Assembly (NCBI GenBank): GCA_963971535.1
Contig: OZ020593.1
Span: forward strand, 11,938,342-12,002,341
Direction: 5' to 3'
DNA from: Notolepis coatsorum
Lineage: Eukaryota > Chordata > Actinopteri > Aulopiformes > Paralepididae
DNA length: 64,000 bases
The notes under the pieces were generated by a model. The model did no database searches. It was not told the origin of the DNA and worked only from the letters and a program-made list of their open reading frames with translations. Every line of letters starts with the position of its first letter. Within the stretch, counting starts at the first letter, position 1. Positions 1-64,000 of this stretch are shown piece by piece. The position numbers and the translations under genes are program-made.

Positions 1-318
1 TGTAATACCTGTGCCAATGAAATGTACGACTTTTTAATACCTTGTAAGGCCTTAAATTGAGAATTATGAATCTAATACTTTGTAAGACTTTTTAATACCC
101 TGCAGATACCCTGTCCATGAGTCTAAACGCGGCCTTGCTTTGTAGCCGAATTGCAACTCGACTTCTAAATCCATTGGCCGGTTTAGGACGATGCAACTTG
201 GTAGATCTGCTGTCGGCTTCTCCGCCCAGATACCTCATGGAATAACCTGCAGCTTTTTTTGTTCCTAATGTGTCTGATGTTTCTGTATTTATTAACAGCA
301 CTACGGCAAATGTCTGCT
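1..318. other. No gene seen; AT-rich flank
   Basis: I see no coding signal here. A short motif resembling GACTTTTTAATACC occurs twice (near 28 and 88), which hints at degraded dispersed repeat, but the family is not recognised. Confidence 0.4.
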
Positions 319-324
319 CAGTGC

Positions 325-325
<1 letters not shown>

Positions 326-355
<30 letters not shown>

Positions 356-517
356 TGAGTCTCAGCTAGGGGGAGGTCTGAAGGGGGGGGGGGGGGGCTG
401 AGTCTCAGCTAGGGGGGGGTCCAGAGGGGGGGGGGGGGGGGGCTGAGTCTCAGCTAGGGGGGGGTCCAGAGGGGGGGGGGGGGCTGAGTCTCAGCTAGGG
501 GGGGTCCAGAGGGGGGG
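326..517. repeat. Poly-G minisatellite with G-quadruplex potential
   Basis: Four to five units, each a long G run followed by CTGAGTCTCAGCTAGG and usually GGTCCAGA. G runs reach more than 20 bases. The palindromic CTGAGTCTCAG core sits between them. Long G runs predict G-quadruplexes on the plus strand, and their true lengths are likely uncertain in the assembly. Confidence 0.85.
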
Positions 518-1448
518 CTGTGCCACCCATCTGGGAGGCAACGATATTTGCGATATTTGCTGTAATTCCCTGCAACTTAAAAACACAATTTCAATAAAAA
601 AAGAACTAACAAAAGTAAAAAGTACACTGTATATACGGTATAAGCTGGCCCCAAGCTTTCACTGCAAAAAAATAACTGAAACAAAAAACAAAACAAAAAC
701 CTAAATACTTGTAAACACCTGGTGGCGCTGGTGGAGAGCCCTGCGGTGTGTTTATGGAGTATAGAGACAGAGTGAATGAAGCGGGTGGAGGGCCAGCCAG
801 CGAGAGGCGACACCAGGCCCCTCGCTGGGGGACTGGAGGCTCTCAGGCTCACAGGCTCAGTGACAAGAGGCTCCGCTGGAGAAGGAGGTGATTAATATTC
901 CAGCCACACGTCAGCGGCAGCAGCGCTCATCACTACTCCGGCGATACTTTGGACTGAGACGCCATTAAGCCTCCTCTCACTGCCCCCCCCCCCCCCCCCC
1001 TCTCTCTCTGTGAAAGATGGCATGTTGAGAGAGAGAGAGAGGGGTCTGGCATGAGCTTGTGCTGATTGATGCTCGTGTTTGCAAAAGGGCAGTGCACGCG
1101 CACACGCACACACACACACACACACACGAGGGGGGGTGTATATATATTTTATATTATTATTATTATATATTTTTTTCGTTTATCTGATGTCTTGATTTTG
1201 TCAGTTTTGTTTGTTTGTGTTAAACATTGAATAAAAAATAACATCAAGAAATGAGAGGAAGACGAGAGCTTTGTATGCCGTTGGAAATGGAACGTGTGTT
1301 AATATCAGAGGCCTCATTTTAGTGCTGATGTTTAACACACCATGACTGGACCAACAGCAGTGAGGCTTTTAGGCTGAATCTAGGCCAATTGTCGTCATGA
1401 CTTAAGGACGTGTTTACAATGGTTGGAATAAAAATGTGACGTAAATTG
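518..1448. other. Non-coding interval with simple repeats
   Basis: No supported gene. It holds a poly-C tract (about 983-1000), a short GA tract (about 1027-1042), a (CA)n tract (about 1097-1126) and AT-rich DNA. Open frames here read through these tracts and carry no recognisable protein. Confidence 0.5.
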
Positions 1449-1700
1449 TAGATTAGATTAGATTAAAATGTATTGTCATCATACAGCACAACGAAAATAG
1501 TTTTGGCGTCCAACCAGAGTGCAAATGTAGCAGTAAAATGCAATAGATATATACAATGTACAGGTGGTTAAACTGGGTATAAAATATATAAATTAGTACT
1601 ACTGAGTAATAGTGCTAATCAGATGTATGTACAGAGTTGTAGTGTTAATATGTACTACTAGTACTAACCCCTAACACCATTAACACAAGCCAGTTCTGAT
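1449..1700 (-). repeat. LINE-B 3' tail fragment
   Basis: The minus strand ends in a (TCTAA)n-like tail (AGATTAGATTAGATT on plus). It matches copies at 34,370-34,835, 46,496-47,290 and 55,965-56,260 in shared blocks such as the GTGCAAATG and CCAACCAGAG regions. The 46.5-kb copy still carries the C-terminal end of a LINE reverse-transcriptase ORF, which identifies the family as non-LTR. This copy is 5'-truncated to the 3' UTR. Confidence 0.75.
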
Positions 1701-2085
1701 AGTGGGAACACAAGATATAATTATGTGATCTCAGATTGTAATGTCTACCTCTTGGTTGAATGAGTAACCTGCTTATGTAAGTTGGTAGCTGCCCCAGGAT
1801 GGCTTTGTATACAAACAAATACCAACGTATGTCTTCTTATCGCCAGGGGTAACTGACCTGATAATTCCTACAATGAGTTGTTTGTTACAAATCATAAAGC
1901 AGCGTGCTAAAGGATTTCATCATAACCAGCTAGTGTTACTGGTTGGGCAGTCAAGAGTTTCGGTTTTGAATTGTGGACTACTTAACGTAAAGGCTAGCGT
2001 CTATTGGAAAACAACTTGTGTTGTTAAGAAAGGCACATCGATCTCAATGAAAACCACAAACTGCATGAAAATATTGGTGACTCAC

Positions 2086-2491
2086 TAGGGATGGGTACCT
2101 TTCACATTTGAACCGATACCGGTACCTGTGAATCGATACCGGTACCCAACGGTACCTTTTTTCGGTACTTTAGTCTCAAGAAATTTAATTTACTTACCTC
2201 AGTCGTAAAAAAAAAAATTCAAACTTCAAATAACTACAATTTCGACAGTTTTCGGCTTGTCATTGCTCCGACTGCTTTGTTGTTGAATCAAGTCAAATCC
2301 TAGGTAAGCATATATTGTGCGTGTGAACGTTGACATGAAAAGAAAAAAGTAAAAAATTAAAAAAAAGTAAAAAATAAAATTAATAAGATTTTTTTTTTTT
2401 TTTTTTGGTTTCTCACTTGATTCGATACTCGGTAGTACCGACGTGTTTCGGTTCGGTACCTCAAAAGTACCGAATTCGGTACCCATCCCTA
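2086..2491. mobile_element. hAT-type MITE, 406 bp, with 8-bp target duplication
   Basis: The ends are TAGGGATGGGTACC and its near-perfect inverse GGTACCCATCCCTA. It is flanked on both sides by the identical 8-bp direct repeat TGACTCAC (2078-2085 and 2492-2499). Eight-bp duplications and short TIRs are typical of the hAT superfamily. The interior is AT-rich with repeated GGTACC-like motifs and no coding capacity, so the element must be non-autonomous. Confidence 0.9.
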
Positions 2492-2680
2492 TGACTCACA
2501 CACATCCTGAAAAGGCCACAACTTCCCAACAAGAGATGATGTAAGTAGGGAACAACTCACACACTACAATCAAACTCAAATGCTGATCATCTTAAGACGT
2601 GTGTTGTGTTCCATAAAGCCAGGACCAGTAACAATACCCACATACATGACGTACTGTAACAATCTGAAATGGGCCTGTAC

Positions 2681-3580
2681 TAGGGTTGGGTACCGAACTC
2701 GTTACTTTTCGCCCCGGTACTACCGAATACTGATTCACGCTAGATCAATCGGTACCAAATTCTGGTACCAAATTCTGGTACCTTTACATGCTTAGTATAA
2801 GAGTGTAATTAGTGATGCACCGATGTGAAAATTGTGGCCGATACCGATAACCGATATTAATATTGCTGTTCTGGCCGATACCGATATTTACCCATGTTGA
2901 TATCTCTGTATAGAAAACACTTTTTTATGATAATCAAATAAAGAGCTATTTTCCAAAACGCATTTTTTATTTATTTTTTTATTTTGAAACTTATTTTCAG
3001 AAATTACTGATATTTTGAAACTATTTAAGGCCAAAACATGTAAAAATGAAAAAAAAATATTAAAAAATAAATATATATATATATATATTTTAACATCGGC
3101 CCATATCGGCCCTATCTTGATATCGGACCGATACCGATGTGTAAAAAAACTGCCATATCGGCCGATATTATATCGGCGGCCGATATATCGTGCATCACTA
3201 AGTGTAATATACTAGCCTTTTCCACAAATATATATATTACTGTCCCGTCTCTTGGGTCTTTAGAAAGACCAGACGAGGTCAGAGGGGTTTGATAGTATTT
3301 ACTGAGGATAACCAGATAATGTTGATATCTAAACACTTACATAATACATGATCATGCGATTTATTTGTGTGTTGCTTGCAACAATAAATAACAACATTTT
3401 CTAAATAAATAACAATGTTCAAATTGAGAAGTTTGGACAAATTTCTTGGACAACTGAAATAAAATAAAAAATTTGACAGAGAAAGTTAATAAGCACCGGA
3501 AAAGGTACCTTTGAATACCGATAACGATTTCCAGGAACTGGTACCGGTTCAAATGTGAACGGTACCCAACAACGACCCTG
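2681..3580. mobile_element. hAT-type MITE, 900 bp including a nested element
   Basis: It starts TAGGGTTGGGTACCG and ends GGTACCCAACAACGACCCTG. The flanks are GCCTGTAC (2673-2680) and GCCTGTGC (3581-3588), an 8-bp duplication with one mismatch. It resembles the 2,086 element in its TIR and GGTACC-rich interior. A second MITE (2,810-3,200) has inserted inside, so its own length was about 500 bp. Confidence 0.85.
2810..3200. mobile_element. hAT-type MITE, 391 bp, nested in another MITE
   Basis: The termini TAGTGATGCACCGAT and ATCGTGCATCACTA are inverted repeats. The flanks are a perfect 8-bp duplication, AGTGTAAT (2802-2809 and 3201-3208). The interior repeats GATACCGATA/TATCGG motifs and has no ORF. 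It is younger than the 2,681-3,580 element that contains it. Confidence 0.92.
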
Positions 3581-3691
3581 GCCTGTGCTACTTCGAAGTG
3601 AACGGCAGGAACAGAATGTCAATCATGTGATGTCTGACTGACGGAGCAGGAAAAGGATTCATTTTAATCTCAGCAACACAAGGTTCCATAT

Positions 3692-3714
3692 CCTGTGCGT
3701 GTGCGTGTGTGCGT

Positions 3715-3756
<42 letters not shown>
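3692..3756. repeat. (GT)n microsatellite
   Basis: An impure GTGCGT block runs into a pure (GT)n tract. Confidence 0.9.
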
Positions 3757-3758
<2 letters not shown>

Positions 3759-4319
3759 AGTCATTAGTTTAGAGCTGATAGCTGGACAGCTGATTATATT
3801 AGTAGGTAATAGGTAGTCTGCTCCCCTCTTGGCAGTGCGGTCAATGAGTCCAACTCATTTTAAGTCGTGATTTTAAATCGCAGAAATTATCTTTGTGGTG
3901 TAACGGTGGTGTTCGTCAAAGAGAGTTTCACTCAGTTACAAGACTTTACTTACAAGGATTTATTCAATTTCTTTTTTTTAACGTGACTAAATGAAGATAG
4001 CCAGTTGAGCCCCTTTTTCACAGCGAAATATATTTGTTGGGAATGTCTTAATTAAAAAGGGATTGTACACATTGTAGACACACCACCCCCCCCTGAGGGA
4101 TGGACCGGACCACCCGGTGGGCTGGGGGCCACATGTTTGTGACACCCCTGTGCTACACTGTGACCCTCCTGACCTCTAGGAACACAGACAACTGAAGTAG
4201 TGAGGGAAGAACTATGAGGAAACACAACTCGTTAATTAACGGGCTCCCCTCTCAATACGCTGCAGCTGCACAGTGTAGTTGCCGGTAAAAACAAGGGAAA
4301 ATAATATATTTTTTGAATA
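3757..4319. other. Unassigned interval
   Basis: No gene is seen. The stretch ending GACACCCCTG near 4,150 resembles the terminal sequence of hAT elements of the CAGTGGTT type, but I could not find its partner end. Sequence near 4,230-4,310 resembles 54,160-54,240, so it belongs to a dispersed repeat. Confidence 0.35.
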
Positions 4320-5085
4320 TTCCCTAGTGTGTGGTTTCTCTCCCCGGCCTTTAGTCATCAACCAAACAGCAACGCGGTGACTGTGTCAAGTGTTCCGTCT
4401 GCTTTATGTTTGATTGGTGCGACGACGACGTCCTCTTTGATTGGATTCAAATGTAAATATTCTTCCCCTTTCATGTTTTCCTGCTTTATTTTTTGAAGGG
4501 CCAGGCAGGTTCTAGGGTTGGAGGGCCAGACTGGTTATGTGGACGGGAATGATTGAAACATAATTTTTACCGTAAGTGTTGCAATATAGGGGCATCCGTC
4601 TTACAGAGTGGACAGTGTCGCAAAGCTGGACTCATCAATTATGATCAATATACGTAGGTTTATTATAGTAGGGATGCTCGATATTGGCTTTTTTACCGAT
4701 ACCGATATACCGATATTGTCCAACTCTTAATTTCCGATACCGATATCAACCGATACCGATATATGCAGGGTTCCCCCCCAAAAAACTGAATAATTTCAGG
4801 TAATTAACATTACATATCTCTTGTTGTGGAATTAACACAACATTATGCATACTTTTGACAATAAATAAAATCAGAATTTGTTCTTACTTGCTTGCCTGCC
4901 TTTTTTTTTTTTAAACCAATACCGATATTTTCCGATATCACATTTTAATGCCGATATATCGGCCGATAATATCGGACATCCCTAGTTTATAGGTTTAATA
5001 GTGAAACACGTGGTAACAGAGTACATGAGCTTGGGCTGAGCGGAGACACTGAGGTGGAGAAGAGGGGACCCAGCTCTCTTTTTAG
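4320..5085. repeat. Segmental duplication, copy A
   Basis: This segment is similar, in order, to pieces at 5,706-5,787, 8,848-9,023 and 9,995-10,175. Shared blocks include GTGACTGTGTCAAGTGTTCC, AAATATTCTTCCCCTTT, GAATGATTGAAACATAAT and GTGAAACACGTGGTAACAG. Copy A carries a MITE (4,669-4,984) that copy B lacks. Copy B carries a TTAA-flanked insertion that copy A lacks. It could instead be two copies of an unrecognised dispersed repeat. Confidence 0.75.
4669..4984. mobile_element. hAT-type MITE, 316 bp
   Basis: The ends are TAGGGATGCTCGATATTGGC and ATATCGGACATCCCTA. The interior is rich in CCGATA/TATCGG. The flanks TATTATAG and GTTTATAG agree at 6 of 8 positions. The related segment at 10,021-10,060 has the uninterrupted site GGTTTATAGGTTTAATAG, which confirms the boundaries as an insertion. 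Confidence 0.85.
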
Positions 5086-5094
5086 AATCTAACT

Positions 5095-5706
5095 AACAAC
5101 TATTTGAATATATTCCCTGGCCGCCCTCAGTCCCACTCCCACTCCTATCAGAGCTCCGGGAGGGTCATCATAGAGAAGCCGCCTATTCTCGGTCCTCGTT
5201 CCACAATAGTGGAACGAACTTCCAAGTTCCCACCACAGTTAGGACAGCCGCAACCCGACCAATCTTTCACCGTCGACTAAAAACACACTTCTATCAATAT
5301 CTGAAATGGAGGAGAAAAAAAAAGAAAAAAAAATCACTAACCTTCTTACTGTCTTATACTACCATGCACTCAGTCTTCCTACTATACTAATATGTCTTTA
5401 CTATTGGTCTATATAACTTATTGTCAATGTCAAGTATACTACTATATACTTATTGTTTATGTGTCTTGTAAGCCCATATGGGCTGGGCTGGGCACACACC
5501 TGTATGTAAGACACGAAAATAAAAAACATCAAATCAAATCAAGTACTATGCACTCAACACTGCAGCACCCAAGTTTCAGCACTGTTTGATGATCATTGTT
5601 ACTCAGTTCTAAGAGTTGTGCCCTTCCTGCTGACTTGTCGTACAGAACGTCTAAGTCGCTTTGGATAAAAGCGTTCAGCTAAATGACTAAATGTAAATGT
5701 CAATGT
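5095..5706 (+). mobile_element. LINE-D 3' end (L2/CR1-like), 5'-truncated
   Basis: The 5' part translates, with frame breaks, into a LINE ORF2 C-terminus resembling RTAATRPIFHRRLKTHFY. The 3' tail is AAGTCGCTTTGGATAAAAGC followed by CTAAATGACTAAATGTAAATG, a tail shared by fish L2-type LINEs and partner SINEs. A second tail copy is at 41,355-41,510. A block ending in (ATCAA)n-like sequence near 5,520-5,545 looks like another LINE tail inserted between the two parts. Confidence 0.7.
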
Positions 5707-5787
5707 AGTGTGTACTTTCTCTCTGGCCTTAATAGTCATCAGACAAACAGCAGCGCAGTGACTGTGTCAAGTGTTCCGTTTGCTTTA
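5706..5787. repeat. Segmental duplication, copy B part 1
   Basis: It is similar to 4,322-4,405 (TAGTGTGT...GTGACTGTGTCAAGTGTTCC...GCTTTATG). The homology stops at GCTTTAT and resumes near 8,848, also at GCTTTAT. About 3.06 kb therefore separates the two halves of copy B. Confidence 0.65.
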
Positions 5788-5789
5788 TG

Positions 5790-6427
5790 ATGCTAAATGA
5801 GACTCAGTGACACAAACAGCTATTTCCTAATATGGGCACAATAAATACTAAACGTATCCAACGCTCCTGGACGCCGAAATTGACCGTATATTCACACTTG
5901 CGGCCGTTTTGCTCCTATGTCGTGCTCAGGTTGGGATTCCCAACCGTATAGGGAATCACAAGTCCCAACCGGAGCCTGACATAAGAGCAACAAAAAAAAA
6001 GTCTGCCATGTGAACATGGTCCAATAGAGGCCTGGGCTCGGACTAGCACTTCCTGCCAGAGTAAAAACAACGTTTTGTTTTTTTTAAAGAGAAAGAAATG
6101 TGGATAGTCTGACTGACTCACTCAGCAACAGTATTTTGCACAAGAGCCAAACTATTTTGGAAAAGGAGAACTACCAGTTAGTGGTCACTTTCAATTCCTA
6201 TTTTCCCACACCTGTAATAGTCCACTGCACTTCCGCGTTACATGGAGCTCATGGGAGAGAGAGAGCGGGGGGAGGAAATGAATGAATGTGGATGATGAGA
6301 GCCTTGACATTAAGTGGTTGTAGCTACGGCTGTGGGGGTGCTGGAGACATGATCCAATATACTTTTATATACACCCGGGTCTCCTGAACACGGAGAGACC
6401 AATCCCAAGTCGATCTACACTTTCTCG
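5790..6427. other. Unassigned interval inside duplication copy B
   Basis: No coding signal is visible, and no TIR pair was found that would explain the whole 5.79-8.85 kb insert. Confidence 0.35.
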
Positions 6428-6808
6428 GCCAACCACCTCCAATGTAAATTACCCAGTATGGTTGTCAATATCCCAACGTACCCAACCCCCCCCACCCAAC
6501 CTCCTCCAATGTACAGTTTCTACGTCAAATGTATATACTCCCTTTTCTTGACTCCTTCTGTATCACAAACAGTACTGTATTTGCAAATCTGGTATGTCAT
6601 AAATGTATAGATGTAGCAGTACTGACTATCTGTATGTCATGTATGTCATATATGTCCTGATGAATTGAAAATGGGGGACCCTGATGTAAACAAGACGAAA
6701 GTCTTTCTCTGGTCTGCATCCCCTTAACAATTGTGTGTATTGAGCTGTACTGTACTGTACCCATTCTGCAATCTGTTAATAAAGTTTTCAATCAATCAAT
6801 CAATCAGC
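6428..6808 (+). mobile_element. LINE-A 3' UTR fragment
   Basis: It is near-identical to 46,117-46,490, the 3' UTR of the LINE at 44.2 kb. Shared parts are CCTCCAATGTAAATTACCC, the GAATTGAAAATGGGGGACCC block, CATTCTGCAATCTGTTAATA, and a short tetranucleotide tail, here (ATCA)n. This is a 5'-truncated copy. Confidence 0.88.
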
Positions 6809-6809
6809 T

Positions 6810-7740
6810 ATAGTCCCTTTTCCGCACCTACTCCCGAACTCTGCATGTGCAGATTGATAAACCTAGATCTCTGGACAATCCAGAGAGACTCCGTGGGCAA
6901 TCCAGTTGTTATCCTACAGTTAGTTATAGGCAGGATAACTATGGTCTAGGAAATAATCCTTAGTGATATTAGTTAGCCAATTCATTTAGAGTGGCACAGA
7001 GTTCTTTAGGCACATTTGATTCAATACAGGAAAGGTTTTCACTTTTCAGGCTAAATTAAGAGAATCTGTATTAAAAAGGGGGATGACGTTGAACTTAAGA
7101 GTGCATAAAATTATAATTCTATGATCTAAGACAGTGGTTCTCAACCTTACTCTACTCTAGTCTCTACCCCCCCCCCCCCCCCCTACACCCAAACGGCTCT
7201 CAATGTTGATGCTTGTGATTATTTTCCGTTTAACGTGGGTATCTATGACATTCTTCAGCCATTATTTGCTTCTATTTGGCTCAGTTTGTTGGGTCAATTA
7301 AGCCTGTTAGTGTTGCGTGTCAAACGAAGGCTTCTACCAATGGGTAGGGTCTAATAAAATAGGATTCAGATTTTTCCTCATTGTACTTTTTACTACCAAG
7401 TGTGCAGAGACACCAGATTCATTGAAGTACAGGTAACAGGGGCCAAGTGTGTGTGTGTTACCAGACAGTTACAAAGCCATCAATCTCCACAAGAAAGTTA
7501 CAAGCTGTTTGACGGCAGCGAAGACTCACTTAACTGGTTTTGCAAAGAATTAACCGCACCATTATGCATCGAAGTACCTTTTCTCTTTGCCCAAACATTC
7601 TAGTCTAAGTGGTCTCCTTATCGTCTATAATTAGCTGTGAACTTGTGTCCAGACAACAACCTTCCACGGAGGCGGAGCCAGCGCTGGCCTGTTTCAGGTC
7701 AACACCGGCGGTATCGACAGCTTTGGGGTTCTTCTGGCTG
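6810..7740. other. Unassigned interval
   Basis: No supported gene. CAGTGGTTCTCAACCTT near 7,133 is a typical hAT left terminus followed by a poly-C tract, but no right terminus was identified. Confidence 0.35.
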
Positions 7741-7741
7741 C

Positions 7742-8074
7742 GCTGGTTCTAGGGTTGAAGGACCAGGCTGGTTCTAGGGTTGAAGGGCCAGGCTGGTTCT
7801 AGGGTTGAAGGGCCAGGCTGGTTCTAGGGTTGAAGGCTGGTTCTAGGGTTGAAGGCTGGTTCTAGGGTTGGAGGCTGGTTCTAGGGTTGGAGGGCCAGGC
7901 TGGTTCTAGGGTTGGAGGGCCAGGCTGGTTCTAGGGTTGGAGGGCCAGGCTGGTTCTAGGGTTGGAGGGCCAGACTGGTTCTAGGGTTGAAGGGCCAGGC
8001 TGGTTCTAGGGTTGGAGGGCCAGGCTGGTTCTAGGGTTGGAGGGCCAGACTGGTTCTAGGGTTGAAAGCTGGTT
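7742..8074. repeat. 25-bp minisatellite (GGTTCTAGGGTTGGAGGGCC)
   Basis: About 14 units of roughly 25 bp, with shorter variants lacking GGGCCAGGCT. A single-unit relative occurs in duplication copy A near 4,497-4,536, so the array probably expanded from a unit already present in that repeat. The CTAGGGTT core resembles a telomeric permutation, but the period is not 6. Confidence 0.93.
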
Positions 8075-8329
8075 CTTAAAACTGTGCAAAGTAATAAATG
8101 GAGTTTAAGAGATTTTTGAAGTCCATTCCAGGTAAACGGAGCATAGTACACAAAAGCCCTCTTCCCAAACTCAGTGCGAACTCGTGGGACTGAGGTGGAT
8201 AGAAAGCCCTGAGAAGAACACAAGCTGTAGGAAGAGTTTGATGCAACGGTAAGGTGTGTACAGAGATATAGAGGTAACAGTCCAAGTAAAGTAATGATTT
8301 ATAGAGGAGGATGCTGCAGAAGTATGCAC

Positions 8330-8783
8330 TAGGGCTGGGCGATTAATCCAGTGTGTGAATTTCAATTAAAAAAAAAATGCCTTCCCACAACCATGAGAAC
8401 AAGATAATCGAGATAAAACTATTATTGTGCCGCATGCCGTGCTGTTCTCATTTTGTCTTGTGTTATAAATGCAGCGCACCCTTCCATCACAGCGGTGCAC
8501 ACCAATACCACCCCCCCCCCCCCCCCCAAAGCCCAAACAGTAGTTTCGGCTCGTGTTGAGAGGGAGGAGGGAGGAGCCCTCCCCCAGTTACAGTGTTTCC
8601 ATGGTAACTCGTGTAGAAGACGACAGAAAGGCGGCCTTTGGTCGAGAAGAAAGTTAAAACTAATAAATCAGTCGTCGTCATATGATGTTCTCAAATCAAT
8701 GAGTGACCGTGTTTAATAATCATGATTTTAATATCAATCTAAATAGTTGCGATTATGATTTTTGCCATAACCGAGCAACCCTA
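8330..8783. mobile_element. TIR element (hAT-like MITE), 454 bp
   Basis: The ends are TAGGGCTGGGCGATTAATC and an imperfect inverse ending CGAGCAACCCTA. No convincing 8-bp flank duplication is seen. The interior block around GCAGCGCACCCTTCC recurs in reverse at 12,790-13,020, so at least two copies are present in the window. Confidence 0.7.
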
Positions 8784-8847
8784 GCACACAGTATTTGTAA
8801 TATTGATGAGTTCAGCGAGCTAGATTAATGACTCATAACAACACACA

Positions 8848-10175
8848 GCCCTGAAACCGCTTTATTGGTTGTGGATTGGTGTGACAACGTCCTTTTGATT
8901 GGATTAAAATGTAAATATTCTTCCCCTTTTATGTTTTCCCGCTCTACAGTATTTTACCTTGAGTGGACAGGAATGATTGAAACATAATTTTACCGTAAGT
9001 GTAGCAATATAGGGGAATCTGTCTTAACACATTGGACGCCAGACCCGAGATAAGTCGGGTTAACTCGCCGAACGTTGGGCGCCAAACCAGAGAAAAGTCG
9101 TGTTTTCATCGTTATTTCTTTTATTCGATATTCCCCTTCATAATCCATCCATCCAGCCTGATGTCATCATTGGGAATGGGTCTGAGATCGCAAACGTACA
9201 ATACCGCCGCCTAACGCCTTGCGGCCGGTATTGCACATCCTTGGAAAGCCTCTGGCTTGGGCTGTGTGTCGATCTAAGAAGTCCGGTCCAGGTTTTCCTT
9301 CTCGGGCATGAGTAACGTTTATAACACATGGATTGGGGAGACTCGAGCACTGTGGGATTCATGCGTTTTGGTGGATTATTTTGGCAACACGACCGACATC
9401 AATACTTGGATTGGCGATCCGATAATTGGAATATTCTTTTTGCAGTACATCCTAGACAAGGTAAGGGCTATATGCTATCAATCTTGCGTTGATCCAATAA
9501 TTCCTTCCCCGCGATCGGAGCGTGTGTCTGTAATGTACTGTGTAACGTATTCCGTTGGTGACGATCGAAGCATAGAACCCCCCCCCCCCCCCCCCCCCCC
9601 TACTCACCCTTTCATGCATGCATGATGAAACATAATACTGATAATCTAGCGTTGATTTCAGATTCATTGTTGATCCAAGCGAGGAATGGCACGATTCCTA
9701 GTGAAATGCACTAAAATGCCGTTTAGCGGCGTTTCCTGGGATTACACAGAATTACTCTAAAACTATACTTATATTCACCACGGTATAAAACGGGAATGTA
9801 TGAATGAAAAAAGTATCTGTTTTTTGCATCTTGACCGGAAGAAACTCAATGACAATCGACTATATTATTAGATCCATAGCTATAATATTTAATATAGTTT
9901 TAGCACTGCAAACACCGGCATGTATCCCCATTCATTACAGCTCTGGCACACACGGCCATACGCCCACAGCGACCTCTGGCGCTGAACTAGTTAAGAGTGG
10001 ACAGTGTCGTGGAACCGGACTCATCAATTATGATCAGGTTTATAGGTTTAATAGTGAAACACGTGGTAACAGAGTACATGTGGGTTAGATGAGCTCGGGG
10101 CTGAGAGGAGCGCTCTCATCCCAGCCAGCTGGGAGACACTGGGGCGGAGAAGAGGGGATTGAGCTCTCTTGTGGA
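8848..10175. repeat. Segmental duplication, copy B parts 2 and 3
   Basis: 8,848-9,023 matches 4,395-4,610. 9,995-10,175 matches 4,608-5,075 minus its MITE. Between them lies a TTAA-flanked insertion (9,028-9,990). In copy A the junction reads GTCTTACAGAGTGG, against GTCTTAA...TTAAGAGTGG here. Confidence 0.72.
9028..9990. mobile_element. piggyBac-like (TTAA) insertion, 963 bp
   Basis: It is flanked by TTAA at 9,024-9,027 and 9,991-9,994. The inner ends share CGCCAGA in inverted orientation (CACATTGGACGCCAGA and TCTGGCGCTGAACTAG). TTAA duplication is the hallmark of piggyBac and of some Kolobok elements. The related segment near 4,600 lacks it. No transposase is recognised, so it is probably non-autonomous. 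Confidence 0.7.
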
Positions 10176-10484
10176 CAGAGCAGGGTGGGGTAGGGAGGGG
10201 TTTGGGGACATTGGCTCACTAGTAGGTGTGACATTCAAGCTATTGTTAGGACAAACAAAGGGATTCCTCGCCAACATATATTATTGAAACATCTTTTTAC
10301 TGTTAAGTGTTATATAGGGGCATTTGTGCAGTGTGTGTGTGTGTGCGCGTGTGCAGCCGGGAGCAGACAGGGGCGTCGGCGAGGTACCGCACCCCGGGGA
10401 CCAATCCAAGTGCTCCTGTCCGTCTTCGTCAGGGACGCCACAGCGTTAGCCATCTGTTGTGCATGTTTTTCCATTGGGTTTCTC

Positions 10485-10650
10485 TTATCGGGGGGGGGAA
10501 ACCCTTGCGAGCACACGGGGAGAGAACATGCAAACTCCACACAGAAAGGCCCAGGAGATACCCCCCCACCTGGGTACCTGGCAACGCAGAAAAGCCTTCT
10601 AGCTGTGAGGCGACAGACAGTGTTAACCACTACACCACCATGCCGTGAAG
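10485..10650 (-). mobile_element. tRNA-derived SINE-epsilon fragment
   Basis: On the minus strand it contains the common fish SINE blocks corresponding to plus-strand ACATGCAAACTCCACACAGA, GCTGTGAGGCGACAG and TTAACCACTACACCACC. The B-box region is distorted by a small CCCCCACCTGGGTACC insertion. The family is recognised from memory of common teleost repeats. Confidence 0.65.
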
Positions 10651-10726
10651 GTGGGACTGAATTGAACTATATACCATAGTAGGAATAACATGGATTATTC
10701 AGACGAGTGCTAATCTCATTTTAAGA

Positions 10727-10727
10727 G

Positions 10728-10762
<35 letters not shown>

Positions 10763-11017
10763 CTTGGAATTCTCGCTCCCGGGTGGATTTTCCCCCGAAC
10801 GTCTGTTTCAGTGAGAGTAGCGGAGGAGGAGGAGGAGGAGGAGGGGGGAGGGGGAGGGGGGGGTTATGGCTGCACACTCTCACCCAGGCGTTAAGCATTA
10901 GTGACAGTTTAACAAGTCTCCCAGTCTCCTCTCCAGACGGAGCTGTAAAGCCAGGCCTCGGGTGCAGCAGGCGGGCGGGCGGACCGGGGGGAGAGAGAGA
11001 GAGAGAGAGAGAGAGCT
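10727..11017. repeat. Purine-rich simple repeats
   Basis: Two (GA)n tracts (about 10,731-10,760 and 10,988-11,015) flank a (GGA)n/G-rich block (about 10,815-10,862). Open frames here are Ser/Leu- and Gly/Arg-rich artefacts. Confidence 0.85.
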
Positions 11018-11069
11018 CTCGGAAGCACACAGGGTATAATAAACTCAGATGGCCTCGTGATGACATCAG

Positions 11070-12425
11070 TTTTTAATCCAAAGCACTTTACAACTTGTGC
11101 CGCACATTTTTACCCATTCACTCACACATTCACACACCGACCATTATTTTTTTTACCTTTTATTTACCCAGGGTAGGTTCGCTGTGCACGGATGCTCTTT
11201 TTCAGCTACGCCCTGCCTGCTTCACATTCACACAGTTCCATTCACACCTGGGAGCTGCTGCCCAGTACAACCACAGTCTGACACCTGGGAGCTGCCCAGT
11301 ACAACCACAGTCTACTGCCACCTGGGAGCTGCCCAGTACAACCACAGTCTACTGCCACCTGGGAGCTGCCCAGTACAACCACAGTCTGACACCTGGGAGC
11401 TGCCCAGTACAACCACAGTCTACTGCCACCTGGGAGCTGCCCAGTACAACCACAGTCTGACACCTGGGAGCTGCCCAGTACAACCACAGTCTGCCACCTG
11501 GGAGCTGCCCAGTACAACCACAGTCTACTGCCACCTGGGAGCTGCCCAGTACAACCAAAGTCTGACACCTGGGAGCTGCTGCCCAGTACAACCACAGTCT
11601 GCCACCTGGGAGCTGCCCAGTACAACCACAGTCTGCCACCTGGGAGCTGCCCAGTACAACCACAGTCTGCCACCTGGGAGATGCCCAGTACAACCACAGT
11701 CTGCCACCTGGGAGATGCCCAGTACAACCACAGTCTGCCACCTGGGAGCTGCCCAGTACAACCACAGTCTGCCACCTGGGAGCTGCCCAGTACAACCACA
11801 GTCTGACACCTGGGAGCCGCCCAGTACAACCACAGTCTGCCACCTGGGAGCTGCCCAGTACAACCACAGTCTGCCACCTGGGAGCTGCCCAGTACAACCA
11901 CAGTCTGCCACCTGGGAGCTGCCCAGTACAACCACAGTCTGACACCTGGGAGCTGCCCAGTACAACCACAGTCTGCCACCTGGGAGCTGCCCAGTACAAC
12001 CACAGTCTGCCACCTGGGAGCTGCCCAGTACAACCACAGTCTGACACCTGGGAGCTGCCCAGTACAACCACAGTCTGCCACCTGGGAGCTGCCCAGTACA
12101 ACCAACCACAGTCTGACACGGTTGGCCACTGAGCAACTCCACTGGAGCAGTTGGGGGTTAAGTGCCTTGCTCAAGGGCACTTCAGCGGTTGGTGTTAAGG
12201 GGATGGGAGAGAGTTATTCATTCACTTCCCCAGCCCAGATTTTTCACAAACCCGCTTCTCTAACATTTAGGCCACCGCTGCCCCCCACGCAAGGTGCCGA
12301 CCTGCTCATCCGGAGCAGTTAAGGGTTAAGTGTCTCGCTCAAGGACACTTCGACACTGGGAGGAGCGGGAATCAAACCGGGAACCTTCTGATTACCAGAT
12401 GACCGCTCTACCTCCTGAGCAACCA
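11070..12425 (-). mobile_element. SINE-beta, disrupted by minisatellite-bearing sequence
   Basis: The outer parts match the intact minus-strand SINE at 43,495-43,745. The right part (12,290-12,425) holds the tRNA-like head (GGTAGAGCGGTCATCTGGTA and GGTTCCCGGTTTGATTCC on minus) and the GTCGAAGTGTCC block. The left part (11,070-11,135) holds the AAGTGCTTTGG-type tail. About 1.1 kb between them contains a second SINE-like block (12,119-12,195, with AAGTGCCCTTGAGCAAGGCA on minus) and the 34-bp minisatellite. Confidence 0.7.
11231..12118. repeat. 34-bp minisatellite
   Basis: About 25 units of CCACCTGGGAGCTGCCCAGT plus ACAACCACAGTCTG, with 3-bp variants (CTA or CTG insertions, GACACC for GCCACC). 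Most units are identical, suggesting recent expansion. Long frames on both strands (up to 312 codons) are repeat read-through, not genes. Confidence 0.95.
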
Positions 12426-12429
12426 CTTT

Positions 12430-13025
12430 CAGCCCCAAGTAGGGCTGCTCGATTATGGCAATCGGGAAAATTTTTTATTTTATTTTTTTATATTTCCCCC
12501 CCCTCATTTTTCCTCTGTTTTTCTCCCATCCCAATGTTAGTCGTTATGCCAATTCCCAATCCCCTTCCTGGTCGCTGCGCACTCTACCCCCCACAGTCGG
12601 TCTGGGAGAGTGGAGGCTATCACGAGTATCACGTGCTTCCTCCGACACACGTCTAGCCAATCAACCGCTTCTTTTCACCTGGCAGCGCGGACTCTCACTG
12701 AGAGGGTGTAACGTGTGGAAGGATCACACTACCCCCCTTAGATCCTTTCCCTCGCTGTGCAGGCGCCCCGACCGAACTGTAGGAGTCGCTGCTGGGGGGG
12801 GGCGGAGTGCACTGCTGTGAAGGAAGGGTGCGCTGCATTTACACAACACAAGACAACATGAGCGATAGATCAGATTAGATTCTTTAATGACGACACAGCC
12901 AGGCGGGTGGAATTCTTCTCAGTGCATAATCATTGTTCCAACATAGAACATCACTTACGACACGGAATGCGGCACAACAATCATTTAATCTAAAGTTTCT
13001 TGTTTTCATGATCGTGGGAAGCCAA
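12430..13025. mobile_element. Broken TIR element related to the 8,330 MITE
   Basis: It begins TAGGGCTGCTCGATTATGGC. Its interior (12,790-12,860 and 12,957-13,022) matches 8,383-8,500 in reverse. A SINE-alpha copy (12,455-12,795) and a LINE-tail-like piece (12,862-12,957) interrupt it. The other terminus was not located. Confidence 0.55.
12455..12795 (-). mobile_element. SINE-alpha, head missing
   Basis: It shares TCTCCCATCCCAATGTTAGT, TTTTCACCTGGCAGCGCGGA and TGTAGGAGTCGCTG with the copies at 30,640, 32,885 and 56,785. The tRNA-like head is absent. Confidence 0.8.
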
Positions 13026-13037
13026 TATCGTATCAAG

Positions 13038-13538
13038 TAGGGGTGGGGGGGGAAATCGATACGTAGTAGTATCGCGATACTTTGCGTGGCGATACTGTAT
13101 CGATACAGGGACGCCAAGTATCGATATAAAATTATTCATTAAAAAAATATATAATATATATATTTCTTTTTTGTATAAGGAAGTTGCATTGTTCATTTCA
13201 ATACCTGTAATAGTACAGTAGTCCACACACACACACATGTGCATTCAGTTAAGTCTGCTTGAGAAAATACCATGTTCTGCAATAAAAATTATTGAAGTGA
13301 GATGAACAGACTGAACTTCATTTTATTAGATAAAACATGTTGACAAAGTTTTACTTTGCAGTTGAAAAAAGGTAATAAATTAAATAAATTAAAAAATTAA
13401 AAAATTAAAATAAATCGCAATATTAATATCGCAATACTCAGCGTATCGCGATATATTTAGTATCGCGATACTATCGTATCGTGACGCAAGTATCGCGATA
13501 GTATCGTATCGTGAGGTCTCTGGCGATTCCCACCCCTA
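13038..13538. mobile_element. hAT-type MITE, 501 bp, perfect target duplication
   Basis: The ends TAGGGGTGGGGG... and ...GATTCCCACCCCTA are flanked by identical GTATCAAG (13,030-13,037 and 13,539-13,546). The interior repeats ATCGCGATAC-like palindromes and has no ORF. Confidence 0.92.
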
Positions 13539-13546
13539 GTATCAAG

Positions 13547-13780
13547 CAAGTATCAAGTACCGATGCGATCCGTTGCTTTCTCTATAGACTAGGCATAAAC
13601 CGGGAAAATCTACTCAAAGTCCATTGCGAAGCTCTCGGTCAAGTCATTTAAATTTTTTATTAAAGTAATTTTAGACATATCCGTAAGCGATGTGACATCA
13701 AACACTGCGATATTGGCCAAAACCCAAAAGTCATAACAAATCACTATTCTGAGTTGTAGGAGGGGGGGGGGGGGGGGGGC
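13547..13780. other. Unassigned interval with an open minus-strand frame
   Basis: The minus strand has an open stretch, roughly 13,610-13,745, with a protein-like composition (…ANIAVFDVTSLTDMSKITL…). I do not recognise it and see no clear splice sites. It may be a transposon-derived remnant or chance. A poly-G tract follows at 13,761-13,779. Confidence 0.25.
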
Positions 13781-13820
13781 ACCCACTGCCCACGAGACGA
13801 GGTGGAAACCAGGCTGCACT

Positions 13821-15372
13821 TGCCCACTGTACCAAGACATCAGAGACATATACTTCAACCTGCCCACTATACCAAGACATCAGAGACATATACTTCAACC
13901 TGCCCACTGTACCAAGACATCAGAGACATATACTTCAACCTGCCCACTATACCAAGACATCAGAGACATATACTTCAACCTGCCCACTATACCAAGACAT
14001 CAGAGACATATACTTCAACCTGCCTACTATACCAAGACATCAGAGACATATACTTCAACCTGCCCACTATACCAAGACACCAGAGACATATACTTCAACC
14101 TGCCTACTATACCAAGACATCAGAGACATATACTTCAACCTGCCCACTATACCAAGACATCAGAGACATATACTTCAACCTGCCCACTATACCAAGACAT
14201 CAGAGACATATACTTCAACCTGCCCACTATACCAAGACATCAGAGACTTATACTTCAACCTGCCCACTATACCAAGACACCAGAGACATATACTTCAACC
14301 TGCCCACTATACCAAGACACCAGAGACATATACTTCAACCTGCCCACTATACCAAGACATCAGAGACATATACTTCAACCTGCCCACTATACCAAGACAT
14401 CAGAGACATATACTTCAACCTGCCCACTATACCAAGACATCAGAGACATATACTTCAACCTGCCTACTATACCAAGACATCAGAGACATATACTTCAACC
14501 TGCCCAGTGCCCACTATACCAAGACATCAGAGATATATACTTCAACCTGCCCACTATACCAAGACATCAGACATATACTTCAACCTGCCTACTATACCAA
14601 GACATCAGAGACATATACTTCAACCTGCACTGCCCACTATACCAAGACATCAGAGACATATACTTCAACCTGCAGTGCCCACTATACCAAGACATCAGAG
14701 ATATATACTTCAACCTGCCCACTATACCAAGACATCAGAGACATATACTTCAACCTGCCCACTATACCAAGACATCAGACATATACTTCAACCTGCAGTG
14801 CCCACTATACCAAGACATCAGAGACATATACTTAGTGCCCACTATACCAAGACATCAGAGATATATACTTCAACCTGCCCACTATACCAAGACATCAGAG
14901 ACATATACTTCAACCTGCAGTGCCCACTATACCAAGACATCAGAGATATATACTTCAACCTGCCCACTATACCAAGACATCAGAGACATATACTTCAACC
15001 TGCCCACTATACCAAGACATCAGAGATATATACTTCAACCTGCCCACTATACCAAGACATCAGAGACATATACTTCAACCTGCAGTGCCCACTATACCAA
15101 GACATCAGAGATATATACTTCAACCTGCCCACTATACCAAGACATCAGAGACATATACTTCTACCTGCCCACTATACCAAGACATCAGAGACATATACTT
15201 CAACGTGTCCACTGTACCAAGACACCAGAGACATATACTTCAACCTGCCCACTGTACCAAGACACCAGAGACATATACTTCAACCTGCCCACTGTACCAA
15301 GACATCAGAGATATATACTTCAACGTGCCCACTGTACCAAGACACCAGAGACATATACTTCAACCTGCCCAC
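13821..15372. repeat. 40-bp minisatellite, main block (~39 units)
   Basis: The unit is CCAAGACATCAGAGACATAT plus ACTTCAACCTGCCCACTATA, repeated with few substitutions. Shortened and lengthened variants (AGTGCC insertions, GAG deletions) are common from about 14,500 on. Because 40 is not a multiple of 3 and no plus-strand frame contains a stop, a 537-codon frame with a 40-residue period results. It is not a gene. Confidence 0.96.
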
Positions 15373-16396
15373 TAAGGCTGAGCCCGAACATTCGAACGTT
15401 CGTTCGTTACGTTGACATTCGGACTTTAATTAATAGGTTCGAACGTTCGGTGAAAAAAAAAAAGAGGCAGACGCGCGACGTTGAGGCGATGTGAAGCGGC
15501 GCGTCCCCCGAGTGCGCTCGGCTCAACCAGTGTGGTCTCTGCCGGGCTGTAGCTGGATACTATTGTCTCAACCAATGCAATAGAACCATTTTGATTGACA
15601 GGCGATTCTGCCAATTACGTCACACCGCTTGCACCCGCCTCTGCTGTTACCACCAATCGGCAAGCGTTTATTTATTTTTTTTACTTCCGGCAATACATTT
15701 ATCTGCTTGCGAGACCGAGAAGCACAACAGAGTGAACAGACTCCGTAGCTCCCCGCCGAGGAAGGATCATTAATGAATACCAGCCTTTTTCGGCCATGGA
15801 GCGCGAACTTCATGGCGGGAGGTGGTTGCGTTGTAAACAACTCTGGCCGAGGGCGGACGGGCGGCAGGCGTGTTGGGAGCCCGGCGGCACCCCGCCGGTG
15901 TCTCTCTGTCGTCCCCCGTTCCGAGGTAGACGGTGGAAGGAGCCGAGGCGCGCGCCTCTCTCCTTCCCGTCGACCAAGAGTGAATACCTGTTATTGAACG
16001 TGGAACACTAACTATATAACGTTAATGCCACAAAACGAATGCATTTGTTTATCTAGCCCCTTACGTGACTGCGGTGTGCAAGGGCTATTGTTTATCATAA
16101 GTAGGAACTTTATGCAGTACTCAGTAGCTTGTTTATTTTCTTCTGAGTGCTTTGTTTAATTACATGTTTACATGAACAGCCACCACTGTAAACAACATGT
16201 TTTTTCACCAATAGATTATGCAATGCCGCCCTCCGTAGGATCTATAATACAAAAAAAAAAAAATTATATAAAAAAAGAAATGTAATAAAATTTCTTTTTT
16301 TATAAAAAAAATTACAAAAAACGAACGTTCGAACGTTCGTTCGATAAACCCTGGCGAATGTTCGAACCCTAAAAATAGGGTTCGGGCTCAGCCTTA
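15373..16396. mobile_element. hAT-type element, 1,024 bp, copy 1 inside the 40-bp array
   Basis: The ends TAAGGCTGAGCCCGAA and TTCGGGCTCAGCCTTA are flanked by identical CTGCCCAC (15,365-15,372 and 16,397-16,404), which is part of the array unit. Subterminal GAACGTTCG palindromes are present. The centre (15,750-15,975) is GC-rich and includes GAGGAAGGATCATTAA. Small frames exist but no transposase is recognised. Confidence 0.9.
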
Positions 16397-16644
16397 CTGC
16401 CCACTATACCAAGACATCAGAGACATATACTTCAACCTACCCACTGTACCAAGACATCAGAGACATATACTTCAACCTGCCCACTGTACCAAGACACCAG
16501 AGACATATACTTCAACCTGCCCCCTATACCAAGACATCAGAGACATATACTTCAACCTGCCCACTGTACCAAGACATCAGAGATATATACTTCAACGTGC
16601 CCACTGTACCAAGACACCAGAGACATATACTTCAACCTGCCCAC
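16397..16644. repeat. 40-bp minisatellite, middle block (~6 units)
   Basis: Six units lie between the two copies of the 1.02-kb element. The last two units before copy 2 match those before copy 1, including the ATATATACTTCAACGTGCCC variant. Confidence 0.93.
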
Positions 16645-17667
16645 TAAGGCTGAGCCCGAACATTCGAACGTTCGTTCGTTACGTTGACATTCGGACTTTA
16701 ATTAATAGGTTCGAACGTTCGGTGAAAAAAAAAAAGAGGCAGACGCGCGACGTTGAGGCGATGTGAAGCGGCGCGTCCCCCGAGTGCGCTCGGCTCAACC
16801 AGTGTGGTCTCTGCCGGGCTGTAGCTGGATACTATTGTCTCAACCAATGCAATAGAACCATTTTGATTGACAGGCGATTCTGCCAATTACGTCACACCGC
16901 TTGCACCCGCCTCTGCTGTTACCACCAATCGGCAAGCGTTTATTTATTTTTTTTACTTCCGGCAATACATTTATCTGCTTGCGAGACCGAGAAGCACAAC
17001 AGAGTGAACAGACTCCGTAGCTCCCCGCCGAGGAAGGATCATTAATGAATACCAGCCTTTTTCGGCCATGGAGCGCGAACTTCATGGCGGGAGGTGGTTG
17101 CGTTGTAAACAACTCTGGCCGAGGGCGGACGGGCGGCAGGCGTGTTGGGAGCCCGGCGGCACCCCGCCGGTGTCTCTCTGTCGTCCCCCGTTCCGAGGTA
17201 GACGGTGGAAGGAGCCGAGGCGCGCGCCTCTCTCCTTCCCGTCGACCAAGAGTGAATACCTGTTATTGAACGTGTAACACTAACTATATAACGTTAATGC
17301 CACAAAACGAATGCATTTGTTTATCTAGCCCCTTACGTGACTGCGGTGTGCAAGGGCTATTGTTTATCATAAGTAGGAACTTTATGCAGTACTCAGTAGC
17401 TTGTTTATTTTCTTCTGAGTGCTTTGTTTAATTACATGTTTACATGAACAGCCACCACTGTAAACAACATGTTTTTTCACCAATAGATTATGCAATGCCG
17501 CCCTCCGTAGGATCTATAATACAAAAAAAAAAATATATATAAAAAAAGAAATGTAATAAAATTTCTTTTTTTATAAAAAAAATTACAAAAAACGAACGTT
17601 CGAACGTTCGTTCGATAAACCCTGGCGAATGTTCGAACCCTAAAAATAGGGTTCGGGCTCAGCCTTA
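16645..17667. mobile_element. hAT-type element, 1,023 bp, copy 2
   Basis: It is essentially identical to copy 1 at an offset of 1,272 bp. I see one substitution near 17,275 (GTGTAACAC against GTGGAACAC) and a changed A/T run near 17,525. It has the same CTGCCCAC flanks. Copy 2 most likely arose by tandem duplication of element plus array. Confidence 0.92.
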
Positions 17668-18105
17668 CTGCCCACTATACCAAGACATCAGAGACATATA
17701 CTTCAACCTACCCACTGTACCAAGACATCAGAGACATATACTTCAACCTGCCCACTGTACCAAGACACCAGAGACATATACTTCAACCTGCCCCCTATAC
17801 CAAGACATCAGAGACATATACTTCAACCTGCCCACTGTACCAAGACACCAGAGACATATACTTCAACCTGCCCACTATACCAAGACATCAGAGACATATA
17901 CTTCAACCTGCCCACTGTACCAAGACACCAGAGACATATACTTCAACCTGCCCCCTATACCAAGACATCAGAGACATATACTTCAACCTGCCCACTATAC
18001 CAAGACATCAGAGACATATACTTCAACCTGCCCACTATACCAAGACATCAGAGACATATACTTCAACCTGCCCCCTATACCAAGACATCAGAGACATATA
18101 CTTCC
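17668..18105. repeat. 40-bp minisatellite, right block (~11 units)
   Basis: The first four units repeat the variant order of the middle block (CCTACCCACTG, CCTGCCCACTG, CCTGCCCCCTA). The array ends within ATACTTC, where the sequence continues as CCACAAATTGGCAAAC. Confidence 0.93.
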
Positions 18106-18244
18106 CACAAATTGGCAAACACCCAAAGAGACTTTAAAAACATGGCAAACAACAGAAAACTCCCATAACCTACTGGGAGAAATACAACAATGTGCAAACA
18201 GAGCAGCAAGATTTGTGAGCTGCTGTGACAAGAAATCCAACGGA

Positions 18245-18653
18245 ATACAACCACCATGAAGGCTGTCAATCATACGAGTATTCCAACCATGAAGGCTGTC
18301 AATCATACGAGTATTCCAACCATGAAGGCTGTCAATCATACGAGTATTCCAACCATGTCAAGGCTGTCAATCATACGAGTATTCCAACCATGAAGGCTGT
18401 CAATCATACGAGTATTCCAACCATGAAGGCTGTCAATCATACAAGTATTCCCAACCATGAATGCTGTCAATCATACGAGTATTCCCAACCATGAAGGCTG
18501 ACAATCATACGAGTATTCCAACCATGAAGGCTGTCAATCATACGAGTATTCCAACCATGAAGGCTGTCAATCATACGAGTATTCCAACCATGAAGGCTGT
18601 CAATCATACGAGTATTCCAACCATGAAGGCTGTCAATCATACGAGTATTCCCG
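18245..18653. repeat. 33-bp minisatellite
   Basis: About 12-13 units of CCAACCATGAAGGCTGTCAA plus TCATACGAGTATT, with 1-2 bp indels. A 33-bp period keeps frames open, giving Ser/Thr/His repeat frames on both strands that are artefacts. Confidence 0.95.
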
Positions 18654-18899
18654 CCCCATCTGTACTGATCTCTGTTTGATTGTTTTAACGCTGGCGTTGG
18701 CAATGTAAACGCATGTCAATAAAGCCCCTTTGAATTGAATTGAAATCGAGGTGGTCAAATTAAACGAAAAGGAGCCATTATTATTCTACATTAACTCACC
18801 TCTTATTTAGTGTTTTGAAGAAAGAAAACGTCCCACTTCAAAATCATGAAGAATATGTTAACATAAGTAACCAAACATTCTGGGAGATTGGTCAATGGG

Positions 18900-19102
<203 letters not shown>

Positions 19103-19420
19103 TCTCCCAGGCAGCAGGGAGTAGAAAGCAGTCCCGGGGCTGTTGGCTCATGTATCAACACTGTTTGCTTATCGTACCGCCATATTATTTTCCCATGAGC
19201 CACCGGGGGGGGCAACATGAAACAGCCCACAGGAGCCAATAGGACTCCTTCCCCGCGCCATGTTGGTCCCACGGTCCGCGGCGAGGTTGGCCGATCCATT
19301 GTCATCTCGGGAGACCATGTGTACGGACAGGAAGAACATACAGTGGCCCGCCCGCCTCCGCACTTTACGACATTAATTTACGAGGTGCTCTCGCTGTTCA
19401 ATAACAAACTCTCACAGCGT
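19103..19420. other. Unassigned interval
   Basis: It is moderately GC-rich. No exon, TIR or known repeat is recognised. Confidence 0.4.
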
Positions 19421-19734
19421 CGGTGGTGGAAAGTAACTAAGTATTTTTACTCAAGTACTGCACTTTAAAGTACAATTTCGAGCTACTTGTACTTTATGCG
19501 AGTACTTTCATTCCAGGGAACTACAGTACAAGGGAAATATTGTTACTTTTTACTCCACGACCGCACCGTATGTGAATACCGTATACTTCATCAGAGCATA
19601 TATATTAGATTAGATTTAGACTATTGGATTATTATTAGATTATATATTGCATATATTTAGCATTTCGTTTTTTTTTTTTATTATATATTAGATTAGATTT
19701 AATTAGATTATATAATTGTATCTATATTTATTGT

Positions 19735-20010
19735 AGGGCAAATATAACTGAGAGTGAGAGGGCATACATACCCTCATCTTGCACCTTGTTGCCCATATGC
19801 ACATGTCCAGAGTTCATTATATTTGTTATATTGTTTGCACTGCCTTTTTATTCTATTTTTATATTTACTTCTCCACTGTACCATAATTATGTGACCTGTA
19901 CCTGTATGTCTTCTACTACCTGTACCTCCCCTCCCCCATGCTGCGATGATGCCTGCATTTCCCCATGGGGATCAATAAAGGAATATCTTATCTTATCTCA
20001 TCTTACATTT
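19735..20010 (+). mobile_element. LINE-C 3' tail
   Basis: It ends GGGGATCAATAAAGGAATAT then CTTATCTTATCTCATCTT. Related copies are at 21,235-21,945 (plus), 44,055-44,205 (minus) and 57,854-57,900 (minus). AT-rich (TAGATT)n-like sequence precedes it at 19,603-19,715. Confidence 0.78.
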
Positions 20011-20160
20011 ATCTGAACAACCGACAACCCATCAGTTACTAGTTACTTTGAAAAAAAGGATTTAGCATAGAAACCTATTGTATATACAAAATAAAGAATG
20101 TATGAATATGAAGATTATATACTTTCACATTTGAAGCCTGTCAACTTCAAGAGGACGTAA

Positions 20161-20395
20161 TCAGAGCAGCATAACTGGACCACATACCACTTTAACATAA
20201 CCTTTAATCAGAGCAGCATAACTGGACCACATACCACTTTAACATAACCTTTAATCAGAGCAGCATAACTGGACCACATACCACTTTAACATAACCTTTA
20301 ATCAGAGCAGCATAACTGGACCACATACCACTTTAACATCACCTTTAATCAGAGAAGCATAACTGGACCACGTACCACTTTAACATAACCTATAG
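20161..20395. repeat. 47-bp tandem repeat, 5 units
   Basis: The unit is TCAGAGCAGCATAACTGGAC plus CACATACCACTTTAACATAACCTTTAA, given here in two pieces. The first four units are nearly identical and the fifth is diverged. Confidence 0.93.
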
Positions 20396-20639
20396 AGGTC
20401 AATGGATACACAAACGTCATGTAGAATGTGTACTTTTACTTTAGATACTCAAGTACATTCAATAGCAAATACTTCTCTACTTTTACTTAAGTAGAAGTTG
20501 TTATTACTTCGTCCACCACTGCATACCGGCGTCTACTTTGTGAATGGAGCAAGTCAGAAAGCTGGCTTTTTGTGAAATGACTACCATTGAAGATATTCAT
20601 GCTAGTTAGGCTAACACTGCACCTTGTGTATACGGTTTA

Positions 20640-21180
20640 GTTAGTAGACTGTGAACAACCCTTTGTCAATATGACCTCATCTGTGTAGCATATCATTATA
20701 TAATGTGCTTAAACAACAACAATAGACCTCCTGTCTGTGTAGCATATCTCTATAATGTGCTTAAACAACAACAATATATGACCCCCTCGAATGTATATAT
20801 TTTCTTTTAGGATCTCTGTCTCTTAAACAGTACTGTATATTTGTATATCTTGTATGTCATAAATGTCTGGATGTAACAGTACTGTCTTATCTGTGTATGT
20901 CATAAATGTCATGATGAATTGAAAATGGGGGACCCTGTTGTAAACAAGACGAAAGTCTTTCTCTGGTCTCTGTATCCCCTTAACAATTATGTGCATTATT
21001 GAGCCATACTGTATTTGACCCATTCTGCAATCTGTTAATAAAGTTTTCAATCAATTCAATCAATCAACCTCCCTGTGTAGAATATGTCTATGATGTGTGC
21101 TTATTATGCTTAAACAACAACAATATCACCTCCCTTCTGTGTAGCATATCTCTATAATGTGCTTGAACAACAACAAAAAC
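20640..21180. repeat. ~50-bp tandem repeat split by a LINE-A tail
   Basis: Units containing CTGTGTAGCATATC...ATAATGTGCTTAAACAACAACAAT occur twice before (20,670-20,780) and twice after (21,066-21,180) a LINE-A tail. The tail (20,783-21,066, plus strand) ends in TAATAAAGTTTTCAATCAAT. Confidence 0.75.
20783..21066 (+). mobile_element. LINE-A 3' UTR fragment
   Basis: It shares GAATTGAAAATGGGGGACCC, AAACAAGACGAAAGTCTTTC and the TTCTGCAATCTGTTAATAAA terminus with the 46-kb LINE. The internal CAGTACTGT motif is repeated. Confidence 0.88.
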
Positions 21181-21234
21181 TTGCACAACATTGAACTCTC
21201 TTTCAACTTGCACAACATGCCTTGTGTGTTAGTA

Positions 21235-21945
21235 CTGCACCTTGTACCGTTTATCTTTACTCATACATTCAGATTCTAATTCTTTATCGCCTATATTTAT
21301 TGTAACGATAATATAACCGATAGCAGGGCACACAGACCCTCATCTGCACCTTTGTTTACTTTACTTTACTTTTTCTCACATTATTATATTCCCATCAAAT
21401 TTTATTTGTCTATATTTATGTCTTTCTACCATTACCCTGCCCATAGCTGCTGTACCCCCCTGCCCATAGCTGTACCTCCCGCTGCCCATAGCTGTACCTC
21501 CCCCTGCCCATAGCTGTACCTCCCGCTGCCCATAGCTGTACCTCCCCCTGCCCATAGCTGTACCTCCCCCTGCCCATAGCTGTACCTCCCGCTGCCCATA
21601 GCTGTACCTCCCCCTGCCCATAGCTGTACCTCCCGCTGCCCATAGCTGTACCTCCCCCTGCCCATAGCTGTACCTCCCGCTGCCCATAGCTGTACCTCCC
21701 CCTGCCCATAGCTGTACCCCCCTGCCCATAGCTGTACCTCCCCCTGCCCATAGCTGTACCTCCCCCTGCCCATAGCTGTACCTCCCCCTGCCCATAGCTG
21801 TACCTCCCGCTGCCCATAGCTGTACCTCCCCCTGCCCATAGCTGTACCCCCTGCCCATAGCTGTACCCCCCCTGCCCATAGCTGTACCTCCCTGCTATGA
21901 TCACAAGGGGATCAATAAAGGAACATCTTATCTCATCTCTCATGC
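21235..21945 (+). mobile_element. LINE-C 3' tail with internal minisatellite
   Basis: Both flanks match other LINE-C copies (GTACTGCACCTTGTACC on the left; GATCAATAAAGGAACATCTT on the right). The segment that in the other copies holds one CCCATACCTGTACCTCCCC unit is here expanded into an array. Confidence 0.75.
21430..21893. repeat. 20-bp minisatellite (CTGCCCATAGCTGTACCTCC)
   Basis: About 23 units alternating CCC and CCG spacers, with a few shortened units. Minus-strand frames of up to 175 codons (GQGEVQLWA... repeats) are read-through artefacts. Confidence 0.95.
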
Positions 21946-22034
21946 TCTAAATTGCCGCTTGCGAGTTGCGGGACTAATAACGTGTTTTGAATTGAATTGA
22001 ATTGAATCTACTATGATGTGAATGGAGCAACTCA

Positions 22035-23219
22035 GGCTATGGTTAGACTAGTGTATTCCTGGCGTTTTTTTACACGTTTTTGACGACGTATGATGTCCTA
22101 TCTACACAGAAACGCGTTTTTTGGCGTTTTTTTGTGGATACGGCTGAAACGCAAAATTGTGTTTGCGTTTGGAGATACGCAAAAAAACGAGTCGACAAAC
22201 AGCGTGTAGTCAGCACGCTAGCCGTTGTTGCGAAAACGCCCATGCGCAGTAGATACCATCTGCGTGCCCTTCCGGTGACAGCAGAGTGTGTGTGTGTGTG
22301 TGTTTGGGACAGAGCTCCGTGTCCCAAATAGCTTCAGCTACCATGTGTTGTCAAGTTATTGTTATAAGGACCCCAGTCCAAGCTACAACAGTCTGCATTC
22401 CCTTAACAATTGTTTGTATTGAGCCGTATTGTATTGTACCCATATGCAATATGTTAAATAAAGTTTACATCCATTCATTCTGCTAGCATTACCGATGGCA
22501 TGAGCAGCTGGCTAACGTGAGCTATCAGGATTCAGACCCTGTTAGCTCAGAGTTCCTCTTTCAACTTAAGAAGCATTAAACAAAATGGCCCAGTCATCTA
22601 TTCACCTTTGTTTAATACACACAGCGTTGTCTCTAATGTTATCTAACTACTGATAGCTCGCGATATCATCAGTTTCGTGCTGGCTAAGTAGCGTGAGCTA
22701 ACGTTAGCTTCTAGCCACAATGCTATATTGTTATAATGGCATACTCCATTGACGTTAGCATGCAGCTAACAATGCTACCGAGCGTTTTTTACACTAAACT
22801 ATCCGCTCTTGGTGGTCACTTGTGTTGATGTTAGTTTTGTTTCATCAACAAATGACAGGCAGAACACACAGTGAATGTATCCGTTTTGTTTATTGCACTT
22901 TTATTAGGCTTTGCTGACAAATTATGGTTATTATTATTAAAAGATGGTGGCGCGGCATAGGCGCCTGCCTTATTGACATCTTTGCTGGAGCTTCCACCAG
23001 GAAGTGTATTGGCACATTCGTTCTGATTGGTTGAAATTGCCTTCATGTTTGCCACCTACTGCCACCTACTGCTTTGGCAGTGTACTACATCAGTGTGCTC
23101 TGGTGACAAAAACAAAAAAAAAACGAAAGTGTGACTCGAGGCGCATGACGTCGCGGCGATACGCGGCGATGCGTATAAGAAAACAATACGAAGATGATAC
23201 GAAAGGTGTAACCTCAGCC
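22035..23219. mobile_element. TIR DNA transposon, ~1.19 kb
   Basis: The ends GGCTATGGTTAGACT and TAACCTCAGCC are imperfect inverted repeats flanked by TCA on each side. The flanks join to match 20,530-20,600 (TGAATGGAGCAA...TCAGAAAGCTG...GTGAAATGACTACCA), so an empty paralogous site exists. A 3-bp duplication suggests PIF/Harbinger or CACTA-like, but TCA is not canonical. A LINE-A tail piece (22,390-22,482) lies inside. Confidence 0.65.
22390..22482 (+). mobile_element. LINE-A 3' tail, short
   Basis: It holds CCCTTAACAATTGTTTGTAT, the variant GCAATATGTTAAATAAAGTT and a CATTCATTC tail. Confidence 0.8.
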
Positions 23220-23477
23220 TCAGAAAGCTGTCTTTTAGTGAAATAACTACCACTCAACTCAAGATATAAAAAATGGCTCACAAACAAAAGTAACTCATGA
23301 AAACAATAACCTAGTACAATCCACAGAGAACCGATATATTAATATAATATATGACCCTTTTAAGAAAAACAAACAAAACAAATAAAGACAACATGAATAA
23401 TACAAAAGAGGAAACGGTGCACGGGTGAGGCTCTGGTGAGAGCGGAAGTTTGATGCAACCGCTTGACTTGAGTCACG

Positions 23478-26283
23478 ACTCTGTCTCCTGCACCTCCTCT
23501 CTCTCTCCTCCTGCACCTCCTCTCTCACTCCTCCTGCACCTCCTCTCTCTCTCCTCCTGCACCTCCTCTCTCTCTCCTCCTGCACCTCCTCTCTCTCACT
23601 CCTCTCTCTCCTCTCTCCTCCTGCACCTCCTCTCTCTCTCCTCCCCTCCTGCACCTCCTCTCTCTCTCCTCCTGCACCTCCTCTCTCTCTCTCCTCCTGC
23701 ACCTCCTCTCTCTCCTCCTGCACCTCCTCTCTCTCTCTCCTCCTGCACCTCCTCTCTCTCTCCTCCTGCACCTCCTCTCTCTCCTCCTGCACCTCCTCTC
23801 TCTCTCTCCTCCTGCACCTCCTCTCTCTCTCATCATGCACCTCCTCTCTCTCCTCCTGCACCTCCTCTCTCTCTCCTCCTGCACCTCCTCTCTCTCTTCC
23901 TGCACCTCCTCTCTCTCTCCTCCTGCACCTCCTCTCTCTCTCTCTCTTGAGTCACCTCCTCTCTCTCTCCTCCTGCACCTCCTCTCTCTCTCTCTCTTGA
24001 GTCACCTCCTCTCTCTCTCCTCCTGCACCTCCCCTCTCTCTCCTCCTGCACCTCCTCTATCTCTCTCTTGAGTCACCTCCTCTCTCTCTCCTCCTGCACC
24101 TCCTCTCTCTCTCCTCCTGCACCTCCCCTCTCTCTCCTCCTGCACCTCCTCTCTCTCTTCCTGCACCTCCTCTCTCTCTCCTCCTGCACCTCCTCTCTCT
24201 CTCTCTCTCTTGAGTCACCTCCTCTCTCTCTCCTCCTGCACCTCCTCTCTCTCTCCTCCTGCACCTCCTCTCTCTCTCTCTCTCTTGAGTCACCTCCTCT
24301 CTCTCCTCCTCCTGCACCTCCTCTCTCTCTCTCTCTCTTGAGTCACCTCCCCTCTCTCTCCTCCTGCACCTCCTCTCTCTCCTCCTGCACCTCCCCTCTC
24401 TCTCCTCCTGCACCTCCTCTATCTCTCTCTTGAGTCACCTCCTCTCTCTCTCCTCCTGCACCTCCTCTCTCTCTTCCTGCACCTCCCCTCTCTCTCCTCC
24501 TGCACCTCCTCTATCTCTCTCTTGAGTCACCTCCTCTCTCCTCCTGCACCTCCTCTCTCTCTCCTCCTGCACCTCCTCTATCTCTCTCTTGAGTCACCTC
24601 CTCTCTCTCTCCTCCTGCACCTCCTCTCTCTCCTCCTGCACCTCCTCTATCTCTCTCTTGAGTCACCTCCTCTCTCTCTCCTCCTGCACCTCCTCTCTCT
24701 CTCCTCCTGCACCTCCCCTCTCTCTCCTCCTGCACCTCCTCTATCTCTCTCTTGAGTCACCTCCTCTCTCTCTCCTCCTGCACCTCCTCTCTCTCCTCCT
24801 GCACCTCCCCTCTCTCTCCTCCTGCACCTCCTCTCTCACTCCTCTCTCACTCCTCTCTCCTCCTGCACCTCCTCTCTCACTCCTCTCTCCTCCTGCACCT
24901 CCTCTCTCACTCCTCTCTCACTCCTCTCTCACTCCTCTCTCCTCCTGCACCTCCTCTCACTCCTCTATCTCCTGCACCTCCCCTCTCTCTCCTCCTGCAC
25001 CTCCCCTCTCTCTCCTCCTGCACCTCCTCTCTCACTCCTCTCTCACTCCTCTCTCACTCCTCTCTCCTCCTGCACCTCCTCTCTCTCCTGCACCTCCCCT
25101 CTCTCTCCTCCTGCACCTCCCCTCTCTCTCCTCCTGCACCTCCTCTCTCACTCCTCTCTCACTCCTCTCTCACTCCTCTCTCCTCCTGCACCTCCTCTCA
25201 CTCCTCTCTCTCCTGCACCTCCCCTCTCTCTCCTCCTGCACCTCCCCTCTCTCTCCTCCTGCACCTCCTCTATCTCTCTCTTGAGTCACCTCCTCTCTCT
25301 CTCCTCTCTCTCCTCCTGCACCTCCTCTCTCTCTCCTCCTGCACCTCCTCTCTCTCCTCCTGCACCTCCCCTCTCTCTCCTCCTGCACCTCCCCTCTCTC
25401 TCCTCCTGCACCTCCTCTCTCACTCCTCTCTCACTCCTCTCTCACTCCTCTCTCCTCCTGCACCTCCTCTCACTCCTCTCTCTCCTGCACCTCCCCTCTC
25501 TCTCCTCCTGCACCTCCCCTCTCTCTCCTCCTGCACCTCCTCTATCTCTCTCTTGAGTCACCTCCTCTCTCTCTCCTCCTGCACCTCCCCTCTCTCTCCT
25601 CCTGCACCTCCCCTCTCTCTCCTCCTGCACCTCCTCTATCTCTCTCTTGAGTCACCTCCTCTCTCCTCCTGCACCTCCTCTCTCTCTCCTCCTGCACCTC
25701 CCCTCTCTCTCCTCCTGCACCTCCTCTATCTCTCTCTTGAGTCACCTCCTCTCTCTCTCCTCCTGCACCTCCTCTCTCTCCTCCTGCACCTCCCCTCTCT
25801 CTCCTCCTGCACCTCCTCTCTCACTCCTCTCTCACTCCTCTCTCCTCCTGCACCTCCTCTCTCACTCCTCTCTCCTCCTGCACCTCCTCTCTCACTCCTC
25901 TCTCACTCCTCTCTCACTCCTCTCTCCTCCTGCACCTCCTCTCACTCCTCTCTCTCCTGCACCTCCCCTCTCTCTCCTCCTGCACCTCCCCTCTCTCTCC
26001 TCCTGCACCTCCTCTCTCACTCCTCTCTCACTCCTCTCTCACTCCTCTCTCCTCCTGCACCTCCTCTCACTCCTCTCTCTCCTGCACCTCCCCTCTCTCT
26101 CCTCCTGCACCTCCCCTCTCTCTCCTCCTGCACCTCCTCTCTCACTCCTCTCTCACTCCTCTCTCACTCCTCTCTCCTCCTGCACCTCCTCTCACTCCTC
26201 TCTCTCCTGCACCTCCCCTCTCTCTCCTCCTGCACCTCCTCTCTCACTCCTCTCTCACTCCTCTCTCACTCCTCCTCTCTCGA
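23478..26283. repeat. 2.8-kb polypyrimidine minisatellite
   Basis: It is built from three short words: TCCTCCTGCACCTCC, (CT)n runs, and ACTCCTCTCTC, with TTGAGTCACCTCC interspersed. Higher-order blocks of about 270-300 bp repeat between 24,840 and 26,270. The plus strand is almost all C/T, so triplex (H-DNA) formation is plausible. TGAGTCA occurs 15 times in the array plus once just left of it (23,469). The frames, up to 531 codons, are artefacts. Confidence 0.96.
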
Positions 26284-26367
26284 CGCTCATCCCGTGTATA
26301 TCGAGGCCGCCCTAAATTCACATGAGCTCAGAAAGGATTCCACATGATGTCGTCTCAGTGTCCTCTA

Positions 26368-27421
26368 TAGGGAGGTGTAGTGGTTACGTCATTTCAGTTT
26401 TTTCCTGTTCCACCCTCTGTTCCACTCAATGTATTTCCCCATTGACCATTTCTAAATCGGCTTGTTTTAGATCAATAAAGCATTAACGTTGGCATGGTGT
26501 ACCTTTCTGTGCGTATTTATCCACAATCTATAGCTCAACATGAAAATATTCGCAATTAATCGTAAAGGTAGCAAAATAACAACGTTTATGTTTTCGTTCG
26601 CTGGGAAACTACACTGCTATTTGGCGCTGCTGACTGACGTCACCACAGCGTAGCCTGCCTCCTGCCTACTAGTCACAGACCTAGGATCAGATGTCCCTTA
26701 CATTCCATAAGCTTAACAATTCGTACAATGGGAAAATAACTGACCCTGAATCTGTGGCTAGTATCTGTTTCACCCAACACTAGTGTTACAGGCTGGTCTA
26801 CAGCTCATTGTACAGCTACACTTGCAAACAACTAGTACTCCGGTGATCATAGCCATTTATCTCTAAAGCTAACCACTTATTTGTAAAAGCCACAACCACA
26901 TTTGTATTTATAATTTAAATCGTATAACGTTATTTCGCTGCATATTAAATCACTGTAAATACTAATGTAAATCATTGTTTCATTGTACATATTGTGTATA
27001 GTTTATATTGTTTTTTACATGACGTTAGTAGCTTGCTAGCCGGCATTCACGAAACTCCTAACATGCCCCGATTTAAAATGGTTCTCTCCTCTTTGTATAC
27101 CTTTGTCCTCACAAACAAAGTATTCTGCCAGGGAACTTATGGACACGACAGTAGTAGTAGTTATAAGGTTTTTGAGCTTGTAACGTTAACGTTAGTTAGC
27201 TATCGTGGTAGCTCCTTTCGTGACTGTGATGCACCGAGTGCATATAGTGGTATCAGCCGGCCATGAAGGGTAGCTAGCTAGCATAACCATTTTGTGCAAA
27301 AATGGAAAGATTGCCAATGTTCATGCGGCAGAATTGTTACAATAGCCGATAATCCATTTTCCCAATGATAAATCCCTATATACGGGTGGAACAACCAGTG
27401 ACGTCAGACCAAACCTCCCTA
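26368..27421. mobile_element. TIR element (TAGGGAGGTGTAGTGG family), ~1.05 kb
   Basis: It starts TAGGGAGGTGTAGTGGTTAC and ends GACGTCAGACCAAACCTCCCTA, given in part. It is the reverse-orientation relative of 31,485-32,548, sharing both ends and internal blocks such as CACAATCTATAGCTCAACAT. The middle (about 26,600-27,280) is not shared. No clear target duplication was found. Confidence 0.7.
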
Positions 27422-27540
27422 TTCGAACGTGAAACAGTGGAAACATTCATTTCTGTTACCTTTCTGTCTACGAACCAATGTGATGCTGGCTTGGATTTAA
27501 TTCAATGAGCACTGCGGGCCTTTCCAAACGCCATGCAAGT

Positions 27541-27545
27541 GTGTG

Positions 27546-27585
<40 letters not shown>

Positions 27586-27674
27586 GTGTGTGTGTCAGTG
27601 AGTGTGTGAGTGTGAGTGTGTGTGCGTCAGTGAGTGTATGTGTGTATGTGTGCGTGTGTGTGTCAGTGAGTGTA

Positions 27675-27706
<32 letters not shown>

Positions 27707-27767
27707 TGTGTGTGTGTGTGTCAATGAGCATGTGTGTGTGTGTCAGTGAGTGTATGTGTGTGTGTGT
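27541..27767. repeat. (GT)n-rich tract
   Basis: (GT)n with GTCAGTGAGTGTAT interruptions. The right part is the insertion target of the following MITE. Confidence 0.95.
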
Positions 27768-27936
27768 TAGGGCTGGGCGATATGACGATATTATATAAAT
27801 ATCGGGTACAGTTCATTAACGATACACTTTTTCAACGTATCGTGGATATCGTGATGTTTTGCCCAAGAGGATTGTGTCGCGTCAATCTGTCCACACGTTA
27901 CTCGTTCATATCTCAGCCCGTGCTGAGATATGCCCA

Positions 27937-27968
27937 TTCCGCGGTCTGTTAATAAAGTTTTCAATCAG
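27937..27968 (+). mobile_element. LINE-A 3' terminus, minimal
   Basis: It holds GTCTGTTAATAAAGTTTTCA only, the last ~30 bp of the family. Confidence 0.55.
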
Positions 27969-28261
27969 ACAGATGTATGGAAAGGCTTTTATTATAACAT
28001 TCGTTGTAGTAAAATCATTATGCCTCATTTAGTCATCCTGTTGAGCACTGGTCTCCTACTCGACGGCCGCGGGGAGCTAACGTTAGTAGCTTTGTTGTTG
28101 TTCAGCACACAGGACATTCAGGAAGTAAAAAACTAGGAGCTTGCCGATTGGTGCTAAGAACAGCAGGGCGGGTGCAAGCGCTGTGACGTAATTGGCAGAC
28201 TCGACTGTCAATCAAAATTATATGTTTCCGTCAGAATGAATGAGTGAAGACTTTGTTAAAG

Positions 28262-28365
28262 GGTTGCAGAATGGGTACAATACAGTACAGGAGGATGAAG
28301 ACCAGAAAAAGACTTTCGACTTTTTTACATAAGGGTCCTCCATTTTCAATTCATCAAAACATTTA
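28262..28365 (-). mobile_element. LINE-A 3' UTR fragment
   Basis: The plus strand shows the reverse of the family terminus (GCAGAATGGGTACAATACAG) through TCCATTTTCAATTCATC. It is diverged from the family (CAGAAAAAGACTTTCGAC). Confidence 0.8.
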
Positions 28366-28404
28366 GAGACATACATATATACAGTAGTTTCATTAAAATG
28401 CTAT

Positions 28405-28560
28405 TGATTGATTGATTGATTGATTGATTTAAAACTTTATTAACATATTGCAGAATGGGTACAGTACAGCTCAATACATACAATTGTTAAGGGGATGCAG
28501 ACCAGAGAAAGACTTTAGTCTTGTTTACATCAGGGTCCCCCATTTTCAATTCATCATATT
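28405..28560 (-). mobile_element. LINE-A 3' UTR fragment
   Basis: It begins with a (TTGA)n tail (ATTGATTGATTGATT) followed by AAAACTTTATTAACATATTG, and runs to TTTTCAATTCATC. The tail is intact, so it is a distinct insertion from the neighbouring copy. Confidence 0.88.
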
Positions 28561-28824
28561 TCATATCTAAATCATATAATATCTCATTGCTAAATATATG
28601 CAATATATAATCTAATAATCTAAATCTAATATATAATATAAAAATGCTAAATGCATGGGTATTTTATTTTGTCTTTAATGTTAGCTTGCAAAATCAAATA
28701 CTGTCTTGGTAAGCCTCATAATGAATTGTTTGGGGTAAAAAAGAAAAACATCGTGATGTGTATCGTGTATCGCCGAAAGGTCAGAAAATATCGTGATATC
28801 ATATTTAGGCCATATCGCCCAGCC

Positions 28825-28856
<32 letters not shown>

Positions 28857-28865
28857 GCGTATGTG

Positions 28866-29778
28866 TAGGCCGCGATAAGCAATAAATCGATTAATTGCCG
28901 CGATAATTAAAATGAATGCAATGATTTTGACGGGCGCGATTAATTGCTATTTGCGCGTTTGTTTTAATGAGGCGGAACCAGTGCCCCTTGTCAGTCACTG
29001 TCCGTGTTGGGAGGCGGGCCGCTGGCTTTACTACAGAGCAGAGAGCACAGCACAGGAGCTCCGTGGGGCAACACCACATAGCTTAACTACATTTCTCAAT
29101 AGTGTTGCTCCTTTTAACCAAGTAGCGTTATTTGTAGTGTAACGTTAGCGTTTTAACGTTAGTAGCTAACGTTAAAACTAACTTAAAGTTAGTTGTTCAC
29201 CAACAATCTCAACATTTGTTTTATCATTAGCTCATGTCGATCTACTAGTAGCATCAGCAAGCTAACGTTAGCTGGCCCCAGTCCACTAGCAGCATGTCGA
29301 TCTACCAGCAGCATCAGCAAGCTAACGTTAGCTGGCCCCAGCCCATTAGCAGCATGTCGAAGTAGTAGTAGCATCAGCAAGCTAACGTTAGCTGGCCCCA
29401 GTCCACCAGCAGCATGTCGATCTACTAGTAGCATCAGCAAGCTAACGTTAGCTGGCCCCAGCCCATTAGCAGCATGTCGAAGTAGTAGTAGCATCAGCAA
29501 GCTAACGTTAGCTGGCCCCAGTCCACCAGCAGCATGTCGATCTACCAGCAGCATCAGCAAGCTAGGATAATCACAACAATACTTCCGGTCCGGTCGGTGG
29601 GCTTCAAAATAAAAGTCTAAAACACCGGAAAAGACGGAGCGGTGGGCTTCAAAATAAAAGTTTTGGGAAATAAATTTCTCAAAAAAAAATTCTCTAACCG
29701 GTCGCAATAATATCGCTTATCGCGATATTTTCGGGGGCAATTAATCGCCCAGCAAAATTTGTTATCGTGGCAGGCCTA
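28866..29778. mobile_element. hAT-type element, 913 bp, perfect target duplication
   Basis: The ends TAGGCCGCGATAAGC and GTGGCAGGCCTA are flanked by identical CGTATGTG (28,858-28,865 and 29,779-29,786). The interior has CGCGATTAATTGC motifs and a 60-bp minisatellite. No transposase is seen. Confidence 0.92.
29235..29565. repeat. 60-bp minisatellite inside a hAT element
   Basis: About 5.5 units containing CATCAGCAAGCTAACGTTAG and TGGCCCCAGTCCA. Units alternate between TCTACYAGYAG and AGTAGTAGTAG variants, implying a 120-bp higher-order period. Each unit carries the palindrome GCTAACGTTAGC. Because 60 is divisible by 3, frames stay open on both strands without being genes. Confidence 0.95.
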
Positions 29779-29785
29779 CGTATGT

Positions 29786-29997
29786 GTGTATGTGAATGTG
29801 TGTGTGTGTGTGTGCGTGTGTCAGTGAGTGTGTGTGTGAGTGAGTGAGTGAGTGAGTGAGTGAGTGAGTGAGTGAGTGAGTGAGTGAGTGAGTGAGTGAG
29901 TGAGTGAGTGAGTGAGTGAGTGAGTGAGTGAGTGAGTGAGTGTGTGTGTGTGTGTGTGTGTGTCAGTGAGTGTGTATGTGTGTGTGTGTGTGTGTCA

Positions 29998-30040
<43 letters not shown>

Positions 30041-30055
30041 TGTGTGTGTGTGTGT
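29786..30055. repeat. (GT)n / (GTGA)n microsatellite
   Basis: (GTGA)n occupies about 29,835-29,940, between (GT)n tracts. Confidence 0.95.
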
Positions 30056-30639
30056 CCTGCATGTTAAACACACAGCTGATCCCTGCCGTCACTGGCTCAT
30101 TTCAGGGCACAAAGGGCAGATTGAAGGATCAGAGACTAACCGGAGGGTCTCTCTGCTCTAGTGCTCTAGTCTCCTTCACCCAGTAATCATTCAAATGCAA
30201 TAAGAAACGGGCATCATGGAATGTTCTTTGTGAGATAGTCTTTCCAAGGCAACAATTTCCCCCAACGTTGATATTATCAACTTTAGTTAAACGCCACGAC
30301 ACTGAGGAGCGACTTGTTCCTCCACTGATTAGAACTTAAGGACCGAGTCCGTCCGTCTGTCCATCTTTCACTGGTAACATTCTAGTGGTGGAAGGGTTTC
30401 CCATGACCTCAAACCGAGAGCAAACAAATAAACCTGCCGCTTAGAAAACAAAAACAAACATACAGAGTAGAAGAGCAAAGAAAAGCAGCGTGGTTGCATT
30501 TCAACAAGAACCAAGCTACCAGCCTGAGGCTGGAGCTGGACGACGGCATTCCACTGAAACGAGAGGGCGGCCGCGATTCTCCGCAATGCATCACTTGCTG
30601 TGCCGATTATAAACAGGACACAAAACCGGTTATCCGATT
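30056..30639. other. Unassigned interval
   Basis: No exon or repeat family is recognised. The minus-strand frame across 30,368-30,586 has no known domain. Confidence 0.4.
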
Positions 30640-31228
30640 TAAAAAATTAATTTTTTTTATCTTTTTCCTCCTTTTTTCCAATTTTCTCCCATCCCAATGT
30701 TAGTCGTTATGCCAATGCAAATGTTATGCCTGTCTATAATTATACCAATCTTTTTAATTCTTTTTATTATCTTTTTCCCCCTCCTTTTTCCGTTTTTCTC
30801 CCATCCCAATGTTAGTCGTTATGCCAATTCCCAATCCCCTTCCTGGTCGTTGCGCACTCTACCCCCTACCGTTGGTCTGGGAGGAGGGCGGAGACTATCA
30901 CATGCTTCCTCCAACACATGTGTAGCCAGCCCACGCTTCTTTTCACCTGGCAGCGCGGACTCTCACTGGGAGAGTGTAACGTGTGGAAGGTCACACTACC
31001 TCTCCTAGATCCTTCCCTTGCTGTGCAGGCACCCTGACCGACCTGTAGGAGTCGCTGTTTACAGCGACCAGGACCCACCCTCGCCGGGTTTCCCTCCCGC
31101 TGACACTGCCAATTGTGTCAGTATGGACGGTCGGCCAAGCCGGAAGCACCACAGCTGGATTCGATCCCACTGTCTCTGTGGTGGTAGACAGACGCTTAGT
31201 CCGCTGCGCTACCCGGCCTCCCTGGTAT
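30640..31228 (-). mobile_element. SINE-alpha (tRNA-derived), near full length
   Basis: On the minus strand the head lies at 31,228 and contains a tRNA-like A-box region (GGTAGCGCAGCGGACTAAGC) and B-box-like GGATCGAATCC. The body carries the TGTAGGAGTCGCTG and CTGGCAGCGCGGA blocks. The T-rich 3' part contains a partial internal duplication of TCTCCCATCCCAATGTTAGT (30,690 and 30,800). Confidence 0.82.
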
Positions 31229-31271
31229 CTGATAACTTATTATACTCTATATACCATCTAACGCTATATTT

Positions 31272-31475
31272 GGGGAAATGGCTGTGGGTTGCAGTAGGCT
31301 AATGGTTAGAGAAACACATTTGTGTGACCGCAAGGTCACCTGTTTGAATCCAGAGACTCTAGACTCACGAGTTAATGAATGAGAAGTGCTCTCTCCTCTC
31401 CCTCAAAAACAATGGTCCAAGTGCCCTTGAGCAAGGCACTGAACCCCCCCCCCCTCCCCCCAACCAGCTGTGGAG
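31272..31475 (+). mobile_element. tRNA-derived SINE, diverged
   Basis: The A-box-like TAGGCTAATGGTTAGAG and B-box-like CTGTTTGAATCC are about 45 bp apart. They are followed by AAGTGCCCTTGAGCAAGGCA, a block also seen in SINE-beta. Confidence 0.7.
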
Positions 31476-31484
31476 CCTCAACAA

Positions 31485-32616
31485 CAGGGAGGTGTAGTCT
31501 GACGTCACTTTAGTTTCCCGCGCGGTCCACCCGTATAGGGGTTTATCATTGGGGAAATGTATTATCGGCTATTGTAATAATTCTGCCTCATGAACATTGG
31601 CAAGCGTTCCATGTTTGCACAAAATGAGTTCCCTTCTATCACTAACATTATTGTTTAAGCATTTTTGGTTGAAATAAAATTATACGTAATTATTTTACGA
31701 TTAATTGCGAATTGTTTCATGTTGAGCTATAGATTGTGGATGAATACACAGAAAGTAGAGCCATATGGAATCCACGATCACGGAATCGCAGACGGAATCG
31801 CGGAATTGAGCAATAAAAATGGAATCAACTATTAAAAAAAAAAAAAATTAAAATTAAAAAAAAAAATATGTTGTGACATGTACAGCACTTTGTTCAACTT
31901 TGTCAGTGCTGTAAAGTTTAAAGTACCTTTTTAAATCTTAGACAAACAAAACACTTTGCTTTCATGAAATATTGTAAGCCGTCATTTGAGGCTTTATAAA
32001 AGCAGCACAATGAACACAAATCTGTCAGTGCCGAGTCCGACCTCATCTTAAATAACTAACAGCATTGCTTGTTGTAGTTAACAAAGAGAGGCAGAGTTGA
32101 TTTTGCAAAAATATATATTATTTTTATATTATTTTTTTTAAATAATCAAATTTTATTTTCATATTCGAATCCCATGCCCATCGAACGAAGCTTCGAAGTA
32201 TTTAAGACAGCCCTATTAAATGGACTGTTATATCTTATTAAATTGTGGACATTTATTCATTCCCACTTATTAGACACTATTTCTGATGGTAAAATGAGCG
32301 TACAAAGCAAAATACAGAATTCTGGAAAAAAAATACGGAAAAAACGGAATTTGGAAAAAAATATAATGGAATTTGGAAAAAAATAAAACGGATTTCATAT
32401 GGCTCTAAAAAGGTACACCGTGCCAATGTTCACGCTTTATTTGTTTTAAACGAGACGATTTAGAAATGTGTCCATTGGAAATACATTGCAATTTCAAGCA
32501 AGGTGGACCGGCCGGAAACAACAATGACGTAACCACTACACCTCCCTATAGACCAGGAAGTAACCACTACACCTCCCTATAGACCAGGAAGTAACCACTA
32601 CACCTCCCTATAGAGA
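31485..32616. mobile_element. TIR element (TAGGGAGG family), copy 2, with nested insertion
   Basis: Its body runs 31,485-32,548 with ends CAGGGAGGTGTAGTCTGACG and CACTACACCTCCCTA. The terminal ~37 bp (AAGTAACCACTACACCTCCC...) is repeated twice more, to 32,616. A 652-bp element (31,756-32,407) interrupts it. Confidence 0.72.
31756..32407. mobile_element. TIR element (TAGAGCCATATGG), 652 bp, nested
   Basis: The ends TAGAGCCATATGGAATCC and GGATTTCATATGGCTCTA are inverted repeats. The uninterrupted site (CACAGAAAGGTACACC, reverse strand) is preserved in the related element near 26,500, proving insertion. The target duplication is imperfect (GAAAG/AAAAG). The interior repeats CGGAATCGC and is AT-rich. 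Confidence 0.85.
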
Positions 32617-32884
32617 GGACTGTGGTTGTTCTGAGCAGCTTCCAGGTCCGTTTATAACCCACTGTTCCATGGCATACCTCCCCAGGCCACTGCTGTAAAT
32701 GGAATTGGTTCTATTCAACTTGCCTGGTCATAAAACTAGCTCAAATCAATTACATGATTTTTAATTAAAGGCACTACTAGTAGGAGGAGTTTGACGTCAA
32801 TGGTAGATTTAATGGCAGGATTACGGCAGAAACATGTTGAGACTGGTGGTGAGAATGAAAGACAATGGACTCGTCCATTGATTT
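32617..32884. other. Unassigned interval
   Basis: No feature is recognised. Confidence 0.4.
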
Positions 32885-33545
32885 ATTTTTTTGTGTCTTT
32901 CCATCTTTTCTCCCATCCCCCAATTTAGACGTTATTCCAATTCCCTTCCTGGTCGTTGCGCTGCCCTACTGTCAGTCTGGAGAGGGTGTAGACTACCACA
33001 TGCTGCCCTACTGTCGGTCTGGGGAGGGTGTAGACTACCACATGCTGCCCTACTGTCGGTCTGGGGAGGGTGTAGACTACCACATTCACAGCTGTTTCTT
33101 TTCACCAGACAGCTAGGGCGGGATCCACAAAGAATGGATTGCACGGTGCTAATTGCACCCTTACTTACAATTCATTATGAATTGAAAATGGGGGACCCTG
33201 ATGTAAACAAGACGAAAGTCTTTCTCTGGTCTGCATCCCCTTAACAATTGTGTGTATTTAGCCGTACTGTATTGTACCCATTCTGCAATCTGTTAATAAC
33301 ATTTGATTGAAAATTGTATTAACAGATTGCAGAATGGGTACAATACAATACAGTACCGACTCGTAGGAGTCGCTGTTGTAACGACCAGGACCGATACCCC
33401 ACCGGCTTGCCCCCCGCGAACACGGCCAATTGTGTTTCTGTAGGACTAGGAACGACTCACCAAGCCAGAGGTACCGCTGACAGCGGGAATTGAACCCTCA
33501 GTCTCTGCAGTGGTTGGTGAGACGACTAACCTGCCCAGCCACCCG
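32885..33545 (-). mobile_element. SINE-alpha, interrupted
   Basis: The head, with a B-box region (GGTTCAATTCCC on minus), is near 33,490-33,545. The body resumes left of a LINE-A insertion. A 43-bp segment containing CTACTGTCGGTCTGGGGAGG is present three times (about 32,962-33,083). Confidence 0.75.
33165..33352. mobile_element. LINE-A tails in inverted arrangement inside a SINE
   Basis: 33,168-33,300 is a plus-strand LINE-A 3' UTR ending CTGCAATCTGTTAATA. It is followed at once by 33,305-33,350, a minus-strand terminus (TTAACAGATTGCAGAATGGG). The two termini face each other and form a palindrome. Confidence 0.8.
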
Positions 33546-33999
33546 GACAAGTCCATTGATATCATCTATTTTGTATTGATATTTTCCGTGGACTGGTGTC
33601 CGATCTACAGGGGTTTTGCTGAAGGCATTATGGGGCAAAAGGAAGCCTTTCCAAACAAAAGGTAAATAACTCCATGTTCACAGTGAGCATGGGCTCTTCT
33701 TCACCCTGTCTCTCCTCTCGTCATCAAAACAAACCCCATGCCTGGGGCCGGGAACAAACAGCAAAACTTCCTTTGCAACAGGAAGTGACAGGGTTTATGT
33801 GTACAATACCATCATCCACAATACTATTGTAAAAATATATATATAAGTTAATAAAAAGGAAAATCCTTGCAGTGAGTCAGTATTAAAAAGTAAAAAAATA
33901 AATAAAAAAAGATTAACCAATTTGAATGATATAGCGCCATGTGGTATTACAATATAAAGATATCGCATTTTAATTTGGAAAACAAAATCTTGTCAAAGC
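33546..33999. other. Unassigned interval
   Basis: AT-rich; no gene or repeat family is recognised. Confidence 0.4.
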
Positions 34000-34271
34000 T
34001 AGGGCTGTCCCTGACTACAGAATTTCTTTGTCGACTAGGTCTAATAGTCATAGGAATTGTTGACAAATCGATTAGTTGATTTAATAAACAAATGTGTAAA
34101 ATTGTGTTTCCCACATGCCACCATGCAGAAGGTCCTCGCGTTCACCAGAGGCAGAGACATCCTTGTCATTTCTCAAGAAATAACCCGTTCAATATGGAAG
34201 AAGAAAGCATGAAAAAATGACTAATCAACAGACCAATGAATGAAGTGATCGACTGTGAAGGGATAGCCCTA
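34000..34271. mobile_element. hAT-type MITE, 272 bp
   Basis: The ends are TAGGGCTGTCCCTGACTACAG, given in part, and GGGATAGCCCTA. The flanks GTCAAAGC and GTCAAAAA match at 6 of 8 positions. Confidence 0.78.
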
Positions 34272-34369
34272 GTCAAAAACTAAGAAAGATATTTTGGCCA
34301 TATTGCCCAGGAACTCACAATCTCAATAAGACTTTCATTTCTGGGTGCTTTAAGTCCACCTTATTATTA

Positions 34370-34835
34370 TTACCTTATTTTCACAGCAGACATGAATGCA
34401 CTCTGTATGATAGCATGTACATTAACGCTGTATATACCGATATATATATATTTATTCTTAACGTATCTATCCACATCTGTCTACATACTGCATATAATCC
34501 TGTATACATGTCTGTAGATACTGTACACATATCCCTTACCTACTGTTACTACTAGTTACGCTGCTGGCCAGTATGACTACTAGTCTACCATACTGTCTTT
34601 ATACCTGTATCACTGTGCATATTATATAATACTACAACTCTGTACATACACCTGTACATAGCACTATTACTCATTAATACTCATCGATATATCGTATACC
34701 CAGCTTAATCACCTGCACATTGTATATCACTATTGCACTTTTACTGTTACATTTGCACTCTGGTTGGATGCCAAACCTCTTTACATTGTTCTGTACTTGT
34801 GCTGCATGATGGCAATACATTTGAATCTAATCGAA
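34370..34835 (+). mobile_element. LINE-B 3' UTR
   Basis: It is colinear with 46,920-47,290: GTATGATAGCATGTA, TACTAGTTACGCTGCTGGCC, TTGCACTCTGGTTGGATGCC. It ends CAATACATTTGAATCTAATC. Confidence 0.85.
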
Positions 34836-35159
34836 TGTGTCACTCTCATAGCGATAGGTAAACACAGCTGTAACTAATAACGTTAACAACTGGCATGCCA
34901 TGTAACCATGTAAGTGTGCCAGTGAACAAGCACACCTAAATGGAACAGACCCAATATTAAGATGATTAGTTGTGATGAATGAATGATGACCCATGTGTGA
35001 CGACACGTCAAAATGTCACCTGGGCAGCAAGCCAACAACAACATCTCACTTCCTTCATCATTCCATTCAGTCTAATGCAGTTCTCAAAACCCCTGGGGGC
35101 CCAGTAGTATCCCCAGAGGAATAAAAAACACTTGTCTTAGACTAATAGTGATTTCAAAC
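34836..35159. other. Unassigned interval
   Basis: No feature is recognised. Confidence 0.4.
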
Positions 35160-35757
35160 CATTACACTTAGAAATATGTAGGCTAAAGACTCAGAAGAAG
35201 CTTCTATCCCCAGGCCATCAGGCTGCTTAACGAACAATGAACACTACACAACAACAACCATCAAACGCACACAGCACACACATCCACACGCACACACTCA
35301 CTTTAAACAAACACACTGTAGCACCCACTCCCCACACTTTATAGCACACACCCACTTTAAACAAACACACTGTAGCACCCACTCCCCACACTTTATATTT
35401 ATATTTATTGATGAAGGATTGCACTACAACTCGTACACCTTACTGTAAATTGTACCTAAATTGTACCTCATCCCATTTCTGCATTTCTGCTTTTCACTAT
35501 ATAATATTGTACATTAGTACACTGCATAGTATTGTATATTATATGGTAACTCAGTTACGTCTATTCTGCATCGAACATTGTACATATGTCTATACTGAAC
35601 ACTGTGACCTCATTTTCTACTTCTAATTTACATGCTATACTATGTTATTTGATACTATCTTGTCTAGCACAGTCTCTGGAGCGTAACAGTAAGAAGCATT
35701 TTGTATGAAAGTATTCTGTACTTCTGTATGACAACTAATAAAGAAACTTGAAACTAT
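35160..35757 (+). mobile_element. LINE-F 3' end
   Basis: It opens with a LINE-like ORF2 terminus (SFYPQAIRLLNEQ then stop). It contains a duplicated block of about 57 bp (CACTTTAAACAAACACACTG, twice). It ends GACAACTAATAAAGAAACTT. A second copy is at 37,519-37,797. Confidence 0.75.
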
Positions 35758-36121
35758 ATGCTACTGTGTAGATCCACGATTCCAGCTGTCTCTGTGTCAC
35801 TTTGTTGTGAATAGAGGCTAAGTATCCATTACATATATTACTACTACTAGTGGACACAAGTACACAACATACCTGTAGTTCAAAACTTTGGCTACACCAG
35901 GGCCTGTTGTGCTATAATACACCCAAACTGAGAGGGATTATTAAAAGGTGTATGTGTTTTATATAGTGTCACCTCCTTGCGTTTTATTTATTTGGTGAAA
36001 TAACAGTCTTTAATTAAAATGAGATGCATGAGTGAGTTGACACGACAGGATTATTCTTTTTACAACCTGCTGCTGTAATCATATGCAGCCACGTCAAGTA
36101 TAGCCAAACAACCCTGTGCAA
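35758..36121. other. Unassigned interval
   Basis: No feature is recognised. Confidence 0.4.
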
Positions 36122-36290
36122 GATTGATTGATTGATTGATTGAAAACTTTATTAACATATTGCAGAATGGGTACAATACAGTATGGCTCAATACACACAA
36201 TTGTTAAGAAGGGGATGCAGACCTGAGAAAGACTTTCGTCTTGTTTACATCAGGGTCCCCCATTTTCAATTCATCATAACATGACATACA
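36122..36290 (-). mobile_element. LINE-A 3' UTR fragment
   Basis: A (TTGA)n tail is followed by AAAACTTTATTAACATATTG and runs to TCCCCCATTTTCAATTCATC. It is very close to the 28,405 copy. Confidence 0.88.
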
Positions 36291-36489
36291 GATACTAGAA
36301 AGAAATCGGGATACTAATGTAAAACATTCCAGACGTTGGAAGTGGAACATGATTATTTATTACAGACTCTGTAGCCTCTCTCTCTAGATGTATAAAATAT
36401 CTGGGAAAACAGCAACAAACACGGTTCACTCAAATAAAAAATCACTGAAACAACCAACTCTCTCCAACTTACTATTATAAACATCTGGC

Positions 36490-36835
36490 CTCTCACTGAA
36501 ACTTAGTCCAGGGGGCCGTGAGTGAGTGACAGCCGACACTGTCCAATGGTTTTCACGGAAATGACCATAAACATTCCAAGACGTCGCGTGACAGCCAATG
36601 GACGCAGAGCGAGAGGCGGGACTCTATAATAGTGACAGCACGTTAGTTAGACCGCTGCACAGAGAGGCCCCCGGTCCCCGGGGTGGCCGGAGAACCAGCG
36701 CCCGGAGGAGGAGCGCTGTCCGCGGGTCCGCTGACCACAACAACACCGCTCCACCGGAGCAGCGTGAACCACAGAACCACTGTAATGTGTCTCACCCCTG
36801 GTCGATACCGGGACCGGGAGGAGAGACAGGTCAGC
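36490..36835 (+). promoter_or_regulatory. Candidate promoter and untranslated first exon
   Basis: Over 150 bp this GC/CpG-rich stretch has two CCAAT boxes (GTCCAATGG near 36,541; AGCCAATGG near 36,593), a CRE-like GACGTCGCGTGA, a GC box (GAGGCGGGAC) and a TATA-like CTATAATAG near 36,622. Downstream, CpG-rich sequence ends GGAGAGACAG|GTCAGC, a possible splice donor. No conserved protein is recognised in the open frame that starts at 36,598. The architecture is suggestive only, and the target gene is unknown. Confidence 0.4.
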
Positions 36836-37180
36836 TAGAAACAATACACGGGCAACAGACTCAACACAACATAATTAGGAAGAAGGGGAAAAAAGCAACA
36901 ACATACCCAGAAATTCTCTAGGAAGTAGGGCGTTATCATCTTGGTTTTTATTCCACTCTTCGGCACTTGGCACTACTTGGGTTATATAATAATAATAATG
37001 CAATTTGTACAGAAGTGATGATTATTATTACTCCACCGCCGTCCTCCCCCCTGTGTGTCTGTTGTGTCTGCTTTTCCCCGGCTCTCCTCCTCCTCCTTCC
37101 CCCCTTTCTTCTCCTCCCTCTTCCCACCTCTCTCTCTCTCTCAGACTCCACCTCTCCCCAACGCTGCTCATTGCAATGAA

Positions 37181-37303
37181 TAGGGTATATCTGCAGAGCC
37201 GCAAGCCCAACGTCTGGGCGGGGCCCCACGCACAGTAAAACCAAGTACAGGCCCCGAAGCCCCGCCCAGATGGTTGGGCTTGCGGCTCTGCAGATATACC
37301 CTA
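37181..37303. repeat. 123-bp near-perfect hairpin (inverted repeat)
   Basis: Each arm starts TAGGGTATATCTGCAGAGCC and continues GCAAGCCCAAC, 31 bp without mismatch. The arms then pair again over TCTGGGCGGGGC, leaving a short loop around 37,227-37,249. GC-box motifs sit in both arms. It could be a foldback MITE or a small hairpin RNA source. No flank duplication was found. Confidence 0.88.
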
Positions 37304-37477
37304 CTCGCTCTCTCCTCAGACAATCCGGTAGGAGGAGAAACAACGCCACCCACGGCGGGAGGGGGGGGAGACATTAGTAGTAGGAGGACCAAAGATATCG
37401 ACAGCAGGCTGACAGCGTTTTTTCTGTTTTGTTTTTAGTTTTAGTTTTTTTTTCTCCTCAGAGAAGTGAATCAATTC

Positions 37478-37925
37478 ACTATGAATTGAAACTGGGGGAC
37501 CCCATGGTGTAAACAAGGTGGCATCACAAGCTAAGCTATATACATCACCATTTCTACACTGTACTGTACCTGCAGTCCTGCACTGTATATACTGTATATA
37601 GGTATACTGAAATTTGTTGTTGTTTACACTTGTTTACGTACTTGACTTTCTATTTTATACTTATATTAGACTTATTTTATACTATCTTGTTATTATCTAG
37701 CTGCACACTCTCTCAGGAGCAAAACAGAAAGAAGCATTGCATGCAAAGTATTCTGTATTTCTGTATGACAAGACAACTAATAAATAAACATGAAACTTGT
37801 CTTTCTCTGGTCTGCATCCCCTTAACAATTGTGTGTATTGAGCCGTACTGTATTATTGTACCCATTCTGCAATCTGTTAAATAAAGTTTTCATTAATTCA
37901 TTCATCCATTTATTCATTAATTCAT
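37478..37925 (+). mobile_element. LINE-A 3' UTR, split by LINE-F
   Basis: The left part (37,478-37,518: GAATTGAAACTGGGGGACCC...GTAAACAAG) and the right part (37,798-37,925: GTCTTTCTCTGGTCTGCATC...TTAAATAAAGTTTTC, then ATTCATTC) are contiguous in other copies. LINE-F (37,519-37,797) sits between them. Confidence 0.85.
37519..37797 (+). mobile_element. LINE-F 3' tail nested in LINE-A
   Basis: It shares AGAAGCATT, AAAGTATTCTGTA, TTCTGTATGACA and the ACTAATAAATAAACATGAAA terminus with 35,160-35,757. Confidence 0.78.
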
Positions 37926-38347
37926 TCATTCATCCATTCATTCATTCTGTATATATACCGTATATATGGGACATTCCAGAATTGGACATGTTCAGTCCCA
38001 CACTCGTGAAATTTCAAATAATCCATGCACTTAGACTACTAACACATGCACTTGTTGTTATGTAAACTGTACTTGTCCTGAGACCAAATGTAAATATAGT
38101 TGTAGAAAAAGGGTTTACAAAATATTGTTTAAAATACCAAATATAGCTCTCAAGCACCCCCTAAATTTTTATCTTGTCCCACCTTCTTGATTACCAACTT
38201 GCATTGATTGATTGATTGGACATTGTATTAACAGATTGCAGAATGGGTACAATACAGTACGGCTCAATACACCTGCAATTGTTAAGGGGATGCAGACCAG
38301 AGAAAGACTTTCGTCTTGTTTACATCAGGTTCCCCCATTTTCAATTC

Positions 38348-38875
38348 ATCCAATCCAATCCACTTTATTTATATAGCACATTTAAAACAACAAAGTTGAC
38401 CAAAGTGCTGTACAAGTCCACAAACATAGGATAAAACATAAAACATAAAAATGTAATAAAAACACATAATAAAACAGTACAATGTGTCACATAAAAAGGC
38501 CAATCTCTCAAAAACGGTTTAAAAAACAAAAGCCAGAGCAAATAAGTGTGTTTTGAGGCGTGATTTAAACACCTGCAGAGTGGGGGCCTGCCTAACATGC
38601 AGTGGCAGCTCATTCCAGAGCTTTGGGGCTGCCACTGCAAAAGCACGGTCCCCCCTAAGCTTCAGCCTGGAGTTTGGAACAGCCAAGAGGAGCTGGTCAG
38701 AGGACCGGATGGTGTTATTGATGTGGGAATGGAATGATAGGGTGCTGTCAAGGACGACACCCAGACTCTTGACCTGGGGGGAAGGGGAAACCAAGGAGTT
38801 GTCTATGCAGTGGTTCCAAAAGTCGGGGTCGCGACCCAAAGGTGGGCCGCGAGCAGCCACGGGTGGGCCGCGAGA

Positions 38876-38906
<31 letters not shown>

Positions 38907-39489
38907 TTTATTTTATTTTTTTTATTTTTTATTATTTTTTATTTTTTGTCAGGCCACTGAACTTAGAAGCAGGCCAGGACAGTGTTTCTAGTTGTATTCT
39001 AAAATTCTATTCTATTGTATTCAAAAATGTGACTATATGGTTTTATATTAACTTAATAAATAAACAAAAACGAAAAATCTACTTATTTCAACGAACATTT
39101 CAAACTAAATAACAGATTATGCACATAAAACGCTGAAAACAACCGAAGCAACAATAGTATTTTAATGAGGCTATTATTATTATCATTATTATTTTGCAAC
39201 AAGTTAGCCCTCTCATAAATAGCACATATAAATGAATAACTAACTTTAACTAACTTAATAGGATTGAAGTGATATTTGGCTTAAAAAATCGGTCGCATGG
39301 CAAAAAAAAAGAAAAAAAAAAGCCTGACGATGTGCATTGGGCCGCGGCTCTCTGACGCCTTATTTTCTGGGCCCTGGCCTGAAAAGTTTGGGAACCCCTG
39401 GTCTATGGTGAGGGTGAAACTGGGGTGCTTGGTGAGTGTGGACTTGGAGCCAATGAGGACTACCTCTGTTTTATCACTGTTTAGTTTGA
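38348..39489 (-). mobile_element. LINE-E 3' end nested in LINE-A
   Basis: On the minus strand the ORF2 C-terminus reads LNSDKTEVVLIGSKSTL, then (after the hAT gap) SPQVKSLGVVLDSTLSFHSH, LWNELPLHVRQA and FKSRLKTHLF. This is the standard end of L2/CR1-type fish LINEs. The 3' end has AATAAAGTGGATTGGATTG-type sequence. Confidence 0.85.
38808..39400. mobile_element. hAT element, 593 bp, nested in LINE-E
   Basis: The left end CAGTGGTTCCAAAAGTCGGG and the right end AAAAGTTTGGGAACCCCTG are inverted repeats of the CAGTGGTTCC hAT class. Flanking GTCTATG is duplicated (38,801-38,807 and 39,401-39,407). The LINE reading frame resumes across it. The interior is A/T-rich without a transposase. Confidence 0.93.
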
Positions 39490-39770
39490 GTATACAAATA
39501 CAGTACTGTTACATTTATGACATACAAGATATACAAATATAAAGTACTGTTACATTTATGACAACAAGATATACAACTATACAGTACTGTTACATTTATG
39601 ACAACAAGATATACAACTATACAGTACTGTTACATTTATGACAATAAGATGTACAAATATACAGTACTGTTTACCAGAGATCCTAACAGAAATTATATTC
39701 GAGGGGGAGAAAACTACATTATGAGGGGGTTGGGTGGGGGGGGGGTTGGACATTTACGGGGGCCAGTTTC

Positions 39771-40477
39771 AAATGGCAGCATCCCGTAGGTGCTCTTGAC
39801 TTTGACCAATATAACCAATAACCCGTAGGTGCATGTCCAATATAACATTTGAAATATGTTTTAAATCTACTTTTTTTTATTATTAGTTTGTTGATATATG
39901 TCTCTTGTAATTGTAAAAAAACATTTGTTTATTCTTCAACATATTTTAAATAATAGCAATTATGAACTGAAGTTGTCAACAACAACCCTGTTACCGAAAC
40001 CTGTCTAACCCTTTGGTAGTGTGGTGGTAGTGAAAGGGTTAACCTGGCAGGGGGGAGGGGGGGGGGGCAGTGAGTCACATGACATCATCAAGCCTATGCT
40101 AATTAATGGCTAGACCAAAGGTAAGTCCTCTCTTCTACTTTTTATATTTTTCTAATCTTTTCAGCCTTGATCGACTGTGTCACTCTAACTCTGTATACTC
40201 ATATGATTACGATAAGTCAAAGTAAACTGTTTGTCAATTTTCTATTTGTGCAACAAGACATACAGACATTTGAAATTGCGTTCCCCCATTCCCACGGTGT
40301 ATATAAAAAAAGATATAGACAATATAAACACAAGTAAAATATACAATATACAACACACACTATACAGGACTGCAAGATATGTACAATATAAACAGTAATT
40401 AAATGGGCTTAGTGAAAATATTTTTCTAGCAGCAGTAGTACATAGTAAACTAAAGTGGCAGTGAGTGAAGTAAAGTG

Positions 40478-40479
<2 letters not shown>
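39771..40479. other. Unassigned interval
   Basis: No gene is seen. It contains a G-run near 40,050 and the motif GTAGTGAAAGGGTTAACC near 40,028, which also occurs at 49.4-49.8 kb. Confidence 0.4.
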
Positions 40480-40551
<72 letters not shown>

Positions 40552-40630
40552 ATGGTGTGTGTGTGTGTGCGTGTGCTCGCGCGCGTGTGCACGCGTGTGT
40601 GTGTGCATGTGTGTGTGTGTGTGCGGTGCA
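40480..40630. repeat. (GT)n microsatellite
   Basis: A pure tract of about 70 bp followed by impure GTGTGCGC variants. Confidence 0.95.
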
Positions 40631-40856
40631 GTGTGTCAGTGGGGGCGGGTTCTAGTCCAGAGTCTGTGGGGGCAGAGTAAGAGGGGGGGGGGGTGGGGGT
40701 GGGGGCTGGGAGAGAGTTCAGCTTCCTGACTGTGTCCAAATGTGTCTTTCTTTATTCATATAACTAATGTTTGACCTTGATATTGACAGTAACTTACATT
40801 CCTCAGCTAATAATAACACAATAATAATAACTGGACTTTGGAGAAGTCTCTATTTG

Positions 40857-40953
40857 GCATGCAGGCAGACACACAGCATGCAGGCAGACACACAGCATGC
40901 AGGCAGACACACAGCATGCAGGCAGACACACAGCATGCAGGCAGACACACAAA
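40857..40953. repeat. 20-bp tandem repeat, 5 units
   Basis: The unit GCATGCAGGCAGACACACA(G) is almost perfect. Confidence 0.95.
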
Positions 40954-41354
40954 ACAGTGTGTCATGTTTAACATGGGATAATAGCTAGCATAGTTCCTGA
41001 ATAAAAAACGGACATTAGCATTGATTTGCAACCCCGTTCCTGTCATTTGAGTAACAGGGTTGCATCTCGTATTACTACGTAATTAATTACATATTAAGTA
41101 ATACTATGTAATTACAGTATAAAGCAATGTGTTATTACACAAGTGGAACAAGGACATGTAATTACAAAAGGGTTATTCCACATGTGTAATTACACACGTT
41201 GTTTGGAATGACTAGATGTCTTGTTCCATCTGTAACTACTACTTACGTGTACTAAATATCTACTGTTATTGGTGCCTCTACTACTATGTAGTTATGTAAT
41301 AAATAAATAAATCTAACCCTAACTGTCACGCACTTGTCCTAATAAACTAACCTA
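40954..41354. other. Unassigned interval
   Basis: AT-rich with repeated TACGTAATTA/TATGTAATTAC motifs, possibly a diverged palindromic MITE. The ends were not resolved. Confidence 0.35.
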
Positions 41355-41510
41355 CACTGTAGCACTCAACACTTTGATGAACATTGTTGCTCAGCTGATA
41401 GAGTTGTGCCCTTCCTGATGACTTGTCGTACAGAACTTGTAAGTCGCTTTGGATAAAAGCGTCAGCTAAATGACTAAATGTAAATGTAAATGTAGTTACT
41501 GCACAATTGA
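41355..41510 (+). mobile_element. LINE-D / partner SINE 3' tail
   Basis: It matches 5,550-5,706: AGAGTTGTGCCCTTCCTG, AAGTCGCTTTGGATAAAAGC and CTAAATGACTAAATGTAAATG. Confidence 0.85.
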
Positions 41511-41564
41511 TGTAACGTGTTACCCAAACCATGTTCATATAATTGTATCATAGGTCAATAGAAT

Positions 41565-42345
41565 TTTTTAGGCAACGTCTGGAAGAAGAAAAGGGACCAA
41601 AGCAAAAAGAAACAGGGAGTTCCAGAAAGAACAGGATAGGTTGAAGGAAGCTGAACAATACAGAAAGCGAGGCTCCGTCGATTGAAAAAGAACAATCTCC
41701 AATCTTCAAGAAGGGGAACTACTTACTTGGAAAGCCAGCCGTGGGAAAGCTGCCCCAGATGGCGTGGGTGGCACATTAATAATAATAATAATTAGCTGAC
41801 ATTAGGCAGAGAAACAGAGAAAAGACAAAGAAAAACAAAGAAACAAAAGGAACATAGGACCACGGGGGAAACAGGGAAACAGCATGAGGTACACAGAAAC
41901 ATAAAGCCACAGTAACAAACATCAAAACAGGTTGGAAGGGGGTTAAGGTTGGGGGGGGGGTTGAAGGCTAGGGAGAACAGGTGGGTTTTGAGGCGGGATT
42001 TGAAGGTGGAGAGTGTGGGGGAGTCTCTGATGGTCTGAGGGAGGGAGTTCCAGAGTCGAGGTGCAGCGCGAGAGAAGGCCCGATCGCCAAAGAGATCATT
42101 GAAGAGGAGGCCGACCCAAGGAGTCGATATCCCCACCGCACTGTCCCTGTACCGAGCTCCGAGGGAGGAGAAATCAAAGGTGACATTGTTTTACATTCAG
42201 GAGCAAGCTGTGGACGATGCAGTGAAAGAAATGCCGGCTGACCTTCCAGCCGTACCGTCGACAATGAAGCTCCACCAGGTGGTCACTCTCACCTGGGATA
42301 ACGCTCTACCGCGGCATCAGCTGCATTATGTTCTGCAACAGTGAA
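41565..42345 (+). pseudogene. Possible transposon-derived coding remnant split by LINE-E
   Basis: 41,575-41,700 reads as a Lys/Arg/Glu-rich peptide (frame broken by a stop). 42,178-42,345 reads QEQAVDDAVKEMPADLPAVP then a KLHQVVTL-type segment to a stop at 42,343. The two pieces flank a LINE insertion. The composition looks protein-like, but I do not recognise the family. It could be an old DNA-transposon or domesticated gene fragment. Confidence 0.3.
41775..42165 (-). mobile_element. LINE-E 3' end
   Basis: The minus-strand ORF2 C-terminus includes FGDRAFSRAAPRLWNSLPQT and TLSTFKSRLKTHLFSLAF. The 3' end on the left has an (AAT)n tail. It is related to 38,348 and 56,440. Confidence 0.85.
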
Positions 42346-42554
42346 TCTGGAGTGTGATTGCCAAGAAACCAAGAGCTTCAGCTTTAATCCCACAGATAAT
42401 GCTTTCCCAGTGTTTTACCTACTTTACCACTGCACAGAAAATGAGGTTGTTTTCTTTTGAAAGTGGTTGTCAATGGTTACGGGCTGTCTGGGGGACACTT
42501 TTGCATGTTGGAAGAACGAGAAGAACTACACAAACTTTCCGTGCGAGGCCTCTA

Positions 42555-43330
42555 TTGTTTCAGATAATAAAACAATGATTGTTTAATCTGAGTGGAACTT
42601 TGGAAAATGTTTGTTTAATCTGAGTGGAACTGAACTTGGACAATGTTTGTTTAATCTGAGTGGAACTGAACTTGGACAATGTTTGTTTAATCTGAGTGGA
42701 ACTGAACTTGGACAATGTTTGTTTAATCTGAGTGGAACTTGGACAATGTTTGTTTAATCTGAGTGGAACTTGGACAATGTTTGTGTTGACAGAATCTGGC
42801 TATGGGGCGACAATAATGTGGTCAAGCGGCATGGTTTCTATCTTTAGCCTTTGGCGTGGTTTATTCATTCACATGTTAAACAGCAGTTCTAGAGTTCTCC
42901 TCTCACTGAGAGGCAGGTGGGGAAGAAGAGGTAGAGGGGGAGGAGACATCTCTTTATATACTCGCCACCTGGTGGTATCATGAGTGGCTCCGCCTAGAGC
43001 GCCCTCTAGTGGAAACAGTTATATATGCAGTTACTAGCAATCCTACATAGAACCTCTAACTTTAACAGTTTGTTTAATCTGAGTGGAGCTTGGACAATGT
43101 TTGTTTAATCTGAGTGGAACTTGGACAATGTTTGTTTAATCTGAGTGGAACTGAATTTGGACAATGTTTGTTTAATCTGAGTGGAACTTGGACAATGTTT
43201 GTTTAATCTGAGTGGAACTTGGACAATGTTTGTTTAATCTGAGTGGAACTTGGACAATGTTTGTTTAATCTGAGTGGAACTTGGACAATGTTTGTTTAAT
43301 CTGAGTGGAACTGAACTTGGACAATGCGCT
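42555..43330. repeat. 31/37-bp minisatellite split by a solo LTR
   Basis: The unit TTTGTTTAATCTGAGTGGAA plus CTTGGACAATG has a 6-bp-longer form containing GAACTGAACTTGG. About 7 units lie left and 8 right of the LTR. Confidence 0.95.
42784..43067 (+). mobile_element. Solo LTR, 284 bp, with 5-bp target duplication
   Basis: It begins TGTTGACAGAATC and ends CTAACTTTAACA (5'-TG...CA-3'). It is flanked by GTTTG on both sides (42,779-42,783 and 43,068-43,072). CTTTATATA near 42,952 is a plausible TATA box. No internal retrotransposon region is present, so LTR-LTR recombination is inferred. Orientation is taken from the TATA box. Confidence 0.85.
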
Positions 43331-43494
43331 CAACACACACAAACAAGACGGAGCTCCTGGTCGTGGCTCCACAGTCGCTGCTCCGGAAGCCTGGAGATCT
43401 GCTCCTGGGCCGCTGCTCCGTCTCCCCGTCTGAAGGCTGCGACGCTGGGTATATTTCTCTACACCCTCCCCTCAGTCCCACATAAGTAGCTAAA
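43331..43494. other. Unassigned interval
   Basis: Short GC-rich stretch with no recognised feature. Confidence 0.35.
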
Positions 43495-43745
43495 TGGCTG
43501 CATTTATATAGCAGCTTTTATCCAAAGCGCTTTACAATTTGTTCCTCACATTTGACCCATTCGCTCACACATTCACACACCGACGGCGGAGGCGACCAAT
43601 GCAAGATGCCGACCGGCTCATCAGGAGCAATTAGGGGTTAAGTGTCTTTGCTCAAGGACACTTCGACAAGCTGCCCGGGAGGAGCGGGGATCGAACCGGG
43701 AACTTCCGTATTACCAGACGACTGCTCTACCTCCCCGAGCCACTG
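43495..43745 (-). mobile_element. SINE-beta, full-length tRNA-derived SINE
   Basis: The minus-strand head reads GTGGCTCGGGGAGGTAGAGC (A-box region), then GGTTCGATCCC (B box). A GTCGAAGTGTCCTTGAGCAA body follows, then AAAGCGCTTTGGATAAAAGC and TATATAAATGCAGCC at the 3' end. The A/B spacing is tRNA-like. Confidence 0.88.
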
Positions 43746-43764
43746 TCACAAAGTCAAGTCGTCA

Positions 43765-43975
43765 CAAAAACGGGGGGCGCCAGGGCGGCGCACCACGTAG
43801 CTGCGCTGCAGTGCAACGCGGACGACGTCCCGGGTTCGACTCCCGGACCCGGAGACCCTCCCCCAAGTTTTCCCCCATGTCTTCTCCCAACCCTCCTCTC
43901 TGTCGGGCCTGTCCAAAAGAAAGCAGTAAAATGCCAAAAAAAACAAATCTAAAAAAGAAAAGAAAAAAAGTCGGT
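43765..43975 (+). mobile_element. SINE-gamma (tRNA-derived)
   Basis: The head has B box GGGTTCGACTCCCGG (43,832). The body includes TCTCCCAACCCTCCTCTCTG and CCTGTCCAAAAGAAAG. The 3' end is AAAATGCC followed by A-rich sequence. This matches a common teleost SINE pattern. Confidence 0.8.
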
Positions 43976-44054
43976 CACAAAAACAACCTTGTTCTTCCGC
44001 CTCAAAAACATCTCCAGACTCCGGCCTTCGCTCACCGACACCGTGGCAGAGACC

Positions 44055-44205
44055 CTCGTGAGAAGAGATTCCTTTATTGATCATAGCAGCAGGGGGGGAG
44101 GGGAGGTACAGGTATGGGCACGGTAATAGAAGACATAAATGTAGGAAATACATGATTTAGATCTAAATATAAAAACATGAGAAGAATAAACAGTGTACAC
44201 AAGTT
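44055..44205 (-). mobile_element. LINE-C 3' tail
   Basis: The reverse complement ends CCTGCTGCTATGATCAATAA AGGAATC and includes a single CCCATACCTGTACCTCCCC unit, the seed of the 21.4-kb array. Confidence 0.75.
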
Positions 44206-44208
44206 GCA

Positions 44209-46495
44209 GGTGAGTTGCAGGTGACGCTCATCACAGACAAGCTGGATGTAGCCAATTACTTAAACATTTTCTTCACAAACATAGCCACAACACTGGTAAA
44301 CAAACTACCCTCCCACTCAGGGCTTTATGGGGTAGAACACATAGTAGCTTACTACAAAAACCTAGGGGTCCGCAAGGACGACTTCAAGCTGGAAATGGTA
44401 ACAACAGATGAGGTACTCAATAAACTGAGCGCCCTCCAACCTAACAAGGCCACTGGCCATGACAACATCCCCTCCAAATTCCTCAGAGACTCAGCAGCCG
44501 CCATCACACCAATCATCACACACATAATAAACCTCTCCATAAAACAGGGACACGTCCCCAAGGACTTCAAAATTGCGAGGGTGACCCCTCTGCACAAAAA
44601 GGGCAGCAAATTAGACCCAGGCAACTACCGCCCTGTTTCTATTCTCACCTCCATCTCGAAAGTCATGGAAAAAATAGTCTACGAACAGGTCGAAAAGTAC
44701 CTAGCGGAAAAAAATCTAATCTACGAATTCCAATCTGGCTTCAGAACATCCCACTCCACTGACACATGCCTTCTCTATTTGAATGACCACATCAAACAAG
44801 AGGTGGACGCAGGCAAATACTGCGGCATGGTCATGCTGGACCTACAAAAGGCCTTTGACACGGTCAATCACTCCATTCTGATTGACAAGCTAAAAGCAAT
44901 TGGTTTTGATAGTCTATCAGTGAGCTGGATGCAATCCTACCTTGAGGGGAGGGAACAGATGGTGGAGGTAAACGGTACCCTATCCCCCCCCCTCACAGTG
45001 AGCTGTGGTGTTCCACAAGGAAGCATACTAGGACCGCTACTGTTCCTAATTTATGCAAATGACATGTCGTCAGCTTGTGACTGCAACTTGTTCCTGTTTG
45101 CGGACGACTCAGCCCTGCTGGTCTCTGACAAGAACAAGTTACAGGTTGAAAAAACCCTCAGCTCGGAACTAGGCAGAATCTGCATATGGCTCGCTGATAA
45201 CAAACTATCATTACACATGGGCAAAACAGAGTCCATTCTATTCGGTTCAAATAACAAACTCAGCAAGACCGACGGCTTCTCAGTTACAGTGGGTGACAAT
45301 ATTGTCACAAGGAAAGATGAAATTACCTACCTGGGTTCCATCCTAGAGGCTAATCTCTCCTGTGACAAAATGGCATCCAATGTAATAAAAAAAGTCAACC
45401 AACGAACTCGATTCTTGTACCGGATCTCCTCTTTGGTAAACAAGAACACCCTGAAGACTCTGGCAGGAGCACTCATTCAGGGGTACTACGACTATGCTTG
45501 CACCTCATGGTACCAAAGCACCTCAAAGGCGCTAAAAACAAAATTACAAACATCTCAAAACAAACTGGTCAGACTACTGCTTGACCTTACTCCTAGAACC
45601 CACCTCACCCCTGCCCACTTTGACAACCTAGGATGGCTTAGAGTAGACGACAGAGTACAACAACTTGCAATGGGCCTGGTCTACAAGATACACTACACGA
45701 CCAAGGTACCCATGTACATGTCAAAATACTTCCCAAAGGTCAGTGAATACCACGATCACAACACCAGAGGGAGCTCCACAAATCATGTCAAACCCAGATT
45801 CGGCTCAAATAAGGGACTAAACACGTTTCGCAATTATGCCACATCAATGTGGAACGCCCTACCCAAAGCTGTAAAGGAATGTGGATCACTACCCACTTTC
45901 AAAACCTCTCTCAAGGGACACCTACGGGAGACTGCAATTCAACACTGGCCCCTGTAAATATCCTAACCCAACCCCCTCCAATGTACAGTCATTTACCTAG
46001 TATGGTTTTGTCAATAGTTCAATGTACAATTGTGTTTGTTTGTACAGTGTCTCCTCCCCCCCCCCCTCAATGTACAGTGTTACTTGTTTATACAGTGTGC
46101 CCCCCCCCCCCCCCCCCAACCACCTCCAATGTAAATTACCCAGTATGGTTGTCAATATCCCAATGTACCCAACCCCCCCCACCCAACCTCCTCCAATGTA
46201 CAGTTTCTACGTCAAATGTATATACTCCCTTTTCTTGACTCCTTCTGTATCACAAACAGTACTGTATTTGCAAATCTGGTATGTCATAAATGTATAGATG
46301 TAGCAGTACTGACTATCTGTATGTCATGTATGTCATATATGTCTATATGAATTGAAAATGGGGGACCCTGATGGAAACAAGACAAACGTCTTTCTCAGGT
46401 CTGCATCCCCTTAACAATTGTATGTATTGAGCCGTACTGTATTGTACCCATTCTGCAATCTGTTAAATAAAGTTTTCATTCATTCATTCATTCAC
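44209..46495 (+). mobile_element. LINE-A, 5'-truncated but with intact RT frame
   Basis: A non-LTR retrotransposon fragment: the 3' two-thirds of ORF2, a 540-bp 3' UTR, and an (ATTC)n tail. The endonuclease region is missing. The 5' edge abuts a LINE-C tail at about 44,209. The 3' UTR (45,958-46,480) is the source family of the LINE-A tails at 6.4, 20.8, 22.4, 28.3, 28.4, 33.2, 36.1, 37.5 and 38.2/39.5 kb. Confidence 0.93.
44215..45957 (+). CDS. LINE reverse transcriptase, partial ORF2 (580 codons)
   Basis: The product is a target-primed reverse transcriptase of the Jockey-superfamily (CR1/L2/Rex1-like) group. It acts on its own RNA at chromosomal target DNA. Visible RT blocks are PGNYRPVSILTSISKVMEKI (~residue 133), MLDLQKAFDTVNHSIL (~207), CGVPQGSILGPLLFLIYAND (~263) and the catalytic FADDSALL (~295). 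The C-terminal part includes TYLGSILEANLS and MWNALPKAVKE, the usual LINE ending. The frame opens at a TTG and has no true initiator, because the 5' part (endonuclease) is missing. It contains no stop or frameshift, which suggests recent insertion. It is probably immobile alone. The exact clade was not resolved. Confidence 0.93.
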   Translation: MQVTLITDKLDVANYLNIFFTNIATTLVNKLPSHSGLYGVEHIVAYYKNLGVRKDDFKLEMVTTDEVLNKLSALQPNKATGHDNIPSKFLRDSAAAITPIITHIINLSIKQGHVPKDFKIARVTPLHKKGSKLDPGNYRPVSILTSISKVMEKIVYEQVEKYLAEKNLIYEFQSGFRTSHSTDTCLLYLNDHIKQEVDAGKYCGMVMLDLQKAFDTVNHSILIDKLKAIGFDSLSVSWMQSYLEGREQMVEVNGTLSPPLTVSCGVPQGSILGPLLFLIYANDMSSACDCNLFLFADDSALLVSDKNKLQVEKTLSSELGRICIWLADNKLSLHMGKTESILFGSNNKLSKTDGFSVTVGDNIVTRKDEITYLGSILEANLSCDKMASNVIKKVNQRTRFLYRISSLVNKNTLKTLAGALIQGYYDYACTSWYQSTSKALKTKLQTSQNKLVRLLLDLTPRTHLTPAHFDNLGWLRVDDRVQQLAMGLVYKIHYTTKVPMYMSKYFPKVSEYHDHNTRGSSTNHVKPRFGSNKGLNTFRNYATSMWNALPKAVKECGSLPTFKTSLKGHLRETAIQHWPL

Positions 46496-47290
46496 TCTGT
46501 ACCCTGACTGGCATGATATAGGTCATACGTTGTAGTCCGTGCAGGTTTTGGTGGTTAAGAGTCGGGACAGGCTCATCCACGATGGGGTACCCAGCCAGCA
46601 ACACCCTGGACAGACTCCAGTATGGGCTTCTCACCCCCACCCTCATCCACCTCCACTGGCTCCTGGTCAAGTCCCGTATCTCATATAAGATCCTCGTCCT
46701 TACCTCCAAATCACTCCACGCCCCCCCCCCCCCCCCCGTATCTATCTGACCCCCTCCACCTCTACACCCCCCCCCCCCCCCCACCCCCCCCGGAGGCTGC
46801 GATCCTCAGACACGGATCTGCTCTCCATCCCCCACACCCTCTGGAACTCTCTCCCGGCTGAGAGCTGCTCTGCTACTGCCCTGAAAACCCATCTGTTCAC
46901 ATAATCATAACTACCTACCTCATACTATAGTCTACCCACATAACTCTGTATGATAGCATGTATAACAATAGTGCTATCTATACCACTTAAATATATATCA
47001 CATACAGTACCTGGATATAATCCTTTTTACATATCTGTAGATACTATATCTGTACATAACCCTTACCTACTCTTACTTGTTACGCTGCTGACCAGTATGA
47101 CTTGTTATAACCATAGTGTCTTTATACCTGTATCACTGTACGTATTAATACTACAACTCTGTACTTACATCTGATTGGCACTATAACTCAGTAGTACTCA
47201 TTTATATATTGTATACCCAGTTTAATCTCCTGTACATTGTATATTACTATTGCACTTTACTGTTACATTTGCACTCTGGTTGGATGCCAA
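46496..47290 (+). mobile_element. LINE-B 3' end with ORF2 C-terminus
   Basis: 46,600-46,900 reads LDRLQYGLLTPTLIHLHWLL, then SRISYKILVLTSKSLH, LLSIPHTLWNSLPAESCS and ALKTHLF. This is a CR1/L2-like ORF2 end interrupted by two poly-C tracts. The 3' UTR (46,905-47,290) matches 34,370-34,835. The final tail seen in other copies is absent. Confidence 0.83.
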
Positions 47291-47386
47291 ACTTATAGTG
47301 GATTAACCTATTAGCATATATTTCCATTTACCTCTTCTTTATTTAATATACATCAACGTGTATATTCATATATATTTGATATATGT
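47291..47386. other. AT-rich spacer
   Basis: No feature is seen. Confidence 0.4.
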
Positions 47387-47855
47387 GTTACGATTCCTGG
47401 AAAGTTTCGTTGGCATGTCGGTGGTAGAGATGAGTAGAACCCGGAATGCAGACGTAACACGAGGAGAGGCAGTGGAGGATGAAATAGATGAAGCACGAGT
47501 CGTGGATGAAAGTAATAAGCTCTTTACTTAACGTGGCAAACAATACAAAACGGACTCACTGGGAATACGGAGAAACATAAGGTTGACAGCACACAGGACG
47601 AGGGTAACATGAACAATGATCCAGCACAGGAAGGCAGGGCAGACAACACTAATATACACAGACTAATTGACACATGAGGGTGATTGGGAACAAGACACAG
47701 CTGCGTGGAAAAGACAGAACAACCTGGGGTAAAATACTGAAACATGACGACACTAAATAACACATAGATACAGACACAGGGGAGACATCACTAGACTAGA
47801 CAATGGGGCACAACACAGACAGCAGATACACAGACAACAGATTAGTGAGTATGAC
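47387..47855. mobile_element. Possible solo LTR
   Basis: It starts TGTTACGATTCCTGG and ends near AGTGAGTATGACA, compatible with TG...CA termini. The interior resembles fish Gypsy-type LTRs in composition (GATTGGGAACAAGACACAGC). No target duplication was found, and the end points are uncertain. Confidence 0.35.
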
Positions 47856-47989
47856 AGAAACCAAATTAATAAACATAGACAGGCACAAATGCAATAGGGT
47901 ATTGTTCATGAGTGGTGTTGAAAGTCCGATGGCCGGTACAATAGGACCGGGGGGGGTGACATATATGTCCTACAGAATATAACTGAGAA

Positions 47990-48905
47990 ACACAGAGCCC
48001 CACATTGATGTAAACAATTTATTTTTCACAATTTACAGATCCAAGCAGTGATTACCATTCACACCCACTACATCATCTTACAAATATCGTTACAAAAGTA
48101 CTACAGTACAATATAGATTCTTTGCATGATCCAAAATACTTGGTGGCCCCAAAAAGTATTACTTCCTTTAAAATTCAGCAGCTTATCAAAAAATTAAAAC
48201 CATATATCTATTAAAATGAAGTTCTCTCTCACGTTTTTTAGCAAAAAAGATGAAGGCAGAGATTCTAATCAAAATGCATGGGTTTCTAAATGAACATCGG
48301 GACTAAAAGAGAGTTTTCGAGGAGACATTCTACTGTATTGGTTGGTGCTGTATATAAAAGACAGTTTCTCAATAAAGCTTAGAGTTTATTCTTCCAAATT
48401 AATTCGGCCGACAACAATTTGGAACCCTTGTCAGACCGAGTCGTGAGCCTATCTATCTATTAGCCTCTTCCCACGCATCTCCTTATTCTATTGCAAAACA
48501 CACACAAAAAAAAAATCTCTTATGTAAATTGCTCTCAAGGCATCGTGTACATATTACACTACATATCTACCAACATTTGATTACAATCACTTTGCCAAAA
48601 AAATACATAAATATGTGCAAGTTACCATTTCCAATTTAACCCTTACCACCCCCCCACCCCCTCCCCCGACATGTAATTGCAATTATTTGATTGTGTGCGC
48701 GCGTGAGTGAGCGCTCAGCATCGTATCGGTGTGAGTTAGCGACTTTAACGCACACACACACGCGTTAAAGACCCCCGCGTCAATTAACTACCCATTGATA
48801 TAATAGAATCCGTTTTCGGTTTTTAAAGGAGAGGCTCGCTTAAGTACTAATCGCATTTAGTAACGGGAGATGGAGAAAGGCATACATACGCAAAACAACA
48901 ACAGT

Positions 48906-48938
<33 letters not shown>

Positions 48939-49288
48939 AGTAAACACAGACAACCTGAGGTCACTACAACACATATTCAAGTAGTGGAACGAAACTACAA
49001 TGGATAGCAGCAGTCGATACAGAGAGACAACACAGCGACAGTGATTGTTTCCTTCGGTGGCTCCTGAATAGACGTCTCTGCGGTGAGAACGGTCGGACTA
49101 AAGTAGACGGAACCCGTCAAAACTACACGTCTCCCGCTTTCTCTTTTCTTTTTTCGTCGCACGCCGAACAGCTGGAATGTGACACAGGACAAAATCAACT
49201 TCACCTTCAGGACACAAAAGTGATGATGTGGCACAAACAACCGCACACATACACACACACACACATACACACGTACACACACAGGCCT

Positions 49289-49326
<38 letters not shown>

Positions 49327-51266
49327 GCCTCTATGTATCCCATGATGCATTGCCAGATACAGTATACGCCGCTGTTTTAGTTTGTTTAACCCTTTCACTG
49401 CCGCACTACAGGTTAACCCTTTACTTAACCCTTTACGGTTACCGTCGGTAGTGTGATAGTAAAGGGTTAACCTTCTGTAGTGCGGCAGTGAAAGGGTTAA
49501 CGACCGCTTCACTGCGCGCGAAAGCAGTCGATCACCCGTCGAACACAGTGATCTCACAATAAATACACGATAAAAAGGATCTAATGAGACTAAGAGGCAG
49601 CATCTATTTTCATTTGAATAAATCGAAATGACCTAAAAAAAGCCTAAAGTGGAGAGAGAGAGAAACGCTCGCTAGCCGACGTGAAGAAGTTATTAGACAG
49701 TGATTACTTTTAGTTTAGTGCTATTAACCGTCTGTAGTGTGGTAGTGAAAGGGTTAACAGGGGTCTTTTAATGAACCCCTGTGGCGTGGCTACGATAAGA
49801 GAGCGCTGGCTGAGCAAGTGCATGGTATGTGCATTGCAGGAGGGGGGGGGGGGGGTTGAAATACTGCAAACATAACTCTGACCTGCAGAGAAGCACTGAT
49901 TGGTTGGGGATAAAAAAAATAATAAAATAATAAAAATACTTCCCCCTTACTTCACCCAATCCCCATCATGGAATACATTCAGGCAACCTATGACTTTTCA
50001 ACACGTTTACACTTAAAAAGTACGAGCAGAGCAAAACAGAAGAGAATAATAAAAAGAAATCTAGTTTTGCAGTGTTTTCTTTCTTTTTTTTTTTTACGAT
50101 CCATACAGACGAGGAGCTTATAGTCGCTCCGGCAGATTCTTCTGAGTGAAATGAAAAGAGAATTTAAATAATTAAATCCCAGTGTTGAAACACACCGATG
50201 GGCGGCAAATAAATGTTTTTTTTTCAATTAACTTACGGTAACTTTAATTGAACCCCCCCCCACCCCCCTCCCTCCCTCCCTCCCTCCCTCCCATCCTCCT
50301 CTACTATACTTGGGATGTGAAGGGCCACCAACATGCAAGGGATCAAGTATTATTACCCTGCGAAACAAAACCATCCAGCACACGGCACAGTCGTCCTCCA
50401 GGTCATGCTTTTAGCGCCAAAACAAATTCAAAATAAAAACGCCAAGAACAAAATCTCAGTACATTGAAAAAAAAGAAAAGAAACTTATCCTTAATAACAT
50501 CGATCTGTTGTTTTTTTCGTATGAGTTTGACAACCGATATTACAAACACGTCACCTGGACAGGACTCCAGGGGGGGCAGGGAAAACCTGTATGCCGTTTC
50601 CCCCCTCCTCCTTCCAGTTGCCGTGACGACGCGCGGGAGCCTCGTAAGCGTCTAGGAGTTTAGACGAGCTCGACGACGACAGGCGTTTCACATTCACAGA
50701 GAGCCGAGAGAGTCGAGAGATTCACGAATCGTTCAGTTTTTACTAATCGGGAACCCCCCCCCCCTCCCCCACTGGTTCCTCCGCTCTCCCGGTCACAGCT
50801 AAGATCCTATGTATTGCCTAACTTCTGTTTACCCCCCCCCCCCCCCCCCCCCTCGTCGCGTCATGCTACGCTACGATAAGACCGCCGTAATTCTCGGAGA
50901 GGAGACAAAAGGAAACTTAAAACGGAGAACCTACGGGGGTCGAAGAAGGGAACCTTAATCGCGACACACACACACCACATGTTTTACAGCCTCCCGTTTG
51001 GATGCAAGCATGCTACCTATTCCTGGCTTTAAGGACGAGTCAAATTAAAATAAAAGGAAAAATCGGACGCACTTCGGTGACGATAACGAAGTGGCCGTTG
51101 AACGGACAGCCTTCGCTTCCTGCTAAATAAGAATAACCTATTCTTCAAGACACCCCCCCCCCCCCCCCCCGATGCCTTCCATCAAATCCGCCATCAAACG
51201 ACGTCACGGACGGTGGCTACAAAGCAGCGCGGCACGTTCTCGGCGAGAGACGCGGAGACGGCGAGG
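47990..51266. other. Repeat-poorer stretch; possible long 3' UTR (minus)
   Basis: It contains few recognised transposons: the 107-bp TTAA element at 49,390, (AAC)n at 48,905-48,937, (CA)n at 49,245-49,325 and several poly-C tracts. The minus strand has a polyadenylation signal (AATAAA, plus TTTATT near 48,010). Together with an upstream candidate terminal exon at 51,267, this fits a ~3.2-kb 3' UTR, but nothing proves transcription. Confidence 0.3.
49390..49496. mobile_element. Miniature TTAA element, 107 bp, fully palindromic
   Basis: TTAA flanks (49,386-49,389 and 49,497-49,500) bound CCCTTTCACTGCCGCACTAC... and its inverse ...GTAGTGCGGCAGTGAAAGGG. A second, inner pair (GGTTAACCCTTTACT / AGTAAAGGGTTAACC) continues the palindrome. 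The CCC/GGG ends with TTAA are piggyBac-like. Related single arms occur at 40,019 and 49,727. Confidence 0.75.
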
Positions 51267-51323
51267 TCAGACCCGGCGGCGGAAGGTGTCGTCACCGTTC
51301 TCCACGACGTAGAACACTTGGCG
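51267..51323 (-). CDS. Candidate terminal exon, unknown gene
   Basis: On the minus strand, after a pyrimidine-rich tract ending GCGAG, the frame reads RQVFYVVENGDDTFRRRV then stop. Third codon positions are strongly G/C, and the peptide looks natural. A second frame is also open across the same bases, which weakens the call. I do not recognise the protein. Confidence 0.3.
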   Translation of the reverse strand, partial: RQVFYVVENGDDTFRRRV

Positions 51324-51489
51324 CTCGCGTCCGAGGAGAGAAAACACCCTCTGACTGGACGTCACGCTACGTAACTTCAATTCCATGCAATTTCATGATT
51401 TTAGAACCAACTCCCACTCCCTATGGTAGGATCCAGTAGTCGAGTTACACACTGCTCCATGTAATTAATAACCACATCTGTTTATTGCT

Positions 51490-51858
51490 GGCTGACATCA
51501 TTTGATTTAGAAAGCCTCTTTTTTTTTTTTCTTTCTTTCTTTCTTTCTTTCTTTCCTTCCCTCCGAAGACGGATTCCTGCGATAACCACTCTGCAAATGT
51601 AAACTCTTGATTTTACCCAAACTTAAAAACAGCAAAAGCTTTAAATAGTTTTTTTTTGTTTAAAGCAGCTACAACGAGAATTCTCCACGAAACATATCAT
51701 TGTCATATCTTTGTCGCGATACCTTCATATATATTGAGTAAACAAACGAGACTGTCGCTGAAACAAAATGGCAGACTTTTCATGATGTCGTCGTGACGTC
51801 TCGTCGTGGGTCATTTGGCGACTCCGCGGTGTAACGCTAGCCTACCGGCGACGCCTGC
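51490..51858. other. Unassigned interval
   Basis: It includes (CTTT)n at about 51,522-51,560 and AT-rich DNA. No exon was recognised. Confidence 0.4.
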
Positions 51859-52011
51859 GTGCAGCCGACCAAAAATGTAACCGCATGTCAAATCGACGCG
51901 GACAGCTGCCCTGGGCTAGGCCCTGACGTATGTCTGTATTTACCGCTCATCGTCTCGGGAGAGCGGTCGGAGCGTTCCATTATCGATCATAATCAACTAC
52001 ATTACAAACAC

Positions 52012-52080
52012 ATGGACCGAATCGAAGAAAGACTGGCAGAGGAAGTCCGAAAATATAGTAATTTGTACAACACAACCTAG
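52012..52080 (+). CDS. Candidate first exon with MADF-like start
   Basis: ATG at 52,012 opens MDRIEERLAEEVRKYSNLYN followed by TT and TAG. The segment LAEEVRKYSNLYN resembles the first helix of MADF/Myb-SANT-like DNA-binding domains found in fish transposon-derived genes. The frame stops after 22 codons, so it would have to splice just before the TAG or be a remnant. No downstream exon was found. Confidence 0.35.
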   Translation: MDRIEERLAEEVRKYSNLYNTT

Positions 52081-52384
52081 TGGTTCGGCGGCGTACTGCA
52101 ACCCACACGCTGAACTGACGTGGAAGTATGACGGTCTGGCTCCCGCGCACAAAATATGGGCGACAGCCGAGTCCTTACATCCTCATTTTCTTCGATGCAC
52201 GATCTATATGTCCCCCCCCCCCCTTTGAAATGCTAAAATATGTGTCCGTGCTCAAACTATTGAGACGCTAGTGCAAGAGGTACCAACACAGGAGGGTAGT
52301 GGTTAGACGGCATCCACGTTACAGCCGGTTGCCTCTGACCGCGGAAGAACGATGCTCTGTCACATGACGTGACACGTGAAAGTC

Positions 52385-52469
52385 TGCCATTGGTCGCCTA
52401 ATTGTCATGATGAGACTACGTTTCCCAGGAACCCCGGCGCTTCCGTTTTGCCGTTAGCTTCGGTCCCAC
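52385..52469 (+). promoter_or_regulatory. Candidate promoter with ZNF143-like motif
   Basis: GACTACGTTTCCCAGGAA (about 52,413) resembles the ZNF143 site ACTACAATTCCCAGC, and GCGCTTCCG resembles an ETS site. CpG density is raised. An ATG follows at 52,470. Transcription is inferred only. Confidence 0.35.
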
Positions 52470-52687
52470 ATGGTTGTTAAGTGTTTTGATGAGGAGCGGA
52501 GAAGCCTGAACGTGAAGTTCTTTTTGTCGATGAAGTTTTGTTTGCCAAAGCTTCATTGGAACTCCAGAACCGGATCCGACCGGGACGCAACGTGAAAATA
52601 AAGGATACGGGTCCCGTTAATTGTATTTCAGTCTCTATCGATCTCGATATGTTTCCCGCAGTAATCCTGCCAAGATATGGACGTTGA
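52470..52687 (+). pseudogene. Candidate exon or broken gene, unknown
   Basis: Two overlapping frames look coding. The ATG-initiated frame (52,470-52,595, 41 codons) begins MVVKCFDEERRSLNVK. The other (52,493-52,687, no ATG) reads EVLFVDEVLFAKASLELQ and continues to PAVILPRYGR then stop. The switch in apparent coding frame near 52,510 suggests a frameshift, an unseen splice, or chance. No family is recognised. Confidence 0.28.
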
Positions 52688-52849
52688 ATTTACGATGATA
52701 TATATTCATGTCAGAATCTTCCTAGTAGCTGGTTTACCTTTCCACTCAGTAGTTCAAGCAAGATCAAATTCCATTCAAAAGAAAATGTATAACAATAAAA
52801 AATAAAGAGGAAGTGGCTATGCTGAATTCCATTATTTGTGATTGAAATG

Positions 52850-53325
52850 TGTGAGAAATTATTTAAATAATTTTTTTCCTCCCATGATAAAGTTGTCCCG
52901 CCAGTCCCTTTGCCCCCCTCGCCTGTGCGTTGGGGGGCGGTGACCGCTGTGGCTAACACCTCCCTCCCTCCCCACCCAGAAGGATCGGGGAGGGGTGCGC
53001 ACCCCCTCCCTCCCCCCGCGGGCATACCCTACCCCCCAGTAAAGGGTAACATGTTCCCTGGGTATAAGAGGTTGCCTGTCGTCGCCCATAGTGAATGACC
53101 TGTGGAGAGAAAGAAGGAGGCAGGTATTAGATTAACTGCACAGTGAGACAAAACTCACACAATTACAATTCCATAGTCACTGGGAACTATTCGAATACCA
53201 ATAGAACCCCCCCCCCCCCCCCCTCAACATATGATTTTGTTTTTACTTAATAGCGAACGTGAGATAATCCAACAAGCGAGCTAGCTGGCTGCCATCATTG
53301 CTAATAGCTAGCCAATAGACCAATC
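52850..53325. other. C-rich / pyrimidine-rich interval
   Basis: CCCTCCCTCC-type tracts (52,910-53,040) and a poly-C run (53,205-53,223). No gene was recognised. Confidence 0.45.
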
Positions 53326-53792
53326 TCGGTCACTCTCTTTGTCTGGGAACGCCCAAAACCAAATTCGGTCACGCCCCATTTTGCGCGACATCCAGGCTTT
53401 TTTTACTGTCAGCGTTTGGGAATTTCATGCTGACAGGTAGATGAAGTGAAATTATACTTATTTTAGAATATATATATCAAAGTTCATGAGTATTCATCTA
53501 TATTTAGTCATCTAAAGACTATTAGATATGAACGTATGTACCAGTAAAAAGTGGGAATCTCTAGAATGTGTTTTGGGTGCGGGTAGCCTCTCTGATCAAT
53601 TTAACGTTGTCAGTAGATGGCAGCATTGGTTTAAAAGGTGAAAATGTTATGACTACAAAATGACTACAAATCCCAAGACCTTTATCACCTAGTTGTTCAC
53701 AGGTCAGCACCGGATTAGGAAAACGTGATCTCAACACAGGAGCGTTAAACTATTAATGCGACCTCAGTACAGTGACCGAGAATGGTCACCTA
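53326..53792. mobile_element. Probable TIR element, ~467 bp
   Basis: TAGACCAATCTCGGTCACT on the left is an imperfect inverse of CAGTGACCGAGAATGGTCACCTA, given in part, on the right. No target duplication and no ORF. Confidence 0.55.
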
Positions 53793-54478
53793 ATTATCTT
53801 AACAAAAGTGCATCATTAGCATTATGTTTGTTGTCTAAAGGGGACCATAATGGTACAATTTAAGATTTTAATGTTATCCGTGATGGATGTGATAGAATCC
53901 TATAAAAATGTGGACGCATTTGGTCACCGTGACGTTAACACTAGCGGACCAGGCTAGCGTATTTTCCTGGAACAAAAGCATTCATTCTGAATCACTGAAA
54001 TGTGTGAGCTTAGTGAAACAACATGGCAAACTAACAAGACGTTGCTACCATGTAACATATCCAGTATCTCTTTCTCCATCTTTCTTTTCTGTTCTCCCAG
54101 CTGTTAACAGATTGTTATGCTACCTGGCTAGCTAGCTAGCTACCTGTACCCAGCGGTGTAGCAGTTAATAGGGTCCCCTGTCAATACACTATACAGTGTA
54201 GTTCCCGATAAAAACAAAGGAAGAAATATATTTTTGAGACAAAAACGATATTAGATTTTCTAATATTATTTGAAAATCGATGCCCATTCCTACGGCACAC
54301 AGACAACAACAGCATTTTCGCTTTAACAGGACATTTGCAAGTATTTTGTTCGCGAGTAATAAAGTCAGCCTTTGTAGTCAAGTTATTCAAACGTATAGAT
54401 TACCCCAATTTCCCAGAACAGGCAATAAAAAGACAAAGAAACGAACCCCATTGAGCAGGCCCATTGCTATAGCAACAG
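53793..54478 (-). other. Presumed start of transportin 3' UTR
   Basis: It lies directly downstream of the transportin stop codon (54,479-54,481) on the minus strand. The sequence at 54,160-54,240 belongs to a dispersed repeat also seen at 4,230-4,310. I could not identify a convincing polyadenylation site, so the UTR length is unknown. Confidence 0.4.
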
Positions 54479-54586
54479 TTAGACCCCGTAAAAGGTTGAC
54501 AGCCGCTCCTTCAGAGGCATGGGGAACTGGTCCGAGAAGCGAGTCCAGTTCTCCTCTCCCACCTGGTTCTTAAACCCGTGAAGGAT
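54479..54586 (-). CDS. tnpo1: Transportin (karyopherin beta-2), terminal coding exon
   Basis: It encodes [20 protein letters not shown] followed by [15 protein letters not shown] and TAA (36 codons with stop). The acceptor is TTTGATTTCCAG and the exon starts in phase 0, matching the previous exon's end. This is the conserved C-terminus of TNPO1/TNPO2, the nuclear import receptor that binds PY-NLS cargo (e.g. hnRNP A1, FUS) and is released by RanGTP. The residues form the last HEAT-repeat region. FKNQVG and RFSDQFP favour TNPO1 over TNPO2, but a fish tnpo2 cannot be excluded. Confidence 0.93.
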
Positions 54587-54654
54587 CTGGAAATCAAACG
54601 CACCCAAGTTTAGAACATACTCGTACACTCGTTCTCCTCCTGCTGGGAAACAGT

Positions 54655-54825
54655 CTTGTGTTGATGATTATGTTTAGTCTTGTGTTCATGTTTATGTTTA
54701 GTCTTGTGTTCATGTTTATGTTTAGTCTTGTGTTCATGTTTATGTTTAGTCTTGTGTTTATGTTTAGTCTTGTGTTCATGTTTATGTTTAGTCTTGTGTT
54801 CATGTTTATGTTTAGTCTTGTGTCT
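54655..54825. repeat. 24-bp minisatellite in transportin intron
   Basis: About seven units of TCTTGTGTTCATGTTTATGT plus TTAG, with one 18-bp unit lacking TTCATG. Confidence 0.94.
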
Positions 54826-55110
54826 CCGGCGGTCTCGTAGTGGTGACCGGAGTGCTGGACGTCCCGCAATGATGACGGGGAGGTTGCGACCCTCTCTGCG
54901 CCGCCCCCTATCTCCCTGTCTCCGGCTGTCTCGGAGTGATGACCGGAGTGTTGAACGTCCCGTGATTAAGACGGGGAGGACGTGACCCTCTTTGCGTCGC
55001 CCCTGTGCCTCAAATAGATTCGCTATCAGCTCTATCTTTAATCTTTCAAAATGTTCAGTTGCTATCGCTATCAGCTCTATCTTTAATTTTTCAAAATGTT
55101 CAGTTGCTAT
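54826..55110. repeat. Two short tandem duplications
   Basis: A ~110-bp GC-rich unit (GTCTCCGGCGGTCTCGTAGT... / GTCTCCGGCTGTCTCGGAGT...) occurs twice. A ~48-bp unit (GCTATCAGCTCTATCTTTAA...) then occurs twice. Confidence 0.85.
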
Positions 55111-55194
55111 TGCATGCACTCATCTGTGTTTCACTACACACTTGAGTGCATGCTCACCAACTGTTAGTCTGCAACACTACTATCACCGACATCT

Positions 55195-55340
55195 AAGAAG
55201 GGAGATCCCCCCTTGAACGGCCCTTCTAAGGTTTCTCTCCTCCACACTGCCTGTGGAGCATTTTTTCCCCCTATTGTTAGGTTTTAGTGAGTTTTTCCTT
55301 ACCTTCGCGTGGGGTATGTCTGGGAGTGCTTGCATTCATT
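55195..55340 (+). repeat. Dispersed fish repeat tail
   Basis: GGTTTCTCTCCTCCACACTG...TTTTAGTGAGTTTTTCCTTA resembles a 3' segment shared by many fish LINEs. Family assignment is uncertain. Confidence 0.45.
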
Positions 55341-55443
55341 CATTTATTTGCATTTATTTTAAATTTGTTGGACCTTATGGTGTTCTTGTTTTGTTCTTGA
55401 CTTATTGTTATGTTTCTTCTTGACTTGTTTAAAGAAGACATGT

Positions 55444-55850
55444 TGGGGCGGCTAGGTGGTGTAGTGGGCAAGGCGCTCGTCATCAACGCTGGAGACGCTG
55501 GGTTCGAATCCAGCTCTCGGCGTTGCTATCAGCTTGGCTGGTCGTTCACACTAACACAATTGGCAGTGTTAGGGGTGGGAAAGCTGATGGGTGGGTCCTG
55601 GGCGTTGTGGACAGCGACCCCTACAGTTCGGTCGGGGCGCCTGCACAGCGAGGGTAGGATCTGGAGGGAGGTAGTGTGACCTTCCACACGCTACACTCTC
55701 CCGGTGAGAATCTGCGCTGCCAGGCTGGCTGCCGGCTGGCTGCACATGCATCGGAGGAAAGCATGTGACAGTCTCCGGCCTCCCGGACCAACAGTAGGGG
55801 ACATTAACGTGTGTTGTCGGGCCTTACAAATAAATTTGATTTGATTTGTG
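55444..55850 (+). mobile_element. SINE-alpha, full length, in transportin intron
   Basis: The tRNA-like head GGGCGGCTAGGTGGTGTAGT...GGCAAGGCGCTC (A box) is followed by GGGTTCGAATCCA (B box). The body has the GGACAGCGACCCCTACAG block. The 3' end is AAATAAATTTGATTTGATTTG, in part. It is antisense to the host gene. Confidence 0.92.
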
Positions 55851-55865
55851 TTCACATCTTCTCAC

Positions 55866-55940
55866 CTTGCCGAACATGTCTCGTAGATCCTCCTTTGGAT
55901 TTACCCAGGAGGCCACAGCGTCACAGAAAAATATAAAGTC
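55866..55940 (-). CDS. tnpo1: Transportin, penultimate coding exon
   Basis: It encodes [20 protein letters not shown] followed by DMFGK (25 codons, phase 0 at both ends). The acceptor is CCTCTTGCAG and the donor GTGAG. It is almost identical to the corresponding human transportin segment, known from family knowledge. The acceptor is only about 25 bp from a poly-G/LINE-B insertion. Confidence 0.94.
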
Positions 55941-55964
55941 CTGCAAGAGGGGGGGGGGGGGGGG

Positions 55965-56260
55965 TATTAGATTAGATTCAAATGTATTGTCATCAAACAG
56001 CACAAGTACAGTACAATGAAAAGTTTGGCATCCAACCAAAGTGCAACAGTAACAATAAATTAGTACTACCGAGTAATAGTGATAATCAGATGTATGTGCA
56101 GAGTTGTAATATTAATATGTACAGTGATACAGGTATAAAGACACTAAGGTAGTAGGTCATACTGACCAGCAGCTTATCTAGTAAGAGTAGGTAAGGAATA
56201 TCTACAGATATAGATATAATAACTAGTAAGAGTAGGTAAGGAATATGTACAGACAGATGT
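55965..56260 (-). mobile_element. LINE-B 3' tail in transportin intron
   Basis: It begins on plus with TTAGATTAGATTCAAATGTA and TTGTCATCAAACAGCACAAG, and continues with TGGCATCCAACCAAAGTGCA. It lies very close (about 25 bp) to the transportin exon's splice acceptor. Confidence 0.82.
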
Positions 56261-56439
56261 GGTTAGATATATATACGGTAACAATAAATATATATATTAA
56301 TCGATCGAAAGGAGCCGTAGTCGACTGCCAACCTCTTAGTCGAATGCAAAAAAAATATATATATATTATAATTATTTTTTATTGTTATTTTCATTTTTAT
56401 TTATTTATCATTATTTCCAAAAGAAAATAGGCCTAGAAG

Positions 56440-56770
56440 CGTGGCTAACGTCGGGCCTTCTCACGCGCTGCACCCAGACTCTGGAACTCCCTCCCTCAGA
56501 CCATCAGACTCCCCCACACTCTCCACCTTCAAATCCCGTCTCAAAACCCACCTGTTCTCCCCTAGCCTTCAACCTTCCCCAACCTTAACCCCCCTCCTCC
56601 ATCCTGTTGTTATCGTTTGTTATTGTGGTTCTATGTTCTATGTTCCTGTGTCTTTCCTATTGTTCCCTGTTGCCCCTGTGGTTCTATGTTTCTTTTGTTT
56701 CTTTGTTTTTCTTTTCTTTCTGCCTACTGTCAGCGACTTCGGGTTACTGAGAAGCGATCTATAAAATAAA
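56440..56770 (+). mobile_element. LINE-E 3' end in transportin intron
   Basis: The ORF2 C-terminus reads SGTPSLRPS and SPTLSTFKSRLKTHLFSPSL, across a frameshift. A 3' UTR of TTCTATGTTTCTTTTGTTTC type follows, ending AATAAATGAATTATTATA. Confidence 0.82.
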
Positions 56771-56784
56771 TGAATTATTATATT

Positions 56785-57529
<745 letters not shown>

Positions 57530-57853
57530 CTATATCGCTACTACAAGAAATATGTCGTGGATGTTTAACAGTAAACTTTCCATCGTTTAACCTTTTCATG
57601 TTATTATCAGTATTAGGTCGACGTTGACAATACTTATGAGTAAATATCAAACAACCAGGGCTGTCACTTTTATGAATTTTTTCTCAGAATATCGATCGAA
57701 CCTGGAAATATGAACTCTAATAATGATGTGATGGAATTCTAAATGATTTAATTAATATTCAGACGCCTCGCTCTTGCCGCAGGTCTGCGTCTTTCTACAA
57801 TCAAAACCGATGACAAGAATTGTTTTGGGATCGCTCGGGGGGGCGGCGTTTAA

Positions 57854-57900
57854 GATGAGATAAGATATTCCTTTATTGATCCCCTTGGGGGAAATCCAGT
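57854..57900 (-). mobile_element. LINE-C 3' terminus
   Basis: On plus it reads AAGATGAGATAAGATATTCC then TTTATTGATCCCCTTGG, the inverse of the LINE-C end. Confidence 0.75.
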
Positions 57901-58593
57901 TTATAATAGAGGATTCCGATTAGAAAAGTTCAAATTAGAACTTGAACAAGTTCTCTTTCACTTTGATTTGGGGGGGGGGGAAGTGACAGCCCTGCGAACA
58001 ACAACACATCACTCTAGTAATACATCAGTCAAAACATTATCGTGGGGAGAGAAAAAATATATATTCTTCCAAACGTCCTAGTGAATGTCGGGCATGCACA
58101 TAAAACAGATCCAAAAACAAAACAAACCTTCCCATCTGAAACGCTTTGACTTACGGGTTTTTCTTTTTTAACCACTACTTTATATCTGTCTCTTAACTTC
58201 GCTTTGGCCTTTTGTCTATGTGCGGGATATTTAAAACAAAACAAACAAACAAAAAAAAAAGGAATTCCTCATCTATAGCACCTTGAAAATACGATTACTT
58301 TAGCTGAACTAAGAGAAGGTTTGAGGGGACTAGAGGCGCATGCAGCCGGAGTTCTAGTAAAGACAGGGAAGGGAATCTGGGAGTGCTCTCTTGCAGGGAG
58401 GACTGTAACGTTTATTTTTTTTCTGAACCAGCAGGCATGTGACAATCTGTTGCCATGCACTATTCTTTAATTTTTTTTGGTTGTTAGCGACAATTAACAA
58501 TGACAAAAACTGGAAATCAAATAAATCGATGTATAATAAAAATACATGACGGTGCTACTGAGGCAAAAAAAGAAGAAAAAAAACACACAATTA

Positions 58594-61094
<2,501 letters not shown>

Positions 61095-62109
61095 AGGTGC
61101 TGTAAGTGGTATTTCTTTGTTAAGATAATGTGTTATTAAATAGGTCTACATTCAGACAGCCATCACTGATATAGAGTGTCTGGTCAGTAACATGGGTCTC
61201 CCAGTCCCTCCACTCTGCAGTAAACAGCCATCACTGATATAGAGTGTCTGGAGAGTAACATGGGTCTCCCAGTCCCTCCACTCTGCAGTAAACACAAAAT
61301 ACATTTCCTGGTATCCCTTACCACTTTATCCAATCAGGAGAGAGAACTCTAGATATTATGTATGACTTATTTCAAGAAATCTTGCCAAGCCAAATTTGCT
61401 TACTTGCACTGGTCGATTATTTTAATTGTATCAAGCACACATTTGCTTTAAAACTAGTTTTTATTTCTTATTATTGTCAAGGCCATTTTTGCAGTGTGTA
61501 ATTCTCTCTCCTGATTAGATAAAGTGGGAACAGGATACCAGAAAATGTATTTTGTGTTTACTGCAGAGCGGAGGGACTGGAAGACCCATGTTACTGACCA
61601 GACACTCTATATCAGTGATGGCTGTTTACTGCAGAGCAGGAGGGACTGGGAGACCCATGTTACTGACCAGACACTCTATATCAGTGATGGCTGTTTACTG
61701 CAGAGCAGGAGCAACTGGGAGACCCATGTTACTGACCAGACACTCTATATCAGTGATGGCTGTTTACTGCAGAGTGGAGGGACTGGGAGACCCATGTTAC
61801 TGACCAGACACTCTATATCAGTGATGGCTGTTTACTGCAGAGTGGAGGGACTGGGAGACCCATGTTACTGACCAGACACTCTATATCAGTGATGGCTGTT
61901 TACTGCAGAGTGGAGGGACTGAGAGACCCATGTTACTGACCAGACACTCTATATCAGTGATGGCTGTTTACTGCAGAGTGGAGGGACTGGGAGACCCATG
62001 TTACTGACAAGACACTCTATATAAGTGATGGCTGTTGGAGTGTAGAGCTATTATTTTAACATGTAGATCATTTATTTTAACAAACAAAAAAACACCACTT
62101 ACAGCACCT
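61095..62109. mobile_element. Foldback TIR element, ~1 kb, TTAA-type
   Basis: The ends AGGTGCTGTAAGTGGTATTT and a matching inverse ending CCACTTACAGCACCT are flanked by TTAA (61,091-61,094) and CTAA (62,110-62,113). Homology between the arms extends more than 250 bp inward. Each arm carries a 68-bp repeat in mirror orientation: two units on the left (61,152-61,293) and about seven on the right (61,558-62,036). No ORF is convincing. A TTAA site suggests piggyBac or Kolobok mobilisation. Confidence 0.82.
61558..62036. repeat. 68-bp minisatellite, right arm of foldback element
   Basis: About seven units containing GACCAGACACTCTATATCAG and TGATGGCTGTTTACTGCAGA. Variants AGCAGG/AGTGG mark sub-blocks. 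Confidence 0.95.
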
Positions 62110-62960
62110 CTAATGGCCAGATTTACACAGGACCAAAACACCTTTACTTAAAATACTAAAACCGTAGTTTAGTGGTCCTGTGGTAATTTCATTCTATGTT
62201 GAAAGGCTATAGGGGTAAGTAGCCAAAACAATATGTATCAATTTCAGTGAATTAGTTCAAATCGAGAAGGTGAGTTTGTGTTCCTGATCCAACACCTTCA
62301 TGGATGATTCATGAGACCAGATTGGAGACCAGATTGGAGACCATTGTGTAACCAGATTGGAGACCAGATTGGAGACCGGATTGGAGACCATTGTGTCCCT
62401 AAAGTGTGAATTTCACGTATCCTGCATCAAACGTGTGCCATCCTTAACAACATTCAACATCTATTGGCAGATATGCATCCACATTTAAAGAACAGTAACT
62501 AAAAGCAACAAATAAATAAACTGACAACGAACAAACAGGAACACATCTACAGACTCCCTACGTTCCCTTTATTTATATTTGTTTAAGCAGGTTACACGCT
62601 ACCCTCAGAGGGGAACAACGGACATGGAAGTGGATATTGTTTCGGGGGGGTTCTACGACATGTCAGACCACACTGTACCCACGCCTGCACGTTCACAGAG
62701 AACGCACTGCCTTTTGGGGAGAGCGTCATCAAAGTAATCAGGGTATCACTATCTGCACACTTGTACACAAGACACTTTCTGTAAATAATTTATTTTATCC
62801 TACCTCATTTCATATTTTATTTTATCTTATGTGACCGGGTTGGTCATTACCATTATTATTGTATTTGTAACACCATGTGAACATCAGGTTAGTATAGGTA
62901 AGTGATATTGTGTTTGTATGTGTATTGAGGCGTGTCACCTTGTTAATAAACCCCTTTTTT
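62110..62960. other. Unassigned interval with short tandem
   Basis: Three to four copies of ACCAGATTGGAGACC lie between 62,318 and 62,392. Otherwise no feature is recognised. Confidence 0.45.
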
Positions 62961-62971
62961 TTTCCCCTTCC

Positions 62972-63118
62972 GAGGTGCCGCCCGCCCCGCCCTGTAGAGT
63001 GTGCTGATTGGCCGCCCGCCCCGCCCTGTAGAGTGTGCTGATTGGCCGCCCGCCCCGCCCTGTAGAGTGTGCTGATTGGCCGACCGCCCGCCCCGCCCTG
63101 TAGAGTGTGCTGATTGCC
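62972..63118. repeat. 34-bp minisatellite with CCAAT/GC-box units
   Basis: Four units of CGCCCTGTAGAGTGTGCTGA plus TTGGCCGCCCGCCC. Each full unit has ATTGG (inverted CCAAT, NF-Y type) beside a CCGCCC GC box. TGGATAAAACCTGGG (63,162) follows about 45 bp downstream and could serve as a TATA-like element, as in an LTR U3 region. Confidence 0.85.
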
Positions 63119-63198
63119 TGAGGATGGTGGCAGCTGAGGGCAATCACGCCTTAAGGGGCGGGTGGATAAAACCTGGGATGCTACACACACGCATGGCC

Positions 63199-63419
63199 TT
63201 TTTTTTTTTTTACTTTATTTTTTAGCGTTTATCGCTTTTTCTGGTCAAGCATGACCGACAGAAACAGGTTGAAATGGGATGTAGAGCAGGGGAAGACATT
63301 CTGAGAAATGACGGCGGGTCCGGGAATCGAACTCGTGTCCCCCAGATCCGTGACGAGCACGGTTTTCCCCGACGCAGAAATATCGCCGAGATATGCGGTG
63401 AGCTACGGGAGCTCCCCCT
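63199..63419 (-). mobile_element. SINE-delta copy 1
   Basis: The minus strand has B box GAGTTCGATTCCCGG, then a body with GTCTTCCCC and TCGGTCATGCTTGACCAG. The 3' end is AAAGCGATAAACGCTAAAAA. It is bounded by CGCATGGCC at 63,190 and 63,420. Confidence 0.85.
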
Positions 63420-63428
63420 CGCATGGCC

Positions 63429-63647
63429 TTTTTTTTTTTTTTTTTTTTTTTAACTTTACTTTTTTAGCGTTTATCGCTTTCCTGGTCAAGCATGACCGAC
63501 AGTTGCAGGGTGAAACTGGAGAGAGAGCAGGGGGAGACATTCGGCAAATGACGGCGAGTCCGGGAATCGAACTCGGAGTCAACCAGATCCGTGACGCAGC
63601 ACAGAGTCCCGCGCGAGCGCGGTAACATGGTGTGCTACTGGAGCACT
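63429..63647 (-). mobile_element. SINE-delta copy 2
   Basis: It is a head-to-tail relative of copy 1 (same B box, body and tail) but diverged. It is bounded by CGCATGGCC at 63,420 and 63,648. Confidence 0.85.
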
Positions 63648-63656
63648 CGCATGGCC

Positions 63657-64000
63657 TTTTACCACTGACCTGAGCGGAGTGACGGTGTGTTGGCCGTATT
63701 GCCCTCTGTAGTGTGGGCTTGTGTGAACGGAGAGTTCACATATCTGTTGTTAATAGCCATGTTTGTTCTGCTGGGTGGTTTTCCAGTTTTCCCAACCATG
63801 TAGGTTGTGGCTTGTGTCCAGTGTGTTGTTTAGTGTTTATCTTTTACTTAGTGCTGTTCGTCGTTCCTGTATATCCCTGTTTGTTCTCCCCTTCCCCTGT
63901 GTTAAATTGTGTGTGGGTTTCATTCCCCTTTGTTGAATAAATATCATTTACTTTGGAAAACGTTATATTTATTTCCTGCCGGACCTGTGCTAAAAGCAAG
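63657..64000 (+). other. Unassigned, possibly the 3' part of an LTR
   Basis: Joined across the SINEs, the sequence runs from the TATA-like site (63,162) to TTGAATAAATATC (63,930, a polyadenylation signal). This resembles the R-U5 part of an LTR. The termini were not identified, and the window ends at 64,000. Confidence 0.3.

Follow-up and report, generated by a model that had tools for sequence, protein, structure and literature searches.

A LINE 3′ end in Notolepis coatsorum carries a 33-bp tandem array and an ORF2-derived 40-bp array that varies in unit number across its LINE family

The origins of minisatellites are poorly understood. A review lists several satellites derived from LINE ORF2, namely PROsat of Phodopus roborovskii, Pvc20 of the harbour seal and HinfI/CR1 of chicken (PMC9659126). 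Human minisatellites derived from transposable elements (TEs) number 7,276, or 23% of those examined; they grew by local unit duplication, 185 of their clusters are multilocus, and postulated mechanisms account for only 6% of TE-derived minisatellites (PMC3389668). The review gives 2,663 of the human cases as Alu-associated and describes hypervariable 3′ UTR repeats in Ogre elements and PisTR-A (PMC9659126).

Here we describe a locus in a 64,000-nucleotide stretch of Notolepis coatsorum DNA (contig OZ020593.1; hereafter the window), where positions 13780..18747 are a truncated LINE 3′ end carrying a 40-bp array inside ORF2 and a 33-bp array. The 40-bp array resembles PROsat, Pvc20 and HinfI/CR1 in being a tandem repeat of LINE ORF2 coding sequence. 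Unlike these three, which are listed as satellites and are set apart by the review's description of them, the family found here is a 40-bp minisatellite that lies wholly in ORF2, is still housed within the LINE at many loci, and has single-unit and low-copy forms that remain visible (PMC9659126). As in the human TE-derived minisatellites its units are part of a TE, whereas one junction is here common to many copies of one LINE family, which distinguishes it from the human set as that study presents it (PMC3389668). The 33-bp array resembles the 3′ UTR repeats of Ogre and PisTR-A, but differs from them, as the review portrays them, in that its exact junction is confined to one locus (PMC9659126). 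As a transposon-born minisatellite the array in the window is clear-cut, though of a kind already in print; the sequence-only reading, which had called a satellite seeded by retrotransposon coding sequence unusual, put this too strongly given the LINE-ORF2 satellites in the review (PMC9659126).

Architecture of the window locus

The interval spans 4,968 bp and is composed as follows:

13780..13820, + strand: LINE ORF2 left flank (ending THCPRDEVETRLH)
13821..15372, + strand: 40-bp array, block 1, 38 units (TRF and core count)
15365..15372, + strand: left target site duplication (TSD) CTGCCCAC
15373..16396, + strand: non-autonomous hAT-type element, copy 1, 1,024 bp, with perfect 17-bp terminal inverted repeats (TIRs) TAAGGCTGAGCCCGAAC
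16397..16644, + strand: 40-bp array, block 2, 6 units; its first 8 bp (16397-16404) are the right TSD CTGCCCAC
16645..17667, + strand: second copy of the hAT-type element, interpreted as the product of a tandem block duplication
17668..18104, + strand: 40-bp array, block 3, 11 units, the final one in frame into PQIGKHPKRL
18105..18252, + strand: ORF2 C-terminus past the array, PQIGKHPKRL and then, in a different frame, LLGEIQQCANRAARFVSCCDKKSNGIQPP
18253..18651, + strand: 33-bp array, 12 units, its first 4 bp preceding the ORF2 stop codon (18257-18259)
18652..18747, + strand: LINE 3′ tail, AATAAAG followed by TTGAATTGAATTGAA

TRF assigned three stretches (13821-15374, 16397-16645 and 17668-18104) to the 40-bp array and one (18253-18651) to the 33-bp array. 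Relative to single-unit copies the left flank lacks 11 nt between H and C, and its homology to the LINE sets in at about 13781, adjoining a poly-G run. The two hAT-type copies make up 2,047 bp (41%) of the interval. The sequence-only reading of a LINE 3′ remnant with two tandem arrays was borne out by TRF, unit cores and reading frames; its attribution of the length of about 5 kb to the arrays alone overlooked the hAT-type inserts, and its estimate of about 56 units compares with 55 by count of the core TACCAAGACA (2,237 bp).

Each 40-bp unit comprises 36 nt of ORF2 coding sequence, CPLYQDIRDIYF, and the preceding AACC, and units are joined head to tail where ACTTC meets AACC. A 27-mer of the unit, allowing up to 3 mismatches, matched the window 55 times (0 matches in 100 shuffles). 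The length (within 10–100 bp), the head-to-tail order and the presence of the unit once in the TE correspond to a TE-derived minisatellite. The left frame DEVETRLH and the right frame CPLYQDIRDIYFPQIGKHPKRL were both found beside the array, and the flank peptides DEVETRLH and PQIGKHPKRL thus occur as had been reported. Each repeat shifts the reading frame, and the three + strand frames of block 1 contain one stop in 1,550 codons. Since a unit length of 40 bp cannot be divided by 3, a coding role for the array is unlikely, nor do we propose any host function. Neighbouring units in the window did not resemble each other more closely than after shuffling (values as low arose in 1,221 of 5,000 shuffles), so local homogenisation, considered on the basis of neighbour similarity, is unsupported. 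Pfam searches with the frame through the array and with the short C-terminal stretch returned weak matches only, all below cut-off, and Rfam gave no match above the gathering score in the window, with three weak sub-threshold matches in the hAT-type insert.

The 33-bp array includes the ORF2 stop codon and follows the C-terminal piece LLGEIQQCANRAARFVSCCDKKSNGIQPP, which ends at that stop. An exact genome search with the 33-bp junction returned 8 matches, all at the window locus, and the 33-bp array therefore expanded in place, as the sequence-only reading had proposed for both arrays.

LINE origin of the unit and spread of the 40-bp array

Single-unit copies connect the repeat to its source. 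Among 30 loci extracted with the left-flank query, 21 hold one unit between both flanks in colinear order, the arrangement that the sequence-only reading had predicted for a single LINE segment; the other nine, the window included, hold 2 or more units. The single-unit loci include L023, in which the core is matched once more at a distance of 612 bp.

The 40-bp junction is widespread. We found 2,210 exact matches in the genome, 97 exact matches in which it directly follows the LINE left flank, and 68 exact matches of array ends in LINE context, each against 0 control matches. Of the 97 starts, 38 lie on contigs numbered above 49, and some may be redundant assembly copies. The 97 starts and 68 ends formed 34 pairs within 8 kb, and 22 of the 34 are exact multiples of 40 bp; many starts and ends had no exact partner at that distance. 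Thirty-two pairs lie within 2,015 bp, giving arrays of 2–50 units between both LINE flanks, a range that excludes the two longest pairs (5.2 and 5.7 kb), which are doubtful. From the recurrence of the junction at 97 places after the LINE left flank, and from these 32 arrays, it follows that the 40-bp array is a variable-number array of the LINE family and not of the window copy alone.

A strictly local expansion of the window copy suits the 33-bp array, and the 55 units in the window exceed all 32 measured arrays. For the 40-bp array, however, the identical junctions elsewhere make this explanation very improbable: a strictly local founding duplication is contradicted unless the breakpoint recurs, although growth in length can be local. 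A free satellite beside which the LINE happened to insert is scarcely credible. Some array loci do have no LINE flank on one side (L006, L007, L008, L014-L016, L020 and L041), but 32 arrays are flanked by LINE on both sides, and in 21 copies a lone unit sits between those flanks; the unit is therefore LINE sequence, which refutes the free-satellite explanation.

We then read 24 distinct array loci, a count that leaves aside two with a broken-off second unit (L051 and L054). Fifteen belong to the window's LINE family. The other nine carry a version in which the same ORF2 segment expanded with a different breakpoint, where GACAT meets AACAACC, giving a 36-bp unit repeated 2 to about 35 times in a non-LINE element that contains the ORF2 piece. 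Arrays independent of the LINE, which the sequence-only reading had named as evidence against itself, thus exist in part, as this 36-bp version in a different element.

The LINE 3′ end itself is dispersed (1,603 first-look right-flank candidates), and among 40 candidates scored the 39 outside the window were 90–92% identical. Copies differ in their 5′ start point and have a common 3′ end. The window copy ends in a polyadenylation signal and tandem tail, AATAAAG plus (TTGAA)n. Of 44 rows examined, 15 showed a tail; none was recognised in the other 29, some of which are non-LINE loci or were cut short of the end. No TSD of the truncated LINE copy was seen at the window locus; a candidate common to the left and 3′ flanks, CGAGGTGG, at first seemed plausible (a match of at least 8 bp arose in 104 of 3,000 random pairs) but was rejected, being LINE sequence in single-unit copies. 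At L008 the LINE tail and its (GA)n run are followed closely by an RVT_1 fragment (E 2.6e-24), which is at most a candidate for the same family, and the C-terminal ORF at L058 gave a weak zf-RVT match (E 0.076) and a better one to the unrelated Hairy_orange (E 0.0017), both below cut-off. Kibi is a LINE that targets (GA)n microsatellites. Here GA runs occurred within the next 60 bp after 12 of the 15 tailed copies, a count made without a genome control, and were absent after the window copy. No relatives were confirmed in viral contigs, 19 pattern-matching stretches from one search included, and a single GTDB contig match was a chance match within a bacterial gene, presumably that for elongation factor Ts.

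Founding of the 40-bp duplication

We favour, at a probability of roughly 65%, a minisatellite that arose from the LINE's own ORF2 by a 40-bp duplication early in the history of the family, followed by spread and then by growth or shrinkage at each locus. The founding duplication would have been transmitted by retrotransposition or gene conversion, and individual loci may have lengthened or shortened through replication slippage and unequal exchange, as in minisatellites. Unit variants are consistent with a common founder: some are common to several array loci and nearly absent from the 21 single copies (one of which carries one variant). Under a simple random model, variant sharing was in excess (P = 0.0036) and the largest number of loci per variant was high (P = 0.016), while the numbers of variants common to at least two (P = 0.06) or at least three loci (P = 0.11) were not significant.

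A tree of LINE flanks was then built from rows other than L008, whose left flank is missing, duplicates of other loci, the broken-off pair L051 and L054, and those in the non-LINE element. This trimmed tree replaced a first one that had rejected a single clade (p 0.0006) with some rows holding non-LINE sequence. The array label was clustered, only 1 of 500 shuffles needing as few changes. The best tree needs 6 changes of the label (6–9 in bootstraps), and well-supported branches force only 1. Array-bearing copies as one clade were rejected (AU p = 0.019; 0.027 for nine 40-bp loci), and this non-monophyly fits repeated birth, array loss, or conversion between copies.

Repeated birth would mean that the CPLYQDIRDIYF segment is prone to duplication and that the same-breakpoint 40-bp duplication arose independently in several LINE subfamilies. 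We regard this as unlikely, even though the rejected clade speaks for it, as do the scatter of array copies over different flank types, alongside single-unit copies (for instance the L003/L030 group, L041 next to L033, L007 next to L023), and the separate expansion of CPLYQDIRDIYF with a 36-bp unit in the non-LINE element. Microhomology at the 40-bp breakpoint is slight, however (one C by eye), so that exact recurrence would need a special cause, and the variants common to different loci, the clustering of the array label and the single change forced by well-supported branches argue against it. Counting against the favoured explanation, in turn, are the lack of extra similarity between neighbouring units in the window and the result that neither the window nor 14 other array loci showed a founding 45-bp form using ACTTC microhomology. 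In its strongest version, which we consider quite unlikely, the CPLYQDIRDIYF stretch would be a sequence-encoded birthplace of minisatellites, repeatedly duplicated at one breakpoint across LINE subfamilies and at another in an unrelated transposon; if so, the first step of minisatellite birth could be read from parallel trials in one genome.

Within a single genome the segment can be seen unexpanded, in copies with 2, 3 or 4 units, and as long arrays, all in comparable flanks, and the second breakpoint in a different element adds to this comparison. With orthologous loci, array birth becomes testable against array growth.

A hAT-type element within the array

Two hAT-type copies of 1,023–1,024 bp interrupt the 40-bp array. 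The insertion lies within one 40-bp unit and has 17-bp TIRs and an 8-bp TSD (CTGCCCAC). hAT elements generate 8-bp TSDs, and short TIRs together with a duplication of this length identify the insert as a hAT-type non-autonomous transposon. Copy 2 differs from copy 1 by 2 mismatches and 1 gap and lies one block (1,272 bp) farther along; exact identity extends 107 bp to the left and 180 bp to the right of the element. The second copy was probably derived from a tandem duplication of the block, and unequal exchange within the array, or some comparable process there, may have copied the element. Insertion followed by block duplication constitutes a later event that orders the history of the window array. 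Other members of the hAT-type family are dispersed elsewhere in the genome.

Layout of the interval and the LINE it derives from

The interval 13780–18747 (4,968 bp) is a truncated LINE 3' end in which a 40-bp segment of ORF2 is repeated in tandem, interrupted twice by a hAT-type non-autonomous element, and in which a 33-bp array lies at the ORF2 stop codon.

Components of the interval 13780–18747
LINE left flank: 41 bp
40-bp array: three blocks of 1,552, 248 and 437 bp
hAT-type element, two copies: 1,024 bp (15373–16396) and 1,023 bp (16645–17667)
ORF2 C-terminus: 148 bp
33-bp array: 399 bp
LINE 3' tail: 96 bp, AATAAAG then TTGAATTGAATTGAA

The 40-bp array holds 55 units of 16 kinds, the most frequent being TGCCCACTATACCAAGACATCAGAGACATATACTTCAACC (18 of 55). 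The pattern cannot be due to chance, since it matched 55 times in the window and never in 100 shuffles. Arrays are common in this 64-kb stretch, as tandem repeats of period 10 or more make up 17.5% of it and 42 merged tandem loci of period 15–130 were found, the blocks of the 40-bp array included. The sequence on the right side of the array translates to CPLYQDIRDIYFPQIGKHPKRL and, in a different frame, to LLGEIQQCANRAARFVSCCDKKSNGIQPP and a stop.

The sequence-only reading had proposed that a LINE ORF2 segment expanded in place, with the unit and both flanks colinear in the LINE. When the left flank was searched against the species' own genome (3.42 Gb; window at C27:11938342-12002341), 302 candidates were returned, 40 were scored and 30 loci were cut; 21 of the 30 carry one unit only, in the same order as both window flanks, so the check requested with that reading bears the colinearity out. 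A typical single-unit copy reads DEVETKLHFLTTCPLYQDIRDIYFPQIAN (by eye from DNA), and judged against these copies the window copy is without 11 nt between H and C.

Kibi is the name of a LINE that targets GA/TC. GA runs come after the tail in 12 of the 15 LINE copies with a recognised tail, which recalls microsatellite-targeting LINEs, some of which have been described (PMC4640811). An RVT_1 fragment adjoins one array-bearing copy (locus L008), where the tail and (GA)n are immediately followed by a LINE reverse transcriptase fragment (2463–3182 of the locus), as might result from two neighbouring LINE insertions into a single GA repeat.

Array junctions across the genome

The 40-bp array is a trait of the LINE family. 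An exact 24-mer over its head-to-tail junction (ACTTC/AACC) gave 2,210 matches genome-wide (control, 0), a count that misses diverged arrays because exact matches are required; the first 100 places listed among the matches fall into 18 loci. Left flank, first unit and junction together gave 97 exact matches, and junction, last unit and LINE right flank gave 68; these counts also need exact matches, and neither list includes the array start and end of the window itself. Pairing starts with ends yielded 34 pairs with LINE at both sides, 32 of them spanning at most 2,015 bp and forming a ladder of unit numbers (2, 2, 2, 3, 3, 3, 4, 4, 4, 4, 5, continuing to 50). Redundant assembly pieces may be among the 38 of 97 starts on contigs numbered above 49. 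All eight exact matches of the 33-bp junction lie inside the window, which indicates that the 33-bp array most likely originated at this locus.

The same ORF2 stretch is repeated as a 36-bp unit (34 bp in places) in 9 of the 20 loci of one set (L042, L043, L045, L046, L047, L050, L052, L053 and L055), with a junction, GACAT/AACAACC, unlike that of the 40-bp array. The element that holds these arrays is not a LINE, and both its left and its right part are similar from locus to locus. Since both breakpoints and contexts differ, the sequences suggest that tandem arrays arose independently at least twice within one ORF2 segment. The exact 36-bp junction has 39 matches at about 28 places (list read by eye). 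Nine of these places cluster at 104.2–107.4 Mb (G000:C35), in the last 3.6 Mb of the 107.8-Mb contig C35.

Three further loci, L014–L016, have 47-bp units that by eye equal the 40-bp unit plus a 7-bp insertion; at least L015 and L016 have common downstream sequence, which suggests that the three are copies of a single composite. At all three the LINE copy breaks off at CAGAGA or TATACAGAGA, partway through a unit of the array, and runs directly into (GA)n.

Tandem repeats derived from transposable elements (TEs) and LINE ORF2 are a known kind of phenomenon: a review describes LINE ORF2 satellites from a hamster, a seal and the chicken, its conclusion being that any TE part can serve as the substrate (PMC9659126), and 23% of the human minisatellites examined in one study were TE-derived (PMC3389668). 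High tandem-repeat density is described in codfishes (PMC5894186), and diverse L1-clade families in zebrafish (PMC4746887). Our literature search returned no title on this 40-bp unit or LINE segment; what we consider worth keeping is the way unit numbers form a ladder, together with the second breakpoint.

Single or repeated origin of the arrays

In a tree built from trimmed LINE flanks (35 short rows; 14 array, 21 single), a single clade of array copies was rejected (AU p = 0.019; p = 0.027 for nine 40-bp loci). The best tree takes six changes of array state, but its well-supported inner branches (2 of 30) alone force just one, and unit loss or gene conversion would produce the same pattern. 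The array label is clustered on the tree (1 of 500 shuffles equally low). Unit variant A6C is common to the window, L008 and L009, and A30G to L004, L007 and L020, each occurring in 0 of 21 singles; A9G is found in five array loci and one single copy. Under a simple random model (transition weight 3:1, four measures), variant sharing among array loci was in excess (P = 0.0036), the largest number of loci with one common variant gave P = 0.016, and the other two measures were not significant. We rank first an inherited 40-bp duplication followed by local growth of the arrays, and second recurrent birth of the duplication.

The hAT-type insert and other features of the window

The hAT-type element (TIR TAAGGCTGAGCCCGAAC, TSD CTGCCCAC) sits inside one array unit, so its insertion was later than the array. 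Its family is dispersed in the genome (1,849 candidates; 38 further scored matches at 94–99%). The second copy, 1,272 bp further on, differs by two mismatches and one gap, and exact identity extends 107 bp to the left and 180 bp to the right of the element. This second copy probably arose by tandem block duplication via unequal exchange between array units; it is possible that the duplicated block is an assembly error. The insert at 15373–16396, for which Rfam returned no match above gathering score, contains GGAAGGATCATTA, which we take to resemble the 3' end of 18S rRNA, and then GC-rich ITS-like sequence.

A further TIR-bearing hAT-like element at 27769–28830 (ends GGGCTGGGCGATAT.. and ..ATATCGCCCAGCCC) matches the array's 1-kb insert over about 100 bp (84%) and holds pieces resembling the 3' end of the LINE at 44215–46480 (73–88% alike). 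That LINE has a 580-aa ORF (44215–45957; RVT_1, E 2e-35), then an (ATTC)n tail, and its 3' end differs from that of the array LINE. A CT-rich array of 2.8 kb (23485–26281) has mixed periods of 23/46/71 bp and long open frames. Two arrays of one 68-bp unit (61156–61294 and 61555–62036) lie in opposite orientation about 260 bp apart and are 94–99% alike.
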